Shown here piece after piece: positions 1-64,000 of a DNA stretch of 64,000 bases. This DNA comes from Vallitaleaceae bacterium 9-2 (lineage in GTDB: Bacteria > Bacillota > Clostridia > Lachnospirales > Vallitaleaceae): the NCBI GenBank assembly GCA_038396585.1, contig CP121691.1, positions 1,984,001 through 2,048,000 of the forward strand, given 5' to 3'. Each line of letters opens with the position of its first letter. The first letter of the stretch is position 1. The position numbers were made by a program, and so were the translations under genes. The notes beneath the pieces were generated by a model that saw only the letters and a program-made list of their open reading frames with translations, ran no database searches and was not told where the DNA came from.

Positions 1-1241
1 GCAGGAACTGTACACCCAAATCCTAAGATTAGGGGAATTACCGCCTTTCCGTTTAGCCCTATTCGGCTCATGCTTTTATCCATAATTAGGGCCACACGGG
101 CCATATAACCTGTATCTTCCAGTAAGCTCATTGCTATAAATAAGGCAGCAATATTTGGTAGGAAAATCAATATTCCACCCACACCGCCAATAATTCCATC
201 AATGATTAGAGAAATAAGCCACTGTCGCACCTGAAATTTTGTCAAAGAACTATACACAAAGGCACTAAAAGAAGCCATTGCACCTTCAAATATATCTGCA
301 AAATAATTTCCAATAGTAAAAGTAAACGTAAATACTAAAAACATCATCAGAAGAAAAATCGGAATTCCCAACATTGGATGGGTTACAATTGCATCAATTT
401 TATCCGATAATATCTCTCTTGGTTTATTCTCTTTATTTATTAGAACACATTTGATAAACTGCTCTATAAATTGATACTTACGCTTACCAATTTCTTCTTC
501 ATAAGTTTCTTGATGTCCCGGTAGATGTTCTTCAAGAAAGTGGCGCTGTTGGTCAATAGGCAATTGTTCAATGGACTCATCACGTAGCTTGCTTAAAATC
601 TCACGATCATTTTCTAGAACTTTTATACTCAACCAACGCAGCAAATAATCATCTACAGGTTTTTTCAGATGTATTTTTGATGCGATTTCTTTGATTTTAT
701 CTTCAATCTCTTGTCCATAGTCAATTCTTATAGGGACATATGTATCTTTTGTCTTGGAAGAACGAATCACTTGATGTAAAAGTTTTGTCATACCCTGCTT
801 TGATACTGCAACAATAGGAACAACAGGAACGTTTAGCCTTCTCGATAGTTCTTGTATATCGACACTTATGCCACGTTCCTCCAGAATATCAATCATATTT
901 AAAGCAATAATGACCGGATGCCCCAACTCAATCAATTGCAAGGTCAAATATAAATTACGTTCTAGGTTTGAAGCATCAATAATATTGATAATAACATCTG
1001 GATTAAAGTTCAAGATATATTCACGGGTTAAAATCTCCTCCAGGGAATATGGTGAGATACTGTAAATACCTGGTAAGTCAACAAGCGTTATGTTTTTTCC
1101 GTCATGTTTAATCAAGCCTTCTTTTTTTTCAACGGTTACACCTGGCCAATTCCCTACTTTATGCTTTGCACCTGTATACGCATTAAAGAGTGTTGTTTTC
1201 CCGCAATTTGGATTTCCGACTAAAGCCACCTTAATATGCAT
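1..1241 (-). CDS. feoB: Ferrous iron transporter FeoB (partial, C-terminus off the left edge)
   Basis: FeoB is the membrane Fe(II) permease with an N-terminal GTPase domain. About 413 residues are visible; families usually run to 600-800, so the rest lies beyond the left edge. Seen in order: P-loop GNPNCGKT (residues 9-16), the switch region containing NWPGVTVEKKEG, the DLPG motif, the NMID guanine-specificity motif, a helical spacer, then membrane segments ending at LGFGCTVPA, a conserved FeoB pore motif. The ATG shares its A with the TAA of feoA (TAATG), so the two are translationally coupled. FeoA is the usual partner. No clear Fur box was found. Identification is secure; only the missing end limits the call. 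Confidence 0.97.
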   Translation of the reverse strand, partial: MHIKVALVGNPNCGKTTLFNAYTGAKHKVGNWPGVTVEKKEGLIKHDGKNITLVDLPGIYSISPYSLEEILTREYILNFNPDVIINIIDASNLERNLYLTLQLIELGHPVIIALNMIDILEERGISVDIQELSRRLNVPVVPIVAVSKQGMTKLLHQVIRSSKTKDTYVPIRIDYGQEIEDKIKEIASKIHLKKPVDDYLLRWLSIKVLENDREILSKLRDESIEQLPIDQQRHFLEEHLPGHQETYEEEIGKRKYQFIEQFIKCVLINKENKPREILSDKIDAIVTHPMLGIPIFLLMMFLVFTFTFTIGNYFADIFEGAMASFSAFVYSSLTKFQVRQWLISLIIDGIIGGVGGILIFLPNIAALFIAMSLLEDTGYMARVALIMDKSMSRIGLNGKAVIPLILGFGCTVP

Positions 1242-1495
1242 TAGTGTTTCCTCTCTTTCATAAGGTTTTCTTTAGTCACTTCATTAACATCAATTTGACG
1301 AAGTATATTCTCACTTAATGCGACTCTTGAGCCTCGGACACGTAACACATAGGCGTGCCCACCTAATTGTGACATGATTTTTATTTTTACACCTTGTGTG
1401 ATCCCCATATTCTGTAAATGTTTTTTTGTTTTTGGATCTACTTCTATATAATTCACTTCGTATGTGTGACTTTTTTTTCCGTCATATAGTTTCAT
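1241..1495 (-). CDS. feoA: Ferrous iron transport protein A
   Basis: Small SH3-like cytoplasmic protein of 84 residues that binds and modulates FeoB. The segment NMGITQGVKIKIMSQLGG followed by VLRVRGSRVALSENILRQI is the typical FeoA beta-barrel pattern (short fold, conserved glycines, ending in a regulator-like strand). A TTG two codons upstream (1501) is possible, but the GAGG element lies 7 bases before the ATG at 1495, which is the better start. The gene lies 26 bases after the DUF445 gene and overlaps feoB by one base, so all three may share a transcript. Family assignment is confident. Confidence 0.93.
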   Translation of the reverse strand: MKLYDGKKSHTYEVNYIEVDPKTKKHLQNMGITQGVKIKIMSQLGGHAYVLRVRGSRVALSENILRQIDVNEVTKENLMKERKH

Positions 1496-1521
1496 TACCA
1501 AACCTCGTATTCATATTATGT

Positions 1522-2703
1522 CTATACCAGCAGTGTCAAGAGTCCCATAATAAAGCCCAACAACGCCCCAAACCATGTTATGGCTTTTAACTCTTTATCG
1601 ACAATAGTAAATATTAGACGTTCAACTTCTGCAACGCTAAAATGATTGATTTCATTTTCTACAATACGTGTTATATTAAATTGTTGAATAAACACAGGCA
1701 AATGTGTTTGTGCAAAATTTTTGTATAACCCGCAAATAGCTTTTGCAAAACTCTGCTTCATATCTTCCGATAATTGAATTTCGATTTTTGATAGTGTTAT
1801 CAAATAGTTTTGAATTTGCTTTTGGATAACTTCACTGTTAAGTACATCGACGAGTTCATGCTCAACAAAATCAACCAGCTGTTCCGTTAAATGTATATAG
1901 TCTTTTGAACTAACCATAGACGAAATTTCTTTCTCTAAAAATCCATCTATTTTTTCACAGATAAACGTTCCCATTTGCTCTTGGTTTTCTTCAACTGCAA
2001 GGTAAGCTTGCAAATAGTCTATAAGCATTGTATATAAACTTTCCGGTTGGACAAACATCGCCGCCAATCCGCCAAGTTTTTCAGACAGTATCTGATCAAT
2101 AACTTGAATTATTTGTATTTTTGCATTCTCTTCTTGAAGCAGAGCAACGATATAGTTTGCAATGTCCTCTTTATGCAATAAAATCTGTTCTTTGATTTTT
2201 GCCGATATATTTTCGCCTATAATCTCATTGATTTTTTTTGAATATGGTACCTTTCGCGCAATCATCGCAAACAATTGATTTTTTAGTTCCTGATTATTCG
2301 CCAATTGTTTTATTAATTGTTCTTGTACAATCCGCGCTATTTTTTCATAAAAAGCATCTCGCGCATCATCCTCTGAATAAATATGTTGTACAAATTCTTC
2401 GATGCATAAGGGCTTTGCAAGTAAATTCTGAACAATGTATGTTTCCAACTGTTCAATAACCTGATCATTGGTCAGCTCTTTTAGAATCACTTCTTCCGTC
2501 AATAGATTGTTTCCTACCGCAGAACCTAAGCTCTTAGCGATGCGTTTTTGCTCCCGCGGTATAACTCCAGGTGTGAATGGAAGCTTTAGCTTTCCAATAT
2601 AAATCGGTTTATGTGGCTTAAATAGCATTTTAATCGCTAGCCAATTCGTTGTATATCCAATAATACTTCCCGCAATCGGTGTAATAATTGTTGTTATGTC
2701 CAT
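1522..2703 (-). CDS. DUF445 family membrane protein (YheB-like)
   Basis: A 393-residue protein with a hydrophobic N-terminus (IITPIAGSIIGYTTNWLAIK, about residues 5-24) and a hydrophobic C-terminus (WFGALLGFIMGLLTLLV), with a long helical charged middle. The N-terminal signature GYTTNWLAIKMLFKP followed by LPFTPGVIPRE is diagnostic of the DUF445/YheB family, whose biochemical role is unknown. Topology suggests both ends sit in the membrane with the middle exposed. The ribosome site AAAGGGG lies upstream of the ATG. It is the first gene of a tight group with feoA and feoB (26-base gap), which suggests, but does not prove, a link to iron uptake. A weak -10-like TACAAT (minus strand, 2734-2739) lies just upstream. 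Confidence 0.9.
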   Translation of the reverse strand: MDITTIITPIAGSIIGYTTNWLAIKMLFKPHKPIYIGKLKLPFTPGVIPREQKRIAKSLGSAVGNNLLTEEVILKELTNDQVIEQLETYIVQNLLAKPLCIEEFVQHIYSEDDARDAFYEKIARIVQEQLIKQLANNQELKNQLFAMIARKVPYSKKINEIIGENISAKIKEQILLHKEDIANYIVALLQEENAKIQIIQVIDQILSEKLGGLAAMFVQPESLYTMLIDYLQAYLAVEENQEQMGTFICEKIDGFLEKEISSMVSSKDYIHLTEQLVDFVEHELVDVLNSEVIQKQIQNYLITLSKIEIQLSEDMKQSFAKAICGLYKNFAQTHLPVFIQQFNITRIVENEINHFSVAEVERLIFTIVDKELKAITWFGALLGFIMGLLTLLV

Positions 2704-2754
2704 AAATGATAACCCCTTTCATATACAGAATAGATTGTATCACAAAATGAAAAA

Positions 2755-2786
2755 AAGGTACATACCATTTTCATGGTATGTACCTT
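2755..2786 (-). terminator. Rho-independent terminator of ppdK
   Basis: A 14-bp perfect inverted repeat (2755-2768 with 2773-2786, loop of 4) lies just after the ppdK stop. Read on the minus strand it runs directly into a T-tract (complement of the A-run ending at 2756). It separates ppdK from the DUF445-feoAB group. Confidence 0.93.
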
Positions 2787-2800
2787 AATATTAGATTAAA

Positions 2801-5422
2801 TTATCTGTTCAAAATTGCTGCATGTGCTGCTGCAAGACGTGCAATCGGCACACGGTATGGTGAACAAGACACGTAGTTTAATCCAACTTTATGACAGAAG
2901 TCAATTGTTGATGGATCTCCACCATGCTCTCCACAAATACCTAACTTAATGTTTGGACGAGTTTTACGTCCTTTTTCAACAGCCATTTCTACAAGTTGAC
3001 CAACACCAGTTTGGTCTAAACGAGCAAATGGGTCAAATTCAAAAATACCTTTTTTATAGTAATCTTCTAAGAAGCTACCTGCATCATCACGAGAGAATCC
3101 AAATGTCATTTGAGTTAAGTCATTTGTACCAAATGAGAAGAATTCTGCTTGCTCAGCAATTGCATCTGCTGTAAGTGCAGCTCTTGGAATTTCAATCATT
3201 GTACCAATATGGTATTCAAGTTCAATACCTGATTGAGCAATAACTTCTTTAACAATGTTTTCAACAACGTCTTTAACATATGCTAATTCTTTAACTTCTC
3301 CAGCTAAAGGAATCATGATTTCTGGGATAACATTGAATCCTTTTTCTTTTTTAACTTCAACAGCTGCTTCGATAATTGCACGTGCTTGCATTTCTGCAAT
3401 CTCTGGATAAGTTACGGCCAAACGGCAACCACGGTGTCCAAGCATTGGGTTGAACTCATGTAAGCTGTCAACAGTTTCTTTTAATTCTTCAAATGTAAGT
3501 CCCATATCTTTTGCTAAATCAGCAATGTCATCATCTTCATGAGGTAAGAACTCATGTAGTGGTGGGTCAAGAAGACGAACCGTCATTGGACGATCTTCTA
3601 AAGCTTCATACATTCCTTTAAAGTCAGCTTTTTGGAAAGGAATAAGTTGCTCAAGAGCCGCTTTTCTTTCTTCAACTGATTTTGATACGATCATCTTACG
3701 GATCTTAGGAATACGATCTTCTTCAAAGAACATATGCTCTGTACGGCAAAGGCCTACACCTTCAGCTCCAAATTCAATCGCTTGAATAACATCTTTTGGA
3801 CTATCCGCATTTGTACGAACTTTTAATGTACGTACTTTATCTGCCCATGCCATAAATGTTTGGAAGTCTCCACTGATTTCAGGATCAACTGTTTTTACAT
3901 CTTCAAGGTAGATATTACCTGTTGAACCATCAAGTGAAATATAGTCTCCTTCTTTTATTGTTTGACCAGCAAGTGTAAAGGATTTTTCATCAGCAGCAAT
4001 TTTAACATCACCACAACCAGATACACAACACGTACCCATACCACGAGCAACAACCGCTGCGTGAGAAGTCATACCTCCACGTACAGTTAAGATACCACGT
4101 GATGCATCCATACCTTCAATATCTTCTGGTGATGTCTCTAAACGCACAAGAATAACACGCTCACCACGTTTTTTCGCAGCAACAGCTGTCTCAGCATCAA
4201 AGTATACACGACCTGCAGCAGCTCCTGGAGATGCTGGTAATCCTTTACCATATACTTTTGCATCTGCTAATGCTTTTGCATCAAACATTGGGTGAAGTAA
4301 TTGGTCTAATTGTTTAGGCTCAACTTTTAATAAAGCTTCTTCTTCTGTAACTTTTCCTTCTTTTACAAGATCAACGGCAATACGAAGCGCTGCTTGAGCA
4401 GTTCTCTTACCATTACGTGTTTGTAAGAAGTAAAGTTTTTTGTTTTCTATTGTAAATTCCATATCTTGCATGTCTTTGTAATGATCTTCAAGACGGTTTG
4501 CAATATCTAAGAATTCTTTGTATACTTCCGGCATATCGTTTTCAAGACGCTCGATGTGCTCTGGAGTACGAATACCTGCAACAACGTCTTCACCTTGTGC
4601 ATTTAATAAGTACTCACCATAAATTCCTGGTTCCCCTGTTGATGGGTTACGTGTAAAGGCAACACCAGTTCCTGATGTTTCTCCCATATTACCATAAACC
4701 ATAGTTTGAACGTTAACTGCAGTACCCCATTTACCTGAGATATCATTCATTCTTCTGTAAATTACCGCACGTTCGTTATTCCATGAACCAAATACAGCTT
4801 TAATTGAGTCTAACAATTGTGCTTTTGGTTCTTGAGGGAAATCTGTTCCTTCATGTTTTTTATAAAGTGCTTTGAACGCTTCAACAACTTCTTTTAAGTC
4901 ATCTGCTGATAATTCTAAGTCACTTTCAAATCCTTTTGCTTCTTTAATTTCATCGAGTACACGCTCGAATTGAGACTTTGGCAATCCTTTTACAACGTCA
5001 GAGAACATTTGGATAAAACGTCTGTATGAGTCATATGCAAATCTTGGGTTTTCTGTTGCTTTAGCAAACCCTTCTACAACTTTATCATTAAGTCCTAGGT
5101 TAAGAACTGTATCCATCATTCCTGGCATAGATACACGTGCACCAGAACGTACAGATACTAATAATGGTGAAGAATTGTCTCCGAATTTCTTTTCATTGAT
5201 TTTTTCAAGTTCTGCAATAGCGTCATCAATTTGTGCTAATACATCATCAGATAGCATTTCACCATCATCATAGTATTTAATACAAGCTTCCGTTGTCACA
5301 GTAAAACCTTGTGGAATTGGAAGACCTAACTTGGTCATCTCAGAAAGGTTTGCACCTTTTCCTCCAAGTAGGTTTTTCATTGATTTGTCGCCTTCACTGA
5401 ACATATAAACAAATTTGCTCAT
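2801..5422 (-). CDS. ppdK: Pyruvate, phosphate dikinase
   Basis: Interconverts ATP + phosphate + pyruvate with AMP + PPi + PEP in the cytoplasm; in clostridia it usually acts in PPi-linked glycolysis or PEP supply. Length 873 is exactly the family norm. Domains seen: N-terminal ATP-grasp part (GGKGANLSEM near residue 21), the swivelling phosphohistidine domain with GGMTSHAAVVARGMG (catalytic His near residue 450), and the C-terminal PEP/pyruvate barrel ending with GICGEHGGDP, whose Cys830 is the general acid. An AGGAGG site precedes the ATG. It follows glyQS on the same strand, a neighbourhood common in clostridia. It has its own promoter-like sequence and terminator, so it is probably a single-gene transcript. 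Confidence 0.98.
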   Translation of the reverse strand: MSKFVYMFSEGDKSMKNLLGGKGANLSEMTKLGLPIPQGFTVTTEACIKYYDDGEMLSDDVLAQIDDAIAELEKINEKKFGDNSSPLLVSVRSGARVSMPGMMDTVLNLGLNDKVVEGFAKATENPRFAYDSYRRFIQMFSDVVKGLPKSQFERVLDEIKEAKGFESDLELSADDLKEVVEAFKALYKKHEGTDFPQEPKAQLLDSIKAVFGSWNNERAVIYRRMNDISGKWGTAVNVQTMVYGNMGETSGTGVAFTRNPSTGEPGIYGEYLLNAQGEDVVAGIRTPEHIERLENDMPEVYKEFLDIANRLEDHYKDMQDMEFTIENKKLYFLQTRNGKRTAQAALRIAVDLVKEGKVTEEEALLKVEPKQLDQLLHPMFDAKALADAKVYGKGLPASPGAAAGRVYFDAETAVAAKKRGERVILVRLETSPEDIEGMDASRGILTVRGGMTSHAAVVARGMGTCCVSGCGDVKIAADEKSFTLAGQTIKEGDYISLDGSTGNIYLEDVKTVDPEISGDFQTFMAWADKVRTLKVRTNADSPKDVIQAIEFGAEGVGLCRTEHMFFEEDRIPKIRKMIVSKSVEERKAALEQLIPFQKADFKGMYEALEDRPMTVRLLDPPLHEFLPHEDDDIADLAKDMGLTFEELKETVDSLHEFNPMLGHRGCRLAVTYPEIAEMQARAIIEAAVEVKKEKGFNVIPEIMIPLAGEVKELAYVKDVVENIVKEVIAQSGIELEYHIGTMIEIPRAALTADAIAEQAEFFSFGTNDLTQMTFGFSRDDAGSFLEDYYKKGIFEFDPFARLDQTGVGQLVEMAVEKGRKTRPNIKLGICGEHGGDPSTIDFCHKVGLNYVSCSPYRVPIARLAAAHAAILNR

Positions 5423-5491
5423 TAAAGTTTCCTCCTAAAAAGATTGTGATTTGTAATTAGTATTACATTTATAGTAATAAGCTCGCCTATT

Positions 5492-5520
5492 ATTATAACA
5501 CAAACAAATATTTATGAAAG
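5492..5520 (-). promoter_or_regulatory. Candidate sigma-A promoter for ppdK
   Basis: Read on the minus strand there is a perfect TATAAT (5492-5497) with a weak -35 CTTTCA (5515-5520) and a 17-base spacer, about 70 bases before the ppdK start. The -35 matches consensus at only three positions. The 198-base gap between glyQS and ppdK holds no gene. Confidence 0.55.
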
Positions 5521-5620
5521 TGTTTTTTTTGACAAACTTATTAGTTCGTTGGTAATTTGTGACTATTCTTCTATATTCGATGCTCTTCGAATACGCTCTC
5601 TAGATAATCCTTACCTACAG

Positions 5621-7009
5621 CTAAAAAGTAAAATGTTTTTCAAAATACGCTTTTAAATCATCAATTTTTATTCTCTCTTGTTCCATTGAATCACGGTGGC
5701 GAATGGTTACTGCTCCATCTTCAAGGGAATCAAAGTCATAGGTTATGCAAAAAGGTGTTCCGATTTCATCTTGTCGACGATAGCGCTTTCCAATTGATCC
5801 GCGATCATCATATTCTGTATTATATGTTTTTGATAAAGTTGTAAATAGCTCTGTTGCTTGTTCTCCAAGTTTTTTTGATAAGGGCATGACCGCTAATTGT
5901 ACCGGAGCTAAGGCCGGGTGAAAACGTAATACAGTACGCGTGTCACCACCATCAAGCTCTTCTTCGTCATATGCTGCACACAAAAATGCAAGCGTTACAC
6001 GATCAGCTCCCAAGGAGGGTTCGATACAATATGGAATATATTTTTCTTTTTTCTGATCATCAAAATATGTCATATCTTGACCACTTTGGGTTTGATGTGC
6101 TTTAAGGTCAAAATCTGTTCGATCGGCAATTCCCCAAAGCTCACCCCAACCAAATGGGAACATGAATTCAATATCACTTGTTGCATTACTATAGTGCGAT
6201 AGCTCTTCTTCACTATGATCGCGAATACGCATTTCAGCTTCTTTAATTCCAAGGTCTTGAAGCCATTTTATACAGAAGTTTTTCCAGTATTCAAACCATT
6301 CTAAATCGGTTCCTGGTTCACAGAAAAACTCAAGCTCCATCTGTTCAAATTCTCGCGTTCTAAAGGTGAAGTTCCCCGGTGTAATTTCATTACGGAAAGA
6401 TTTACCTACCTGTCCAATACCAAAAGGTATCTTTTTACGACTCGTGCGTTGCACATTTTTAAAGTTTACAAAAATCCCTTGTGCTGTTTCCGGGCGAAGA
6501 TAAATCGTATTCGATGCATCTTCTGTAACCCCTTGGAATGTTTTAAACATTAGATTGAATTGTCGAATATCTGTAAAGTTATGTGCACCACAACTTGGAC
6601 AGTTGATATTATGCTCGTCAATATATGCTTTCATTGCTTCGTTAGACCATGAATCCACTGCGTCTTCCGGCTCAATGCCAGCTGCTTTCATGGATTCTTC
6701 AATTAATTGATCTGCCCGAAAACGTTCTTTACATTCTTTACAGTCCATTAGAGGATCGTTAAATCCACCAACATGACCTGATGCTACCCATACTTGCGGG
6801 TTCATTAAAAGCGCACAATCCACTCCAACATTATATGGACTTTCTTTGATGAATTTTTGCCACCACGCTTTTTTAACATTGTTTTTTAGTTCAACACCTA
6901 AAGGACCATAGTCCCAAGTGTTTGCCAAACCTCCATAGATTTCTGATCCAGGATAAACAAAACCTCTTGCTTTTGCTAAAGCAACAACTTTTTCCATTGT
7001 TTTTTCCAT
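5621..7009 (-). CDS. glyS: Glycyl-tRNA synthetase, alpha2 (single-chain) type
   Basis: Charges tRNA-Gly with glycine. The 462-residue chain is the dimeric class II enzyme found in eukaryotes and many Gram-positive bacteria, not the alpha2beta2 GlyQ/GlyS form. Seen: [20 protein letters not shown] at the N-terminus (glycine pocket), [25 protein letters not shown] (class II motif 2 region), [10 protein letters not shown] and the C-terminal anticodon-binding domain starting near [11 protein letters not shown] CxxC pair (CKECKERF) and CPSC are present in the insertion. An AGGAAA site lies about 10 bases before the first ATG; the second ATG (codon 5) would be too far away. Expression is controlled by the upstream glycine T-box. 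Confidence 0.97.
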
Positions 7010-7037
7010 AATTATTATTTCCTTTCTAAAAATAACA

Positions 7038-7245
7038 CAAAAAAAGCAATCCTACGCCCTAACAAGGGACGAATTGATTGCTCACTCCGCGGTTCCACCC
7101 TAATTGATACAACTTGTATCCTCTTAGTTTTTATTGCTCAAAAGCGCCTTTCATCCGTTACTTGTCCTAGTTCACACTATCCTAGAATCACTGTATTCAA
7201 GCCAATCAAATTACTCTTCTTTCTCAATGCAATTATTATGTTTTA
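7038..7245 (-). ncRNA. T-box riboswitch leader, glycine specific
   Basis: Leader RNA that senses uncharged tRNA-Gly and controls glyS by antitermination. On the minus strand the invariant T-box AGGGTGGAACCGCGG lies at 7087-7101. It is followed by a terminator hairpin whose outer arms are AGCAATC / GATTGCT (7045-7082), ending in a run of seven T. Stem I is upstream; its base pairs GAAAG with CTTTT, and the specifier on the 3' side reads GGC (7148 to 7146), a glycine codon followed by a purine. This matches the downstream synthetase. The specifier assignment rests on my manual folding. Confidence 0.93.
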
Positions 7246-7258
7246 AAATCACTTGAAG

Positions 7259-7298
7259 TATATCATATGTTTCATCAAGACGTCAACCCGATAAAGTA
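7259..7298 (-). promoter_or_regulatory. Promoter of the glycine T-box / glyS transcript
   Basis: On the minus strand TTGACG is followed after 18 bases by TATACT, about 20 bases before the start of the T-box stem I region. Both hexamers are close to sigma-A consensus. It lies between the preceding coiled-coil protein gene and glyS, so glyS has its own transcript. Confidence 0.7.
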
Positions 7299-7314
7299 AG
7301 ACTATTGAATAATT

Positions 7315-8073
7315 TTATTCAAGTAGGCTTTTTACATATGCTTCGGTTCCATTTTCTGTTATCTGTTGAAGCGCTTGCTTATGAGGATAGGCTTCAACTG
7401 CTCCTACGGATTGCTCTAGTGCACCAAACATTCGAAGTATTCGGCTATGGGCATATTGATCGGTTTCAGATAATCCCTCCATTTGCTTTAGCTCAACTTG
7501 AACTTCTCCTAAACGTTGAACAATTTGAGCATACTCTTCATCCGAACGCTCCATCGCATTTGAGCTATCCATTAGGCTACTATAGTTCATAAGGTCTCCA
7601 TACTTCGCCATGATTGCTTCAAGCTGATGATTGTATGTATTTGTTGTGACTTGACCTGCTTCTATGAATCCAGTCAGTTCATTTACTGCTGTCTCAAATT
7701 CCGACAAAGCCACTTGACTTTTCAAAAGCATATAATGATAATCTAGCAGTTCAATAAAGAGTTTTACACGCTTTTCATGTTCCTTATTCATATCTTCCAT
7801 GACTTGACGATGTATATTGGAAAACTCAAGCTCCAGTGTATCAAAATCTTTGTCTAAGGATTGAACAAATTCCGGATAATTCTCCATGGATATGTTGGCT
7901 TCAAAAAAATCGCGTTCTTTTGAAATAGCGCTTGCCAATTCTTCGATAAGTACTTCCATCATTTGTGATGTTCTAGACGCCCTTGTAGCTTCTTGATTCC
8001 AAAAAAATCCGATGACGCCTAATCCTATTAATATAACACTGACTATCAGAATAATTGTCGTTTGTTTTTTCAT
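7315..8073 (-). CDS. Membrane-anchored coiled-coil protein of unknown function
   Basis: I do not recognise a family. The 252-residue protein starts with a lysine-containing N-terminus and one hydrophobic segment (IILIVSVILIGLGVIGFFW, about residues 7-25) that would act as an uncleaved anchor. The remainder is highly helical, rich in Glu, Gln and Leu, without cysteines, and looks like extracytoplasmic coiled coil. The start follows the recO stop by 3 bases, with the AAGGAT site embedded in the recO end, so it is co-translated with recO. It sits between recO and glyS, where clostridia often carry uncharacterised small membrane genes. Role unknown. Confidence 0.85.
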   Translation of the reverse strand: MKKQTTIILIVSVILIGLGVIGFFWNQEATRASRTSQMMEVLIEELASAISKERDFFEANISMENYPEFVQSLDKDFDTLELEFSNIHRQVMEDMNKEHEKRVKLFIELLDYHYMLLKSQVALSEFETAVNELTGFIEAGQVTTNTYNHQLEAIMAKYGDLMNYSSLMDSSNAMERSDEEYAQIVQRLGEVQVELKQMEGLSETDQYAHSRILRMFGALEQSVGAVEAYPHKQALQQITENGTEAYVKSLLE

Positions 8074-8076
8074 AAT

Positions 8077-8739
8077 TTATCCTTCGTCATCTAGTAATCC
8101 AACAAAATCAAGAGATTTATAGTTACCGCCAATATAATAGTTAAAATATCGATCAATCACCCTTGTGATTTCTTCGAAACGCTGTTGCTCAATCCTAAAA
8201 TGATATAATCGTCCAATCTTAACCCGTTGCATAAAGCCCAAGATTGCAAGGGCTTCTTGGGATATACCTGTCGCATCTTGCGACAAATCTGGTTCAAAAC
8301 CTAAAGTTGAAAGTGAACGAAATTCAAAGACGCGTCGAATCACTTCTGGTGTTTGGGTTTTCTTTTTTAGCGCTGTAAGGGTTGCATACAGCAATCTTAA
8401 TAATTCTTTATTTGGATCCATTTCTTGAATAACCTGTCCACACACTTCTAAAAAATAAAGCCCATAATATAAACTTTTTAAATCTTCCCTTAGACTATAA
8501 AAGGTCTCCGTGATATCAACTTGCTTTAAGGTATAGCTGTTTTTTCCTTCATATAAATGAAATTCCCCAAAAACAAAGGGTTGCGTTCCTGCTAATAGGC
8601 TACTTTTAGAGCGTTTAGCACCATTAGCAAAAACAACCATTTTCCCATAATCAATCGAAAAAAGCAAAATGCGCTTATCTTGTTCTTTTATGGGCATCTC
8701 ATGCAGTACGATCCCTTTTGTTTTAATCAGCGTTGGCAT
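8077..8739 (-). CDS. recO: DNA repair protein RecO (short form)
   Basis: RecO anneals single strands and, with RecF/RecR, loads RecA at gaps. The N-terminal OB fold is plain: KTKGIVLHEMPIKEQDKRIL, then YGKMVVFANGAKRSKSS, and PFVFGEFHLYEGKNSYTLKQ. The helical C-terminal domain follows (YYGLYFLEVCGQ..., FEFRSLSTLGFEPDLS). At 220 residues it is about 30 shorter than common Gram-positive RecO, and the CxxC...CxxC zinc cluster that usually follows the GFEP segment is missing; only one Cys remains in the protein. A GAGGTGA site precedes the ATG. It is 26 bases after trpS and directly precedes the coiled-coil gene. Identification is good. Confidence 0.92.
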   Translation of the reverse strand: MPTLIKTKGIVLHEMPIKEQDKRILLFSIDYGKMVVFANGAKRSKSSLLAGTQPFVFGEFHLYEGKNSYTLKQVDITETFYSLREDLKSLYYGLYFLEVCGQVIQEMDPNKELLRLLYATLTALKKKTQTPEVIRRVFEFRSLSTLGFEPDLSQDATGISQEALAILGFMQRVKIGRLYHFRIEQQRFEEITRVIDRYFNYYIGGNYKSLDFVGLLDDEG

Positions 8740-8765
8740 GTACTCACCTCAATACTTTATATTGT

Positions 8766-9770
8766 CTATATTATGAAACCAACTTTTTTCTTTACTTTTC
8801 GAAGTGTCTTTTCTGCTAAATAGGATGCACGTTCACTATTGGTTCGAATGATATCATCAATATATTTTTTATCGTTCATCAATCGGTGAAATTCATCTTG
8901 GATTGGTTTTAATTCATTAATTGTTACTTCTGCAACGCTCTCTTTTAATTGTCCGTAATTTTTCCCTTCAAAAAAGGCCAATGCTTGTTCAACACTTTCA
9001 CCTGTTCCACAGCAATATAGATCAATTAAGTTTTTGACCCCCGGTTGTTCTTCACTATAATTAATAATACCTACAGAGTCAGTTACCGCTCTTTTAATCT
9101 TATTGTTTAAAACATTCGGTTCATCGAGTAAGGACAACGTTGCATTAGGATTGGCATCCGATTTTGACATTTTTGCACTTGGATCTTGTAAGCTCATAAT
9201 TCGTGCGCCAACTTTCCCAAAATATGGTTCCGGTATGGTAAACGTATCGCTAAATGTATGATTAAAGCGTTGGGCTATGTCTCTTGTTAATTCCAAGTGT
9301 TGCTTTTGATCTGCACCAATGGGGACAACATCGGCTTGAAACAGTAAAATATCTGCTGCCATCAACACCGGATATGTATATAACCCAGCATTGATATTGC
9401 TTTCATTTTTTAAGGATTTCTCCTTAAATTGCGTCATTCTATTAAGTTCTCCCATGTATGTAAAACACCCTAATATCCATGAAAGTTCTGCATGTTGACG
9501 CACGTGTGATTGGGGATAGATAATGTTTTTTACCGGATCTAATCCAGTGGCGATATATAAAGCCACCAGCTCTCGAGTGCGGTGTCTAAGTTTTGCTGGT
9601 TCTTGTCTAACGGTAATCGAATGCAAGTCAACTACACAATAAATGCTTTCATACATATCTTGCATTTGAGCCCAGTTTTTTAATGCACCATAATAATTTC
9701 CAATTGTGATGTTTCCAGATGGTTGTACACCACTAAAAATACGTTGTTTCTTTTCAACTACTTCACTCAT
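8766..9770 (-). CDS. trpS: Tryptophanyl-tRNA synthetase
   Basis: Class I synthetase that charges tRNA-Trp; 334 residues is typical. The HIGH-equivalent is PSGNITIGNYYGAL (about residues 17-30) and the second ATP motif is KMSKSD (about residue 200), both intact. Other family landmarks are VDLHSIT, GLDPVKNIIYPQS and PIGADQKQHLELTRDIA. The site AGAGGTG lies 7 bases before the ATG. No T-box was seen upstream. It heads the trpS-recO-coiled-coil gene cluster on this strand. Confidence 0.97.
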   Translation of the reverse strand: MSEVVEKKQRIFSGVQPSGNITIGNYYGALKNWAQMQDMYESIYCVVDLHSITVRQEPAKLRHRTRELVALYIATGLDPVKNIIYPQSHVRQHAELSWILGCFTYMGELNRMTQFKEKSLKNESNINAGLYTYPVLMAADILLFQADVVPIGADQKQHLELTRDIAQRFNHTFSDTFTIPEPYFGKVGARIMSLQDPSAKMSKSDANPNATLSLLDEPNVLNNKIKRAVTDSVGIINYSEEQPGVKNLIDLYCCGTGESVEQALAFFEGKNYGQLKESVAEVTINELKPIQDEFHRLMNDKKYIDDIIRTNSERASYLAEKTLRKVKKKVGFII

Positions 9771-9838
9771 TTTTGCACCTCTTTTTTATTTTCGTTCTAT
9801 CCTATAGGCTAAAGCCTTCTATAATGACAATTGAGACA

Positions 9839-9867
9839 ATTTTAGCATATAGTCTAAATACTGTAAA
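9839..9867 (-). promoter_or_regulatory. Candidate promoter for trpS
   Basis: On the minus strand TTTACA (9862-9867) and TAAAAT (9839-9844) are separated by 17 bases, about 70 bases before the trpS ATG. Five of six positions match consensus in each hexamer. Confidence 0.6.
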
Positions 9868-9895
9868 GATTCTAATTTATTTTCGCTACGTTTAA

Positions 9896-9904
9896 TGCTA
9901 TACT
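9896..9904 (+). promoter_or_regulatory. Extended -10 promoter element for the phosphoesterase gene
   Basis: TGCTATACT is an extended -10 (TGnTATACT) located 48 bases before the ATG at 9952; the -35 is poor. The same nine bases recur before the AP2-domain gene (38682-38690). Confidence 0.5.
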
Positions 9905-9951
9905 ATAAGTTGTACTATCTAAAACACGCTTAACATTTTGAAAGGATTTTT

Positions 9952-10680
9952 ATGAAAATACTTGTTGTTGCAGATGAAGAATCCACTTACCTATGGGATT
10001 ATTATGACGAAAAACTCTTTAAGGATATCGATTTGATTATCTCTGCCGGAGATCTCAAATCAAAATACCTTTCATTTTTAACAACGGTTTCCGGTCTTCC
10101 TGTATACTATGTTCCCGGAAACCATGACTATCAATATGAAACACAGCCTCCTTATGGTTGTGATAGCATTGATGATCGTATTTTTGTGCACAAAAATCTA
10201 CGTATCCTTGGACTCGGCGGTTCATTTCGATATAAGTCAGGCCTCTATCAATACTCCGAAAGAGAAATGCAGCGACGCATTCGTCATCTAAATGTTATGA
10301 TACGTCAATTTGGCGGGGTAGACATTCTCGTAACCCATGCCCCTGCTCTTGGCCATGGAGATGGAGACGATTTATGTCACCGAGGATTTGACGCATTTAA
10401 TAAATTCATTGATAAGTACGCCCCTTCGTATTTTATTCATGGACATCAACATTTGACATACTCTAGAAGTATTCAACGCCTCTCAAAAATAAAGGATACG
10501 AATGTTATTAATGGATATAATTACTATCTTTTTGAATATGAAGACAATAATAAGCAGCTTAATGAAATGAATTTCTTCCAAAAGCTGCTTAATACTATTG
10601 TCTTTTATTTTAAATATTCTAGAACGCCCATTATGAAGAATTATCGTGCCTACAAAAAACATCTCAAAAAAAATCAATAA
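9952..10680 (+). CDS. Calcineurin-like metallophosphoesterase
   Basis: A 242-residue cytoplasmic metal-dependent phosphoesterase; its substrate cannot be told from sequence. Ordered motifs: VVADEES (motif I), SAGDLKSKY (motif II), PGNHDYQ (motif III), THAP followed by HGDGDD (motif IV), and the final IHGHQH (motif V). Motif I normally reads DxH; here it is DxE (residues 8-10), so one metal ligand is replaced by glutamate. The C-terminal 60 residues are basic and outside the catalytic fold. AAAGGA precedes the ATG. Its stop overlaps the stop of the convergent ParB/BMP gene by 7 bases. Confidence 0.88.
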   Translation: MKILVVADEESTYLWDYYDEKLFKDIDLIISAGDLKSKYLSFLTTVSGLPVYYVPGNHDYQYETQPPYGCDSIDDRIFVHKNLRILGLGGSFRYKSGLYQYSEREMQRRIRHLNVMIRQFGGVDILVTHAPALGHGDGDDLCHRGFDAFNKFIDKYAPSYFIHGHQHLTYSRSIQRLSKIKDTNVINGYNYYLFEYEDNNKQLNEMNFFQKLLNTIVFYFKYSRTPIMKNYRAYKKHLKKNQ

Positions 10681-12626
10681 CGCTTTTTTACACTCATAAG
10701 TTCTAATAAGGGATGATTTTTTTCTAACGCATTAATGGATGGAATAGAACCTAATACACCATCAACAAACCAATTCATTGTTAAAATATCACTTGGATGC
10801 AGCGTCTTACCCGGGGCCAACTTTTCATTACCTTTTTGGTCAATTAGCGGCCCTCGAAATGGGTGATATTCACCTTGTATAATCATCATTTTCATAAACT
10901 CGACTGATTCACATAAAGAATATGGAATACTTGATTGAGAATAAAAAATGTCGACAACTTCTGTGTCCATTCCCCACCAATAGTTGATAGCCTTATCTGT
11001 AATTCCCATCGTACTGGAAAGCCGGTTATAGGAACCATTCATAATATTTCGAACGATTTTTTCATAGAATTCTCCCCAGTTCCACATCGGCGTCGCCAAA
11101 TAATTTCTACGTTCACTTTGTGATTCTTCATCAACAAAATAGATCCCAGAATTGTTAAGCTTTGATGTTGATTTTGACGATTCCTGATGCGAGATGATGT
11201 CGACGCCCATATCCATTAACTGTCGATTAATATCATAGGTTTCTTCCGAAAAGTCCGTCTTATAATTAGTAACCCATTTCACTTGGACGCTCGCGTAAGG
11301 ATTGACAAAACGCGCCCCCAATGTAAACGCATTAATGCTACTAATCACTTCCGGTATTGGATACGTGACAACATAACCCAAATTATTGGTTTTTGTCATT
11401 GCTCCGGCAATCATTCCCACCAAAAAATTCGGTTCATAAAAACGCCCAAAATACGTTCGTACATTTTTTGAAGAAAAATTTTCCGAACAATTTAAGAACT
11501 TAATATTACGGTATTCAACGGCCGCTTTTAGCGTTTGATTAATAAAGGTCGGACTCGTCGTAAAGATCACATCAAACCCTTCATCAGCCGCTTTTTTGAT
11601 ATATTCATATGCACTCTCATCTTCGGGCACATCATTAAATGCCTTTGTTTCAATCTGTCCCTTAAAGACATCTTCTAGATGTAGACGTCCGATTTCATGG
11701 CCATAAGTCCACACCGATTTTTCAGAAGATTTTGAATGTATAAATGCAATACGTATATCCTTCATTGTTGATGCAAAATTAGTTAGTCCATCTAAAAATG
11801 AACGCTTCTCAACACCATCTGAGTCAATTTCAAGTGCAACCTGCTCTTCATTGGAAAGAAGCTCAAGTTCCGTCCAAATATTTTTCAAATCTTTTTGAAC
11901 GTCTTCTGCCCCTTTGCTCTCAATCTCTGGATATATCTCTAAATACTTGACCAACGCATCGGCTGTTGTAATTTCTAAATTATTGCCGCCTAGGTCATGA
12001 TATATTTTGCGAAAACGATAGTAGATGGACTCAAACGCACTTAATCTCTTAATCCATTTATGACGTACAAGTAATGTGTATAATTGATTAAACCCATCTT
12101 TTTTTGACATCCACAAATAGTTTATTTTTGTTTTTTTATAGAACTCTAAAAACTCATAATAAATCACTATGGTTTCATCTTCCGGATCATATTTAGGTAT
12201 AATTCGCGTCACATCTGCCGTAATTAATACTGCATCATAATATTTTAAGACAGACACACGTTTATTGCCTTCTTCAACATAAAACCAATTCAAATATTCG
12301 TATACCTTGATTGCATCACGAATCCCCTCGTTTAAATGTGCTTCGCATAGATTAGTCCATTTCGAACCAAATTCTGTTTTTCTTAATAGCAAAGGCATAA
12401 AATTAGGTGCAAATGAGGATGCGCGTCCAATTGTTTTTGTTCCTTTTATTTTACGTATCGGAATTTCCATCGTTCCAAGATAAACCTCAGAGACCACAGA
12501 TTCCTTTGCTGTTATTGTATCTAATGCCGGTAAGTATGGATTTTTACCACTAAACTTATGGCTGTTATACTCTTTTAACCCTTTTTTTCTTGCATTTTCA
12601 TACAAGTTCAGAATCTCTTCACGCAT
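10674..12626 (-). CDS. Fusion of a ParB/sulfiredoxin-like domain with a BMP (PnrA-type) ligand-binding domain
   Basis: A 650-residue protein without signal peptide or lipobox. Residues about 45-140 resemble the ParB/Srx fold: EIPIRKIKGTKTIGRA, then VEEGNKRVSVLKYYDA near residues 117-132, matching the conserved GxxR..A.....G segment of ParB-type proteins. Residues about 285-610 resemble the basic membrane protein/PnrA nucleoside-binding family: IRIAFIHSKSSEKSVWTYG, GFDVIFTTSPTFI, FGRFYEPNFLVGMIAGAMTK and GYVVTYPIPEV. PnrA proteins are normally secreted lipoproteins of ABC importers; this one appears cytoplasmic, with no transporter genes near. Start: AAAGGA lies 7 bases before the ATG at 12626; the upstream ATG at 12662 overlaps a TATAAT and is rejected. 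Function unknown; a nucleoside-like ligand sensor is a guess. Confidence 0.82.
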   Translation of the reverse strand: MREEILNLYENARKKGLKEYNSHKFSGKNPYLPALDTITAKESVVSEVYLGTMEIPIRKIKGTKTIGRASSFAPNFMPLLLRKTEFGSKWTNLCEAHLNEGIRDAIKVYEYLNWFYVEEGNKRVSVLKYYDAVLITADVTRIIPKYDPEDETIVIYYEFLEFYKKTKINYLWMSKKDGFNQLYTLLVRHKWIKRLSAFESIYYRFRKIYHDLGGNNLEITTADALVKYLEIYPEIESKGAEDVQKDLKNIWTELELLSNEEQVALEIDSDGVEKRSFLDGLTNFASTMKDIRIAFIHSKSSEKSVWTYGHEIGRLHLEDVFKGQIETKAFNDVPEDESAYEYIKKAADEGFDVIFTTSPTFINQTLKAAVEYRNIKFLNCSENFSSKNVRTYFGRFYEPNFLVGMIAGAMTKTNNLGYVVTYPIPEVISSINAFTLGARFVNPYASVQVKWVTNYKTDFSEETYDINRQLMDMGVDIISHQESSKSTSKLNNSGIYFVDEESQSERRNYLATPMWNWGEFYEKIVRNIMNGSYNRLSSTMGITDKAINYWWGMDTEVVDIFYSQSSIPYSLCESVEFMKMMIIQGEYHPFRGPLIDQKGNEKLAPGKTLHPSDILTMNWFVDGVLGSIPSINALEKNHPLLELMSVKKRY

Positions 12627-12660
12627 CGTATAATCCTTTCCAAAAAAATATTCTCTTTTC

Positions 12661-12666
12661 ATTATA
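12661..12666 (-). promoter_or_regulatory. -10 element of the ParB/BMP fusion gene
   Basis: A perfect TATAAT on the minus strand 35 bases before the chosen start; the -35 region is poor (TTTTAA at 17 bases). It overlaps an alternative ATG and so helps decide the start. Confidence 0.45.
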
Positions 12667-12745
12667 CTCTATTTCAACCGTTATTAAAAGGATGGATAGA
12701 CAACTCTCCTAAAATATGATTAAATAATAGGAAGGAGGAATGACA

Positions 12746-13222
12746 ATGAATAAAATACCAAGTTTTACTGTAAATCACTTGATTTTAGAACCAGGCGTTT
12801 ACGTCTCAAGAATAGATCAGCTCGACCAACACTATATTACCACCTATGATTTGAGGATGAAAAAGCCAAACGCCGAACCTGTTATAAACACTGGTGAACT
12901 TCATACTCTTGAACATTTGGGTGCTACTTTTTTACGCAATCATCCACAATTTAAAGAAGAAGTCATCTACTTTGGTCCTATGGGCTGTCGAACAGGCTAT
13001 TATCTTATTTTAAAAGGTGAACGTTCTTCAAATGAAATTGTTCCCCTGCTTATTGATCTCTATCAATTTATGGCTGATTTTGACGGAGAGGTTCCCGGTG
13101 CCAGTGCAAAAGACTGTGGCAACTATCATGATATGAATCTTCCCATGGCAAGATATGAAGCAAAAGCTTATCTTCATGTTTTAAAACATATCACCAGCAA
13201 GCAACTAAGCTATCAAGAATAA
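12746..13222 (+). CDS. luxS: S-ribosylhomocysteine lyase LuxS
   Basis: Cleaves S-ribosylhomocysteine to homocysteine and DPD, the precursor of autoinducer-2, in the activated methyl cycle. With 158 residues it has all key residues: metal ligands His53 and His57 in ELHTLEHL, Cys123 in DCGNYHDMN, the catalytic Glu56, and Cys80 in GPMGCRTGYY. Start: the AAGGAGG site at 12732-12738 ends one base before an in-frame ATG at 12740, too close, but 7 bases before the ATG at 12746, which I chose. No pfs (SAH nucleosidase) gene is adjacent. Its 3' end overlaps the convergent TraX-like gene by 18 bases. Confidence 0.97.
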   Translation: MNKIPSFTVNHLILEPGVYVSRIDQLDQHYITTYDLRMKKPNAEPVINTGELHTLEHLGATFLRNHPQFKEEVIYFGPMGCRTGYYLILKGERSSNEIVPLLIDLYQFMADFDGEVPGASAKDCGNYHDMNLPMARYEAKAYLHVLKHITSKQLSYQE

Positions 13223-13873
13223 TTTAATTAAATACAAGAGAGCTAAGTGGAAGGGATAAATCAAATAAAATACGTATTTGATGCCCTTCCCTTTTTTTCC
13301 ATTATACATAAATACAAAGATTGCGCTTAACCCCGCATAAATCTCTAGGACAACTGTCGCTCCCGCTAATAAGTTAAGTCCTGCCAACAACACATTCATT
13401 GTAATAATCACAATGGCCTTGCCTTTTAACGTCTTGGTTTGATATAGGATAAAAATCAGCAATACACCAAACAATCCATAATCTGTTCTTAATACATCCG
13501 CCAAAAGCGCCAATAAATAGACGCCTCCAATGCTTAACCAGCGGTGCCGCTCGTGCCATGTTTCATAAATCCACAAACATAGCAAACCAATAAGGAGTGT
13601 AAAGAATATATTTTGATGGGACAAATCCCAAGGGTTGTTATAAAAAGCTAAATTAAAGGGAATCTCTGATACAAGTGCAAAAACACCTAAACGCAGTGCA
13701 TATTTTTTCTTGTCATGTGTATGCGAAAAACCTTCGGTAAGTAAAAACGCAAAAATCGGAAACGCTATACGTCCAATGATGCGAAAAAGAACATATTCTT
13801 TAAAAAGCACTGCGCCTACATGGTCAATGATCATTGTAATAATTGCAATCCACTTTAACTGGTTACTTGTCAT
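13205..13873 (-). CDS. TraX family membrane protein
   Basis: A 222-residue polytopic membrane protein with about seven hydrophobic segments. The N-terminus (LKWIAIITMIIDHVGAVLF, then RIIGRIAFPIFAFLLTEGF and a conserved HT.....YALRL) matches the TraX family. F-plasmid TraX N-acetylates pilin; chromosomal clostridial copies have no known substrate and may be acyltransferases. The ATG lies one base beyond the stop of the upstream chemoreceptor gene, whose last codons contain the AAGGAG site, so translation is coupled. No plasmid or transfer genes are nearby. Confidence 0.88.
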   Translation of the reverse strand: MTSNQLKWIAIITMIIDHVGAVLFKEYVLFRIIGRIAFPIFAFLLTEGFSHTHDKKKYALRLGVFALVSEIPFNLAFYNNPWDLSHQNIFFTLLIGLLCLWIYETWHERHRWLSIGGVYLLALLADVLRTDYGLFGVLLIFILYQTKTLKGKAIVIITMNVLLAGLNLLAGATVVLEIYAGLSAIFVFMYNGKKGKGIKYVFYLIYPFHLALLYLIKLFLIA

Positions 13874-13874
13874 C

Positions 13875-15212
13875 TTATTCTCCTTTTGCTTTTAAAGCTC
13901 TACGATGAAGGCGTTTAATGTCTCCTAGATACTTAACCACATCCGCTGATGCTTGGTCCATCTCTTCTAACAATTCATTTGCTCTATCTTTATTGCCCTG
14001 ATTGTATGCTTGCACCGCTTCCTTTGCATGTTTATGTAATTGTTCATGAGGCTTTTCCAATGCACTGATTTTTTTACAGATATCTTGATTTTCCACTTCG
14101 GCATGATCACACCATTGTCCCAAACGGCACGTATGATGCGTCCCTATCTCTGATGCATCAAGTGATTCATAGCCCAAAATCATATTATATACTCTCCATT
14201 TCCATAACAAATGATCACTAATACACACTTCTAGTTGTGTAATAAGATCAAGTTGTGGTTGAGTTTTTAAAATATCGGTTCGAATATCATCAATAACTTT
14301 TGAAACCGCATGAAAAGCCATGCCTGTTTTATCGGTCTCTGTATGAATTACTTTTGTTTTTTCATTAACAAGCATGATCGCACTAGACATTTCTTGGGAC
14401 GCAGCTGTCTCTTCTTGTATATTGGCACTTATCTCCATAAATGTCTGACTAATATGATGCAGTCCATCTTTCATCTTTTCCATTCCAGAAAATGCTTTTT
14501 CCATTTGTTGCTTACTTTTTGAAAAAGAAGCATTTGATTCTTCAAGTGCATCATCTGTATTTTGAATTTCATGCGTTAGGTTGTTGACAACTTGCCGAAT
14601 AAAATCAACTTGTTCTTTTGTATTTTCTGCTAGTTTTTTTATTTCTTCAGCTACGACTGCAAATCCTCTACCGCTTTCTCCAGCACGGGCCGCTTCAATA
14701 GATGCATTGAGCGCAAGTAAATTCGTCTGATCAGCGACCCCTTTAATAATCGCAACCATTTCATTGATTTTTTCTGCTTCAGTATTAACGCGATTCATAA
14801 TTCCTTGAATATTTTTTGATTGTTCAAACGTCTCTTCAATTTGAACAAACGATTGATTAATTAAGTCTAAAGAATGATTAGACAGTTCCAAGGTATGATT
14901 TGTCTCTTCGGATGAGCGTTGTATAAAGTTAGAAATACCTTCAACCGTTGCTGTCATCTCTTCACTTGTGGTTGCAATACTATCAACCATCTCTGATTGC
15001 TGTCGAACATCTATTAACATATCCTTTACATAATCAAGTTCTGTGACATATTTTAGTAAACTATTGACTTGTTTTAAATATTCAACGGTTCTGTCTTTTT
15101 TTATGTCTTTCTTTACATCTTGATTAAGTAGCTCTTCTTGTAAGTTCAAAGGTAATTGTGTTTTACTTTCATTAAGCTCCAATGAGTTGCTTTTTCTTTT
15201 TTTCCAAAACAT
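13875..15212 (-). CDS. Soluble methyl-accepting chemotaxis protein with C-terminal zinc-binding (CZB) domain
   Basis: A 445-residue chemoreceptor without membrane segments. The middle contains the conserved kinase-control hairpin ([20 protein letters not shown], then [20 protein letters not shown]). The last 120 residues form a CZB domain: an early His in DHLLWKWRV, then [11 protein letters not shown], then [10 protein letters not shown], giving the His/Cys/His/His zinc set. CZB receptors sense zinc or zinc-liganding oxidants such as hypochlorous acid. Start: GGAGGTAGAAGT lies just before the ATG at 15212; an in-frame start 10 codons upstream (15242) overlaps that site and is rejected. Coupled to the TraX-like gene. 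Confidence 0.93.
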
Positions 15213-15263
15213 ACTTCTACCTCCTTCATATTTTAATTGCATTTTATCATATAGGTAGACAAA

Positions 15264-15296
15264 AAAGAAGCTTTTTCAAAATGAAAAAGCTTCTTT
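15264..15296 (-). terminator. Rho-independent terminator of purL
   Basis: A 15-bp perfect stem (15264-15278 with 15282-15296, loop of 3) lies 15 bases after the purL stop and, on the minus strand, ends in a T-run. It separates purL from the chemoreceptor gene. Confidence 0.88.
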
Positions 15297-15310
15297 GAAG
15301 AATGTATCTA

Positions 15311-18300
15311 TTATAGAAAATACTGTACGCCTGACTTAAAGAGTTGTTGATCTTGTTTTCCATAAATATTTTTGGCAACATGTTGACCAATACGTTCAGA
15401 ATGTCCCATTTTTCCTAAGACACGCCCGTCTAAACTCATTATTCCTTCAATCGCATACATTGAACCATTTGGATTATCTATAGGGTTCATCGTTGCTTGT
15501 CCTTCTTCATTGACGTAAGTTGTAACCACCTGACCATTTTGGAAAAGTTCCTTAATGACGGCATCGCTGGCTACAAATCTACCTTCCCCATGAGATAAGG
15601 GAATATGATGAATATCTCCCGGAGTAACATTTTGCAACCAAGGTGATTGATTGGACATGATTTTAGTCCTTGCCATCTTGGATATATGTCGTCCGATAGT
15701 ATTATAGGTTAATGTTGGCGCATCCGCCGTCAACTCTCGAATGTCACCATACGGAACTAAGCCTAACTTTATAAGTGCTTGGAAGCCGTTACAAATACCT
15801 AGCATTAGACCATCACGTTGATTAAGCAAGTCCATTACCGCTTCTGAAACCGCTTCGTTTCTAAAGACTGTTGCAATAAACTTCCCTGAACCATCCGGCT
15901 CGTCTCCCGCACTAAATCCACCTGGAATCATGATCATCTGACTCGATCGAATCGCTTGAACAAACTCTTGAACTGATTGCTTTACCATCGATGGCGTCAA
16001 GTTTCTAAAAACAACTTCTTCAACATCTGCCCCTGCTTTTTCAAAAGCTCTACGTGTGTCATATTCACAGTTAGTTCCTGGAAAAACCGGAACAAAAACT
16101 TTAGGTTTTGCTACTTTATGTTTGCATATATATATTGAGGAAGCCGATGTCAACTGATCAGAAGTCTTACCTTGGCTGTCTTCAACTGTCGGAAATACAT
16201 CTTCAAGAACTTCTTCCCAATGCCCTTGCAATTCATCAATAGGTATACTTGTTTGCTTATATGTAATCTTAGGCAGTACGGATGTACGCCCTAATTTTAT
16301 TGCTGTACTTGGAAGCTTATAATCACTCATTGGATTTTTAAGTTCTAGTATAATGGAGCCATAAGAAGAGGCAAATATTTTCTCATCCTCAAGGGCTTCA
16401 AAGGTAAAACCTATTCGGTTACCAAATCCCATTTTCACGACTGCTTCTGCGGCTCCAAACTGACCTACACTATTTGCAGATAATATTGTTCCGCTATTAA
16501 TCGCATCAAAAATCCATGTATAATTAGATTTTAATACATCAATGACCGGAAGGTCATGGGCATCTCTTGGTAATTCAACCATAACAACATCATGATCGCC
16601 CGCTTTAAACTCATTAGAGACAACTGTTGTTACATCCACAACATCCACTGCAAAAGAAACCAAAGTCGCCGGAACATCAATATCATGGAATGTTCCTGAC
16701 ATAGAGTCCTTGCCGCCAATAGATGCAAGTTTTAGTTGTTCTTGAATATAATATGCTCCCAGTAATGCAGATAATGGCTCTCCCCATCGCTTAGGGTCGT
16801 TACCTAATCGCTTAAAGTATTCTTGGAATGTAAAGCGCATCTTTTTATAATCTGCCCCTACAGCCACGCCTTTTGCGATGGAATCAACCACTGCATAAAC
16901 CGCTCCATGATATGGGCTCCAGCTAGACAAATATGGATTGTAGCCATAACTCATCACCGTTCCTGTTGTGGTTTCTCCATGAAGCACTGGAATTTTTGCA
17001 ACCATGGCTTCCATAGGGGTTGTTTGATATTTCCCACCAAAAGGCATAAATACAGACCCTGCACCAATTGATGAGTCAAAGTGTTCTATTAACCCTTTTT
17101 GAGAGCAACTATTTAAATCTGCTACCGCACGAACAAAACTTTCCTTATACCCTTGTTGCTGAGTAAGCGTTTTAACCTGTTCACGTTCTTGTTCAAAATA
17201 GCTTTGGGCATCTGGTGCTGATACATAGGCTTTCATCTCAACTAAAGCTCCGTTTGTATCGAGAAAATCTCTACGAATATTGACAATCTCTTGACCTTTC
17301 CATGTCATAATCAAACGTTTTTCTTCGGTAACCGTTGCCACATGCGTTGCTTCTAAATTTTCTTTTTCAACAAGTTCAATAAATTTTTGCTTATCTTTAG
17401 GATCAATCACCACCGCCATACGCTCTTGGGATTCAGAGATTGCCAGTTCTGTTCCGTCTAAGCCATCATATTTTTTGGGGACAACATCCAAATCAATAAT
17501 AAGTCCATCGGCGAGTTCACCAATAGCCACAGAAATACCACCTGCACCAAAATCATTACATTTTTTTATCATTTGACTTACGGTTTCATTTCTAAATAAT
17601 CGCTGTATTTTTCGTTCGGTTGGCGGATTACCTTTTTGTACTTCTGCACCACATGTGTGGATTGATTCTGCTGTATGCTCCTTAGATGAGCCTGTCGCAC
17701 CTCCACAACCATCACGTCCTGTGCGACCACCAAGTAAGATAATATAATCGCCTGGATCAGAGGTTTCACGAATAACGTTTTTCTTAGGTGCTGCTGCAAT
17801 AACCGCACCTATTTCCATACGTTTTGCCACATAATTTGGATGATAAATTTCACGAACCAATCCGGTCGCCAATCCAATTTGGTTTCCATATGAACTGTAT
17901 CCATGCGCACTTTTTGTTACGATTTTGCGTTGTGGTAATTTTCCTTCCATCGTCTGACTAATCGCCACCCTTGGATCAGCGGCCCCTGTCACACGCATGG
18001 CTTGATATACATATGAACGTCCAGATAACGGGTCGCGAATCGCCCCACCTAGACAAGTTGCAGCTCCACCAAAAGGTTCGATTTCTGTTGGATGGTTGTG
18101 TGTTTCATTTTTGAACATCACCAACCACTCTTCGTTCTTTCCGTCAACATCCACATCCACCATTATACTACATGCGTTAATCTCATCAGATACTTCCAAG
18201 TCATCAAGATGACCTTCTCTACGCATTTTTTTCATCGCCATTAAGGCGATATCCATGAGACATATGGGTTTTTCATTTAACCGTTCTCCATATATCGCTT

Positions 18301-19081
18301 CCCGATCCGTCAAATATTGGTCATATGTTTTTTTGATCGGTTCTATACCTGCATTTTCATCAAATTCGATATCTTTTAATTGGGTTAAAAACGTTGTATG
18401 ACGGCAATGATCTGACCAATATGTATCTAAAGCACGAATTTCTGTAATTGTCGGATTTCTTTTTTCAACACATCTAAAATAATTTTGCGTGTGTAACAAA
18501 TCTTTGTTTGTCATGGCTAATCCAAGATTATCCCATAATTTATCAATGCCTTTTTCATCTAAGTCAATAAATCCTTCAACCTGTTCCACTGCATGAGGAA
18601 CCTCATAATCTAATTCCAATGTTGTCGGTTTATCTAAGTCTGCTTCACGTGAATCCACTGGATTAATGCAATATTTTTTTATACGTTCCAAATCCTTTGT
18701 AGGTATATTGCCTGATAATACGATTATTTTTGCCACACTGACAATCGGATTTGCATCACTCTCAATAAGTTGAATACACTGCACTAAGGAATCGCTTCGT
18801 TGATCATATTGCCCAGGTAAATATTCGATTCCAAAAGCAACCTCATCTTCTTGTAATGCATAATTTTCTATATAGACATCATCCACTGTCGGTTCCGAAT
18901 AAATTGTATCAATACTTCGTTGGTAGATTGCTTCACTTAGATGGTCAGTATCATATCGATGCAAAATCCGTACATTCGTTATGTTTTTCAGATTTAAGTT
19001 TTCTGTTAAATCCGCATGCAATTGTTTTGCCTCAACATCAAATCCTACTTTTTTTTCTACAAAAATTCGTTTTATTGCCAT
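15311..19081 (-). CDS. purL: Phosphoribosylformylglycinamidine synthase, single-chain form
   Basis: Fourth step of purine synthesis: FGAR + glutamine + ATP to FGAM. The 1256-residue chain fuses the PurS-like, PurL and PurQ-like parts. Seen: an N-terminal PurS-like region (KRIFVEKKVGFDVEAKQL), the FGAM synthase core with YWSDHCRHTTF, FKNETHNHPTEIEPFGGAA and LLGGRTGRDGCGGATGSS, a second AIRS-type half (LGNDPKRWGEPLSALLGAY, GGKDSMSGT), and a C-terminal class I glutaminase with PGTNCEYDTRR, GGFSAGDEPDGSGK, the nucleophile Cys in GICNGFQAL and LSHGEGRF. Start: GGAGG lies 6 bases before the ATG at 19081; an in-frame ATG 7 codons upstream (19102) has no ribosome site. A LysR-type gene is divergent. 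Confidence 0.97.
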   Translation of the reverse strand: MAIKRIFVEKKVGFDVEAKQLHADLTENLNLKNITNVRILHRYDTDHLSEAIYQRSIDTIYSEPTVDDVYIENYALQEDEVAFGIEYLPGQYDQRSDSLVQCIQLIESDANPIVSVAKIIVLSGNIPTKDLERIKKYCINPVDSREADLDKPTTLELDYEVPHAVEQVEGFIDLDEKGIDKLWDNLGLAMTNKDLLHTQNYFRCVEKRNPTITEIRALDTYWSDHCRHTTFLTQLKDIEFDENAGIEPIKKTYDQYLTDREAIYGERLNEKPICLMDIALMAMKKMRREGHLDDLEVSDEINACSIMVDVDVDGKNEEWLVMFKNETHNHPTEIEPFGGAATCLGGAIRDPLSGRSYVYQAMRVTGAADPRVAISQTMEGKLPQRKIVTKSAHGYSSYGNQIGLATGLVREIYHPNYVAKRMEIGAVIAAAPKKNVIRETSDPGDYIILLGGRTGRDGCGGATGSSKEHTAESIHTCGAEVQKGNPPTERKIQRLFRNETVSQMIKKCNDFGAGGISVAIGELADGLIIDLDVVPKKYDGLDGTELAISESQERMAVVIDPKDKQKFIELVEKENLEATHVATVTEEKRLIMTWKGQEIVNIRRDFLDTNGALVEMKAYVSAPDAQSYFEQEREQVKTLTQQQGYKESFVRAVADLNSCSQKGLIEHFDSSIGAGSVFMPFGGKYQTTPMEAMVAKIPVLHGETTTGTVMSYGYNPYLSSWSPYHGAVYAVVDSIAKGVAVGADYKKMRFTFQEYFKRLGNDPKRWGEPLSALLGAYYIQEQLKLASIGGKDSMSGTFHDIDVPATLVSFAVDVVDVTTVVSNEFKAGDHDVVMVELPRDAHDLPVIDVLKSNYTWIFDAINSGTILSANSVGQFGAAEAVVKMGFGNRIGFTFEALEDEKIFASSYGSIILELKNPMSDYKLPSTAIKLGRTSVLPKITYKQTSIPIDELQGHWEEVLEDVFPTVEDSQGKTSDQLTSASSIYICKHKVAKPKVFVPVFPGTNCEYDTRRAFEKAGADVEEVVFRNLTPSMVKQSVQEFVQAIRSSQMIMIPGGFSAGDEPDGSGKFIATVFRNEAVSEAVMDLLNQRDGLMLGICNGFQALIKLGLVPYGDIRELTADAPTLTYNTIGRHISKMARTKIMSNQSPWLQNVTPGDIHHIPLSHGEGRFVASDAVIKELFQNGQVVTTYVNEEGQATMNPIDNPNGSMYAIEGIMSLDGRVLGKMGHSERIGQHVAKNIYGKQDQQLFKSGVQYFL

Positions 19082-19126
19082 GATAACCTCCAAATTATCC
19101 ATATTGACGTTATTTACAAATCTACT

Positions 19127-19138
19127 CTATCATGATAG
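19127..19138. promoter_or_regulatory. 12-bp palindrome between purL and the LysR gene
   Basis: CTATCATGATAG is a perfect palindrome in the 123-base divergent intergenic region, 45 bases before purL and 66 before the LysR ATG. The rest of the gap is AT-rich (repeated TTATTAA). It may be an operator; no regulator family match was recognised. Confidence 0.3.
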
Positions 19139-19204
19139 TATTAAGAAGTAAAATTAATATTATTAATTATATTTATTAATAAGACTTATTAAAGAGGTGT
19201 TTAT

Positions 19205-20092
19205 ATGAGCATTAATCTTGAACTCTACCGTATTTTTTACCATGTCGCACAAACACTGAGCTTTTCAAAAGCAGCTGACGCACTTTTTTTATCTCAATCT
19301 GCCGTTAGCCAACATATCCATTCATTGGAAAAACATTTAAATACCCAGTTGTTTCACCGCAGCACAAAAAAAGTTCAGCTAACTGGCGAAGGTCAATTAT
19401 TGCTCGAACATATTCAACCTGCCCTTTTTTCAATTTTACAAGGTGAAAAACTCCTTGCGGAAACCGCACAAATGAACCGAGGGCGTTTACATATAGCCGC
19501 TAGTGATACAATCTGCAAATATTTTTTGCTTCAGCACTTACGTGCCTTTCACGAGCGCTACCCTAATATAGAGATACTTATTACCAATCGAACTTCCATT
19601 GAATGTGTCAAACTACTTAAGAATAACATGGTTGATTTAGTCTTTACAAATTTACCTAACGACTATATTGATGCCAACTTAAACGTTGATGAATTGTTAA
19701 CTTTTCAAGATATCGTGATTGCACCTCAAAAATATACGCTTCTTAATCAAGGCGCCATTACTTATAGTCAACTATTAGAATACCCTATTCTTCTTCTTGA
19801 TCGCAACAGCTCTACAACCCAATATTTAAATCAAGTCTTTAAAGACCATGCATTGACTCTTACGCCTTCTGTTGAGCTTGGCAGCATTGATCTACTTGTT
19901 GAATTAACCCGAATCGGTTTAGGCATTACTGTTGTCCCAGATTATGTTGTTTCCTTAAATTCCAACGAGTATTTTCGGGTAACCTTAAAGGATAGATTAC
20001 CAAAAAGAAAGCTTGGGATGGTCTCCCAAGCTAAAACACCGTTGTCAAACGCTGTCAAAACATTCATGCAATTAATGTTGATGCATCGATAA
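19205..20092 (+). CDS. LysR family transcriptional regulator
   Basis: A 295-residue regulator with the canonical N-terminal winged helix (LYRIFYHVAQTLSFSKAADA, then LSQSAVSQHIHSLEKHLNTQ, FHRSTKKVQLTGEG; residues 7-65) and a periplasmic-binding-like co-inducer domain (GRLHIAASDTICKYFL onward). The inducer is not predictable. AAAGAGGTG precedes the ATG. It is divergent from purL, so regulation of purL or self-regulation are options, but LysR proteins of this kind often control unlinked genes. The 3' end overlaps the convergent zinc-ribbon gene by 21 bases. Confidence 0.93.
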   Translation: MSINLELYRIFYHVAQTLSFSKAADALFLSQSAVSQHIHSLEKHLNTQLFHRSTKKVQLTGEGQLLLEHIQPALFSILQGEKLLAETAQMNRGRLHIAASDTICKYFLLQHLRAFHERYPNIEILITNRTSIECVKLLKNNMVDLVFTNLPNDYIDANLNVDELLTFQDIVIAPQKYTLLNQGAITYSQLLEYPILLLDRNSSTTQYLNQVFKDHALTLTPSVELGSIDLLVELTRIGLGITVVPDYVVSLNSNEYFRVTLKDRLPKRKLGMVSQAKTPLSNAVKTFMQLMLMHR

Positions 20093-20869
20093 TATTTGTT
20101 GAGCTGCTTTATCAGCAACCGTATTAATCATGGCCTCTTTGGCTTCGTATGGATTTTTTCCCACCTCTTTAACAATCAAATCCATAAGAACAAAATATTT
20201 TGCCCCTTCATCGATTTCACCTAACTGTAAATGATGCCTTGACGCAAATTGTTCCAAAGGGTAAGTGTCAATATACCAATGATATACGTCTTCATACTCC
20301 GCCTTTAATTGTTGATGCTCTTGTTTTTTCTCCTGCATTTTCTTTTTGGAGAAAACCCCACCCAAGGCAAATATAACACCTAATCCAATAATAATATATG
20401 CCATATTACCAGCAAAAATTTGAATGACGCCTAAGACATTTCCCACTCCACTAATTACCATAATGATTCCTATGCCTAAAAGCGCCTGGTAGCTACTTTT
20501 CATCTCGGTCAATTCACGGTTGTCTTCAATATCAAGCATGGTATATTCATCAAAAAAATAATCTTGGGTCTCTACTTCTTCTTTTTCCCCAATTAAAAAC
20601 CCACGAATAAAACGACTCGCTTCTTCCCAATCATCCTGATGTACATTGACAAGAAACTCTTCTCCACTTGATTGCATCACAGACGCTGTCTTAATTCCTG
20701 AATATTCCAAAAACTCTAAAGCACGTTCCCCTTCTTCTTCAGATTTAACCACAATCAACAACCGATCCGTTTCAATATCCTTTATTTCATGTACTAATTC
20801 AACATGACAATCTGCACACATCTTCACATGATCTTCATACTCTTCCTTGCATTTGGGACACCATGCCAT
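20072..20869 (-). CDS. Zinc-ribbon membrane protein with a DUF2007-like domain
   Basis: A 265-residue protein. It begins with a zinc ribbon CPKCKEEYEDHVKMCADCHV (residues 4-23), followed by a ferredoxin-like segment (LLIVVKSEEEGERALEFLEY) resembling DUF2007, then two hydrophobic segments (YQALLGIGIIMVISGVGNVL and AYIIIGLGVIFALGGVF) and a charged C-terminal helical domain. Start: GGAGG lies 9 bases before the ATG at 20869; an in-frame codon at 20911 is upstream of that site and rejected. Function unknown; DUF2007 proteins may transduce signals. Convergent overlap of 21 bases with the LysR gene. Confidence 0.85.
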   Translation of the reverse strand: MAWCPKCKEEYEDHVKMCADCHVELVHEIKDIETDRLLIVVKSEEEGERALEFLEYSGIKTASVMQSSGEEFLVNVHQDDWEEASRFIRGFLIGEKEEVETQDYFFDEYTMLDIEDNRELTEMKSSYQALLGIGIIMVISGVGNVLGVIQIFAGNMAYIIIGLGVIFALGGVFSKKKMQEKKQEHQQLKAEYEDVYHWYIDTYPLEQFASRHHLQLGEIDEGAKYFVLMDLIVKEVGKNPYEAKEAMINTVADKAAQQILSMHQH

Positions 20870-21054
20870 AATATTATCCTCCAAAATTTTTATTTTATAA
20901 TCTGATGGCAATGAATTGAATTCTTTCCAGTTTCATATTATAATAAGTTTGAAAACTTATAGCACATCACGTGTACTAGTATAGCAAAAAAAAAAATAGA
21001 CGACAACAATGATGCACAAATAATTTTACACATTGTTACTAGGAAGGCTTAAAA

Positions 21055-23514
21055 ATGATAACCTACCAATATGAATACACTAGCTCAAATGAACTTGAAA
21101 ATTACTTACGCGCTTTACACTTAAGTGAAAACAATCGTCATCTATTTCAAATTTATTCAAATAAATGTACCAGTGACTTTCAGGAAATTTATACAACAAT
21201 CACAAATCAAATATCAAACGCTCAAGTTGTCGGTGCTAAGACAAATGGGCTCATTTATAATGGAAAAGTATGTCACGATAAAACGATTATCGTGCTCAGT
21301 GTTTTTGAACGCGTCCATTTTTATCTGATTTCTCAAGATAAGCTACCCATTAATGAAATCAGTCTCCCTGCCAGCGTATCAAACACACCTCTTGAACCCT
21401 CTTATATTCAAATGATCAGCACCCTCTCTATTAATCAAAATCACGTATTGCTTGATACCTTTAACGAGATACTTCCACAAGCAACTGTGGGAGGAGGTAT
21501 TATTAATATTGACCCATCCACTGATGAAGATGTCTGCTTATTTGAAAACGGACATTTTTTTGAGCATGGATATATCGGTGTAATCTTTAAAAGTCCTTGC
21601 CTTGACTTTCATGATTTTTATACCACCCATATTATATCTATTGGGCGCGAACACAAAATCACAAAAGCTCATGGGCACTACATTGAATCTATTGATCATA
21701 TCCCTGCTCGCCAGTTTTACAAAAGCTATCTAGGTGTTGACGTTGGTCAAGTGGAAAAGATTGGCCATAAATTCCCACTAGTACTTCATCATGATAGACT
21801 TGCGCTTCCAACAACGGTGACCTTAGCAGAGCAACAAGATGTACTTTACTCTGAAATCCCTGTGCATATCAATGATCAAATTACACTAGGATATGGAAAC
21901 CCTGGGTATTTTGGCCAACAATTACGCCTTATCAAAAGTCATCTACCTTCTATTCCATGCCAATATTTGGTGACTTTTTCTTCAAAGATACAAACCAATG
22001 AGCTGCTTCGCCATATTTCAGACTACAATATTCATCTACCTTTTTTTGGTATTTTAACCGACTATGAGTTTATCCATGAGAATAAAAAAAGTTATATTAG
22101 TACACATAGTACATCCATCGTTACGATGGCTTCTGATAGCAGTTCCATGGTTTCTGAAAATAGTGAAGAGATGTATGTTCATCAAACTCAAGAAGAGATT
22201 GAACAATCCATTCTTTTAAAGCTTGTTGAAAATACTTCCAAGGAATTAAACACCTTAAATAAAACATTAGAAAAAATGGTCATCGAAAAAGCCGATCAAC
22301 TGACAAAGCATTATTACCAAGATTCCCTGACACATTTGCCCAATCTTAACAAACTAACTGAAGACATTGCAACCGGAACGATTCAGGCACTTTGTCTTAT
22401 CGATATCAGTGCATTTATTAATATTAATAATTTTTATGGAACTGTCATTGGAAATAAAGTTCTTATTGAACTTGCCAATTTGATCACCAAATATGACGAT
22501 CAAAACGCTTTTAAGACCTATCGAATACATTCAGATATTTTTGCTGTTGTCACCTACGACTCTAGCTTAAAAGTATTTACAAATCGAATGCGTCTCCTTC
22601 AAAAAAAGATACATAAACATTGCTTTGTCAATAAAAACCACAAAATATATATTAATACGACTTTTGCCATTTCTTCCATGCAGCTTTCACTTTATGAAAA
22701 TTCAAGTATGACGTTAGAACATGCAAAGTCAGAAAAGATTTCATTTTTAGTTTACAATGAAAACTTAAAAATTGAAGAGTCAATTATTTCTAATTTGACT
22801 TGGACTTCCATCATTCGAAATGCCATTGAGGAAGACCGAATCATTCCATTTTTTCAACCGATTTATAATAATTCAATCGATAAGATCGATCGGTTTGAAG
22901 TCCTCATGCGACTCGTAGATGAAGATGGCAACATTGTCAGTCCCTTTCAATTTTTGCCTATTGCTAAAAAAGCCGGTTTATATAACCGCTTAACTAAAAT
23001 AATAATCATGAAATCTTTTGAGTATTTTACTAATAAAGACTATAAATTCTCTATTAACTTATCTGTCGAAGATATATATCACGACTTGACACGTCAATTT
23101 ATCTATAACCAACTTATGGCCTTTTCCAGACCACATAATGTTATCTTTGAACTTGTTGAATCTGAGGGCATCGAAAATTATACCACTATGTCCGACTTCA
23201 TCAAAGAAGTAAAACGTTATGGCGCTGAGATAGCCATTGATGATTTTGGTACTGGATTTAGCAACTTTAATTATCTGCATAAGTTGGATGTAGATTGTAT
23301 TAAAATCGATGGAAGTATTATTCAGCAAATGCTGACGGAACCATCCGCCGAACTTGTTGCAGAAACAATTGTAAGTTTCGCTTCAAAACTAGGGATAACA
23401 ACTGTTGCAGAATACGTCTCCGATGAGGCTATTTTCAATAAAACTAAAGAAATTGGAATCGGGTATTCCCAAGGATATTTTATCGCACGCCCGGGTTCTG
23501 ATATTGTGATGTAG
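21055..23514 (+). CDS. FIST sensory protein with degenerate GGDEF and EAL domains
   Basis: An 819-residue soluble signalling protein. Residues about 20-360 form FIST-N and FIST-C sensor domains (QVVGAKTNGLIYNG; VGGGIINID; GYGNPGYFG), a fold thought to bind small ligands such as amino acids. A coiled coil (about 375-418) leads to a GGDEF domain (from about 421) whose signature is replaced by HSDIFAVV, so cyclase activity is unlikely. The EAL domain (from about 584) has E615 in EVLMR, NLS, ELVESEG, DDFGTG (Asp729, Asp730), CIKIDGS and VAEYV, so c-di-GMP phosphodiesterase activity is plausible. AGGAAGG precedes the ATG. It ends 9 bases before pepF. Confidence 0.92.
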   Translation: MITYQYEYTSSNELENYLRALHLSENNRHLFQIYSNKCTSDFQEIYTTITNQISNAQVVGAKTNGLIYNGKVCHDKTIIVLSVFERVHFYLISQDKLPINEISLPASVSNTPLEPSYIQMISTLSINQNHVLLDTFNEILPQATVGGGIINIDPSTDEDVCLFENGHFFEHGYIGVIFKSPCLDFHDFYTTHIISIGREHKITKAHGHYIESIDHIPARQFYKSYLGVDVGQVEKIGHKFPLVLHHDRLALPTTVTLAEQQDVLYSEIPVHINDQITLGYGNPGYFGQQLRLIKSHLPSIPCQYLVTFSSKIQTNELLRHISDYNIHLPFFGILTDYEFIHENKKSYISTHSTSIVTMASDSSSMVSENSEEMYVHQTQEEIEQSILLKLVENTSKELNTLNKTLEKMVIEKADQLTKHYYQDSLTHLPNLNKLTEDIATGTIQALCLIDISAFININNFYGTVIGNKVLIELANLITKYDDQNAFKTYRIHSDIFAVVTYDSSLKVFTNRMRLLQKKIHKHCFVNKNHKIYINTTFAISSMQLSLYENSSMTLEHAKSEKISFLVYNENLKIEESIISNLTWTSIIRNAIEEDRIIPFFQPIYNNSIDKIDRFEVLMRLVDEDGNIVSPFQFLPIAKKAGLYNRLTKIIIMKSFEYFTNKDYKFSINLSVEDIYHDLTRQFIYNQLMAFSRPHNVIFELVESEGIENYTTMSDFIKEVKRYGAEIAIDDFGTGFSNFNYLHKLDVDCIKIDGSIIQQMLTEPSAELVAETIVSFASKLGITTVAEYVSDEAIFNKTKEIGIGYSQGYFIARPGSDIVM

Positions 23515-23523
23515 GAGGAACAT

Positions 23524-25281
23524 ATGAAAAACTGGGATTTAACACCATTATATTCAAATTTTGATTCACCTGAGATTACGAAGGATTTTGAACAGGTTAC
23601 GACCTTGATTCATCAGGTACAAGAAGAAGTCTCGACCTTAGATACTCAATCTCCCAATTTAGGACAAGCACTGGTATCCATTCAAAAAAAGCGGGATACA
23701 CTTGAAAACCTTCTTGGTCGATTGCATAATTTTGGTCATCTTGCCTATGCAACCGATACGACAAATCATCCGGCAGCTACTTTGATTGAAAAAGTTGAAG
23801 CCATTTTACCTAACTACACTCTATTGCAGGTACAGCTGACCATGTTCTTAAAAAAGATCACTGATTTAGACGCACTCATTGCATCTACACCAGAGTTATC
23901 AGAGTATGCTTTTGTATTAAACGAAGCAAAAAAAGCAAGCGATCACCTGCTTAGTCAAGATGAAGAACTTCTTCTTGCACAATTAACAACTACCGGCTCC
24001 TTAGCCTGGGGACGTCTACAAGATCAGATCGTCTCTTCTCTCACAGGAGAATTGGATAATACCCCTGTAACATTAACCACACTACGTTCCAAAGCTTATG
24101 ATAATGATGCCTCTATCCGTAAAAGTGCCTATGAAGCTGAATTGGCTGCTTATGTAAAAAAAGAACGGGAATCTGCTGCAGCTCTTAATGCAATAAAAGG
24201 CGAAGTAATCACTGTAGCCAACAAACGTCGCTACTCTTGCCCATTAGAAATGACCCTCGAGGCTTCACGCATGGATCGTCAAACCCTTGATGCCATGTTA
24301 AGTGCCATCAAAGAATACCTACCTTATTTCAGAGAATATTTGCTAAAAAAATCTGAGCTACTCGGACATAGCAATGGGTTGCCCTTTTATGACTTATTTG
24401 CCCCCATTGGACGTGTTGATATACGCTATACATATGATGAAGCAAAAGCTTATATCATCAAACACTTTACGCAATTTGATTCCAGTTTAGGCCAATATGC
24501 TCAAAAAGCCTTTGATCAAAATTGGATCGATCCTTTTCCAAAAGACAACAAAGTAGCAGGTGCATTTTGTTCAAATATACACGCCATTGGAGAAAGCCGT
24601 ATTCTTTCTAATTTTTCAGGCAGCTTTAGTGATATGACGACGCTTGCACATGAACTTGGTCACGGCTATCATGGTGAATGTTTAAAAGACGCTCGTCCTC
24701 TTAATGCCGACTACCCTATGCCTCTTGCAGAAACCGCTTCTATCTTTTGCGAAACAATCGTCTTTCAAGCTGCCCTTGAGAAAGCATCTTTGGAAGAGCA
24801 AAAGGTTATACTTGAAAATGATCTTATGGGTTCAACTCAAGTTATTGTTGACATATACAGCCGTTATTTATTTGAGACTGCACTGTTTGAAAAGCGGAAA
24901 AATAGCTCTTTATCTGTTGATGAGTTAAAGCAAACAATGCTTGACGCACAAAAAGAGGCCTATGGAGAAGCCCTCGATCCAAATTATCTTCACCCATATA
25001 TGTGGATGTGTAAACCACATTACTATGAAGCTTCAATGAATTTCTACAACTTTCCATATGCCTTTGGTCTGCTTTTTGCAAAAGGCTTATATCATATGTA
25101 TCAAAAAGATCCAGTTGCTTTTGTTCCCAAGTATAAAGCTCTGTTGGAAGCAACCGGAGCACATTCCATTCATGATGTATTAAGCATTATGGGAATAGAT
25201 TCACATGATCCTAGCTTTTTCAAAAATTCACTTGAGTTAGTGAAAAAAGATATTGAAAAATATCTTGATATAAACGCTTAA
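23524..25281 (+). CDS. pepF: Oligoendopeptidase F (M3 family metallopeptidase)
   Basis: A 585-residue cytoplasmic zinc peptidase that degrades short peptides. The HExxH motif is H376-E-L-G-H380 inside TLAHELGHGYHGE, and the third ligand lies in the following MPLAETASIFCET helix. Other family marks are FYDLFAPIG and the C-terminal YEASMNFYNFPYAFGLLFA. An AGGAGG site is embedded right after the stop of the FIST-GGDEF-EAL gene (9-base gap), so the two are probably co-transcribed, although functionally unrelated. The 3' end overlaps the convergent dehydrogenase gene by 4 bases. Confidence 0.95.
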   Translation: MKNWDLTPLYSNFDSPEITKDFEQVTTLIHQVQEEVSTLDTQSPNLGQALVSIQKKRDTLENLLGRLHNFGHLAYATDTTNHPAATLIEKVEAILPNYTLLQVQLTMFLKKITDLDALIASTPELSEYAFVLNEAKKASDHLLSQDEELLLAQLTTTGSLAWGRLQDQIVSSLTGELDNTPVTLTTLRSKAYDNDASIRKSAYEAELAAYVKKERESAAALNAIKGEVITVANKRRYSCPLEMTLEASRMDRQTLDAMLSAIKEYLPYFREYLLKKSELLGHSNGLPFYDLFAPIGRVDIRYTYDEAKAYIIKHFTQFDSSLGQYAQKAFDQNWIDPFPKDNKVAGAFCSNIHAIGESRILSNFSGSFSDMTTLAHELGHGYHGECLKDARPLNADYPMPLAETASIFCETIVFQAALEKASLEEQKVILENDLMGSTQVIVDIYSRYLFETALFEKRKNSSLSVDELKQTMLDAQKEAYGEALDPNYLHPYMWMCKPHYYEASMNFYNFPYAFGLLFAKGLYHMYQKDPVAFVPKYKALLEATGAHSIHDVLSIMGIDSHDPSFFKNSLELVKKDIEKYLDINA

Positions 25282-26240
25282 GTATTATTGACTTTATTTC
25301 TTGGCTTTCCTTGAAAAAAAGCTTCAATATTTTGATAAACTTCATTAAGCATTCGATTTCTTGACTCCACACTTGCCCATGCAATGTGTGGAGTTATTAT
25401 TAACTTATTTTTATCCTTTAATCGCTGCATCGGATGATGTAACTTCATCGGTTCCTCTTCTAGAACGTCTAGCCCAGCTCGAAATATCCACCCTTCATTA
25501 AGTGCCTCAACCAACTCTTTTTCATTCACAATCGGGCCTCTCCCAAAGTTCATCAAAATTGCCGTAGGACGCATCTTGCGAAATGCAGCACTATCAAAGA
25601 GATTCGTTGTCGCCTCTGTTAATGGTGCATGGATACTAATAATATCGGATTCCTGTAATAACGTGTCAAAATCAACACGTCGATACTCTTTATGATCATT
25701 TTTTCCTGTAGTTGAATAATAGATGATGCGGGCACCAAATGTCGTTGCAATCTTTGCCACTTCTTGACCGATTGCCCCTAAACCAACAATGCCAAAAGTT
25801 TTCCCAGCAAGTTCATGCCAAGTCATTGTATAATGTGAAAACTTAGTATCTTCAATATAGCTCCCCCGCTTGACATAATCGTCATATCCCGACATCGGAA
25901 CTAACAAATACATGAGCATCGCAAACGTGAGCAACACAACACTTTGCGTTGAGTATCCTTTGATATTTGAGACACAGACACCACATGCATCTGCTGCAGA
26001 TAGGTCTACAGTATTTGTGCCTGTTGACGTTAGGCAAATAAGTTTTAGATTCGGTAGAGCAAAAAGAATTTCTTGGGTATAGTGGATTTTATTGGATATC
26101 AAGACATCTGCATCATAACAGCGCTTTACTATCTCTTCTTGAGGTGTATGCTTATATGTTATGACCTCTCCCAAACTATGAAAAGATGTATAATCCAGAT
26201 CATACCCAAGCGAATCCGTATCTAATAAAACAATTTTCAT
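25278..26240 (-). CDS. D-2-hydroxyacid dehydrogenase (NAD-dependent)
   Basis: A 320-residue oxidoreductase of the D-isomer 2-hydroxyacid dehydrogenase family, which interconverts 2-hydroxy and 2-oxo acids. The NAD fold shows VGLGAIGQEVAKIA; the signature helix is DIISIHAPLTEATTNLF; the arginine region NFGRGPIVNEKELVEAL and the catalytic His in TPHIAWAS are present. Closest known groups are hydroxypyruvate reductase/glycerate dehydrogenase-like enzymes, but the substrate cannot be fixed. A GGAG element lies 12 bases before the ATG. It follows the sensor kinase by 28 bases on the same strand and may be read from that operon. Confidence 0.92.
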   Translation of the reverse strand: MKIVLLDTDSLGYDLDYTSFHSLGEVITYKHTPQEEIVKRCYDADVLISNKIHYTQEILFALPNLKLICLTSTGTNTVDLSAADACGVCVSNIKGYSTQSVVLLTFAMLMYLLVPMSGYDDYVKRGSYIEDTKFSHYTMTWHELAGKTFGIVGLGAIGQEVAKIATTFGARIIYYSTTGKNDHKEYRRVDFDTLLQESDIISIHAPLTEATTNLFDSAAFRKMRPTAILMNFGRGPIVNEKELVEALNEGWIFRAGLDVLEEEPMKLHHPMQRLKDKNKLIITPHIAWASVESRNRMLNEVYQNIEAFFQGKPRNKVNNT

Positions 26241-26268
26241 ATTTTTGTCAAACTCCTTTTTAGTGAAA

Positions 26269-27705
26269 TTATGGATTTACATGTAGTGGCAAGACAAGAA
26301 TAAATTCGCTACCTTTTCCAAGAGCGCTTTTGACGCGTATCTTTCCTTTATGTCCTAGAATGATTACTTTTGCAATGGAAAGACCTAATCCATGTCCTCC
26401 GGTTTGACGTGTTCTTGATTCATCCGAGCGATAAAAGCGTTCAAACAAATACGGTAGCGCTTCCTTTTCAATGCCAATTCCACTGTCCTTAATATGAATA
26501 TGAACATTTTGTCCATGTGTATATGCGTGTAATGAGATCTCGCCTTTTTGTGGTGTATATTTAATCGCATTATCCATAAAGATTCGAACAGTTTGTTTGA
26601 TTTTAATTTCATCTAGTGTAACTAAAAGCCCTTTGGGAACATCACACATGATGCGTTGATCTTTGTTATTAAGCATATTAAACTCTTTTACCGTACTGCA
26701 TAGAAGTTCTGCCAAATCAAATGTAGAAAACTCAAACTGAAGCGTCTGATTATCTGAACGGACAAGCGTCAAGAGATTTTCCACTAATTGTTGCATACTT
26801 TTTGATTCACTAATAATCGCTTCGATTGATTCGTCAATTATTTCCGGGTCTTTTTTTCCCCAGCGTTCCAACATTGAAGCATAGCCATTAATAATACTTA
26901 TGGGCGTTCTAAGTTCATGGGAGACGTCCGACACAAAACTTTTTTGTTTAGAGTAGTCTTTGTCCAATCGATCAAGCATATCATTAAGTGTCAGCGCCAA
27001 ATCCTTTAGTTCATACTTTGTCGCTTCCACATCCAAGCGTAATTTTAGATTGCTGATGGACACCTCTTCTGCTGCTTTTGTCATATGATAAATAGGATAA
27101 AGAACCTTCTTGACTCTTGCCCCCCCAATCATAGACATCATTACAAAACCGACTATATGGAAAATAATCAATAAAAAGCCTAAAATGACAAGCTCTGATT
27201 GATATAATGTCAGTGGATAGAGTGCATAGATAACATATGTGTAATTGGCTTGATCCGAGCGATAGTATTGATTATCCAGACGTTTAACAATAAGCTTTTC
27301 ATTTGTCAAAAGCTTCATACGCCGAACGAGATCATAAGAAAAATCAAATGAATCAAAAGCACCGGTTTCAATGGTAAACTCCTGAACATTATTGGCAAAA
27401 TCTGAATACCCCGTTACTCTAAACGAGACATTGGAACTTAAGGTTAATTGATTCATCTTAATTTCAGTTTCTTGAAGCGAATATACGTCTTGGTTATATG
27501 CTAATAAAATCCGACTAAGTTCATAGCTGTGTTCTTCCACTTCACCGGATATATTGTTAAATACAAAGATAATCGGAATGAACACAATGGATATAAGACT
27601 AATAAAAAAATACAGAATCAGATAGTCAAAAGTAATCTTGCGTCGCATGGATAAATGAAAATGTTGAAAGGTATTCTTAATTGCTATGGATATTCTATTC
27701 ATCAT
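26269..27705 (-). CDS. Two-component sensor histidine kinase
   Basis: About 478 residues. Two membrane segments (about 22-45 and 155-178) flank an extracytoplasmic sensor loop, then HAMP (HMTKAAEEVSISNLKLRL), a HisKA box (SDVSHELRTPISIINGYASM with the phospho-accepting His) and an HATPase with DNAIKYTPQKG, DSGIGI, RFYRSD and GGHGLGLSIA. The sensor loop has no recognised ligand domain. Start: an in-frame TTG at 27720 abuts a GGAG; the ATG pair at 27705/27702 lies 12-15 bases beyond it. I chose 27705 with moderate confidence. The start overlaps the response regulator by about 10 bases, so expression is coupled. Confidence 0.92.
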   Translation of the reverse strand: MMNRISIAIKNTFQHFHLSMRRKITFDYLILYFFISLISIVFIPIIFVFNNISGEVEEHSYELSRILLAYNQDVYSLQETEIKMNQLTLSSNVSFRVTGYSDFANNVQEFTIETGAFDSFDFSYDLVRRMKLLTNEKLIVKRLDNQYYRSDQANYTYVIYALYPLTLYQSELVILGFLLIIFHIVGFVMMSMIGGARVKKVLYPIYHMTKAAEEVSISNLKLRLDVEATKYELKDLALTLNDMLDRLDKDYSKQKSFVSDVSHELRTPISIINGYASMLERWGKKDPEIIDESIEAIISESKSMQQLVENLLTLVRSDNQTLQFEFSTFDLAELLCSTVKEFNMLNNKDQRIMCDVPKGLLVTLDEIKIKQTVRIFMDNAIKYTPQKGEISLHAYTHGQNVHIHIKDSGIGIEKEALPYLFERFYRSDESRTRQTGGHGLGLSIAKVIILGHKGKIRVKSALGKGSEFILVLPLHVNP

Positions 27706-28381
27706 ATATAATATATCCAACTCCTCTAACTGTTTTGATCATATCAACGCCATACTTTTGATCAATCTTTGAGCGTAAATAGCGAATATAAACATCGATG
27801 ACATTGGTGTCACCATAATAATCATATCCCCAAACCTTCTCGAGGATTTTTTCACGGTCTAATGCTATGTTCTTGTTTTCTAGCAAATATCGTAAAAGTT
27901 CATATTCTTTTTTAGTCAGTTCAATAATGTCTTCTTTATATTGAACCTGATGTTTTATATGATCAACTTTTAATTCTTGGTAACGCAACACCTCAGCTGC
28001 TGCTGCCGGTTCTGCCCCTTTACGTTTGATGGCAACACGAATACGAGCCAAAAGTTCTTCAATAGCAAAGGGTTTTGTCATATAATCGTCTGCTCCCATA
28101 TCCAATCCCATAACTTTATCCGATACATCGTCTTTTGCGGTTAACATAATTATGGGTACACTTTCTTTGGCTTGCCTTAAGCGGCGACATACTTCAATAC
28201 CACTCATCCCAGGTAGCATCAAATCAAGAATAATAAGATCCGGGGCTTCATTTAGTGCAAGTTCAAGCCCCGTTCTTCCATCATAAGCCTTTAAGACCTC
28301 ATATTCTTCATGACGAAGTTCCAACTCCAAAAAGCGGGATATTTTTTTTTCATCTTCTACAATTAATATTTTTTCTGACAT
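27695..28381 (-). CDS. OmpR-family response regulator
   Basis: A 228-residue DNA-binding regulator. Receiver domain with ILIVEDEKKISRFLE, phospho-acceptor Asp in LIILDLMLPGMSG, Thr in MLTAKDD and Lys in DDYMTKPF; then a winged-helix effector domain with ELTKKEYELLRYL, WGYDYYGDTNVIDVYI and VRGVGYII. AGGAGG lies 4 bases before the ATG. It is preceded by the DUF4342 gene (8-base gap) and followed by its kinase. Targets unknown; neighbouring envelope genes are candidates. Confidence 0.95.
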   Translation of the reverse strand: MSEKILIVEDEKKISRFLELELRHEEYEVLKAYDGRTGLELALNEAPDLIILDLMLPGMSGIEVCRRLRQAKESVPIIMLTAKDDVSDKVMGLDMGADDYMTKPFAIEELLARIRVAIKRKGAEPAAAAEVLRYQELKVDHIKHQVQYKEDIIELTKKEYELLRYLLENKNIALDREKILEKVWGYDYYGDTNVIDVYIRYLRSKIDQKYGVDMIKTVRGVGYIIYDE

Positions 28382-28389
28382 TTTGCCTC

Positions 28390-28977
28390 CTACTTATCAA
28401 TGGTCACTTCGTAATAATCTTCACCCTCATCATTTGGCTGCTGGTTTTTCACTTCTTTGTCCGTTGACTTTTCCTGTGTAGCATCTAACTGTCCATCCTC
28501 CAATTGTATCGGTTGCGTTGTGTCAAAGTCTTTGGCTTGCGTATCTTTTGCTTTATTGTGTTCCTTATTTTTCTTTTCTTTGTTGACGGTTCTATAAAAA
28601 CGAAAAGCTTCTTGTGTCTCTACTTTATGTAATTTAAGCTGGCATTCCGCTACAAGGGCAATGATAATAAAAATCACACCAATCGTTATTGTTTTGTCGA
28701 CACCAATTATGAAGAGTAAAATAAAAAACAAAAAGATAGGCATATCCATAAACACATCATCACTACGATAGACTTTTAACCGATAGACAAATGTCGTACT
28801 GATTAAATTCTCAATTCCACGAAAAAAACGATGTGAAAAAGAATTTTGCTTTTTTCTAGCATAGGCTTCAGCCATATCAATATTACCACCGGCGCGGCGC
28901 ACATAGCGCTCAGCATCTTCATAGGAAACATCTACACGCCGTTGCAACTCTCTTATCATTTTATCTGTAATAATCAC
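28390..28977 (-). CDS. DUF4342 family membrane protein
   Basis: A 195-residue protein. The N-terminus (MIRELQRRVDVSYEDAERYV, then GGNIDMAEAYARKK; about residues 7-45) is a UBA/TS-N-like helical domain typical of DUF4342. Two hydrophobic segments follow (MPIFLFFILLFIIGVD and IGVIFIIIALVAE, about 75-115), then a charged, low-complexity tail. Start is a GTG at 28977 placed 5-7 bases after AAGGAGGTG; an ATG six codons later is less well placed. A -10-like TATACT lies at 29012-29017 (minus strand). It is the first gene of the cluster with the response regulator and the kinase, which suggests a regulatory or reporter role in the same pathway (inference). Confidence 0.85.
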   Translation of the reverse strand: MIITDKMIRELQRRVDVSYEDAERYVRRAGGNIDMAEAYARKKQNSFSHRFFRGIENLISTTFVYRLKVYRSDDVFMDMPIFLFFILLFIIGVDKTITIGVIFIIIALVAECQLKLHKVETQEAFRFYRTVNKEKKNKEHNKAKDTQAKDFDTTQPIQLEDGQLDATQEKSTDKEVKNQQPNDEGEDYYEVTIDK

Positions 28978-29061
28978 GGTGGCACCTCCTTATCATTCTA
29001 GTTTTAATTCTAGTATACGCTATGGTTATTTCATCGTGTTTAATATCACATTAGAAATTGA

Positions 29062-29904
29062 TTAAAAACTGCCGCCACTACCACCATGACTTCGTCCGCT
29101 GCTTCCCGTGTGCGTTCCACCTCCCGAACTTGAAGAGGATTTTGTCTCTATTTTTACGCGAGTTGTATTTTCTCGAATAAATCGGTCGGTTTGTCGTGTC
29201 AAACTAAAACTTCCTGGCTTTTCATATGTTCGGTTTGTAATCGTTACGCTTCCTTTGCTTGCTCCTGTAATCACCCCTGTGATGACGGAAGCAATAATAA
29301 TCGCCCCTAGATATGGCCATGGTGACGCTACCATGTCTTCTACCCTCGTCGAAACGGTCTCTTCTCTATATTGTACGCTACTTGTATCATCGCTATAGTC
29401 ATACGCATTGTCATCTTGTGAAGAATAATTTTGGGATGAAGTAGGGACTTCGTTTTCTATACCAATAATTAGATTTAAAAATTCCATTCCAGCTTCATAA
29501 TACTCACCATCACTTAGATAGGGGGACACACTATTTACCATGCTATTGGTCAAATGACTATATTGATTAATTGTATGGCTACCGGTAGTACTAATCCATA
29601 ATTCCCTTGCACCCATATTGACCAGTAACAATATCCCATCGTATTCCTCACCAATCCCATAGCCATTATAATCAAAGAAATCATCCGCAAATTCCATTGA
29701 AGATTTCCCCTGTGTATCATCTGTAATTACAATAACTGCATCCATTAAATATTGGGTTTGAATGGTTTCAATGGTTGCTTGCAAGGATGCCTGTTCGTCC
29801 TCACTTAAATAACCCATATCATCAATAACATTTTGCGTATCTGCATAGAGTACATGCAGCTGTAATATCATTAATAATGCAATACCCAAAATTCCTTTAC
29901 GCAT
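29062..29904 (-). CDS. Secreted TPM-domain protein (YdjH-like)
   Basis: A 280-residue protein with a signal peptide (KGILGIALLMILQLHVLYA), then a TPM domain (QNVIDDMGYLSEDEQASLQA, then MDAVIVITDDTQGKSSMEFA, DDFFDYNGYGIGEEYDGILL), a transmembrane segment (YLGAIIIASVITGVITGAS) and a Gly/Ser/His-rich C-terminal tail. TPM proteins (also called TPM_phosphatase) occur in photosystem II repair and bacterial envelope contexts. Start: the ATG at 29904, next to the stop of the zinc-ribbon gene; an in-frame codon at 29934 lies inside that gene. Matches YdjH of the Bacillus ydjFGHI operon by architecture. Coupled to the zinc-ribbon gene. Confidence 0.88.
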   Translation of the reverse strand: MRKGILGIALLMILQLHVLYADTQNVIDDMGYLSEDEQASLQATIETIQTQYLMDAVIVITDDTQGKSSMEFADDFFDYNGYGIGEEYDGILLLVNMGARELWISTTGSHTINQYSHLTNSMVNSVSPYLSDGEYYEAGMEFLNLIIGIENEVPTSSQNYSSQDDNAYDYSDDTSSVQYREETVSTRVEDMVASPWPYLGAIIIASVITGVITGASKGSVTITNRTYEKPGSFSLTRQTDRFIRENTTRVKIETKSSSSSGGGTHTGSSGRSHGGSGGSF

Positions 29905-29905
29905 C

Positions 29906-30934
29906 TTATCCAAAAAGAGCACCTCCAAACACAATAATTACCCAGGTAATTCCCAGAGCAATAAGCCAAAATACAAGTTGACGTTTGTGATCAATCGGTG
30001 TTTCTCCAACCACTTTTCCTGTTTGACCATTCACAATAAACATATGCTTTTTATCTTTGTATTCATTGACAAGTAAATATACAGGCATCAGCGCATAGGA
30101 TTCTGACGCATAATTAAGATTTGACGAAGCATGTTGAACAGAAAAGCTTGTGTATCCTGTAACAGTATTTCGAATTCGATTTGAAATAAAATCATCGACA
30201 CGCTCTTTCATCGTTTTTTTACATGTTGCTTCATCAACATCATAAGTTTCAGCAAAAAAACCTGTCATATAGTGCATGGAAAAATCCGCCAATGCCTGAT
30301 AATCATAAGGTTCAATCATAACCATAAACTTATCGTCAAATTTTGTCGATGCATCCACGGGTATACGTTCATACTTCACCCGTCCTTCACGTTCCACATG
30401 ATAATACTTGGTACGAGTATATCGATAATTGCCAGAACGCCAACTTGATACTTTTGTTGCTTGTCCCTGAATCTGGCCGTTTGCTTCGCAATCATACAAC
30501 CAAAAGGGTGCATATACCCCTTTAATCTTTTCAATTTCCTCATCATTTTTAAACTGTGTTGGGGCAAAAAGTTTTTTACGTATCCATTTTTTGTAAATTT
30601 CTTCTGCATCTTCATGCGTTATCTTAAATGGAATGACATATTTGGGGTGAAATTCACCTTTAAAACGCTCTTTAATGAGACTTGGACTTTTGCAATACAA
30701 ACAGAAGGTTGCTGATGTTGTTTCATCAGCAACGATTTCTGCACCACAATTATTACAATGATAAGCGTTTAGTGTCCCTGTGGACTGAGTTACCTCTTCT
30801 TCTTTATATACTTTGTCAAGCTCCTGTTTTGTAAATTCACTAAAGCAATAGTGGCATTTCCACTGACCACTTTTGGGATCAAATCCCAAAGGCGCTTGAC
30901 AGTTCAAACATTTATATGCACTTACCGTCGCCAT
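29906..30934 (-). CDS. Double zinc-ribbon membrane protein (YdjG-like)
   Basis: A 342-residue protein starting with two zinc ribbons: CLNCQAPLGFDPKSGQWKCH with its second Cys pair (residues 9-30) and CNNCGAEIVADETTSATFCL (about 60-80). A long beta-rich middle follows (KYVIPFKITHEDAEEIYKKW, then FWLYDCEANGQIQGQATKVS) and a C-terminal membrane segment (LVFWLIALGITWVIIVFGGA). Such proteins are often labelled TFIIB-type zinc ribbon proteins; B. subtilis YdjG is the closest well-placed relative by order and domains. AAGGAGG precedes the ATG. It is 9 bases after the SPFH gene and one base ahead of the TPM gene, so the three are one operon. Confidence 0.87.
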   Translation of the reverse strand: MATVSAYKCLNCQAPLGFDPKSGQWKCHYCFSEFTKQELDKVYKEEEVTQSTGTLNAYHCNNCGAEIVADETTSATFCLYCKSPSLIKERFKGEFHPKYVIPFKITHEDAEEIYKKWIRKKLFAPTQFKNDEEIEKIKGVYAPFWLYDCEANGQIQGQATKVSSWRSGNYRYTRTKYYHVEREGRVKYERIPVDASTKFDDKFMVMIEPYDYQALADFSMHYMTGFFAETYDVDEATCKKTMKERVDDFISNRIRNTVTGYTSFSVQHASSNLNYASESYALMPVYLLVNEYKDKKHMFIVNGQTGKVVGETPIDHKRQLVFWLIALGITWVIIVFGGALFG

Positions 30935-30943
30935 AGCTCCTCC

Positions 30944-32350
30944 TTAATTTCGATCCGTTATATCAAATACATCTCCGCAATTTGGACAGAATTTAGGTGG
31001 GTTTTTGGGATCCTCAGGTTCCCAACCACATTTATTACAGCTATATGTAACTTCCTGAGCCTTTTGCTTTCCACACTGAGTGCAAAAGTTACCATGATTT
31101 ACTTGTCCGCAAGTACATGTCCATTCATTGGATTGTGGCTTTTTTTGACCACATTGACTACAAAACTTTGAGCTCTCACCATTTTGCTTGCCACATGCAC
31201 ATGTCCATCCGTTTGTAGCCGCCCCGGTTGCGCCAGAGGTTTGCGTTTGCATGGCTTGCTGTGATTGTACCGGTGTATTGGCTGATGGTTGTGGATTTAA
31301 GATACTTCCCATATTGCCTGCAGCATTCATCCCCATACCTACACCGGCAAATCCCATCATTGAACCGCCTTCATTGGATCCTGCGCCTTCTAGGCCAGCT
31401 GCTAATCCGCCTGCAACACGGGCTGCACGTGCGTTTGGATCTAAGAGAATCGAATCGTTGCCATATTTTGATAACAACTCATCTGTTTTTTCGTCATAAT
31501 TGATGCCTGCGATACCTACAGATTGAATGTAAAATCCGCGCTTACTTAACCACTCATCATCTAATGTATCTGCCATATATTTACCTAGACGTGCGCTTTG
31601 AATCGGTATATCAGACACTAAGATTTGGTCCATGGATAGACTCGCCAAAGCGGTCTGATATGCCATCAAAAACTCATTGATATATTGTTCTGCCATGTCA
31701 TCTTTTTTAAAGTCCGTTTTGCTTTGTTTGTCACATACTTCGTTATAAAAGAGTATGGGGTCACTAATTTTAATAGAATAGGTTCCAAAAGAGGTAATCT
31801 TACATGGAACAACTCTGCCTGGAACTAAGACTCTATCTGTATAAGGAAGTGGATTTTTTGTTCCAAAACGAATATCTGGAATCTCCATTTTATTTATATA
31901 TACGACCCGCTGCTTTTGTGGCGTAGAACCTGAAAATTTAAACCGTTCCCATGTATCTAGAAGTGTATTTTCAATTCCACCCGGTCGCTCGATGCTTTGT
32001 CCATTGGTATTGTTATATCCGTCAATCGCCACATCTTCTTTTGAAGAAAAAAACAACGAAGGGGCTCGTGAATTATCCACTTGATAATATCCAGCTTCAT
32101 CAGTAGCTGCAATAATCCGTCCTCCATCTACCAAAAGCATATATGTATTTTCCGGAACATGAATAACGGAACCATTTGAGATGACATCTTCTGTTCCTTT
32201 TCTATTACTATTACGTCGGTCATCTTTTCGTACAAGAATCCCCGCTGTTGATAATGTTGAATTATTCATTGAGCGAGGTTCAATTGTTTCTAGCCATTGA
32301 TCAGCCAACTCCCCTTTGACAGAATTAATTGCTGCTTTTATAATGCCCAT
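30944..32350 (-). CDS. SPFH-domain protein with C-terminal zinc ribbons (YdjI-like)
   Basis: A 468-residue protein. The N-terminal SPFH-like region (about 10-300) includes ENTYMLLVDGGRIIAATDEA, YINKMEIPDIRFGTKNPLPY and VPGRVVPCKITSFGTYSIKI. A Gly/Ala/Met-rich linker follows, then three short zinc ribbons beginning WTCACGKQNGESSKFCSQCG, WTCTCGQVNHGNFCTQCG and YSCNKCGWEP. This is the virion-core-protein-like/YdjI family; B. subtilis YdjI recruits PspA to the membrane. No pspA gene is adjacent here. Start: AAAGG lies 9 bases before the ATG at 32350; an ATG at 32359 directly abuts it and is rejected. First gene of the three-gene operon. Confidence 0.9.
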   Translation of the reverse strand: MGIIKAAINSVKGELADQWLETIEPRSMNNSTLSTAGILVRKDDRRNSNRKGTEDVISNGSVIHVPENTYMLLVDGGRIIAATDEAGYYQVDNSRAPSLFFSSKEDVAIDGYNNTNGQSIERPGGIENTLLDTWERFKFSGSTPQKQRVVYINKMEIPDIRFGTKNPLPYTDRVLVPGRVVPCKITSFGTYSIKISDPILFYNEVCDKQSKTDFKKDDMAEQYINEFLMAYQTALASLSMDQILVSDIPIQSARLGKYMADTLDDEWLSKRGFYIQSVGIAGINYDEKTDELLSKYGNDSILLDPNARAARVAGGLAAGLEGAGSNEGGSMMGFAGVGMGMNAAGNMGSILNPQPSANTPVQSQQAMQTQTSGATGAATNGWTCACGKQNGESSKFCSQCGQKKPQSNEWTCTCGQVNHGNFCTQCGKQKAQEVTYSCNKCGWEPEDPKNPPKFCPNCGDVFDITDRN

Positions 32351-32423
32351 TTTTATCATCCTTTCCTAAAAAATATAGTTTAAAAATATTCTCTCACATA
32401 TTGAATTAAAGCGCAAGAAAAAA

Positions 32424-32445
32424 AGAATAGACCCTCGTCTATTCT
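32424..32445 (-). terminator. Rho-independent terminator of the HD-GYP gene
   Basis: A 9-bp perfect stem (32424-32432 with 32437-32445) that begins within the stop codon of the HD-GYP gene and is followed on the minus strand by TTTTTTTCTT. Confidence 0.88.
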
Positions 32446-33538
32446 ATGCTATATCATTAATTCCAGTTATTGTCACGTTGCGCAATAAACGATCTTCTTT
32501 TAAATCAATAATATTCGGCTTTACTTTGTTTCCATATTTATCCACAAAAATTTTAACCTGAGGTCGCATACACGCCTCCGAATTATTCTTCACAACAATT
32601 CCCAAGTCTCCTGTACTTAACCGTACATATGTACCTACTGGATACGGAGCAACTTTTCTTGCAAAGATTTTTGTCAATTTGACATCAAACATAATACCAC
32701 CATTGGCCATAATATATTCCATAGCTTCTGATGGAAGTAATCCTTTCCGATATGGTCGGTTGGATGTTAATGCATCATATACGTCTGCAACACATATAAT
32801 ACGTCCTAAAAGCGATATATCTTCCTTGGATTTTTGATTTGGATATCCCAACCCATTATAGTGTTCATGATGCTGTAAAACTGCAACATATGCAGCTGCA
32901 GGTATTTCAAATGTATTTTTTAAATATGTATAGCCATATTCAGAATGTTTTTGAATAATTGCATATTCGCTTTCTGTCAATGCATCCGGTTTATTCAAAA
33001 TATCCTTATCAATAAAAATCTTACCAATGTCGTGGAGAATAGATGCTAGACCCAGATTATATAACTGCTCTCGTGACAATCCCAACTCCGCTCCAATAAG
33101 TATGCTCAATACAGCCACATTGACAGAGTGAAAAAATGTATAATCATCAAAAAACTTTAGGTCAATGAGATTCACCATTGTATCTTTATTTTCAAGAATT
33201 TCTTCAACAATATTTGTAATCAGCATCTTGGTCACATCAATTTTTTGCTTTGCTTGTTTATGTCCCTTTGCCGTTGATAAGTCTGTATATATAAAAGCAT
33301 CTTTAACCGATTGAATCGCCTTCATACGCAGTTCATCACGAATGACATCTTTGACTTCAATATCTTTTGATATCTCATCATCAATATAGATACCTTGGTA
33401 CCCTAATTGAGCTATACGGTCTATATATCCTTTTTGTACAACTGTTCCTTCGCGTAATAACAGCTGCTGATTTATATCATAAAGGCTTTTAGCAATAACC
33501 ATGCCTTCCATTAAACTCTGTACCGGAATAAATCTCAT
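32444..33538 (-). CDS. HD-GYP domain protein, putative c-di-GMP phosphodiesterase
   Basis: A 364-residue soluble protein. The N-terminus (MRFIPVQSLMEGMVIAKSLY, then LLLREGTVVQKGYIDRIAQL) is the DUF3391-like extension common in clostridial HD-GYP proteins. The HD-GYP core shows HSVNVAVLSILIG, ILHDIGKIFID, HSEYGYTYLK, HHEHYNGLGYP (the GYP signature as HYNGLGYP), and RIICVADVYDALTSNRPYR. All metal-binding His/Asp motifs are present, so hydrolysis of c-di-GMP is plausible. A short C-terminal beta domain follows. AAGGAG precedes the ATG. It has its own promoter and terminator, so it is a single-gene transcript. Confidence 0.94.
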   Translation of the reverse strand: MRFIPVQSLMEGMVIAKSLYDINQQLLLREGTVVQKGYIDRIAQLGYQGIYIDDEISKDIEVKDVIRDELRMKAIQSVKDAFIYTDLSTAKGHKQAKQKIDVTKMLITNIVEEILENKDTMVNLIDLKFFDDYTFFHSVNVAVLSILIGAELGLSREQLYNLGLASILHDIGKIFIDKDILNKPDALTESEYAIIQKHSEYGYTYLKNTFEIPAAAYVAVLQHHEHYNGLGYPNQKSKEDISLLGRIICVADVYDALTSNRPYRKGLLPSEAMEYIMANGGIMFDVKLTKIFARKVAPYPVGTYVRLSTGDLGIVVKNNSEACMRPQVKIFVDKYGNKVKPNIIDLKEDRLLRNVTITGINDIA

Positions 33539-33571
33539 ATTAATTCTCCTTAGTTACTTCCTAAGTTGATA

Positions 33572-33600
33572 TTATATATGAATTCCATCGCTTTTTCAAG
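33572..33600 (-). promoter_or_regulatory. Promoter of the HD-GYP gene
   Basis: On the minus strand TTGAAA (33595-33600), 17-base spacer, TATAAT (33572-33577); the start codon is about 34 bases after the -10. Close to sigma-A consensus. Confidence 0.75.
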
Positions 33601-33663
33601 ATGAATGTCAAAATGATTTACCCTTTAGGTATAATTCACTATCGTAAAATAGAGCGATTTACA

Positions 33664-33696
33664 CAAAAAAAGACAGGTACAATATTGTACCTGTCT
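33664..33696 (-). terminator. Rho-independent terminator of the rubrerythrin gene
   Basis: AGACAGGTACAAT at 33671-33683 is directly followed by its complement (33684-33696). On the minus strand this ends in seven T, just after the rubrerythrin stop. Confidence 0.92.
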
Positions 33697-33711
33697 TTTG
33701 CATAAGCATTC

Positions 33712-34302
33712 TTAGAAATTATCACAAAGAATTTCAAAATATTTTTGTGCATGCTGACATGCAGGACAGAGCTCAGGTGCAACTTTTCCAACATGAATAT
33801 AACCGCAGTTTCCACATTTCCATGCAATCGATTCATCTTTTTTAAAGACAACACCATTTGTGATGTTATCGGCTAATTTACGGTATCTTTCTTCATGATG
33901 CTTTTCTACTTCTGCAATTTTTCTAAATGTCGTTGCAATCGCTGGGAATCCTTCTTCTTCAGCAATGTCTGCAAATGTTGGATATAGATCTTCCCATTCT
34001 TCTTGTTCTCCATCTGCTGCCGCTTTTAAGTTTTCCAATGTCTTACCTAATGCAATCGGATAGGACGCTCCATTAATCTCATTCATTTCTCCGTTTAGGT
34101 CTTCAATTAAAAACTTATAGAAGCGTTTAGCATGTTCTTTTTCGTTATCTGCTGTCTCTTGAAAAATGTTAGAAATCTGAACATATCCTTCTTTTTTTGC
34201 TTGACTGGCATAATACGTATAACGCATTCTTGCTTGTGACTCACCTGCAAATGCCTTCATTAAATTATCCGCTGTTTTTGTTCCTTTTAAAGATTTGCTC
34301 AT
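33712..34302 (-). CDS. rbr: Rubrerythrin
   Basis: A 196-residue non-haem di-iron protein that reduces hydrogen peroxide in anaerobes. The diiron four-helix domain shows [20 protein letters not shown] and [14 protein letters not shown], then [20 protein letters not shown]; the C-terminal rubredoxin-like domain has [10 protein letters not shown] and [12 protein letters not shown], giving the four iron-binding Cys. Start: GGAGG lies 5 bases before the ATG at 34302; an ATG at 34314 overlaps that site and is rejected. A PerR-box-like inverted repeat lies just upstream. Single-gene transcript. Confidence 0.97.
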
Positions 34303-34329
34303 AAATACCTCCATTTGTTATCTTTTTAT

Positions 34330-34344
34330 TAACAATTATTATTA
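34330..34344 (-). promoter_or_regulatory. Possible PerR box upstream of rubrerythrin
   Basis: TAATAATAATTGTTA on the minus strand matches TTATAATNATTATAA at 11 of 14 informative positions. It lies 28-42 bases before the start codon, where a repressor could block transcription. PerR control of rubrerythrin is known in clostridia. The AT-rich context makes chance matches likely. Confidence 0.3.
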
Positions 34345-34420
34345 CATGAAATTGTTTACAATTAAGATTCTATCATTTTCATATACCTATGTCAATATCT
34401 ACAGGCATATAACTACTTTT

Positions 34421-34431
34421 TGTGATATAAT
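34421..34431 (+). promoter_or_regulatory. Extended -10 promoter of the CDF transporter gene
   Basis: TGTGATATAAT contains TGnTATAAT, an extended -10 with a perfect hexamer (34426-34431), 33 bases before the ATG. The -35 is weak. Confidence 0.55.
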
Positions 34432-34463
34432 GACTGTATATTTTTAAAAAAAGGAGTTATATT

Positions 34464-35354
34464 ATGAACAACAGAAATTCAAACATACATTATGTTGCCA
34501 TAAGCGGTATGATTGGCAATATATTTTTACTTATTATTAAACTTATTGTCGGATTGATGAGCCATAGTCAGGCAATGATTGCGGATGGTTTAAATAGTGC
34601 CGGTGATGTGTTTGCCTCTTTAATGACCTATATCGGCAACAAAATTTCTTCACAGCCTTATGATGAAGAACATCCCTATGGACATGGAAAAGCGGAATAC
34701 ATCTTCAGTATGCTTATCAGTATCTCTCTTTTTATTGTTGCTTTTAATATTGTCAAAAGTTCTATTGATTCACTAACGAATCACACTGCATTTTTATTTA
34801 CTCCATGGTTAATCGTTGTTGCTTTTTTAACAATAATAATCAAATTAAGCTTATATTTTTATTCCAACCATATAGGCCATAAATACAACTCTCTTTTGGC
34901 TTTTGCCAATGCTGAAGATCATCGTAACGATGTTTTTATAACTTCATTTACGTTGCTAAGTATCATTACTGCATATTTCGAATTATATTTTATTGACAGT
35001 ATCGTTGGTGTGGCTATCGGTATTTGGATTGCATATACCGGATTGTCCATTTTTAGTAGTGCATATTATGTTCTCATGGACACAACGATAGATCAAGATA
35101 TTAAAGACGAACTTTTTGAACTTATCGGCAATATCGACGGTGTTGATCATGTAGATACGATTACTTCAAAACCCATTGGATTAAACTTTTTACTTATTGT
35201 TAAAATATCCGTTGATGGTAATTTAAGTATAATAAAAGGTCACCAAATCGGTGACCAAGTCAAACAAAAACTGTTAAATTATAATTATGTGGATGAAGTA
35301 ATTGTGCATCTAAATGCAACTCAAATCCATCCACAAAAAGAATATATTAAATAA
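34464..35354 (+). CDS. Cation diffusion facilitator family transporter
   Basis: A 296-residue divalent metal/proton antiporter with about six membrane segments. The metal site in helix 2 is MIADGLNSAGDVFASLM (Asp and Asp conserved; the usual His-Ser is Asn-Ser), a loop with EEHPYGHGKAEY, and helix 5 begins with EDHRNDVFITS. The Asn form is common in clostridial members often linked to manganese, but selectivity is not determined. A cytoplasmic ferredoxin-like C-terminal domain starts near VLMDTTIDQDIKDELFE. AAAGGAG precedes the ATG. Convergent with the flavin reductase gene, with a 4-base gap and no terminator visible. Confidence 0.94.
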   Translation: MNNRNSNIHYVAISGMIGNIFLLIIKLIVGLMSHSQAMIADGLNSAGDVFASLMTYIGNKISSQPYDEEHPYGHGKAEYIFSMLISISLFIVAFNIVKSSIDSLTNHTAFLFTPWLIVVAFLTIIIKLSLYFYSNHIGHKYNSLLAFANAEDHRNDVFITSFTLLSIITAYFELYFIDSIVGVAIGIWIAYTGLSIFSSAYYVLMDTTIDQDIKDELFELIGNIDGVDHVDTITSKPIGLNFLLIVKISVDGNLSIIKGHQIGDQVKQKLLNYNYVDEVIVHLNATQIHPQKEYIK

Positions 35355-35358
35355 TTCT

Positions 35359-35883
35359 CTAATCAATGCGATACGAACTTAAAATTTCACCATAAAAAAT
35401 CATATGGTAATCTCCTTCAGGATAATATCGATCATTAATTGTCTGATCGATATATTCTGGAATAAGTTGATGCTTGGCAATTACACGACACTCATAATGC
35501 AATCCACATTCCTCAATGATAGGAACATCGACTTTATGCCCCTCTAATGCATGGATATTACAATTTTCAAATTTATCTACATCTCTTCCTGAATGGGTGC
35601 CGCAATAGGTGATTTCTTTTTTCAATTTTTGATTCATTGGAATACTCACCGTAAATTCTTTATCCATATCAATGCCTTCATAGCTATATCGGCTAGGACG
35701 CACGCCTATAACTAAAACCTGACGCCCCCACATAACACCTGACGTAGCCCATCCAATAGTCATTGTATTGATTTTATCTTGCGTTTTGACGGTTAAAAAG
35801 GCGCCTTTTGGAATCTGCTCGAGCAACTCTTTTAAGTGTCTCGTATAAAGTACTTCTTTTCGTTCAATCTTTTCTACTGACAT
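35359..35883 (-). CDS. Flavin reductase-like (FMN-binding split barrel) protein
   Basis: A 174-residue protein of the DIM6/NTAB flavin reductase fold. Seen: LEQIPKGAFLTVKTQDKIN, then MTIGWATSGVMWGRQVLVIG (FMN-binding strand with TIGWA) and SRYSYEGIDMDKEFTVSIP, YCGTHSGRDVDKFE. It probably binds FMN and transfers electrons from a reduced cofactor; the partner is unknown. The ATG overlaps the end of thrC by 10 bases, with GGAGGAG inside thrC, so the two are translationally coupled. Confidence 0.9.
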   Translation of the reverse strand: MSVEKIERKEVLYTRHLKELLEQIPKGAFLTVKTQDKINTMTIGWATSGVMWGRQVLVIGVRPSRYSYEGIDMDKEFTVSIPMNQKLKKEITYCGTHSGRDVDKFENCNIHALEGHKVDVPIIEECGLHYECRVIAKHQLIPEYIDQTINDRYYPEGDYHMIFYGEILSSYRID

Positions 35884-37403
35884 CTAGTCTCCTCCAACAT
35901 TTTGATTTTTCTATTTTTTTGCATAAAATTTAATACGGTCTCTGCCATCGCTTCTTTTTTGCATATCGTCGTATGTAAAATAGGACGCTTATCAATATCT
36001 TTGACCGCTTTGGGTATTTCTACATTTGAAATTGCATATAATTCATGGAGCAAGTCAAAATCATCCATCTTTTCATAACGTTGATCTAAAGCGGACAATG
36101 TACTTTTTGTGAATTTATATGGGCTTGCTGTAGATACAATGAGTGTTTTTGTTGTATCCTTTGTTGCATCTATATATGTGTCATATGCTGCCTTTGCCAC
36201 TGCTGTATGTGGGTCTAGCATGTAGTTTGTCGCTTCAAATTCTTCTTTGATAGCCTGCATCGTCATTGTCTGTGTCGCAAATGCTGGGAAGAAATCTGAT
36301 AAGTTCGCTTTCATATCTTCAGTAATGGTATAATGTCCTTCCCCTAAAAGGTTGTCCATCAACTGCTGTACCGTTGCTGCATCTTCATCTGCAACTGCAT
36401 AAAGTAGACGTTCTAAGTTACTAGAAATTAAAATATCCATTGACGGTGAAATCGTCAATAAAAATTCTCTTCGTCGATCATAGTTTCCTGTCGCAAAGAA
36501 ATCGTATAGAACTTTGTTGTCATTTGATGCGCAAATCAGTTTTTTGATAGGTACACCCATTTCTTTTGCATAATATGCTGCCAATATATTGCCAAAGTTC
36601 CCCGTTGGCACGACTACATTCATAGGCTCTCCCAAATCAAGTTCTCTGTCATTTAAAAGACGGCTATAGCTATATACATAATATACTACCTGAGGCAATA
36701 AACGTCCAATATTAATTGAATTTGCACTTGAAAGCTGTACACCTAGCGATTCTAAATTTTGATTAAACACTTGATCATTAAAAATAGCTTTCACACCATT
36801 TTGTGCATCATCAAAATTACCGTCAATGCCAACAACTAATGTATTGTTGCCTTCGCTGGTGACCATTTGACGCTCTTGAATTTTTGACACACCATTTTTC
36901 GGATAAAAAACAATGATTTTTGTTCCTGCCACATCCTGAAAACCTGCTAAAGCAGCTTTTCCTGTATCTCCGGATGTTGCCGTTAAAATAGCAATCTCAT
37001 TGGTTATTCCTTGCTTTTTTGCTGCAGTTGTCATTAAATAAGGTAAAATTGATAAGGCCATATCTTTAAATGCAATCGTTGATCCATGAAATAATTCCAA
37101 ATAATAATATCCATCCTTCTTGACAATCGGTGCAATGTCTTTCGTATCAAATTTTTCATCATAGGCACTGTATACACAGTGGGAGACTTCTTCCTCCGTA
37201 AAATCTGTCAGAAATTCTCCTAACACATAGCATGCAATTTCTTGATAGGACATCGATTTTAATTCTTCAAAACTTTTTTGAAGTTTTGGAATCGCATTTG
37301 GAACAAATAATCCGCCATCATTCGCCAATCCTTTGACAATGGCATATGACGACTCAACATTTTTTTCATTTCCTCGAGTACTATTATATACTATTTTTTT
37401 CAT
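35874..37403 (-). CDS. thrC: Threonine synthase
   Basis: Converts O-phosphohomoserine to threonine with PLP. The 509-residue chain is the long bacterial type. Seen: LFHGSTIAFKDMALSILPYL with the PLP-binding Lys, TATSGDTGKAALAGF for phosphate binding, VVVPTGNFGNILAAYYAKEM for cofactor binding, and QLSSANSINIGRLLPQ. AAGGTGG lies 6 bases before the ATG. It has its own strong promoter and is coupled to a flavin reductase gene; hom and thrB are not in the window. Confidence 0.96.
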   Translation of the reverse strand: MKKIVYNSTRGNEKNVESSYAIVKGLANDGGLFVPNAIPKLQKSFEELKSMSYQEIACYVLGEFLTDFTEEEVSHCVYSAYDEKFDTKDIAPIVKKDGYYYLELFHGSTIAFKDMALSILPYLMTTAAKKQGITNEIAILTATSGDTGKAALAGFQDVAGTKIIVFYPKNGVSKIQERQMVTSEGNNTLVVGIDGNFDDAQNGVKAIFNDQVFNQNLESLGVQLSSANSINIGRLLPQVVYYVYSYSRLLNDRELDLGEPMNVVVPTGNFGNILAAYYAKEMGVPIKKLICASNDNKVLYDFFATGNYDRRREFLLTISPSMDILISSNLERLLYAVADEDAATVQQLMDNLLGEGHYTITEDMKANLSDFFPAFATQTMTMQAIKEEFEATNYMLDPHTAVAKAAYDTYIDATKDTTKTLIVSTASPYKFTKSTLSALDQRYEKMDDFDLLHELYAISNVEIPKAVKDIDKRPILHTTICKKEAMAETVLNFMQKNRKIKMLEETRCQ

Positions 37404-37445
37404 CCTGTACCACCTTATATAATTTTAGTTAGAAAGTTTGGGGAA

Positions 37446-37474
37446 ATTATAACATATTCTCCCTTCAAATACAA
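37446..37474 (-). promoter_or_regulatory. Promoter of thrC
   Basis: On the minus strand TTGTAT (37469-37474), 17-base spacer, TATAAT (37446-37451), 43 bases before the ATG. Confidence 0.72.
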
Positions 37475-37497
37475 TTGTTTTTCACGCAAAGACAAAA

Positions 37498-37518
37498 AGT
37501 ACTGCCTTAGGCAATACT
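37498..37518 (-). terminator. Terminator of the SleB-like gene
   Basis: AGTATTGCC / GGCAGTACT hairpin with one G-T pair and a 3-base loop, followed on the minus strand by TTTTTGTC, 15 bases after the stop codon. Confidence 0.8.
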
Positions 37519-37533
37519 CATGTCTTTATGTTC

Positions 37534-38418
37534 TTATTTTGCTTTGAAGAATTCTACAACACCATATTTGGTGACAAATTGAAGTTTTGTGTCAAACCAC
37601 CGCATGTTTTTGGCACTTGTTATATTACGGTTTACAAAGGATAATGCCCCACCGCTATTATCAATGCCTGCCATTGCAATTTCAACAGCTTTTTTAGTTT
37701 CACTGGTAATTTTGACATCATAGTAACGCCCGTCTAAGATTGGCGAAAACTGATAAATTTTTCCATTGTTTTGAAAGACCACGCCTTCAATCGTATCTGG
37801 ATAAGACGTGTCATACATACGGTTAATAATCGCATTGGCGATAATTGTTCGGTTAAATAAATCTTCTGTTCCAACCTCTGCTTCAACAATACGTAATAAT
37901 ACATTATAATCTGTCTCTGATAGTTCCACAGGGTCACGATATTCTATAATCGGTTCGTAGCCAACATACGTCATTCCTTCTAGTAGCTCATCCTCTAAAT
38001 CCTCAAGCGTTTTTTTATCACTCGTGATTGATTGTGTGGATAATTGCTCTTTTCCACTTTCTTCTTTCATAATAGACAACACTTTTTCATTGCTGGGTGC
38101 ATCGATGCCTTGTATTGTCGAACGTGAATCTAAACTCATGATGGGATGGCTATAAAGGGTTCGATCTAGCAGCAGAACGATTTCATCCTCATTTTCAACA
38201 TCCATTTCCAGTTCATCAAGTTCTTTTTCTTTAGAAATGTTTTCTTGTTCTTCTTGGTTTGTGGCACTGTATACATTAACCAGGTAACCATTGGACCCTA
38301 AAACGAAAACACTTACAATACAAGCCGTAACGATTACGCAGCCAAAAGTATATATCTTTTTTGATATCGTGTGATTTTTATGAAACAAAAAATCAAACAA
38401 CTTTTTAAAAAAATTCAT
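37534..38418 (-). CDS. SleB/CwlJ-like cell wall hydrolase
   Basis: A 294-residue protein with an N-terminal membrane anchor or signal (TFGCVIVTACIVSVFVLG, about 24-41), an acidic linker (about 55-160) and a C-terminal hydrolase domain. The domain begins YNVLLRIVEAEVGTEDLFN and includes IIANAIINRMYDTSYPDTIE and the FSPILDGRYYDVKI segment, matching the SleB/CwlJ family, whose catalytic Glu is in the EAxxG motif. Members cleave cortex or cell wall peptidoglycan; Lachnospirales also have non-sporulation copies. AAAGGAG precedes the ATG. Single-gene transcript between a strong promoter and a terminator. Confidence 0.9.
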   Translation of the reverse strand: MNFFKKLFDFLFHKNHTISKKIYTFGCVIVTACIVSVFVLGSNGYLVNVYSATNQEEQENISKEKELDELEMDVENEDEIVLLLDRTLYSHPIMSLDSRSTIQGIDAPSNEKVLSIMKEESGKEQLSTQSITSDKKTLEDLEDELLEGMTYVGYEPIIEYRDPVELSETDYNVLLRIVEAEVGTEDLFNRTIIANAIINRMYDTSYPDTIEGVVFQNNGKIYQFSPILDGRYYDVKITSETKKAVEIAMAGIDNSGGALSFVNRNITSAKNMRWFDTKLQFVTKYGVVEFFKAK

Positions 38419-38455
38419 ATATATCTCCTTTTGAATACTTTTTTACGACTTGGTC

Positions 38456-38484
38456 ATTATACTGAGTTTCATTTTCTAAGTCAA
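38456..38484 (-). promoter_or_regulatory. Promoter of the SleB-like gene
   Basis: On the minus strand TTGACT (38479-38484), 17-base spacer, TATAAT (38456-38461), 38 bases before the ATG. This is sigma-A-type, not an obvious sporulation sigma factor sequence. Confidence 0.75.
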
Positions 38485-38660
38485 TGAAGCCCCTTGCTGT
38501 TTAGATGATTTTCTCTTATTTTCAGAATATTCAGTCACAGACTGTAGCACAATGACTATATTTCTCTTTATTTTGTTCGATTTATTAGTTATTTTTTTAT
38601 ATACATTTATTCTTTCATAAAAATCACGAAGAAGAATTTGAGTAATATTTCATTCTAAAA
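38485..38660. other. Non-coding AT-rich gap between the SleB-like and AP2 genes
   Basis: The whole intergenic space (38419-38736) is 318 bases. Apart from the two promoters annotated separately, I see no RNA structure, repeat or small reading frame with a ribosome site in it. Confidence 0.5.
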
Positions 38661-38690
38661 TTGTTCTTTTTTCGTGTTTCATGCTATACT
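38661..38690 (+). promoter_or_regulatory. Promoter of the AP2-domain gene
   Basis: TTGTTC (38661-38666), 18-base spacer, TATACT (38685-38690), with TG one base upstream of the -10 (extended). It lies 46 bases before the chosen ATG. Confidence 0.55.
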
Positions 38691-38736
38691 TGTTCCTATC
38701 AATAGACTATTTTCCCCAAGATAAAGGATGATTATT

Positions 38737-39576
38737 ATGCCAACCGGAGTATATATTACACACAAAAAAAATGGTCAAGAGTATTATCGTGTTTCCATTA
38801 CATATAAAAACAAACACATCAGCTTAGGTAGCTCCGATTCATACGAACTTGCACATAAACGTTATCTTTTAGCACAGCGAATCCTTCGTAATAGTCACTA
38901 TCGAATTGATGATTATAATAAAACCAATCAATCGTTAAGCTATGAAAAGTGGGTTATTTTGCATAACTTTAGGGATAACGGGCTTTACTTTAAGACCCCT
39001 ATCTACCTTCACGAAAAGTATTTTACATATCATCTGTCTCAACACATCATCTTAACTTTTGATGTTGATGATTTGTTTTTTTATGGCTCCCATAAAATTT
39101 TTAAACGTGGCAATTATTTTTTCGTCAATGATTTTGGAATGCAATTTAACATTTTATCCCGATTTGGCATTCGCAACCATGCATGTGAAGGAAAAGATTA
39201 CCTCTTTATCGACAAAAATCCCTATAACTTGAGGTATGACAATATAAACATTATCAATCCATATCATGGCGTTGAAAAGATTCATAAAAATAATCATATA
39301 CTTTATCGTGCCAAAATCCATGTTAATGGATATATTATTATAGGGTATTTTCACTCTATACACAAAGCCGCTATTGCATATAATAAGGCTGTTGACTTTA
39401 TGCAACGCTATGTAAGCGAACATAAGAATTATACAAAAAATTATATTGATGCAATTCATGAAGAAGAAATCGAATACTTGTATACCACCATCGTTCTTCC
39501 TAAAAATCTATTAAACCTCTCTCCTATATATCAAGAGCTTCAAAGCACTGCAAAAAAAAGCCAGAAACGCTCATAA
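38737..39576 (+). CDS. AP2-domain protein with a degenerate HNH-like core
   Basis: A 279-residue, basic, tyrosine-rich protein. Residues about 1-50 (YYRVSITYKNKHISLGSSDS) and about 200-240 (YRAKIHVNGYIIIGYFHSIH, then KAAIAYNKAVDF) look like two AP2/ERF-type DNA-binding repeats. Between them a segment DKNPYNLRYDNINIINP resembles the C-terminal half of an HNH homing endonuclease (pattern DNRxxNL) with the catalytic histidines not evident. AP2 domains in bacteria are typically attached to phage or homing nucleases. Start: AAAGG lies 9 bases before the ATG at 38737; the ATG at 38728 overlaps it. Isolated gene between conserved ones, with its own promoter and terminator. No mobile element was recognised. 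Function unknown. Confidence 0.85.
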   Translation: MPTGVYITHKKNGQEYYRVSITYKNKHISLGSSDSYELAHKRYLLAQRILRNSHYRIDDYNKTNQSLSYEKWVILHNFRDNGLYFKTPIYLHEKYFTYHLSQHIILTFDVDDLFFYGSHKIFKRGNYFFVNDFGMQFNILSRFGIRNHACEGKDYLFIDKNPYNLRYDNINIINPYHGVEKIHKNNHILYRAKIHVNGYIIIGYFHSIHKAAIAYNKAVDFMQRYVSEHKNYTKNYIDAIHEEEIEYLYTTIVLPKNLLNLSPIYQELQSTAKKSQKRS

Positions 39577-39595
39577 GAGCGCTTCTGGCCTTTTG
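39556..39595. terminator. Bidirectional terminator between the AP2 gene and clpE
   Basis: GCCAGAA-A-CGCTC / GAGCG-C-TTCTGGC (39560-39572 with 39577-39589), with an A-run before and TTTT after it. It works for both convergent genes; the loop holds the AP2 stop codon. Confidence 0.9.
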
Positions 39596-39596
39596 T

Positions 39597-41954
39597 CTAT
39601 ACTGCTTTAACAGTTATTTTTTCACCGTCGTAATCCACCAAAACACTGCTGCCTTCATCGATAATGCTTTTAATGTATAATTCTGCCATTTCATCTTCAA
39701 TATGTTTTCCAATGGCTCTTCTAAGTGGTCTCGCACCATATTTTTCATCAAAGCCAATCTCCACCAAATAGTCTTTGGCTTCTTCGGTCACTGTCAGATT
39801 GATTTTTCTTTCATTAGCAGTAAGGTTAACATCCTTTATCATTACATCAACAATTTCTCGCAAAACAGTTTTTGAAAGGGATTTAAATATAATGGTCTCA
39901 TCAATACGATTAAGAAACTCAGGTCTAAAGAACTCTTTGAGTGCATTAAGTTCATGCAAGTCCATTGCTTGACTTGTGTCACTATTAAAGCCAATCGTTG
40001 CTCCTTTATTCGTTGTTCCTGCATTAGACGTCATGATAATGACCGTGTTTTCAAAATTCACATTGCGCCCTTGACTATCGGTTAATCGACCGTCTTCAAG
40101 TATTTGCAACAATAAGTTATATACATCCGGATGTGCCTTTTCAATTTCATCTAGCAAAATGACACAATAGGGTCGTCGTCGAACTTTTTCAGTTAACTGT
40201 CCAGCTTGGTCATATCCTACATATCCTGGAGGCGCTCCGATCAATTTAGATACCGTGTGTTTTTCCATAAATTCCGACATATCAAAGCGAATCATCGCTG
40301 CCTCATCGCCAAACAGTTCTTCTGCCAAACTTTTTGTAAGTTCGGTCTTACCTACTCCTGTCGGTCCAACAAAAATAAATGAACTTGGTTTAAAGCGCTT
40401 CCTAAATCCAGAGCGATTGCGACGTATTGTTCGTGCCAGAATATCTACGGCATGTTCTTGGCCTTTAACTCGTCGCTTTAATCGATTCTCCAAATTAAGT
40501 AATTTATATTTTTCTTCTTCTGTAATGCTTTGTACCGGAATTCTTGTCCATGCTTCAATGACATAAGCAATATCTTCTTGTGTAATGGATACACTCTCAC
40601 ACGTCACTTCCAATTGATGGATTTTGTCTGTAAGACGTAATTCTTCAACACGACAATCCGCTGCTTTTTCAAAGTCATCTTGATTTGCCGCCTCTTCTTT
40701 TTCGTTAATGACTTTTGTAAGTTGGTTTTTAAGGGCTTCAAGTTCAACGAGCCCTTTATTTTTGAGGTTGGCGCGAGAACCCGCTTCATCAAGAACATCA
40801 ATTGCCTTATCCGGTAAATAGCGGTCATGGATATAGCGTTTTGACATTTGCACCGCACTTTCGATTATTTCATCAGAAATATGGACTTTATGATAGTCTT
40901 CATAATAATCCTTAATACCGAGTATCATCTCGATTGCTTCTTCTTCTGAAGGTTCTTCTACAAGAACCGATTGAAAACGCCGCTCAAGTGCTGTATCCTT
41001 CTCAATATGCTTACGATATTCTTCCAGTGTTGTTGCACCGATAATTTGAACATCACCGCGTGCAAGTGCCGGTTTTAAAATATTAGCAGCATTCATTGCA
41101 CCACTTTCTGCTTCTCCAGCTCCAGTGATATTATGGACTTCATCGATAACAAGAATAATATTGCCACTTGTCTTTGCTTCATTGATAATCGCTTTCATAC
41201 GCCCTTCAAATTGACCGCGAAACTGAGTTCCTGCAACTAAAGCGGTTAAATCTAACAAGTAAATCTCTGCATCCAGTAATTTTACCGGCACTTGTTTTTC
41301 AACTATACGTACCGCTAACCCTTCTGCAATAGCCGTTTTACCTACGCCTGGCTCTCCAATGAGTACCGGATTATTTTTTTGTCGTCGGTTTAAAATTTGA
41401 ATCACCCGATCGATTTCACGATGCCGTCCAATAATACGATCCACTTCGCCAAGTTTTGCCTTCGCAGTTAAGTTAATACCAAAAGCATCCAAGTTTTTAC
41501 GTTTGTTTTTGGATGTCTTTTCTTTAACTTTCGTCTGTTTTTTCCCAAATAAGTTGCCAAAATGTTTACTTTCATCAGCTTCCACATCCGAAGCATCATC
41601 TTCTGAAAACTTCGCATCTTCAGAAAAATCTTCCCCTTCTTTAGGGTGCATATTTCCCGCAAATGCTCCTAACATCTGGGACATATCTTCTGGTGTTTGT
41701 CCATCCGCCATTTGACTCATAAAATTATTAATTGAATCACTAATGTCCGGGTCTTCAAACATCTGCATCATTTGTTGATTTATATTGTCAAATTCTTCCG
41801 AACTCATGCCGCTTTGCTGCATCATTTGTTCTATTGGACTAATACCCTGTTTACTAGCACATGGCAAGCAAAGCCCCACACGTTCCGGTTTGTTTTCTGT
41901 CATTTTTGTTATAAATACAACAGCTGTATTTTCTTTACATACTGAGCATTTCAT
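39597..41954 (-). CDS. clpE: ClpE-like Clp ATPase with N-terminal zinc finger
   Basis: AAA+ unfoldase that feeds ClpP, 785 residues. The N-terminus holds a zinc finger ([20 protein letters not shown] then CLPCASKQG), the hallmark of ClpE. A long Met/Asp/Glu/Ser-rich linker follows (about 45-165), making the protein about 85 residues longer than B. subtilis ClpE. D1 [16 protein letters not shown] and VIDEVHN; a UVR-like coiled segment ([20 protein letters not shown]); D2 [30 protein letters not shown], and the C-terminal ARPLRRAI sensor. No obvious CtsR heptad repeat was seen upstream. An ATGGAGATG site precedes the ATG. Confidence 0.93.
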
Positions 41955-42035
41955 ACTATCATCTCCATTTACTTTTCATTACAAGTGTATACCTTAAACT
42001 ATCACACTCAACATGGCTTGTCTATGGGAAAACGC

Positions 42036-44012
42036 TTAATATAATAAAGTTTTAATAATTCCTTTTCGATATGCTGTGAGCAGGAGTTTTAAATCTTTTA
42101 TATCATTATATAGCTGCTGACCGATATCTGTATCTCCAACCAGTATCCTCTCTTTGGACGCTTCTACAATAGATAGCGATGAAATCATATCGATTGAATT
42201 CTCAAAAGCATCTCTTGCCGAGGTAAACGGTTCATGCGCAGCTAAAAGCATTCCATGTGAATTATAGATTAACGTATAACCTGCAATCCCTGTTACTTCT
42301 TGATAAGCTTTAGCCAAGCCTCCATCAATTACTATCAATCGTCCCCCGGATTTTATAGGACTTTCGCCTTCACTCACTTTCACAGGAACATGTCCATTAA
42401 TGATTCTCGAGTGTTCTGGCGAAAGACAAAAATCATTCAGTATTTTTTTGCACATGGTTTCACTTAATATATGTTCATAATATGGATTTTTCTTTTCACT
42501 GTGGGTGCTTTTATCTGAGATAAAAAGACGCTCAAAGGTTTTCATCGCATCTTTTCCAAATAACGATGAATGCCTTCCGGACCAAAGATACCAAAAGATA
42601 TCCGTCTCATCATTATTCTCACTCTCAAAACGGTTCCCATAAGCTTCTCGTAGCATCAGTTCATACTGATCAAGCAACGCTCGGCCTTTATAGGCTATTC
42701 CATCAATCCATACACTGGTATAGCGCCCATCCTCATCTAACGGAATACATCCGTGGAATAATAGATTGTTGTTATAAATCTTATAGATGCTTCCCTTTTC
42801 AAATAAAAACGCAACATGTTCTTGAAGGCGAACATTGTTTAAAAAAGACTGTTGTAGTTTTCCCATAATTATTTCTTCATCTTCCGATAATCGGGAAGGA
42901 TCTTCTTTATCCACGGTTTCAAAAGATTCAATATTAAGACGATATTCACTTTGCCCTAGAACAATCGTTCTTTTATCAAAATCTACGGTAGAAAGCAGAC
43001 ACCGATTCATCATTTGATATTCCGGTCGTCTTTTGGCAATTTGTTCTTCAAGTTTTAAAAGCATAAATGTCGTTGCTTTATTTATTTGCGCTGCCAATAT
43101 GACTTCGTCTTCCAACAACCCTTCTGTGTTTTTAGGAATAAACTGTTGCTCTACATCAGGAAAATGATACATTGCATATTTGGCTAATGGAAGCAAATTA
43201 ATTCCATAGGCTTCTTCAAGAAGGTCCAACTGTCCATAACGGGCACTCACCCGAATGACATTCAAGATGCATATCCATGAACCGGACGCTGCCCCCATCC
43301 ATACAATATCGTGGTTGCCCCATTGAATATCCAATGAATGGTAATTCATGAGTTTATCCATGATGATATCCGGTCTTGGACCCCGATCAAAAATATCTCC
43401 AAGAATATGCAAGTGGTCAACAGCTAGACGTTGAATCACCTCACTTATAGCGATAATAAATGCTTTTGCTCGTCCAATTTCAATAATACTTTTTATAATT
43501 TGCGAATAATAGTGTTCCTTATCCGGATCATTATCGCGATGATGCAGTAATTCTTCAATAATATATTCAAATTCCTTAGGCAACGCTTTACGTACTTTTG
43601 AGCGTGTATACTTCGAGGAGACTTCTTTTAACACTAGAACTAATCGATGAAGCGTTACCTCATACCAATCATAGCGTTCAGCTTCTGAGAGCTTTCCCAG
43701 CTCACTATTTTTACTTAAAACTTCATGAGGATAATAAATTAAAATAGCAAGCTTTTTCTTACTATTATTCGTAATTGTTGATCCAAAGACATCTTCTACT
43801 TTTTTACGAATAATACCGGATCCACTTTTTAGGATATGCAAAAAAGCTTCATCTTCTCCATGAATATCTGAAAGAAAATGCTCTGTTCCTTTTGGCAAAT
43901 TCAATATTGCTTCCAAGTTAATAATCTCTGTAGATGCTTCGTACACCGTTGGAAACTGTTTACTCAACAATTTAAGATACTTAAGGTTGTCTATTATTTT
44001 CTTTTCTTTCAT
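42036..44012 (-). CDS. fbp: Fructose-1,6-bisphosphatase, Firmicutes (class III) type
   Basis: Gluconeogenic enzyme that hydrolyses fructose 1,6-bisphosphate; cytoplasmic. The 658-residue length fits B. subtilis Fbp (671). It uses a metallophosphatase fold: FLSDIHGEDEAF, then LHILGDIFDRGPRPDI, QWGNHDIVWMGAASGSW and RIINGHVPVKVSEGESP with late His ligands. Start: GGAGGG lies 5 bases before the ATG at 44012; an ATG at 44024 overlaps it and is rejected. It sits between glyA and clpE; glyA is followed by a hairpin, so fbp may have its own promoter in the short gap or be read through. Confidence 0.95.
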   Translation of the reverse strand: MKEKKIIDNLKYLKLLSKQFPTVYEASTEIINLEAILNLPKGTEHFLSDIHGEDEAFLHILKSGSGIIRKKVEDVFGSTITNNSKKKLAILIYYPHEVLSKNSELGKLSEAERYDWYEVTLHRLVLVLKEVSSKYTRSKVRKALPKEFEYIIEELLHHRDNDPDKEHYYSQIIKSIIEIGRAKAFIIAISEVIQRLAVDHLHILGDIFDRGPRPDIIMDKLMNYHSLDIQWGNHDIVWMGAASGSWICILNVIRVSARYGQLDLLEEAYGINLLPLAKYAMYHFPDVEQQFIPKNTEGLLEDEVILAAQINKATTFMLLKLEEQIAKRRPEYQMMNRCLLSTVDFDKRTIVLGQSEYRLNIESFETVDKEDPSRLSEDEEIIMGKLQQSFLNNVRLQEHVAFLFEKGSIYKIYNNNLLFHGCIPLDEDGRYTSVWIDGIAYKGRALLDQYELMLREAYGNRFESENNDETDIFWYLWSGRHSSLFGKDAMKTFERLFISDKSTHSEKKNPYYEHILSETMCKKILNDFCLSPEHSRIINGHVPVKVSEGESPIKSGGRLIVIDGGLAKAYQEVTGIAGYTLIYNSHGMLLAAHEPFTSARDAFENSIDMISSLSIVEASKERILVGDTDIGQQLYNDIKDLKLLLTAYRKGIIKTLLY

Positions 44013-44038
44013 AGCACCCTCCATGTTTAACCATCATA

Positions 44039-44066
44039 AAGGCTTGCTCATTAAGGAGCAAGCCTT
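44039..44066 (-). terminator. Hairpin after glyA (weak terminator)
   Basis: AAGGCTTGCTC / GAGCAAGCCTT, 11 perfect pairs with a 6-base loop, just after the glyA stop. On the minus strand only TTTA follows, so termination may be partial and fbp could be read from the glyA promoter. Confidence 0.6.
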
Positions 44067-44070
44067 GGGC

Positions 44071-45306
44071 TTATGCATATAGTGGATATTTGTCAGTTAA
44101 ATCTTTAACCATATTCAATGCTTTTTCCTTTGAGTTGTCAAAATCCGTCAACGCAAGGTGTATGATTTCAGCAATGGTTTCCATATCTTCTTCTTTCATT
44201 CCTCGGGTTGTCACTGCCGGAGTCCCTAAACGAATACCACTGGTAACAAATGGACTTTCCGGATCAAAAGGAATCGTATTTTTATTACAGGTAACGCGAA
44301 CTTCATCCAACAATTTTTCTGCCACTTTACCCGTTAATCCTAAACTACGTAAGTCTAAAAGCATCAAATGATTATCTGTCCCACCGGACACGATATCAAT
44401 ACCTCGACGTATCAGTGCATCAGAAAGCGCTTGCGCATTTTTAACAATTTGCTGTTGATAGTCTTTAAACTCTTGACTTAGAACTTCTTTAAAGTTTACT
44501 GCTTTTGCAGCGATGATATGCATTAGTGGTCCACCCTGGATTCCTGGAAACACTGCTTTATCGATAGCTTTGGCATATTTTTCCTTGCATAAGATCATTC
44601 CGCCTCTTGGACCACGTAATGTTTTATGTGTTGTAGTCGTTACAAAATCAGCATACTCTACTGGGTTTGGATGAAGACCTGCCGCAACAAGCCCTGCAAT
44701 ATGTGCCATATCAACCATCAAATACGCTTCGACCTTATCTGCAATCTCTTTAAATCGCTTAAAGTCAATGGTTCGAGCATATGCACTTGCACCTGCAATA
44801 ATCATCTTAGGTTTTTCTTCAAGCGCAATTTTTTCAAGCTCGTCATAATCGATATAGCCTTCTTTTGTCACGCCATATGGAATAATGTTAAAATATTTTC
44901 CAGAGATATTAACTGGACTTCCATGTGTTAAATGTCCACCATGTGAAAGATTCATACCCATAACTTTATCACCCGGTTCTAAAACCGCAAAAAACACTGC
45001 CATATTTGCTTGCGCGCCGGAGTGCGGCTGTACATTCGCATGTTCTGCACCAAAGATTTCCTTTGCACGATCTCTTGCAAGGTTCTCAGCGATATCAACA
45101 CATTCGCATCCTCCATAATATCGTCGTCCCGGATATCCTTCAGCGTACTTGTTTGTCAACGGTGTTCCCATTGCCGCGATAACTGCTTCGGACACAAAAT
45201 TTTCGGATGCAATAAGTTCAATATTATTTTTTTGGCGATTAATTTCTGCCTCAATCGCGTCAGCCACTTCTGGATCAAACGCTTGTATTTTTTCAAATGA
45301 ATACAT
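44071..45306 (-). CDS. glyA: Serine hydroxymethyltransferase
   Basis: PLP enzyme that interconverts serine and glycine with tetrahydrofolate, supplying one-carbon units. The 411-residue chain shows [51 protein letters not shown], the Schiff-base Lys in [16 protein letters not shown], and [15 protein letters not shown] near the end. All active-site motifs are intact. GGAGGTAG lies just before the ATG. Confidence 0.98.
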
Positions 45307-45429
45307 TTTCTACCTCCGTATTTTAAATTGTATGATAATGCCATTATTATAGCACATACTCCAACACATGGAAAGACTTTACTTCATTAACTCAAAAGAG
45401 TGTTTTGGCTTTTCGAAAGCTACTTTTGT

Positions 45430-45458
45430 TTGTAATACAGTAAAAATTATTGTATAAT
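45430..45458 (+). promoter_or_regulatory. Promoter of the EAL-HDOD gene
   Basis: TTGTAA (45430-45435), 17-base spacer, TATAAT (45453-45458), 36 bases before the ATG. Confidence 0.7.
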
Positions 45459-45494
45459 CAAAGGACAAAAGATGATAACTGTTAGGAGTATACT

Positions 45495-46718
45495 ATGGAT
45501 AATTATATTGCACGACAGCCTATTTTTGACAGGCATTCACACACGATTGCTTATGAGTTGCTGTATCGCCACACTCATGTAAATTATTTTGATGGGACCA
45601 TTGATGATTCAGCTGCTACATCTATCGTTCTAGTTAACAGCTATTTGAATTTCGGCCTAAAATTAATCTCTGAACACAAACTATGTTTTATTAACTTTAA
45701 TGATGATTTAATATTGCAAGATATTCCTTTGCTACTTTCTCCAGACCAAACGGTCATTGAACTTCTTGAGACCGTCAAACCCTCTTCTGAAATTATTGAA
45801 AAACTCATCCTCTTAAAATCCAAAGGGTATTTAATTGCTTTAGATGATTATACCTTTGACTATCCATATAAGGATATTCTAGATTTATGCGATATTGTAA
45901 AAGTCGATTTTTTTCTTAATCCAAAGGACAAGCTTCCTGCATTGTGTCATTACTTAAGAAAAAATCACAAATTAATCTTAGCAGAAAAAGTCGAAACAAA
46001 AGAAGAATTTAATTATGCCTTGGAATTAGGCTTTGACTATTTTCAAGGCTATTATTTTAGTCATCCAATTATGCTGAAAAAAAAGAAGATAAATACCGTA
46101 TATCAAAACTACATGCTTATCCTTTCAGAAATGCAAAAAGATGAACCGAACTATAACACCGTTGTAAGTATTATCGAAACGGATGTGTCGTTGACATATC
46201 GTTTGCTAAAACTTGTCAACTCTTCTTTTTCATTGGTAAATGATATTAAATCAATCAAACATGCGCTAGCTATTTTAGGAATCAATAATTTTAACAAATG
46301 GTTTACTTTAGCCACTATTAATCAATTAAGCCAAGATCAGCCGGATGAACTTGTAAAAATCAGCATTTTCCGAATGAAGTTTATGGAAAACTTAGGTAAT
46401 GCTTCTTCTTTTTATACCTATGTCAGCTCTTTACGTATGATTGGTGTCCTATCCATGCTTGATGCTATATTAGAACAGCCAATGGATGTAGTTCTTAACG
46501 AACTCCCCATTCTTGAAGATATAAAAAACACCCTGCTTCTTAAAGAAACAAAGTTTTCAGATCTGTTTCAACTTATGATTGCCTATGAAAAAGGAGACTT
46601 TGACGCAGCTCAAGATATTTGCAAAAAAATAGATCTAGACTTTACTGCTTTTCCAGATCTATATCTTAACGCTATATCTTGGGCAGATGAGTTGTTTGAT
46701 TATCTAAACCATGGGTAA
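45495..46718 (+). CDS. EAL-HDOD signalling protein (YuxH-like)
   Basis: A 407-residue soluble protein with an N-terminal EAL-like domain (MDNYIARQPIFDRHSHTIAY, then YELLYRH) and a C-terminal HDOD domain (about 205-390, VVSIIETDVSLTYRLLKLVN, then IKHALAILGINNFNKW). Key catalytic EAL positions are altered: DDFGTG is replaced by LDDYTF and no ExLxR glutamate set is complete, so it probably binds rather than cleaves c-di-GMP, or has another role. HDOD domains bind partner proteins. AGGAG precedes the ATG. Its 3' end overlaps lon by 47 bases on the opposite strand. Confidence 0.9.
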   Translation: MDNYIARQPIFDRHSHTIAYELLYRHTHVNYFDGTIDDSAATSIVLVNSYLNFGLKLISEHKLCFINFNDDLILQDIPLLLSPDQTVIELLETVKPSSEIIEKLILLKSKGYLIALDDYTFDYPYKDILDLCDIVKVDFFLNPKDKLPALCHYLRKNHKLILAEKVETKEEFNYALELGFDYFQGYYFSHPIMLKKKKINTVYQNYMLILSEMQKDEPNYNTVVSIIETDVSLTYRLLKLVNSSFSLVNDIKSIKHALAILGINNFNKWFTLATINQLSQDQPDELVKISIFRMKFMENLGNASSFYTYVSSLRMIGVLSMLDAILEQPMDVVLNELPILEDIKNTLLLKETKFSDLFQLMIAYEKGDFDAAQDICKKIDLDFTAFPDLYLNAISWADELFDYLNHG

Positions 46719-49050
46719 CATCAAACAGCTCTTGAGGAGTGTTTATCTCAATGCCAAGTGCATGAATAAGCACTTCTTCTATCTTTTCAACAAAAATAAA
46801 TTCCATCTCTTCTCGCACCTGTTTTGGTACATCTTCTAAGTCTTTAGCATTGTCTTTTGGCATGAGAATTTTTTTAATTCCGGCGCGATGTGCTGCCAGT
46901 ATCTTTTCTTTAATTCCACCCACGGCTAATACATAGCCACTCAGTGTTACTTCACCTGTCATCGCTAAGGAAGCATCGACTTTTTTTCCGGTTGCAAGTG
47001 AGGCTAGTGCCGTTAGAATTGTAACTCCAGCTGATGGACCATCCTTTGGCGTCGCCCCGGACGGAACATGCAGATGAATGTCCTTCTTATGAAAATCCAA
47101 AAAAGTCACTTGATGTGTCAGTCGCGACTTAACAAGAGACAAAGCGATTTTGGCTGATTCTTTCATGACATCTCCCAGCTGACCAGTTAGCATCAATTGC
47201 CCTTTGCCTGGCATAAAAGTTCCTTCAACAAAGAGTATGTCACCTCCAACCGGTGTCCATGCTAAGCCTGTTACCACTCCAGCAGCACTTTCTTTGCGCA
47301 TCGCTTCGTGCCTTGCCGTCTTTTGCCCTAACAACTCTTTCACGGCATTATTATCAACAATATATGCTTCGTTAACTTCTTCAAGAACAATTTTTTCAAT
47401 CACATTACGCAAAACTTCATCAATATTTTTTTTGAGGGCACGCACACCTGCCTCGCGAGTATATTGGTCAATAATTGTTCGAATCGCCTCATCTTCAAAC
47501 GCTACTTCATTGGCTTTTAAGCCATATTCTTTAATAGCATTTGGAATCAGATGATTCTTTGCAATGTGAAACTTTTCATAATTTGTATAGCTACTAATCT
47601 GAATCACTTCCAAGCGATCAAGTAGAGGTTTAGGAATTCTATTGATATTATTCGCAGTCGCCACAAAAAATACGTTGGATAAATCATAAGGCACTTCGAG
47701 ATAATGATCTGCAAAGGAGTTGTTTTGTTCTGGATCAAGCACCTCAAGAAGAGCACTTGAAGGGTCTCCACTATTGGACACAGATAGCTTATCGATTTCA
47801 TCAAGGACGAACACAGGGTTTTGAGTCCCTGCTTTTCGCATACCTTGTATAATCCGTCCCGGAAGCGCACCTAAATATGTTCTGCGGTGGCCTCGAACTT
47901 CAGCTTCATCACGAACCCCACCTAGACTAATACGTATATATTCACGCTCTAATGCCTGTGCAATACTTTTACCAAGACTGGTTTTTCCTGTTCCCGGTGG
48001 TCCCACTAACAGTAAAATAGATCCCTGTTTGTCATTTTGAAGCTTCATCACAGCAATATGTTGCATAATACGTTTTTTAACCTGATCCATGCCGTAGTGA
48101 TTTTCATCTAGAACTTCACGCGCTTTTTTAACATCCGTATCATGAAGCTTATTTTCCCAAGGCAACTCTAGAAGTGTATCTAGGTAATTTCTGATAATAT
48201 GCCCTTCTGAGTTGTTGCTTCCCGAAGTTTCAAGCTTATTTAATTCCCTTTTCGCCGCTTTAATCGCTTCATCCGACATATTTGCATTCTCAATACGCTC
48301 GCGATAACTTTGCGCTGAGTTTGGATCACCATCTTGTTCACCTAACTCTTGCTGTATAGCTTTTAGTTGCTCTCTTAATAAATTCTGTCTATAATTTCGA
48401 TTATTTTTCTTATTATACTTTTGAGCCATTTCAACTTGCAGTTCAACAACTTCACGCTGTTTTGCCAAATACTCTAAAAATAATAATCCTCTTTCTTTTA
48501 TACTATCGGTTTCAAGCAATACATATTTTTTTGCTAAACTCGACGATAAAAACGGTAACAAATGGCCAACAAGTCCATTTAACGTTTTTTGTCGATCAAT
48601 GACCTGCAAAAATTCATCATTTCCTTGGAAATGCTCACCAATATCATGAACACTTGCTTTAATATATTGAAGCATTTGTTGCTGTCCTTCTTCTGACAAA
48701 TCATTTTGCTCTGGATATTCTTCATATGTTCCCAGTGCAATATCCCCGTCAATAAGTACTTGGTCCACTTTAACTCTTTCTAAGCTTGATGCATAGACTA
48801 AATAGCCTTTACTTGCCTTTTCAACTTTTTCCAGTTTTAAAAGTGTACCTATAGAATAAAAACTATCTGAACGAATGGTATCTTTCACAACGCCTTCACG
48901 AATAGATAGCGCTAGTGCAAATCCTTGTGTTTGGCGCAGTTGATCGGATAGACTCTCACCCAACTGTTCATCAACAGACAATTTTGTCTCTGTAAAGGGC
49001 ATAATAACGGTATCAACGATTGGAACTATATGTAAAGTATCTAATTTCAT
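46672..49050 (-). CDS. lon: ATP-dependent protease Lon
   Basis: Hexameric AAA+ serine protease of 792 residues. N-terminal substrate domain (LHIVPIVDTVIMPFTETKLS), coiled-coil helical part, AAA module with GPPGTGKTSLGKSIA and VFVLDEIDKLS, and the protease domain with the catalytic Ser in PKDGPSAGVT and Lys in LAVGGIKEKILAAHR. Start: GGAG lies 8 bases before the ATG at 49050; the ATG two codons upstream (49056) is only two bases from it. The promoter is very strong in consensus terms. It has the longest convergent overlap in the window (47 bases with the EAL-HDOD gene). Confidence 0.97.
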   Translation of the reverse strand: MKLDTLHIVPIVDTVIMPFTETKLSVDEQLGESLSDQLRQTQGFALALSIREGVVKDTIRSDSFYSIGTLLKLEKVEKASKGYLVYASSLERVKVDQVLIDGDIALGTYEEYPEQNDLSEEGQQQMLQYIKASVHDIGEHFQGNDEFLQVIDRQKTLNGLVGHLLPFLSSSLAKKYVLLETDSIKERGLLFLEYLAKQREVVELQVEMAQKYNKKNNRNYRQNLLREQLKAIQQELGEQDGDPNSAQSYRERIENANMSDEAIKAAKRELNKLETSGSNNSEGHIIRNYLDTLLELPWENKLHDTDVKKAREVLDENHYGMDQVKKRIMQHIAVMKLQNDKQGSILLLVGPPGTGKTSLGKSIAQALEREYIRISLGGVRDEAEVRGHRRTYLGALPGRIIQGMRKAGTQNPVFVLDEIDKLSVSNSGDPSSALLEVLDPEQNNSFADHYLEVPYDLSNVFFVATANNINRIPKPLLDRLEVIQISSYTNYEKFHIAKNHLIPNAIKEYGLKANEVAFEDEAIRTIIDQYTREAGVRALKKNIDEVLRNVIEKIVLEEVNEAYIVDNNAVKELLGQKTARHEAMRKESAAGVVTGLAWTPVGGDILFVEGTFMPGKGQLMLTGQLGDVMKESAKIALSLVKSRLTHQVTFLDFHKKDIHLHVPSGATPKDGPSAGVTILTALASLATGKKVDASLAMTGEVTLSGYVLAVGGIKEKILAAHRAGIKKILMPKDNAKDLEDVPKQVREEMEFIFVEKIEEVLIHALGIEINTPQELFDVTHGLDNQTTHLPKI

Positions 49051-49107
49051 AATCATTCTCCTTCCTTAATATATACACTTATGTATATTGGAATATTATA
49101 ATATACA

Positions 49108-49136
49108 ATTATACGTTATTTGAGAATGAATGTCAA
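49108..49136 (-). promoter_or_regulatory. Promoter of lon
   Basis: On the minus strand TTGACA (49131-49136), 17-base spacer, TATAAT (49108-49113); both hexamers are perfect consensus, 58 bases before the ATG. An AT-rich inverted repeat region lies between it and the start. No CIRCE or CtsR site was seen. Confidence 0.85.
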
Positions 49137-49148
49137 TATTCCTCTGAC

Positions 49149-50075
49149 CTATGGCATTACCGTTCTTGGGCTGTAATGAATCCGCACATTGATATCATGG
49201 TTATAGTTTCCAAAAGACTTGCCATAAATTGTTAATCCACCAACATGTTCTGCATCTTGGGGAACACTAAAGCGAAACTTTATCGGACTTTGATGGTCCA
49301 TTTCAAAGGCATCAATTGTCACTTCTGACACTTTTAACCCATCAACAAACGTTCCCTTATTATTAATTGTAATTAGCTTTAACAGACCATATTGATTCCA
49401 ATTTGGGAACCACCAATCCGGCGTAAAAATCCCTTTGATTTCACCAAAATCTCCAGGGCTTGTCCACATGCCAATCCACTGACCATTCAAATGAAAATGT
49501 ATATTGGACGGCCATATCTCATTAATTCCCGGCGCTTCTGAACCTAGCTCGACGGATAATGATATTTGGTCGATTTTTTGATTCCTTGGCAGTAAGTTGG
49601 GAATAATATATTCTACATAGCCTTGGGTAAACCACAATATATCTGCATCAAAACGATCTGAGTGCCCAAAAAACCTCGCATCGTCAACTTCTCCCACCAA
49701 ATGATTCGCTGTCGCTAACCCACACGTTGGATAAATTTCATAATCCGAATATTGACCTATACGTATTTCAGTCTCATAGATATTTTTAGGATTTTCCCTA
49801 TTATTGACTTCTACGAGAATTTTATCCAATTGTGTCACACATTTTTTGATATTTCCATGACCATGAGTTTCATTAACCACAGTAATCAAATGACTTTCTT
49901 CTAGTTTTTTAATGTGATTTGTCAACGCACCATTTGTAATATTTAAATGTGTTGCAAGTTCATTCATACTCATGCCACCGCTTTCTGTCAGTAGCTTAAT
50001 AATATCAATCCGTACTTTTGACCCTAATGCTTTAAATACATCTAAACCTTCTTCAATTGTTTTAATATGTAACAT
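49149..50075 (-). CDS. ArsR-fold regulator with a large C-terminal domain
   Basis: A 308-residue protein: an ArsR-like winged helix at the N-terminus (VFKALGSKVRIDIIKLLTES, then MNELATHLNITNGALTNHIK, LEESHLITVV; residues 12-75) joined to about 200 residues rich in Trp, Gly and beta strands (CGLATANHLVGEVDDARFFG; SPGDFGEIKGIFTPDWWFPN). Typical ArsR proteins are about 100 residues, so this is a two-domain form; related proteins sit beside sugar ABC transporters, and the C-terminal part may bind the sugar (inference). Start: GGGAGG lies 5 bases before the ATG at 50075; the codon at 50090 overlaps it and is rejected. Divergent from the ABC operon. Confidence 0.9.
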   Translation of the reverse strand: MLHIKTIEEGLDVFKALGSKVRIDIIKLLTESGGMSMNELATHLNITNGALTNHIKKLEESHLITVVNETHGHGNIKKCVTQLDKILVEVNNRENPKNIYETEIRIGQYSDYEIYPTCGLATANHLVGEVDDARFFGHSDRFDADILWFTQGYVEYIIPNLLPRNQKIDQISLSVELGSEAPGINEIWPSNIHFHLNGQWIGMWTSPGDFGEIKGIFTPDWWFPNWNQYGLLKLITINNKGTFVDGLKVSEVTIDAFEMDHQSPIKFRFSVPQDAEHVGGLTIYGKSFGNYNHDINVRIHYSPRTVMP

Positions 50076-50224
50076 AAGAACCTCCCACAATAGTAACTTA
50101 TTTTGAATTATAGCTTATGCGAAAATGCTTTTCAAGGAACTTTTCTTTTTCTTTCATCCAAATTTTTGTTCGTAAAACTATTTAGTCTTTTTTTAAGCCT
50201 TTTATTTGTCATTTTGAATTATCT

Positions 50225-50240
50225 TTTAGTATATTCTAAA
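50225..50240. promoter_or_regulatory. Candidate operator: inverted repeat before the ABC transporter operon
   Basis: TTTAG-TATATT-CTAAA is a perfect inverted repeat (5 bp arms, 6-bp spacer) ending 16 bases before the -35. A 12-base direct repeat ATTTTGAATTAT occurs at 50100-50111 and 50211-50222. Either could be the site of the divergent regulator. Confidence 0.35.
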
Positions 50241-50256
50241 TTATTTTATAAAAACA

Positions 50257-50285
50257 TTGACTAATATTTTTCTAAGTTATATAAT
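50257..50285 (+). promoter_or_regulatory. Promoter of the ABC sugar transporter operon
   Basis: TTGACT (50257-50262), 17-base spacer, TATAAT (50280-50285), 72 bases before the ATG. The flanking 281-base gap is AT-rich and holds no gene. Confidence 0.8.
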
Positions 50286-50356
50286 ACTACTAACAAACGC
50301 TTTGGTAAAGCTGTTTTTTTATATCATTTTAACAAAATTAAAAGGAGGATAATTTT

Positions 50357-51757
50357 ATGAAAATGCACACTCAAAGAATGGGAACACTTTTACTTATTTT
50401 AATTGTAGCCTTTACTTTAACCGGATGCGGCGGTGGAACCTCAAGTACATCAACATCATCCGACGATACGACTTCTTCATCTGAGGCATCCAGTAGCGAC
50501 AATACTAGCGAAACCTCTCAACTTGGTTCTGAAACAGCCGGTGATAATGCAACCGAATTTGATTATTGGACATTTGTAGATTTACACGGCAAGCACTTCG
50601 AAAAAATGTTGGGATTATGGAACCAAGCCAATCCAGATCGACAAATAAAGCTTAATGTTACGGTGATGCCATATGATGATATGCATAACAAGCTTTTAAT
50701 CGCAGTTCAGACCGGACAGGGCGCTCCAGATATATCCGATATTGAAGTTGGTCGTTTTCCAGACTTTATTGCCGGTAATGAAGTTCCTCTTGTTGACTTG
50801 ACCGATGTTGTTGCACCATATGCGGACAAACTCGTACAGTCTCGACTAGATATCTACAGCAAAGAGGGCGCAATTTATGGATTTCCAACACATGTTGGTG
50901 CAACCGTTGCTTTTTATAATACCGAGCTTTTAGAACAGGCTGATATTGACTATACAAAAATTGTCACTTGGGACGATTATAAAGCTGCAGGCATTAAGCT
51001 TTATGAAACTACAGGTAAGTATCTAGGAACAGCGGATACAAGTGCAGGATGGCAAGCTTCTATGTTATCTGCCCAGCAAGGCGTCGATGTAACTGATGCC
51101 GACGGCAATCCTACCGTCAATTCCCCTGAATTAATTAAAGGTTATGAAATGCTTGTTGATCTTCAAGCCAATAATGTGATCGCAACTATTCCTGGTGGTC
51201 AACCCGATACTGAAGAAGCCAAAGGGGAATATAACATGGGTAATTATGGCTCTGCTTTGATGCCATTGTGGTTTATGTCCCGCTTTACCAACGAAATGAC
51301 CGACCTTAAAGGAAAAATTGCCATTGCCCCTCTTCCAGTTTTTGAAGAAGGTCAACCACGTTCTTTAGGTTTAGGTGGAACAGGAACTGTTGTTACAAAG
51401 TCAGCCAAAGATATTGAATTAGCTAAAGATTTTCTAACCTTTGCAAAAATATCCGATGAAGCAAATATCGAAATATGGAACACTCTCGGTTTTGACCCTG
51501 TCAACACAGATGTCTGGGCCATGGAAGATGTAACGCATAATCCTGAAAACGAGTTTGTTCAATATTTCATCAACAATCCATTTGATGTTTTGAATGAAAT
51601 TAAGGATGAAATCATGCTTGTAAAATCGACCGCATCTTCACCAAGCATTAACAATATATTAAATACCATTACAACAAATGAGATTTTTGAAGATGGACGC
51701 GATGTAACTGAGGCACTTAATGAAGCTCAAGAGCTTATCGAACAAGACTTGCAATAA
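50357..51757 (+). CDS. Sugar-type ABC transporter substrate-binding lipoprotein
   Basis: A 466-residue extracellular binding protein. The signal peptide ends in LTGC (lipobox, Cys about residue 23), followed by a Ser/Thr/Gly-rich tether (to about residue 65). The mature domain is a family 1 solute-binding protein: FDYWTFVDLHGKHFEKMLGL, DISDIEVGRFPDFIAGNEVP, GAIYGFPTHVGATVAFYNTE, SAGWQASMLSAQQGVD, and ALMPLWFMSRFTNEMTDLKG. The sugar or oligosaccharide cannot be named. AGGAGG precedes the ATG. First gene of an operon with two permeases; a hairpin follows it. Confidence 0.94.
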   Translation: MKMHTQRMGTLLLILIVAFTLTGCGGGTSSTSTSSDDTTSSSEASSSDNTSETSQLGSETAGDNATEFDYWTFVDLHGKHFEKMLGLWNQANPDRQIKLNVTVMPYDDMHNKLLIAVQTGQGAPDISDIEVGRFPDFIAGNEVPLVDLTDVVAPYADKLVQSRLDIYSKEGAIYGFPTHVGATVAFYNTELLEQADIDYTKIVTWDDYKAAGIKLYETTGKYLGTADTSAGWQASMLSAQQGVDVTDADGNPTVNSPELIKGYEMLVDLQANNVIATIPGGQPDTEEAKGEYNMGNYGSALMPLWFMSRFTNEMTDLKGKIAIAPLPVFEEGQPRSLGLGGTGTVVTKSAKDIELAKDFLTFAKISDEANIEIWNTLGFDPVNTDVWAMEDVTHNPENEFVQYFINNPFDVLNEIKDEIMLVKSTASSPSINNILNTITTNEIFEDGRDVTEALNEAQELIEQDLQ

Positions 51758-51776
51758 GAACAACATACACGTAATG

Positions 51777-51809
51777 AACGCTACCTATAGTAATCTATAG
51801 GTATGCGTT
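51777..51809 (+). promoter_or_regulatory. Intercistronic hairpin between the binding protein and first permease genes
   Basis: AACGC-TACCTATAG pairs with CTATAGGTA-T-GCGTT (loop TAAT, one bulged T), about 14 pairs, and no T-run follows. Such hairpins downstream of binding-protein genes (as in malE) stabilise the upstream mRNA so that more binding protein than permease is made. Confidence 0.65.
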
Positions 51810-51832
51810 GCATTGCTAGGAAGGAGCCCTAT

Positions 51833-52738
51833 ATGATCAACTTTAAACGTTTTTTACACTCAAAAAAATATGCACCTTATATCTTTATTCTTCCTTTCAT
51901 CATTATTTTCTTGATATTTTGGTTGTTCCCATTACTCAATTCTTTTCGGATGAGTTTTCAAGATCAAATGCTTGGTCAGGAGCCTATATGGATAGGATTT
52001 GATAATTATAGAAAACTACTTAATGATACTGTATTTGTTAAAGCCGTATCCAATAGTGTCATATATATGGTGGCTACCCTTATTTTGTTGATTCCATTGC
52101 CTATGCTTTTTGCCGTCTTAATTGACAGCAAATATATGCGCGCCCGTGAATTTTTCAAATCGTCTTTTTTTGTCCCTGCCTTAACCTCAGTTGTGGTTGC
52201 AGGAACCATTTTTCGTTTAATCTTTGGCGAAATGGAAGGTTCACTCATGAACTCCTTTCTTGCAAACTTTAATTTAGGACCTTATAAATATCTAAAAGAC
52301 CAAACATTAAGTCGGGTTGCGCTGTTGGCATTAGCTTGTTGGCGTTGGACAGGCGTTAATATGTTATATTTTTTGGCCGGATTAAACGCCATTGACAAAG
52401 AATATTATGAAGCTGCAGCTATTGATGGCGCCAGTGCATTTGAGCGCTTTAAAAATATTACCATTCCTTTAATAAAACCTACAACCGTCTATGTTTTGAC
52501 GATTAGCATTTATGCTGGCTTAGCCATGTTCACAGAAAGTCTGATGCTATTTAATGGAAATAACTCGCCTAAAAATATCGGCTTGACCATTGTCGGTTAT
52601 CTGTATCGCCAAGGCATCGAAAAAAATCGCCTGGGATATGCTGCAACAGTAGGCATTGTCCTTTTAATTGTTGCAATGACAATTAATCTGACTCAACTAA
52701 AACTCACAGGTACTTTTAAAAAGGAGGGGAATAATTAA
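51833..52738 (+). CDS. Sugar ABC transporter permease (MalF/UgpA-like)
   Basis: A 301-residue inner-membrane permease with about six membrane segments (FIIIFLIFWLFPLLNSF first). The EAA loop that contacts the ATPase is YYEAAAIDGASAFERFKNIT followed by IPLIKP, a good match to the family signature. Start: AAGGAG lies 8 bases before the ATG at 51833; an in-frame codon at 51803 sits inside the hairpin and is rejected. The stop overlaps the next ATG (TAATG), so the two permeases are coupled. Confidence 0.93.
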   Translation: MINFKRFLHSKKYAPYIFILPFIIIFLIFWLFPLLNSFRMSFQDQMLGQEPIWIGFDNYRKLLNDTVFVKAVSNSVIYMVATLILLIPLPMLFAVLIDSKYMRAREFFKSSFFVPALTSVVVAGTIFRLIFGEMEGSLMNSFLANFNLGPYKYLKDQTLSRVALLALACWRWTGVNMLYFLAGLNAIDKEYYEAAAIDGASAFERFKNITIPLIKPTTVYVLTISIYAGLAMFTESLMLFNGNNSPKNIGLTIVGYLYRQGIEKNRLGYAATVGIVLLIVAMTINLTQLKLTGTFKKEGNN

Positions 52739-53589
52739 TGTCAAAAAAAGCGAAAACAACAAAGTCAAAGTTAATTACCCTTTCACTGATTCTTTTTTTC
52801 ACTTTGCTTTTCATTATCATAATGCTTCCCTTTTACGCAATTACTTTAGCTTCATTTAAGCCTGGTGAAGATTTAATTCGCTACGGATTGAATTTACGTT
52901 TTGACCTTAATCTTATGAGTTTTGATAACTTTATCTTTTTATTTACAGGCGACCATGAGTATTTTACTTGGTTTAAGAATAGTATGGGACTAACGATTGT
53001 TCAAGTCACATTAACCTTATTTATCAGTGCATTTGTTGCCTATGGATTTGCTGCTTATGAATTTAAAGGTAAAACCCCATTATTTATCTGTGTCCTTATG
53101 ATTATGATGGTACCTTTTGAAATTTTATTGTTGCCTCTATACAAATTGATTTTTGATTTAAAGCTCATGAATACTTATGCTGCTATTGTTCTTCCCGGAA
53201 TTGCCAATGCCGGAACCATTTTTTTCTTTCGCCAATACCTTCGTGGGATTCCAAAGGCAATCATTGATTCCGGACGCGTTGATGGCGCAACAGAATACGG
53301 TATTTTCTTTCGTTTGATAATCCCTATTATGAAGCCCTCATTTGCTGCAATGGCTATATTAAATGGTATGAATAGCTGGAATAATTTATTATGGCCTTTT
53401 ATGGTATTAGGCGATGGGGACAAATTCACTCTTCCTATCGGATTAAAAACCCTGTTAACTCCATATGGTAATAATTATGATTTACTTATTGTTGGTTCTT
53501 TTTTTGCCATATTGCCTATCTTTCTCCTCTTTCTCGCCTTTCAAAAGTATTTTATTGGCGGTATGACCGCTGGAGCTGTTAAAGGCTAA
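52738..53589 (+). CDS. Sugar ABC transporter permease (MalG/UgpE-like)
   Basis: A 283-residue inner-membrane permease with about six membrane segments. The EAA-type loop reads AIIDSGRVDGATEYGIFFRL followed by IIPIMKP. Shares one base with the upstream permease stop; AGGAGGGG lies 11 bases before the ATG. No ATP-binding subunit gene follows; such CUT1 systems often share a multi-task ATPase (MsiK/MsmX) encoded elsewhere. No glycoside hydrolase gene is adjacent either. Confidence 0.93.
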   Translation: MSKKAKTTKSKLITLSLILFFTLLFIIIMLPFYAITLASFKPGEDLIRYGLNLRFDLNLMSFDNFIFLFTGDHEYFTWFKNSMGLTIVQVTLTLFISAFVAYGFAAYEFKGKTPLFICVLMIMMVPFEILLLPLYKLIFDLKLMNTYAAIVLPGIANAGTIFFFRQYLRGIPKAIIDSGRVDGATEYGIFFRLIIPIMKPSFAAMAILNGMNSWNNLLWPFMVLGDGDKFTLPIGLKTLLTPYGNNYDLLIVGSFFAILPIFLLFLAFQKYFIGGMTAGAVKG

Positions 53590-53591
53590 TT

Positions 53592-53629
53592 AAAAAAGAC
53601 AATGCTAAGCTTCTAGCATTGTCTTTTTT
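53592..53629. terminator. Bidirectional terminator between the ABC operon and ilvB
   Basis: A 16-bp perfect stem (53592-53607 with 53614-53629, loop AGCTTC) with an A-run on one side and a T-run on the other. It ends the ABC operon on the plus strand and the ilv operon on the minus strand. Confidence 0.95.
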
Positions 53630-53640
53630 ATGATTAAATA

Positions 53641-55296
53641 TTATTCTGTCATCAACTCATCAATTGCAGCTCCTGGTGCAACCATAGGATAAACCATTTC
53701 ATCCTTATGAATCAAACAATTAATAATCACAGGACCATCGATTGCAAGAGCCTCTTTTAACTTATCTTCAACCTCTTCTTTTGTACTAATTGTGACGCAA
53801 GACACTCCAAAGGCATCTGCCAGGCTGTCATAATTAATATCATCAAGGTGTGTAAATGAATAGCGTTGATCATAGAATATCGTCTGCCATTGACGCACCA
53901 TACCCAACACACTATTATTCAGCACAAGTACTTTGATTGGCAATTTGTATCTTGCTGCAGTAATCATCTCGTTAAGGTTCATACGAAAACTTCCATCACC
54001 CGCAATATTAACAACTGTTTTATCCATATTTCCCGCTTGTACACCTAATGCGGCTCCTGTACCATATCCCATGGTTCCAAGACCACCTGAAGTTATAAAA
54101 TACCTCGGGTCTTTAAATCGATAGTATTGAGCTGCCCACATTTGATGCTGTCCAACTTCAGTAGTGATTATTGCATCGCCCCCTGTTACTTCATAGAGCT
54201 TTTCAACCGCGTATTGACCAGTTAATCCTTCTGGATAGACCAATGGATATTTTTTATGAATGGCATGTATTTCCTCCATCCAATCTTCATGTTTTTGCTG
54301 TTCAAGTTTGCTATTTAATGCTGTAAGAACTTCCTTGACATCTCCAATAATATCTTGATCCACATTAACATTTTTGTTGATTTCTGCCGGATCAATATCG
54401 ATGTGTATAACTTTTGCATGGGGAGCAAACTTTGCCGTATCACCTGTGACACGATCACTAAAGCGTGCACCAACTGCAATAAGCAAGTCACATTTTTGTA
54501 CACCGATATTGGATGCTTTGGTTCCATGCATTCCAATCATGCCTGTATAAAATGGATGCTGTCCAGGGAATCCACCCATCCCCATCAAACTACAGGTAAC
54601 GGGTGCGTGAATTTTTTCAGCAAATTCGACCATTTCATTTTTAGCATCTGAAATAACCACGCCACCACCAGCAAAAATATAAGGTTTTTCTGCTTCATTA
54701 ATCAAACGAATCGCCTCATCCAGGTCAGAACTTTTTAAGGGTTCTGAAGATTTTACGATTGGTATAGGCTGTTGTGGAGTGTAGTTCGCTTTATTTATCG
54801 ACACATCTTTGGGTATATCAATAAGTACCGGTCCCGGGCGCCCTGATTGTGCGATATAAAATGCCTCGCGCACAATATCTGCCAAGTCCTTCACATCTTT
54901 GACAATATAATTATGCTTTGTTACTGGCGCTGTAATTCCAGCAATATCTACCTCTTGAAAGCTATCTCTGCCTAAAAGGCCTACAGGGACATTCCCTGTA
55001 ATCGCCACCATTGGAATTGAATCCATATGCGCTGTTGCAATCCCCGTCACAAGATTGGTCGCTCCCGGTCCTGATGTTGCGATACAAACACCTACCTTGC
55101 CAGTAGAGCGCGCATACCCATCAGCCGCATGAGAAGCTCCTTGCTCATGGGATGTTAAAATATGTTGAAAATGGTCGAGCTGACGATATATTTCATCATA
55201 TATATAAAGAACCGCACCTCCGGGAAACCCGAAAATAGTATCGACGCCCTGTTCTTTTAAACATTCTAATAGTATCTGAGACCCTGTTAATTCCAT
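53641..55296 (-). CDS. ilvB: Acetolactate synthase, large (catalytic) subunit
   Basis: TDP enzyme that condenses two pyruvates to acetolactate (valine/leucine) or pyruvate and 2-oxobutyrate to acetohydroxybutyrate (isoleucine). The 551 residues show GVDTIFGFPGGAVLYIYDEI, the catalytic Glu in SHEQGASHAADGYA, RDSFQEVDI, the TPP motif IAGDGSFRMNLNEMITAARY, and LVLNNSVLGMVRQWQ. AAGGAGG precedes the ATG. It is the last gene of the operon although its small subunit, ilvN, is the first, about 6 kb away. Confidence 0.97.
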   Translation of the reverse strand: MELTGSQILLECLKEQGVDTIFGFPGGAVLYIYDEIYRQLDHFQHILTSHEQGASHAADGYARSTGKVGVCIATSGPGATNLVTGIATAHMDSIPMVAITGNVPVGLLGRDSFQEVDIAGITAPVTKHNYIVKDVKDLADIVREAFYIAQSGRPGPVLIDIPKDVSINKANYTPQQPIPIVKSSEPLKSSDLDEAIRLINEAEKPYIFAGGGVVISDAKNEMVEFAEKIHAPVTCSLMGMGGFPGQHPFYTGMIGMHGTKASNIGVQKCDLLIAVGARFSDRVTGDTAKFAPHAKVIHIDIDPAEINKNVNVDQDIIGDVKEVLTALNSKLEQQKHEDWMEEIHAIHKKYPLVYPEGLTGQYAVEKLYEVTGGDAIITTEVGQHQMWAAQYYRFKDPRYFITSGGLGTMGYGTGAALGVQAGNMDKTVVNIAGDGSFRMNLNEMITAARYKLPIKVLVLNNSVLGMVRQWQTIFYDQRYSFTHLDDINYDSLADAFGVSCVTISTKEEVEDKLKEALAIDGPVIINCLIHKDEMVYPMVAPGAAIDELMTE

Positions 55297-55309
55297 AAGC
55301 GTTCCTCCT

Positions 55310-56968
55310 TTATTTAAGTACAGCTCCTGTGCTAGCTGACGTTACAAGCTTAGCATATCTTGCAACATAACCCGTTTTAATTTTTGGTTCCAAAGGAACA
55401 AAAGTTTTACGGCGCTCTGATAATTCTTCATCGCTTACTTCAAGTTCAATCGAGTTATTCAAAATATCAATGCTTATCATATCACCTTCAACAACTAGAC
55501 CAATATTTCCCCCTTCTGCTGCTTCAGGAGATACATGACCTATAGCCGCTCCACGTGTTGCACCACTAAAGCGTCCATCGGTAATAAGTGCTACTTTTTT
55601 ATCCAGATGCATTCCTGCAAGTGCTGACGTCGGAGATAACATTTCACGCATACCCGGTCCGCCTTTTGGCCCTTCATAACGAATGACCACAACATCGCCT
55701 GCAACAATTTTTTTCGAATAAATTGCATTAATGGCTTCTTCTTCTGAATCAAAAACACGTGCAGGTCCTTTATGTTGAAGCATTTGTTCCGCTACTGCCG
55801 ACTTTTTAACAACACATCCATCAGGTGCAATGTTTCCTCTTAAGACAGCAATACCGCCAGATTGGCTATATGGATTATCTATTGGACGAATCACATTAGT
55901 ATCTTTATTGATTGCTTTACTGATATTTTTTTCAATCGTTTGTCCATTAACTGTCATCAACGATGTATCCACTAGTTCTTTTTTAGCTAATTCTTTTATA
56001 ACTGCTTGAATTCCACCAGCCGCATATAAATCTTGTATATGATACGGACCTGCCGGAGCTAATTTACATAGATTCGGTGTAACTTGACTGATCTCATTTG
56101 CCATGGCAAGGTCAAGCTTAACCCCTGCCTCATAGGCAATTGCTGGTAAATGCAGCATGGTATTGGTTGAACATCCCAGCGCCATATCCACTGTCAACGC
56201 ATTGCGAAAAGCTTCTGATGTCATGATGTCCCTAGGACGAATATTTTTTTCAAACATTTCCATGACTTTCATTCCGGCTGTTTTAGCCAAGCGAACACGT
56301 TCTGCATAAACTGCCGGAATGGTTCCATTGCCCGGTAATCCCATACCGATAACTTCTGTTAAGCAGTTCATGGAATTTGCCGTAAACATTCCTGAACACG
56401 AACCACATGTTGGACAGGCATTATTTTCACACTCGAGTACCTCTTCTTCATCTATGAGTCCTGCTTTATAAGAACCTACCGCTTCAAAAACCGAATTAAG
56501 GTCTAGATGCTTACCATCCTTTTCAAGCGACAACATCGCCCCACCACTTACGATGACCGTAGGAATATTAACTCTAGCCGCTGCCATAAGCATACCAGGT
56601 ACCACTTTGTCACAATTTGGCACCATAACTAGGGCATCAAACCCATGGGCTAATGCCATGGTTTCAATGGAATCTGCGATGAGTTCTCTTGAAACTAAAG
56701 AATAGTGCATTCCTTTATGTCCCATTGCAATGCCATCACATACGGCAATTGCAGGAAACTGTGCTGGCGTCCCTCCTGCCATAGTAACACCGGTTTTAAC
56801 CGCATTAACAATCGTCTCTAAATGAATATGTCCTGGGACAATGTCATTTTGAGAATTGACAATACCAATTAATGGTCTTTTTAATTCTTCATCTGTGTAT
56901 CCCATCGCTTTGAGTAATGAACGATGAGGTGCTCTTTCAATACCTGATTTTATGTGATCACTATTCAT
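55310..56968 (-). CDS. ilvD: Dihydroxy-acid dehydratase
   Basis: Iron-sulfur dehydratase, third step of valine and isoleucine synthesis. The 552-residue enzyme shows the cluster ligands in NCDKVVPGM and [19 protein letters not shown], plus [47 protein letters not shown] and [18 protein letters not shown] precedes the ATG. The gap to ilvB is 13 bases and to leuB 14 bases. Confidence 0.97.
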
Positions 56969-56982
56969 CTAAAAACCTCCAT

Positions 56983-58053
56983 TTAGATTTCTGCGCAAAT
57001 TAAGCGGCCCATTTCTTTCGTTCCAACAAGCTTGCCACCTTCACTCATTATATCGCCTGTACGATATCCTGCTGCAAGTACCCGTTCAACAGCCTTTTCA
57101 ATTGCAAGCGCTTCTGCTTCCAAATCAAAGGAATAGCGTAACATCATCGCCATTGATAAAACGGTTGCAATTGGGTTCGCTTTGTCTTGTCCTGCAATAT
57201 CCGGTGCAGAGCCATGAATTGGTTCATACATACCTATCTTTGTTTCTCCAAGAGAAGCCGAAGGCAACATTCCAATAGAGCCTGTAATCATACTTGCTTC
57301 ATCCGATAAAATATCTCCAAACATATTCCCCGTAACAATGGTATCAAACTGTTTAGGGTTAATGACCAGTTGCATTGCAGCATTATCTACATATAGATGA
57401 TTTAATTCGACTTCTGGATAATCTTTGGCTACTTCGAGAACAACTTTTCTCCATAGTCTTGAATTTTCTAATACATTGGCCTTATCTACACTGGTTAATT
57501 TTTTTCCACGTTTCATAGCAATGTCAAAGGCATTGCGTGCAATACGTTCAACTTCTTTTTCTGAATACATCATCGTATCATAAGAGAAGGCACCATTTTC
57601 ACCTGTTCCTTGACCACGTTCTCCAAAATATATTCCACCGGTTAACTCACGCACAACCATGATATCAAGTCCTTCACCGATGATTTCATCTTTTATTGGG
57701 CATGCTGCTTGTAATTCTTTATACATAACTGCAGGACGCAAATTTGCATAAAGGCCAAGTGCACTTCGAAGTCCTAACAACGCTTTTTCAGGACGAAGAT
57801 CTCCTGGCAGATGGTCCCACTGTGGACCTCCAACAGCTCCCAGTATCACAGAATCCGATTTTTTACATACATCAATGGTTTCTTGTGGAAGCGGATGCCC
57901 TGTTGCATCAATTGCTGCGCCTCCTGCAAGAACTTCATCATATGAAAAGGTATGTCCATATTTTTCACCAACAACACCTAATACTTTGATTGCTTGATCA
58001 ACGATATCTGGTCCGATACCATCACCTTTAATAACTGCACATTTAAAATCCAT
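56983..58053 (-). CDS. leuB: 3-Isopropylmalate dehydrogenase (also acts on methylmalate in the citramalate route)
   Basis: NAD-dependent oxidative decarboxylase of 356 residues. The sequence has [52 protein letters not shown], the Lys in [17 protein letters not shown], and [20 protein letters not shown]. In a pathway with CimA it supplies 2-oxobutyrate for isoleucine as well as leucine precursors. AGAGGTAG precedes the ATG. leuC, leuD and leuA are not in the window. Confidence 0.96.
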
Positions 58054-58085
58054 TTGTCTACCTCTTTTTCTCTTGATTTATATAT

Positions 58086-59678
58086 TTATATGTATTTTTT
58101 TGCACGTTCTTCCAAGTCACGTAATAATTTGATTTCTATTGAATCAATCAGGGCAATTAAACTGGCATCGATAACGTCCGTCGATACCCCTACCGTTGAC
58201 CACATGGTTTGTCCATCTGAAGATGTTATCAAAACTCTAACTTTGGCCGCCGTTGCATCCTTTGAGTCTAGGACCCTTACCTTATAGTCTGTTAACTGAA
58301 CTTTTTTCAAATTCGGATAAAATGACTCCAATGCAATTCTTAAAGCCTTATCTAAGGCATTAACCGGTCCATCACCTTCTGCAGCACTAATTTTCATCTC
58401 ACCTTCTACCGCCACTTTTACAATAGCATATGCACTAAAGTTTTCATCAGCCGAAGGTTTTTCTCCCATAATCTTAAAATACTTCAATTCAAAAAACGGC
58501 TTGTATTTTCCAAGTTCCTTACGAATAATCAGTTCGAAAGTACTCTCTGCCCCTTCAAATTGATAGCCTTCATGCTCCAGTTCCTTTAATCTTTGCATTA
58601 AATCCGAAGTTTCCGGTGAATCTTTTGCGATATCCGGAACAATCTTTTGCACTTTTTTTAGCAATAGACTACGTCCAGCGACTTCGCTCATCAAAAATCG
58701 ACGCGTATTTCCAATCACTTCAGGCGATAGGTGTTCAAAACTATTCGCATTTTTATTAATGCCGTCAATATGCATACCGCCTTTATGTGTAAAGGCATTT
58801 TTCCCAACAAAGCCCATACTCGGATTAAGGATAATGTTCGCTGTCTCAGCAATATAACGCGCAACAGACGTCAGATTTTCTATATTTTCTTCTGGTACAC
58901 ATGTATACCCTTGTTTTACCTGCAAATTTCCAATGACTGTTGATAGATTTGCATTCCCACATCGTTCACCAAAGCCGATGAAAGTCCCTTGAACTTGCGT
59001 CGCACCTGCTTCGACAGCCATGATTGAATTGGCAACTGCCGTTCCACAGTCATCATGACAGTGAATGCCTACATTCACATCGATTTTTGATACAACGTCT
59101 CGTGTAATCTTTTGAATGTCTAAGGGTGATGTACCTCCATTCGTATCACATAAAACAATACTTTCAACTCCCGATTTAGCCGCTGTAACGAGTGTTAATA
59201 GCGCATATTCTTTGTTGCTTTTATATCCATCAAAAAAATGTTCTGCATCAAACACAACTTTTTTTCCCTGTTCATTCATGTAGATAATCGTATCTTCAAT
59301 CATTTTTAGGTTTTCGTCCAAAGTTGTATTAATAATATCGGACACATGAAAATCCCAAGCCTTACCAAATATAGCTACATATTCAGTTTCTGCTTCTAAT
59401 AAGGATTGAATATTTCTATCCTCTTCCACCTTAATATTTTTCCTTCGGGTACTTCCAAAAGCAACAAGCTTGGCTTGTTTTAACTGGATATTTTTCATTT
59501 CAGCAAAAAATTCTAAATCCTTGGGATTTGACCCAGGGTTACCCGCTTCAATAAACGGAACACCAAATTCATCAAGGGCCTTGACAATACCTATTTTATC
59601 TAATACGGAAAAAGATATTCCTTCACCTTGTGCTCCATCACGCAATGTTGAATCATATATCTCTATATATTTTCCCAC
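58086..59678 (-). CDS. cimA: Citramalate synthase
   Basis: Condenses pyruvate and acetyl-CoA to (R)-citramalate, the threonine-independent start of isoleucine synthesis. About 530 residues: a DRE-TIM barrel (IYDSTLRDGAQGEGISFSVL; IVLCDTNGGTSPLDI; HCHDDCGTAVANSIMAVEAG; GTFIGFGERCGNANLSTVIG), a helical linker region, and a LeuA-dimer-type allosteric domain from about residue 400. Start: the GTG at 59678 lies 9 bases after AAGGAG; the in-frame TTG at 59687 abuts that site and is rejected. It is preceded by a hairpin-T element after ilvC. Confidence 0.95.
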   Translation of the reverse strand: MGKYIEIYDSTLRDGAQGEGISFSVLDKIGIVKALDEFGVPFIEAGNPGSNPKDLEFFAEMKNIQLKQAKLVAFGSTRRKNIKVEEDRNIQSLLEAETEYVAIFGKAWDFHVSDIINTTLDENLKMIEDTIIYMNEQGKKVVFDAEHFFDGYKSNKEYALLTLVTAAKSGVESIVLCDTNGGTSPLDIQKITRDVVSKIDVNVGIHCHDDCGTAVANSIMAVEAGATQVQGTFIGFGERCGNANLSTVIGNLQVKQGYTCVPEENIENLTSVARYIAETANIILNPSMGFVGKNAFTHKGGMHIDGINKNANSFEHLSPEVIGNTRRFLMSEVAGRSLLLKKVQKIVPDIAKDSPETSDLMQRLKELEHEGYQFEGAESTFELIIRKELGKYKPFFELKYFKIMGEKPSADENFSAYAIVKVAVEGEMKISAAEGDGPVNALDKALRIALESFYPNLKKVQLTDYKVRVLDSKDATAAKVRVLITSSDGQTMWSTVGVSTDVIDASLIALIDSIEIKLLRDLEERAKKYI

Positions 59679-59703
59679 TCTGATCAACTCCTTATTTTTT
59701 TAC

Positions 59704-59737
59704 AAAAGGATACCACATTGTATTATGGTATCCTTTT
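59704..59737 (-). terminator. Internal terminator-like hairpin between ilvC and cimA
   Basis: AAAAGGATACCA / TGGTATCCTTTT, 12 perfect pairs with a 10-base loop; on the minus strand it is followed by TTTTG and a short A/T stretch. It lies inside the operon, so it probably trims expression of the later genes or stabilises the ilvNC message. Confidence 0.65.
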
Positions 59738-59753
59738 TAAAAAGAATGATTGT

Positions 59754-60743
59754 TTACTTCATCCAACTCATCATTTTACGTAATTCGGCACCAACTTGTT
59801 CAACTTGCATTTCTGATTCCATACGTCGTCTTGCCTTTAACGAAGGCTTACCTGCTTTATTTTCAAGAATCCAGCGATTTGCAAAGGTTCCATCTTGAAT
59901 TTCTGAAAGTACTTTTTTCATTTCTTTTTTAGTATCTTCTGTAATAATACGTTTTCCAATAGAATAATCTCCAAATTCTGCTGTATCTGAAATTGAATAA
60001 CGCATAAAGCTTAAGCCACCTTGAACAACAAGATCAATAATTAGCTTCATCTCATGAACACACTCAAAGTAAGCACTTTCTGGTTGGTATCCTGCTTCAA
60101 CCAACGTCTCAAATCCGGCTTTCATTAATTCAGAAACTCCACCACATAGTACAGCTTGCTCTCCAAAAAGGTCTGTCTCTGTTTCTTCCTTAAATGTTGT
60201 CTCCAATATACCCGCTCGGGCTCCACCGATTCCAGCCGCATAAGCTAAAGCTTTAGCTTGGGCATTACCTGATGCATCTTGATGTACTGCGATTAAGCAA
60301 GGAACACCTTTTCCTTCTTCATATTGATATCTTACTGTATGTCCAGGTCCTTTGGGAGCTACCATAAACACATCAACATCAGTTGGAGGTACAATTTGAT
60401 TAAAATGAATATTAAATCCATGTGCAAACACCAAAGAGTTACCTGCTTCAAGGTTTGGAGCAATGCTTTCTTTGTAAACTTCGGCTTGTGTTTCGTCTGG
60501 TAATAAAACCATGACAATATCTGCTTGCTTTGCTGCGTCAGCAGCTACGGCAACACTTAATCCATCTTTTTGTGCAATCGCCCATGATTTACTTCCTTCA
60601 TATAATCCAACGACAACATTAACACCTGAATCCTTTAAGTTTCTTGCATGTGCATGTCCTTGAGAGCCGTAACCAATAATTGCTACTGTCTTTCCGCTTA
60701 ATAAGTCTAAATTACAATCACTTTCATAAAACATTTTTGCCAT
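59754..60743 (-). CDS. ilvC: Ketol-acid reductoisomerase, class I
   Basis: Second step of valine and isoleucine synthesis, NADPH-linked alkyl migration and reduction. The 329-residue class I enzyme shows [20 protein letters not shown] (NAD(P) fold), the selectivity loop [10 protein letters not shown] with the Ser residues typical of NADPH forms, [22 protein letters not shown] and the Mg-binding helix [22 protein letters not shown] precedes the ATG. It follows ilvN by 30 bases. Confidence 0.98.
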
Positions 60744-60773
60744 TCTTTTATCCTCCGTTAATCTTTTTTTTGC

Positions 60774-61274
60774 TTATAATTCTTCTTTTATATCTGCATT
60801 GCCTTTTTGTAATGCGATAATTCCGGTACGAGTCATTTCTTTAATATTAAAAGGCTCGACCATCTTTAAGAACGTATCAATTTCATCTTTTTCACCTGTA
60901 ATCTCTACCGTCAATGCTTCTGTTGCCACATCAACAATTGTAGCATCAAACAAATCAATAATGCCTACCACTTCAATACGTGTATCACTGGATGCTTCAA
61001 TCTTAACCAAAGCTAATTCACTACATACCGCAAGATTTTGTGGAAGTTCTTTTATGTATAAAACATCATGGAGTTTATCCAACTGCTTTATAATCTGATC
61101 AATAATTTGATCGTCTCCCCTTGCTACAATGGTCATCCTTGACATTTCAGGATGTTCGGTTTCTCCAACAGATAGGCTGTCAATATTATAACCTCTTCGA
61201 CTAAATAAACCAACGACACGACTTAACACACCAGAATGATTGCTCACTAATACCGATAATACATGTCTATGCAT
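60774..61274 (-). CDS. ilvN: Acetolactate synthase, small (regulatory) subunit
   Basis: A 166-residue regulatory subunit that mediates valine feedback on IlvB. The N-terminal ACT domain (HVLSVLVSNHSGVLSRVVGL, then GYNIDSLSVGETEHPEMSRM) is complete and the C-terminal ACT-like half follows (RIEVVGIIDLFDATIVDVAT). AGGAGG lies 6 bases before the ATG. It is the first gene of the ilv operon, separated from ilvB by four genes. Confidence 0.97.
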   Translation of the reverse strand: MHRHVLSVLVSNHSGVLSRVVGLFSRRGYNIDSLSVGETEHPEMSRMTIVARGDDQIIDQIIKQLDKLHDVLYIKELPQNLAVCSELALVKIEASSDTRIEVVGIIDLFDATIVDVATEALTVEITGEKDEIDTFLKMVEPFNIKEMTRTGIIALQKGNADIKEEL

Positions 61275-61424
61275 AGTTTCCTCCTTCTACGGTCTCCCGT
61301 TATATAATATCTCCATTACATTATACACGATAATGCCACCATTTGTATTAATATTTCGCCAATTGCAGTGCCGTTTTAGCAACAGATTATTCACGACACA
61401 AGCTAGGATACACTTACTTTTGTT

Positions 61425-61680
61425 AAAACAAACGCCCCTACAGAAAACTACTGTAGGGGCGAAATAACCGCGTTACCACCCTATTTGTCATTAAAAAATG
61501 ACCACTCTTTCAGATTCAAACAAATCCTAGTCTTTAACGGGACATACCGTATTTGCCTAATAACCTTCAGCAAATCTGCTCAAGAGTGATTCTCAACTAT
61601 CATAATATCATCTTACACCATCCGATGACTCTCTTAAATTAGCGGATATATGATTATCTCTTTCAACGCATTTCATATAA
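61425..61680 (-). ncRNA. T-box riboswitch leader of the ilv operon, isoleucine specific
   Basis: Leader RNA sensing uncharged tRNA. On the minus strand the T-box AGGGTGGTAACGCGG lies at 61468-61482, followed by a terminator hairpin (CGCCCCTACAG / CTGTAGGGGCG, 61433-61461) ending in TTTGTTTT. The stem I distal loop contains the GGATGGTG segment. In the stem I internal loop the specifier, just before the CTCTT arm that pairs with AAGAG, reads ATC (61590 to 61588), an isoleucine codon followed by A. The specifier is assigned by hand folding. Confidence 0.92.
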
Positions 61681-61695
61681 AAAATTGTTAGATAC

Positions 61696-61724
61696 ATTGT
61701 AGCAATGTTGTTATGGCTTGTCAA
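61696..61724 (-). promoter_or_regulatory. Promoter of the ilv operon
   Basis: On the minus strand TTGACA (61719-61724), 17-base spacer, TACAAT (61696-61701), just before the T-box stem I. The 538-base region between ilvN and the upstream operon holds this promoter, the T-box and about 150 bases of untranslated leader (61275-61424), in which I see only a possible weak TATAAT at 61320-61325 (minus). Confidence 0.85.
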
Positions 61725-61812
61725 CCTTTAAAAGACAATATTTCAGCATATTTCACCGAACAAATATAATTATTATATATGTAACGCATAACTTAAAGTT
61801 ATGCCAAGGTTT

Positions 61813-62271
61813 TTATTCATTTATTTCGCTTTTGACTTTAATCAGCCCATGGCTATCGACATATACGTCAATGATTTGTTCAACCTCTTCAAACGTCTGT
61901 TTAATGGCACCTGCATCATACAAAAATACTTCTTGTCCTTTATAGGCTTCAATCTCTTGTTCTATCTGATTTAAAGATATTTCTTTGGTTAATGCTTTAT
62001 CCGTATAAATTTTATCTTCATAGACAAAAAATTCGAGATTAAGCGCTTCTTCTGCCTCTTGTTCTATCGCTTCAGATTCTTCATCTTGTGCTTGTTCTTG
62101 AGAATCCTGGGATTCGATCTGTCCACTTGAGTCTTGATTGCCTACATTGCCTTCGCCCCAATCTGTGGAGTTCCAACCAAATCCCAGCAAACTTAAGATG
62201 GCAACCACCATCGCAATACTTGCCCCTTTTAGCCCTAACTTTTTCTTTTTGTTTTCGTCTTTATTTTTCAT
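61813..62271 (-). CDS. Small membrane protein with an ExbD-like extracytoplasmic domain
   Basis: A 152-residue protein: a lysine-rich cytoplasmic start (KNKDENKKKK), one membrane helix (GASIAMVVAILSLLGFGW, about 15-32), an acidic Gln/Glu/Ser linker (about 40-75) and a C-terminal domain (LEFFVYEDKIYTDKALTKEI, then VFLYDAGAIKQTFEEVEQII) that by strand/helix order resembles the ExbD/TolR periplasmic domain. The membrane helix lacks the proton-carrying Asp of ExbD. Start: AAAGGAG lies 6 bases before the ATG at 62271; an in-frame codon at 62331 lies inside the upstream gene and has no site. Third gene of the ExbB/ExbD-like operon (13-base gap). Family unrecognised. Confidence 0.8.
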   Translation of the reverse strand: MKNKDENKKKKLGLKGASIAMVVAILSLLGFGWNSTDWGEGNVGNQDSSGQIESQDSQEQAQDEESEAIEQEAEEALNLEFFVYEDKIYTDKALTKEISLNQIEQEIEAYKGQEVFLYDAGAIKQTFEEVEQIIDVYVDSHGLIKVKSEINE

Positions 62272-62284
62272 GTCATTCTCCTTT

Positions 62285-62878
62285 TTAATAATGTATATAT
62301 TGCATCTTATGTACTTGAACCGATTGCTCATTTTGCTCTATTTCACGAAATACATTCCAAACCAGATTAAAAGCATAATTATAGGTTCCACCTTTATCTT
62401 CCAGCGAAAGCAGCACATATTTAGATTGTTCTTGGTTGTCTGCAATCATTGTTTCAATAAATGTATATATGTCTTGACGCGCTTGTTCTAACGCCGATGG
62501 ATTATTACGAATGCTCAATGGTAAAAAAATATGTGTTGACTCATCATTCATTATAATTTCATGATTTTTTTCTTTATCTATCCAAACATCAATCACAAGA
62601 AATTGTTGTGCCACAAAGTCAAGTTGCTCTAAGCGTTTAGCCGGATCATCACTTTCAATAATCTGGGCAATCTGTGCATTGATCATCTCTTGCTTATTGA
62701 TAAGGTAATCTAACTGCCTTTGTTCTTGATACAAACTATCTTCTAGTACCTGGATTTCATTTTGAGCTTCTTGTTTTTCCATGCTCATCGTAACTAAAAG
62801 ACCAAATAATAAGATTAAAACCACATCGAGCAGCGATGTCAAATCAACAATTTTTTCTCTATTTGTCAGTTTGGTCAT
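62285..62878 (-). CDS. ExbD/TolR-like membrane protein
   Basis: A 197-residue protein with a short cytoplasmic N-terminus, one membrane helix carrying Asp18 (VDLTSLLDVVLILLFGLLVT), a coiled coil (about 36-80) and a C-terminal domain. The helix corresponds to the ExbD/TolR signature in which the Asp carries the proton. The coiled-coil insert between helix and domain is not typical of ExbD. The ATG overlaps the ExbB-like stop by 20 bases and GAGAGGGG lies in that gene, so expression is coupled. In outer-membrane bacteria ExbB/ExbD power TonB; here no TonB or outer membrane is expected. Function unknown. Confidence 0.85.
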   Translation of the reverse strand: MTKLTNREKIVDLTSLLDVVLILLFGLLVTMSMEKQEAQNEIQVLEDSLYQEQRQLDYLINKQEMINAQIAQIIESDDPAKRLEQLDFVAQQFLVIDVWIDKEKNHEIIMNDESTHIFLPLSIRNNPSALEQARQDIYTFIETMIADNQEQSKYVLLSLEDKGGTYNYAFNLVWNVFREIEQNEQSVQVHKMQYIHY

Positions 62879-63386
62879 CTACATACCCCTCTCCATACGC
62901 CATGTCAATACGCTCATATAGCAGTTGTAAGTTTTCTTGGTTTTGATAAAACACAGGTGCCAACATACCATCAATGGCTTTAAAGATAATAGCAAAGACC
63001 AATCCCCAAAATGTCGATGTTAAAGCAAGGGTAAAATTACTCATAACCACTGTACTTTCCAGCCCAATCATTCGAAGCAGCCCAATAATAGTCCCTAAAA
63101 TTCCTAAAAGTGGAAAAACACTATTAATTGTCCCAAACAAATGAAAATACATCACTTCTTTTTCCCTTAACTCTTGCAATTCATGAATATTAACCCGAGT
63201 ATTTTTTGCGGATTGGATACCAGCAATCAAAAGTTGGATGGGTAGATAGACCGTACCTTGGCATTTTTTTCGCAAAGCATTAGAATATTTTCTAAGTCTA
63301 GGAATAATAAACACTCCATTAAATACCGCTAACAAAATTATGATCATATCATATCCAAATATATTACGTAGAATATTATTAAACAT
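62859..63386 (-). CDS. MotA/TolQ/ExbB-like proton channel protein
   Basis: A 175-residue protein with three membrane helices (about 13-29, 83-102, 112-135). Helices 2 and 3 carry the family signature: FPLLGILGTIIGLLRMIG and NFTLALTSTFWGLVFAIIFK, aligned with PLLGLLGTVxGxI and ALxxTxxGLxxAI of ExbB/TolQ. Start: AAGGAG lies 6 bases before the ATG at 63386; an in-frame codon at 63425 lies inside the topB end and is rejected. The start follows the topB stop by 10 bases, with the ribosome site overlapping the topB stop. First gene of a tight three-gene operon with an ExbD-like partner. Confidence 0.87.
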   Translation of the reverse strand: MFNNILRNIFGYDMIIILLAVFNGVFIIPRLRKYSNALRKKCQGTVYLPIQLLIAGIQSAKNTRVNIHELQELREKEVMYFHLFGTINSVFPLLGILGTIIGLLRMIGLESTVVMSNFTLALTSTFWGLVFAIIFKAIDGMLAPVFYQNQENLQLLYERIDMAYGEGYVDDQTDK

Positions 63387-63396
63387 TGTGTGCTCC

Positions 63397-64000
63397 TTAA
63401 CCTGACGTCGATTTGAGTTTGACATTTTTTAACTGTAGCCGCCCACTTGGCTCCAGTTCCAGCGTTGCTATCTTTTCTTCTTTCGTTTGAGGTTGTATAA
63501 ACTCAAACGATTCAATTTTTTGTTCTTTTAATAAATGTTCTACCATAGCTTCCGTCAACACCCCATAAGGTTCTAAGGCATTTTTCCATAATGTGAATTT
63601 GCACCCATCAAGAAAACGACTACAATAATAGGCTTTGGAATTCACTGTTATTTTTCCTTCACCACATACCGGACAAGTTCCATAAACCTTTCCTTTAATT
63701 TTGTAATTGCTTTTACGTTTTTGGTCATCTTCAAAGGTCACTAAATGCTTTGATTTTTCAGCACTTTTCACCAAATACGCAACAAAACGGTTAATGCTCG
63801 CCATAAACGGTTCTACCGGCAGCTTATCTTGGCTGATTTTTGTCAAACCTCTTTCCCACTTTCCTGTCATTTCAGGACTTTTTAATTCATCCGGAATTAT
63901 TTGAATTAATTTGATGCCTTTTTCCGTTGGGTATAAGGATTTTCCTTTACGGTAAATGTATTTTACACTAATAAGACGCTCAATAATCCCCGCACGTGTT
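63397..64000 (-). CDS. topB: DNA topoisomerase III (partial, 5' end off the right edge)
   Basis: The last 200 or so residues of a type IA topoisomerase that relaxes and decatenates DNA; the gene runs off the right edge. Seen from the edge: TRAGIIERLISVKYIYRKGK, then PTEKGIKLIQIIPDELKSPE, TGKWERGLTKI, matching the C-terminal part of the TopB catalytic core. A zinc-finger tail follows (GTCPVCGEGKITVNSKAYYC, then DGCKFTLW) as in clostridial TopB. An ATG at 63870 lies inside this reading frame and is not the real start. It directly precedes the ExbB-like gene. Confidence 0.93.
   Translation of the reverse strand, partial: TRAGIIERLISVKYIYRKGKSLYPTEKGIKLIQIIPDELKSPEMTGKWERGLTKISQDKLPVEPFMASINRFVAYLVKSAEKSKHLVTFEDDQKRKSNYKIKGKVYGTCPVCGEGKITVNSKAYYCSRFLDGCKFTLWKNALEPYGVLTEAMVEHLLKEQKIESFEFIQPQTKEEKIATLELEPSGRLQLKNVKLKSTSG

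Follow-up and report, generated by a model that had tools for sequence, protein, structure and literature searches.

Periplasmic-binding-type domains that sense in the cytoplasm are known mainly from LacI-like regulators, and BMP (PF02608) domains are normally exported binding proteins. Here we describe a locus in which such a domain is fused to a predicted member of a nucleotide-binding fold newly recognised as a versatile switch. Among purified ParB-fold proteins, 11 of 28 bound CTP, ATP or GTP and 17 of 28 showed no detectable NTP binding, and in archaeal ParB-CBS fusions the fold is coupled to an adenosyl-ligand sensor (PMC12704722). The stretch analyzed (the window) comprises 64,000 nucleotides of Vallitaleaceae bacterium 9-2, and all coordinates below refer to it. 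The features of the locus are as follows.

10674..12626, minus strand: fusion gene (ParB/Srx-like core, helical domain and BMP/PnrA domain), 650 aa plus stop
12634..12639, minus strand: Shine-Dalgarno-like AAAGGA, 7 nt upstream of the ATG at 12626, read from the sequence
12195..12497, minus strand: predicted ParB/sulfiredoxin-fold core (residues 44-144), from the N-domain model, structure searches and profile matches
12258..12269, minus strand: P motif GxxR of the ParB fold, G120-N-K-R123, from conservation in fusions and core rows
11853..12194, minus strand: helical domain (residues 145-258), aligned with the helical domain of Fe-S type relatives (Pfam DUF4032 there)
11757..11852, minus strand: low-confidence linker (residues 259-290) of the structure model, with hydropathy too low for a membrane span
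10737..11756, minus strand: BMP/PnrA-type ligand-binding domain (residues 291-630), AtzT/3s99 branch, from PF02608, PDB phmmer and VIA
9952..10680, plus strand: calcineurin-like metallophosphoesterase, 242 aa, with D-x-E for D-x-H, from PF00149 (E 6.5e-11), co-occurrence and adjacency
10674..10680, no strand: 7 bases shared by the convergent fusion and phosphoesterase genes at their 3' ends, from ORF coordinates

The fusion protein, its predicted ligand and its location

The first-pass annotation had proposed a two-domain fusion at 10674-12626 that lacked a signal peptide or lipobox and whose PnrA-like second half bound nucleosides. The fusion was borne out by the ORF, the PF02608 match and the ParB/Srx fold predicted for the N-terminal half. 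An alternative in-frame ATG lies at 12662, 12 codons upstream of the start at 12626; the latter was favored because of the AAAGGA box and because homologues begin near it. The full-length structure model had a mean pLDDT of 82.2. A survey of fusion conservation, recommended with the annotation, found both halves together in the 56 homologous loci examined (L047 and L051 being truncated at contig ends) and in a single frame in 23 of 23 genomes checked from the window's class, with fusions in records of Clostridia, Spirochaetes and Thermotogota. Of 57 sequences, 51 entered the fusion alignment, A1; L001, L017, L040, L041, L043 and L051 were excluded because they closely duplicated others, were truncated or carried frameshifts.

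The PnrA-like character of the second half was upheld by a PF02608 match of 111 bits (cut-off 24.1, E 7.1e-32). In the PDB, phmmer gave 6pi5 (E 1.7e-51), and VIA superposition reached Z 36.1 over 319 residues, with AtzT and Brucella 3s99 at Z 36.1 and 35.6. The nearest relatives of this half are the purine-base binders AtzT/3s99 and not nucleoside-binding PnrA, which corrects the proposed nucleoside binding. A T4 glucosyltransferase Pfam match (E 2.9e-4, below cut-off) was located within the BMP half and discarded. With AtzT residue numbers mapped onto the alignment by an offset of 5, the aromatic sandwich of the AtzT-type site was found to be retained as W306 in 51/51 fusions and as an aromatic residue at 455 in 44/51, and the Ser and the acid of the site were present in 43/51 and 42/51, respectively. 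The Phe98 position was Pro in 47/51, with loss of the contact made through the backbone N-H, the Asn218/Asn220 positions were altered (His in 27/51, Thr in 25/51), and the Glu165 position was non-acidic in 9/51. Because of these changes, binding of a purine-type ligand by the BMP half is rated only as likely.

The fusion protein appears to be cytoplasmic. Kyte-Doolittle hydropathy, which is not a signal-peptide predictor, revealed no signal-peptide-like segment in any of the 56 fusion loci, in agreement with the annotation; the highest 19-residue mean within the first 60 residues was 1.05 in these loci versus 1.86 in the exported BMP paralogue of the source genome. The maximum for the inter-domain linker was 1.24 or less in the 51 aligned fusions. 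Transport is provided for elsewhere in the source genome, which encodes an exported BMP lipoprotein together with an ABC ATPase and two permeases, and inspection by eye of the window ORFs of 90 or more aa at 6000-17500 revealed no ABC transporter genes.

The ParB/sulfiredoxin-like core

By structure modeling and profile comparison, residues 48-144 of the fusion, within the core annotated as 44-144, adopt a ParB/Srx fold. The N-domain model had a pLDDT of 91.4, and VIA-align matched the core to Srx (6ky4, Z 8.2), Noc (7ol9, Z 8.1) and ParB (7bnk, Z 8.1). Among the best 34 rows, 31 were named ParB, Noc, KorB, Srx, SerK, SbnI, Spo0J or PadC and the other 3 were uncharacterised or Osa (1vk1, 2hwj, 4ovb), with unrelated proteins from row 35. 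Foldseek matched the core to Noc with an E value of 8e-5, and its TM-scores to ParB/Noc were just 0.2-0.3, probably because the helical part is placed differently. Since a Z of about 8 is only moderate, sequence similarity was checked as well. Neither single-sequence nor narrow-profile searches of the N-terminal half, against Pfam (the window protein and 18 members) or the PDB, produced a ParB match; HHalign of the N-domain alone against ParB gave E 0.05-0.08, and one ParB-like family of PHROGs was matched by 4 of 18 members (best E 0.054). An unnamed PHROGs family, phrog_5523, matched one fusion member (E 3.7e-5). When divergent relatives were included (profile A5), all 14 PDB matches with E <=1 were ParB/Srx proteins (E 4e-4 to 0.89). 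HHalign of the core alignment including relatives against ParB/Srx gave Prob 95.8 and E 7.5e-9, compared with 0.076 for the best of 20 column shuffles, and Prob 94.4 and E 8.8e-8 after removal of the sole ParB_N-like row; all HHalign E values given here come from pairwise comparison of two alignments with no database behind them. The ParB/Srx similarity claimed at first pass was thus recovered by structure searches and by profiles that include divergent relatives, and no finding supported the DNA-binding or nuclease role in particular that had been considered for this domain.

The family lies below the PF02195 cut-off of 26.3 bits: neither the window protein nor the 18 members gave a PF02195 match, the best scores among relatives were 18.5 bits (L081) and 18.2 bits (L136), and the sole PF02195 match in the source genome was a different gene. 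The GxxR sequence (Box II), for which we adopt the name P motif (PMC12704722), lies within VEEGNKRVSVLKYYDA, residues 117-132 of the fusion protein. G120 and R123 were invariant in 51/51 aligned fusions and, together with G62 and R68, in 26/26 core rows. A Box III P motif was not visible in the alignment. Orphan ParBs often lack Box III or have a divergent one (PMC12704722). No helix-turn-helix family was matched in Pfam by the window protein or the 18 members, and structure searches gave weak rows only.

A metallophosphoesterase partner and relatives with other tails

The first-pass annotation had also placed the fusion gene beside a phosphoesterase gene and credited it with its own promoter. 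The neighbor was confirmed as the convergent gene with the 7-base 3' overlap, and the same -7 spacing was found in L001 and L002. The promoter was not substantiated, as promoter-like sites numbered 17 compared with 13.3 +/- 3.7 in shuffles. No terminator-like sites were found in 9750-12900. The luxS gene was near the fusion in only 2/56 loci, those of the two nearest relatives, and was dropped as a functional neighbor.

In genome surveys, the phosphoesterase proved to be a near-obligate partner of the fusion, co-occurring with it even when unlinked, and not an incidental neighbor. Among the 245 genomes surveyed from the window's class, 23 had the fusion, 25 the phosphoesterase subfamily and 22 both, leaving 1 genome with the fusion alone and 3 with the phosphoesterase alone; the two genes were adjacent by coordinates in 21/22 (convergent in 12, codirectional in 9). 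Across 398 genomes of the phylum, at cut-offs of 1e-25 and 1e-12, the ParB/Srx-like core and the phosphoesterase were each found in 25, both in 24 and each alone in 1, with the pair adjacent by coordinates in 20/24. Fisher p values for co-occurrence, with ancestry left uncorrected, were 4e-27 (class) and 3e-36 (phylum). The phosphoesterase was contained in 49/56 fusion loci, upstream of the fusion in 3 Thermotogota loci. The 7 loci without it include four that end within 413 bases of the fusion gene (L040, L046, L047, L051), two with no phosphoesterase nearby (L016, L024) and one with another gene in the remaining 588 bases (L055); in the latter three, where flanking sequence is present, the phosphoesterase was found elsewhere in the genome (3/3). 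Core and partner were on separate contigs in 4/24 phylum genomes and in G172. G214, G238 and G274 had the phosphoesterase but no core match at 1e-4, G080 had it alongside a core match that was weak, the core occurred without the phosphoesterase at cut-off in G101 and G553, and a second, divergent fusion in G245 had no adjoining phosphoesterase. A pairing so nearly constant in the genomes sampled suggests a regulatory system of two proteins that has yet to be described.

Of the 49 locus partners, 46 were above the score cut used in checking phosphoesterase residues. Asp8, Asp34, Asn57, His58, His129, His165 and His167 were conserved, with one row gapped at Asp8, and all but one of the metal-ligand set were retained; the His of D-x-H was replaced by E, V, I, R or P in all 70 rows that have a residue at that position. 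In PADLOC, the phosphoesterase matched the candidate model PDC-S10 (E 5.8e-12) and the fusion matched nothing.

In other genomes of the phylum, BMP gives way to a 4Fe-4S/Cys-rich tail on the core, next to the same phosphoesterase, which was immediately upstream in 11 long non-BMP relatives and L160 (the long-type genome G334 was assessed by coordinates and frame length only). Fer4-type Pfam matches were above cut-off in 5 of 6 non-BMP relatives tested, L132 having none, and by eye the Cys cluster was reduced in four long relatives (L132, L134, L137, L139). The core also occurs as stand-alone forms of about 118-169 aa without a sensor. The loop that follows the first strand has an acidic DFD motif in the Fe-S type and none in the BMP fusions. 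HHalign of residues 32-235 against the Fe-S type gave Prob 98.3 and E 1.9e-14, and the helical part alone gave only E 0.0016 and Prob 16; DUF4032 was above cut-off in 3/6 relatives tested and had no Pfam match in the window protein itself. Actinomycetota and Chloroflexota commonly encode DUF4032 proteins. Since the core is found with the same phosphoesterase under either a BMP or an Fe-S tail, the two appear to form a unit, a ParB/Srx-like hub and a phosphoesterase, in which the sensor is exchangeable.

Proposed function and comparison with known systems

We propose, with a probability of about one-half, that the fusion is a cytoplasmic sensor-regulator in which a bound ligand changes the state of a nucleotide-binding hub, and the hub in turn governs or opposes the neighboring phosphoesterase. 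The original idea of a one-piece sensor is plausible. The core would bind an NTP, like other members of the ParB/Srx fold, a purine-like ligand would close the BMP lobes and shift the core between nucleotide states, and the state of the core would turn the phosphoesterase up or down. As an alternative output, this state may set the level of the phosphorylated substrate of the phosphoesterase. On the input side, the BMP part (for purine level) and the Fe-S part (for redox or iron) would be exchangeable modules on the common hub. More tentatively, and with the odds against it, the family may form a modular signalling system, not described before, in which an NTP-switching ParB/Srx-DUF4032-like hub takes purine-binding BMP, 4Fe-4S/Cys-rich or no inputs and controls or opposes a metallophosphoesterase dedicated to it, possibly via a nucleotide-type messenger made or guarded by the hub and hydrolysed by the enzyme.

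The pair could instead be a kinase and a phosphatase, the core acting as a phosphotransferase of the SerK, SbnI or sulfiredoxin kind under BMP or Fe-S control and the phosphoesterase removing the phosphate. A phosphatase-type obligate partner is consistent with this, structure searches with the core also reached SerK and SbnI (Z 6.7 and 6.2), and L132 (E 1.3e-4) and L149 (E 8.7e-4) weakly matched the SerK model, both far below cut-off. The fusion itself, however, had no SerK match up to E 1, and the absence of DFD from BMP fusions means that a common catalytic acid is not evident; a BMP-less relative in G261 adjoins a histidine-phosphatase-family gene, but this is one case only. We consider this explanation unlikely. 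A LacI-like regulator, with the ParB-type domain on DNA and BMP as the inducer domain controlling purine genes and the phosphoesterase, is less probable again. It would follow the LacI logic of an N-terminal DNA part and a C-terminal periplasmic-binding-like part, Noc and KorB are near in fold, and the window has a purine-synthesis gene a few genes further upstream. The lack of an HTH family match, the mean net charge of about -2 on the helical domain and the stand-alone core forms argue against it, as does the absence of a parS-like site near the fusion gene (one 3-mismatch site was found at 18641; chance mean, 0.46). The upstream regions of both genes in 46 loci had a weak excess of shared matches (p 0.03) and palindromes (p 0.01), but the excess is small and the shuffle crude, and an operator common to both genes was unconvincing.

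That the two proteins merely share a pathway (e.g., nucleotide salvage), with no mutual regulation, is also quite improbable: the convergent orientation in many genomes speaks against a common mRNA and core and partner are on separate contigs in some, but adjacency persists through changes of orientation and sensor domain, which a loose link explains less well. By far the least credible is a transport protein with a lost or hidden export signal. BMP domains usually occur in exported binding proteins, but the 56 loci with no signal-peptide-like segment by hydropathy, the non-hydrophobic linker, the lack, by eye, of an ABC transporter gene among the window ORFs at 6000-17500 and the exported paralogue with its own transporter elsewhere in the genome all argue against it.

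Neither the fusion nor the gene pair was found described in the main text of CC-licensed PMC papers, which does not prove absence from print; in the same text, no mention of DUF4032 was found, and the papers naming both PnrA and ParB were unrelated by title. With AtzT and Brucella 3s99 (PMC6834077), the fusion shares the fold, the aromatic sandwich and mostly the Ser and acid, and it differs in lacking an export signal, in being fused, in having Pro for Phe98 and in the changed Asn218/Asn220 positions. The partner is closest by profile in the PDB to lariat debranching enzyme and MPPED2 and shares the metal-ligand residues of the PF00149 calcineurin-like enzymes, differing at the His of D-x-H. 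Fusion and phosphoesterase are matched only by broad domain families, and their tight pairing gives them one joint testable role.

The free serine kinases SerK and SbnI have a ParB-like fold in common with the core, SerK being weakly matched by L132 and L149, whereas here the core is joined to a BMP or Fe-S part and has a metallophosphoesterase as its partner. A DGHHR-type motif is presumably common to SerK and the core family. Glu30 is the site mutated in SerK structures, according to PDB entry titles. LacI-family regulators likewise combine an N-terminal effector with a C-terminal periplasmic-binding-like domain and are fold neighbors (Z about 14), but they have an HTH headpiece and a sugar-type domain where the window protein has a ParB/Srx fold, a BMP-type domain and no HTH found. 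The ParB-CTPase fold (PF02195) fusions of Kaljevic et al. 2025 (PMC12704722) share with it the fold, the GxxR P motif and the fused domains. The main text of that paper does not contain the terms Bmp, substrate-binding, periplasmic, metallophos, ferredoxin, DUF4032 or phosphoesterase. Its survey used PF02195 and TIGR00180 at gathering cut-offs, whereas the window protein has no PF02195 match, and surveys based on PF02195 would therefore miss the family. With two different inputs on one hub, one solved mechanism would explain systems in several phyla.

A fusion of a ParB/Srx-like core and a BMP domain

The first-pass annotation had claimed an open reading frame for a cytoplasmic BMP/PnrA domain fused to a ParB/sulfiredoxin (Srx)-like domain, and this frame proved to be real and intact in the window sequence. 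The window genes considered here are as follows.

9952-10680 (+), calcineurin-like metallophosphoesterase gene
10674-12626 (-), fusion gene, 650 residues
12740-13222 (+), luxS (S-ribosylhomocysteinase), divergent from the fusion gene and 77 bases from its upstream ATG
13205-13873 (-), TraX-family gene
15311-19102 (-), FGAM-synthase (PurL-type) gene, by its Pfam domains

The C-terminal half of the fusion matched the BMP/PnrA domain (PF02608, E 7.1e-32), in agreement with the PnrA-like motifs noted initially. The closest PDB sequences were the purine-binding proteins AtzT (6pi5, E 1.7e-51) and Brucella 3s99 (E 5.3e-43), the remaining BMP proteins following at 9.8e-8 and weaker. The full-length model (mean pLDDT 82.2) superposed on AtzT over 319 residues (Z 36.1, 2.3 Å) and on 3s99 with a Z of 35.6, versus about 24-27 for nucleoside binders.

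The N-terminal half returned nothing useful from Pfam, PDB sequence search or narrow profiles. A model of residues 1-269 was confident (pLDDT 91.4, pTM 0.84), and its top Foldseek matches were Noc (E 8e-5), sulfiredoxin (1.1e-3) and ParB (3.6e-3). TM-scores to Noc and ParB were low (0.2-0.3), probably due to a different placement of the helical part in the model, and the sulfiredoxin fit was 0.63 of that protein's own length. The top 34 matches in VIA-align comprised 31 named ParB/Srx-group proteins and three that are uncharacterised or Osa, with Z of at most 8.2 over 81 residues (about 48-144 on the model). Since a Z near 8 is weak by itself, sequence bridges to ParB/Srx were sought. One was a BMP-less protein from another genome of the same order; a single comparison gave E 2e-14, with 31% identity across 137 residues.

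L116:831-2655 (-), BMP-less relative, 418 residues, adjoining a histidine-phosphatase-family gene, another phosphatase neighbour

A 15-row core profile that included divergent relatives matched only ParB/Srx proteins in the PDB at E <= 1 (14/14), the best being sulfiredoxin (4e-4), Spo0J (0.0022), Noc (0.0044) and SbnI (0.0096). HHalign of the core alignment against canonical ParB from 25 loci gave Prob 95.8 and E 7.5e-9, compared with a best E of 0.076 in 20 column shuffles, and still 8.8e-8 after removal of the single ParB_N-like row. Scored with the core profile, all 25 canonical ParBs fell between 4.6e-8 and 0.0037 (best unrelated neighbour protein, 0.36). The proposed ParB/Srx similarity was thus upheld by structure searches, PDB profile matches and, with relatives included, HHalign. 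G62, R68, G120 and R123 were conserved in 26/26 core rows, and G120-x-x-R123 corresponds to the P motif GxxR as named in the accessible text of PMC12704722. No ParB Box III was visible in the core alignment, an absence that the same text describes as common among non-canonical ParB-fold members.

Predicted ligand and cell location

AtzT binds guanine with a KD of 0.11 uM and adenine with 2.5 uM (accessible text of PMC6834077). The AtzT contacts given there were mapped onto 51 aligned fusions, the numbering being fitted by an offset of 5. The position of Tyr45 was Trp in all 51, that of Ser97 was Ser in 43, that of Glu165 was Glu or Asp in 42, and that of Trp194 was Trp, Tyr or Phe in 44. Phe98, whose backbone N-H touches guanine in that account, was replaced by Pro in 47/51; the Asn218 position was most often His (27/51) and the Asn220 position most often Thr (25/51). 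Judged from these residues, the BMP half is likely to bind a purine-like ligand, with guanine itself less likely.

The absence of a signal peptide and lipobox, as first annotated, extended to the homologues: no signal-peptide-like segment was found at any of 56 loci by Kyte-Doolittle-type hydropathy (19-residue windows, first 60 residues), the maximum being at most 1.05 versus 1.86 in an exported BMP paralogue. Hydropathy likewise indicated no membrane span in the linker between the halves. The host genome encodes an exported BMP lipoprotein with ABC transporter genes elsewhere, in what is likely a purine uptake operon; therefore, transport is served elsewhere than by the fusion.

L085:3591-8891, phosphoribosyltransferase gene, then exported BMP lipoprotein, ABC ATPase and two permeases

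Spread of the fusion and its phosphoesterase partner

The 56 fusion loci came from one scan of genome contigs and were mostly from Clostridia by record titles, plus Spirochaetes and Thermotogota MAGs. The N-domain profile matched 25/245 genomes of the class; both halves lay in one frame in all 23 fusion genomes checked, the other two being partial ParB-like matches. In these genomes the two halves recur joined. Within the host's own family, 10/19 genomes had a match across both halves. A congeneric genome carried a second, divergent fusion.

L115:3629-5410, ParB/Srx-BMP fusion, 593 residues, preceded by genes for a Cache-GGDEF-EAL protein and a methyltransferase; phosphoesterase not adjacent

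Among the other neighbours, luxS recurred at only 2/56 other fusion loci (L001, L002), and members of the TraX-family cluster lay at most two genes upstream in 10/56. In the window, the purine-synthesis (FGAM-synthase) gene lies a few genes upstream of the putative purine-type sensor.

The phosphoesterase was present at 49/56 fusion loci, mostly convergent; four of the other seven ended at contig edges, and for the three with flank a strong match (E 3e-87 to 3e-99) lay in another part of the genome. It was codirectional downstream in L048 and upstream in the Thermotogota loci L049, L050 and L054. A gene of one cluster intervened in L030, L033 and L044; that of L044 (9999-10895) is of the arginase family by Pfam. 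At E <= 1e-15 for the phosphoesterase subfamily, 25 of the 245 class genomes carried it and 22 carried both genes (fusion alone, G101; phosphoesterase alone, G080, G214 and G238). By coordinates 21 of the 22 pairs were adjacent, with no more than about 0.5 kb between the genes, which were convergent in 12 and codirectional in 9; the genes of G172 were on different contigs.

A phylum search with the 418-residue protein matched 21/398 genomes, 16 without BMP (11 long forms, 5 short stand-alone cores). At these 11 long relatives and at L160, the phosphoesterase was immediately upstream and codirectional; that of L142 shared 42% identity over 195 residues with the window's. The long relatives point to a swap of the sensor part: five of six tested had Fer4-type Pfam matches above cut-off, three of the five also DUF4032; in the sixth, L132, the Cys cluster is reduced and Fer4 was not matched. 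HHalign matched residues 32-235 of the window protein to the long relatives with E 1.9e-14 (Prob 98.3); restricted to the helical part, the match was weak (E 0.0016, Prob 16). Stand-alone cores were of 118-169 residues. Five (L126, L128, L130, L131, L187) had no adjacent phosphoesterase; four of their genomes carried it on another contig, and G553 (L131) was below cut-off. With cut-offs of E <= 1e-12 (core) and 1e-25 (phosphoesterase), each was found in 25/398 phylum genomes; 24 genomes carried the pair, G553 only the core and G274 only the phosphoesterase. Twenty of the 24 pairs were adjacent by coordinates (5 BMP, 13 long, 2 short), and four were split between contigs (G289, G566, G587, G652). 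Fisher p values for co-occurrence, which ignore shared ancestry, were 4e-27 (class) and 3e-36 (phylum).

A putative regulator-enzyme pair

The phosphoesterase had all expected metal ligands except D-x-H, which was D-x-E or had V, I, R or P; His was found in 0/70 rows with a letter there. Judging by these residues, it is probably an active enzyme whose first metal site is altered. The closest PDB profile matches were lariat debranching enzyme and MPPED2, and the PADLOC candidate model PDC-S10 matched the phosphoesterases of the window (E 5.8e-12) and L142 (E 3.7e-15).

The simplest reading would be a regulator-enzyme pair, in which an input domain acts through a putative nucleotide-binding hub on the phosphoesterase. 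That the two genes instead encode a kinase and its opposing phosphatase seems less probable to us, and that the fusion is a DNA-binding regulator somewhat less probable still.

Literature searches for the fusion or for its pairing with the phosphoesterase found no description. Among the surveys of the ParB fold that were found, the broadest (PMC12704722) relied on the models PF02195 and TIGR00180 with their gathering cut-offs; the fusion family falls under these cut-offs and is therefore outside its reach, and words for BMP, ferredoxin or phosphoesterase do not occur in its main text. Although its sensor is unusual and its enzyme partner unreported, the fusion is a ParB-fold fusion, which is a known kind.
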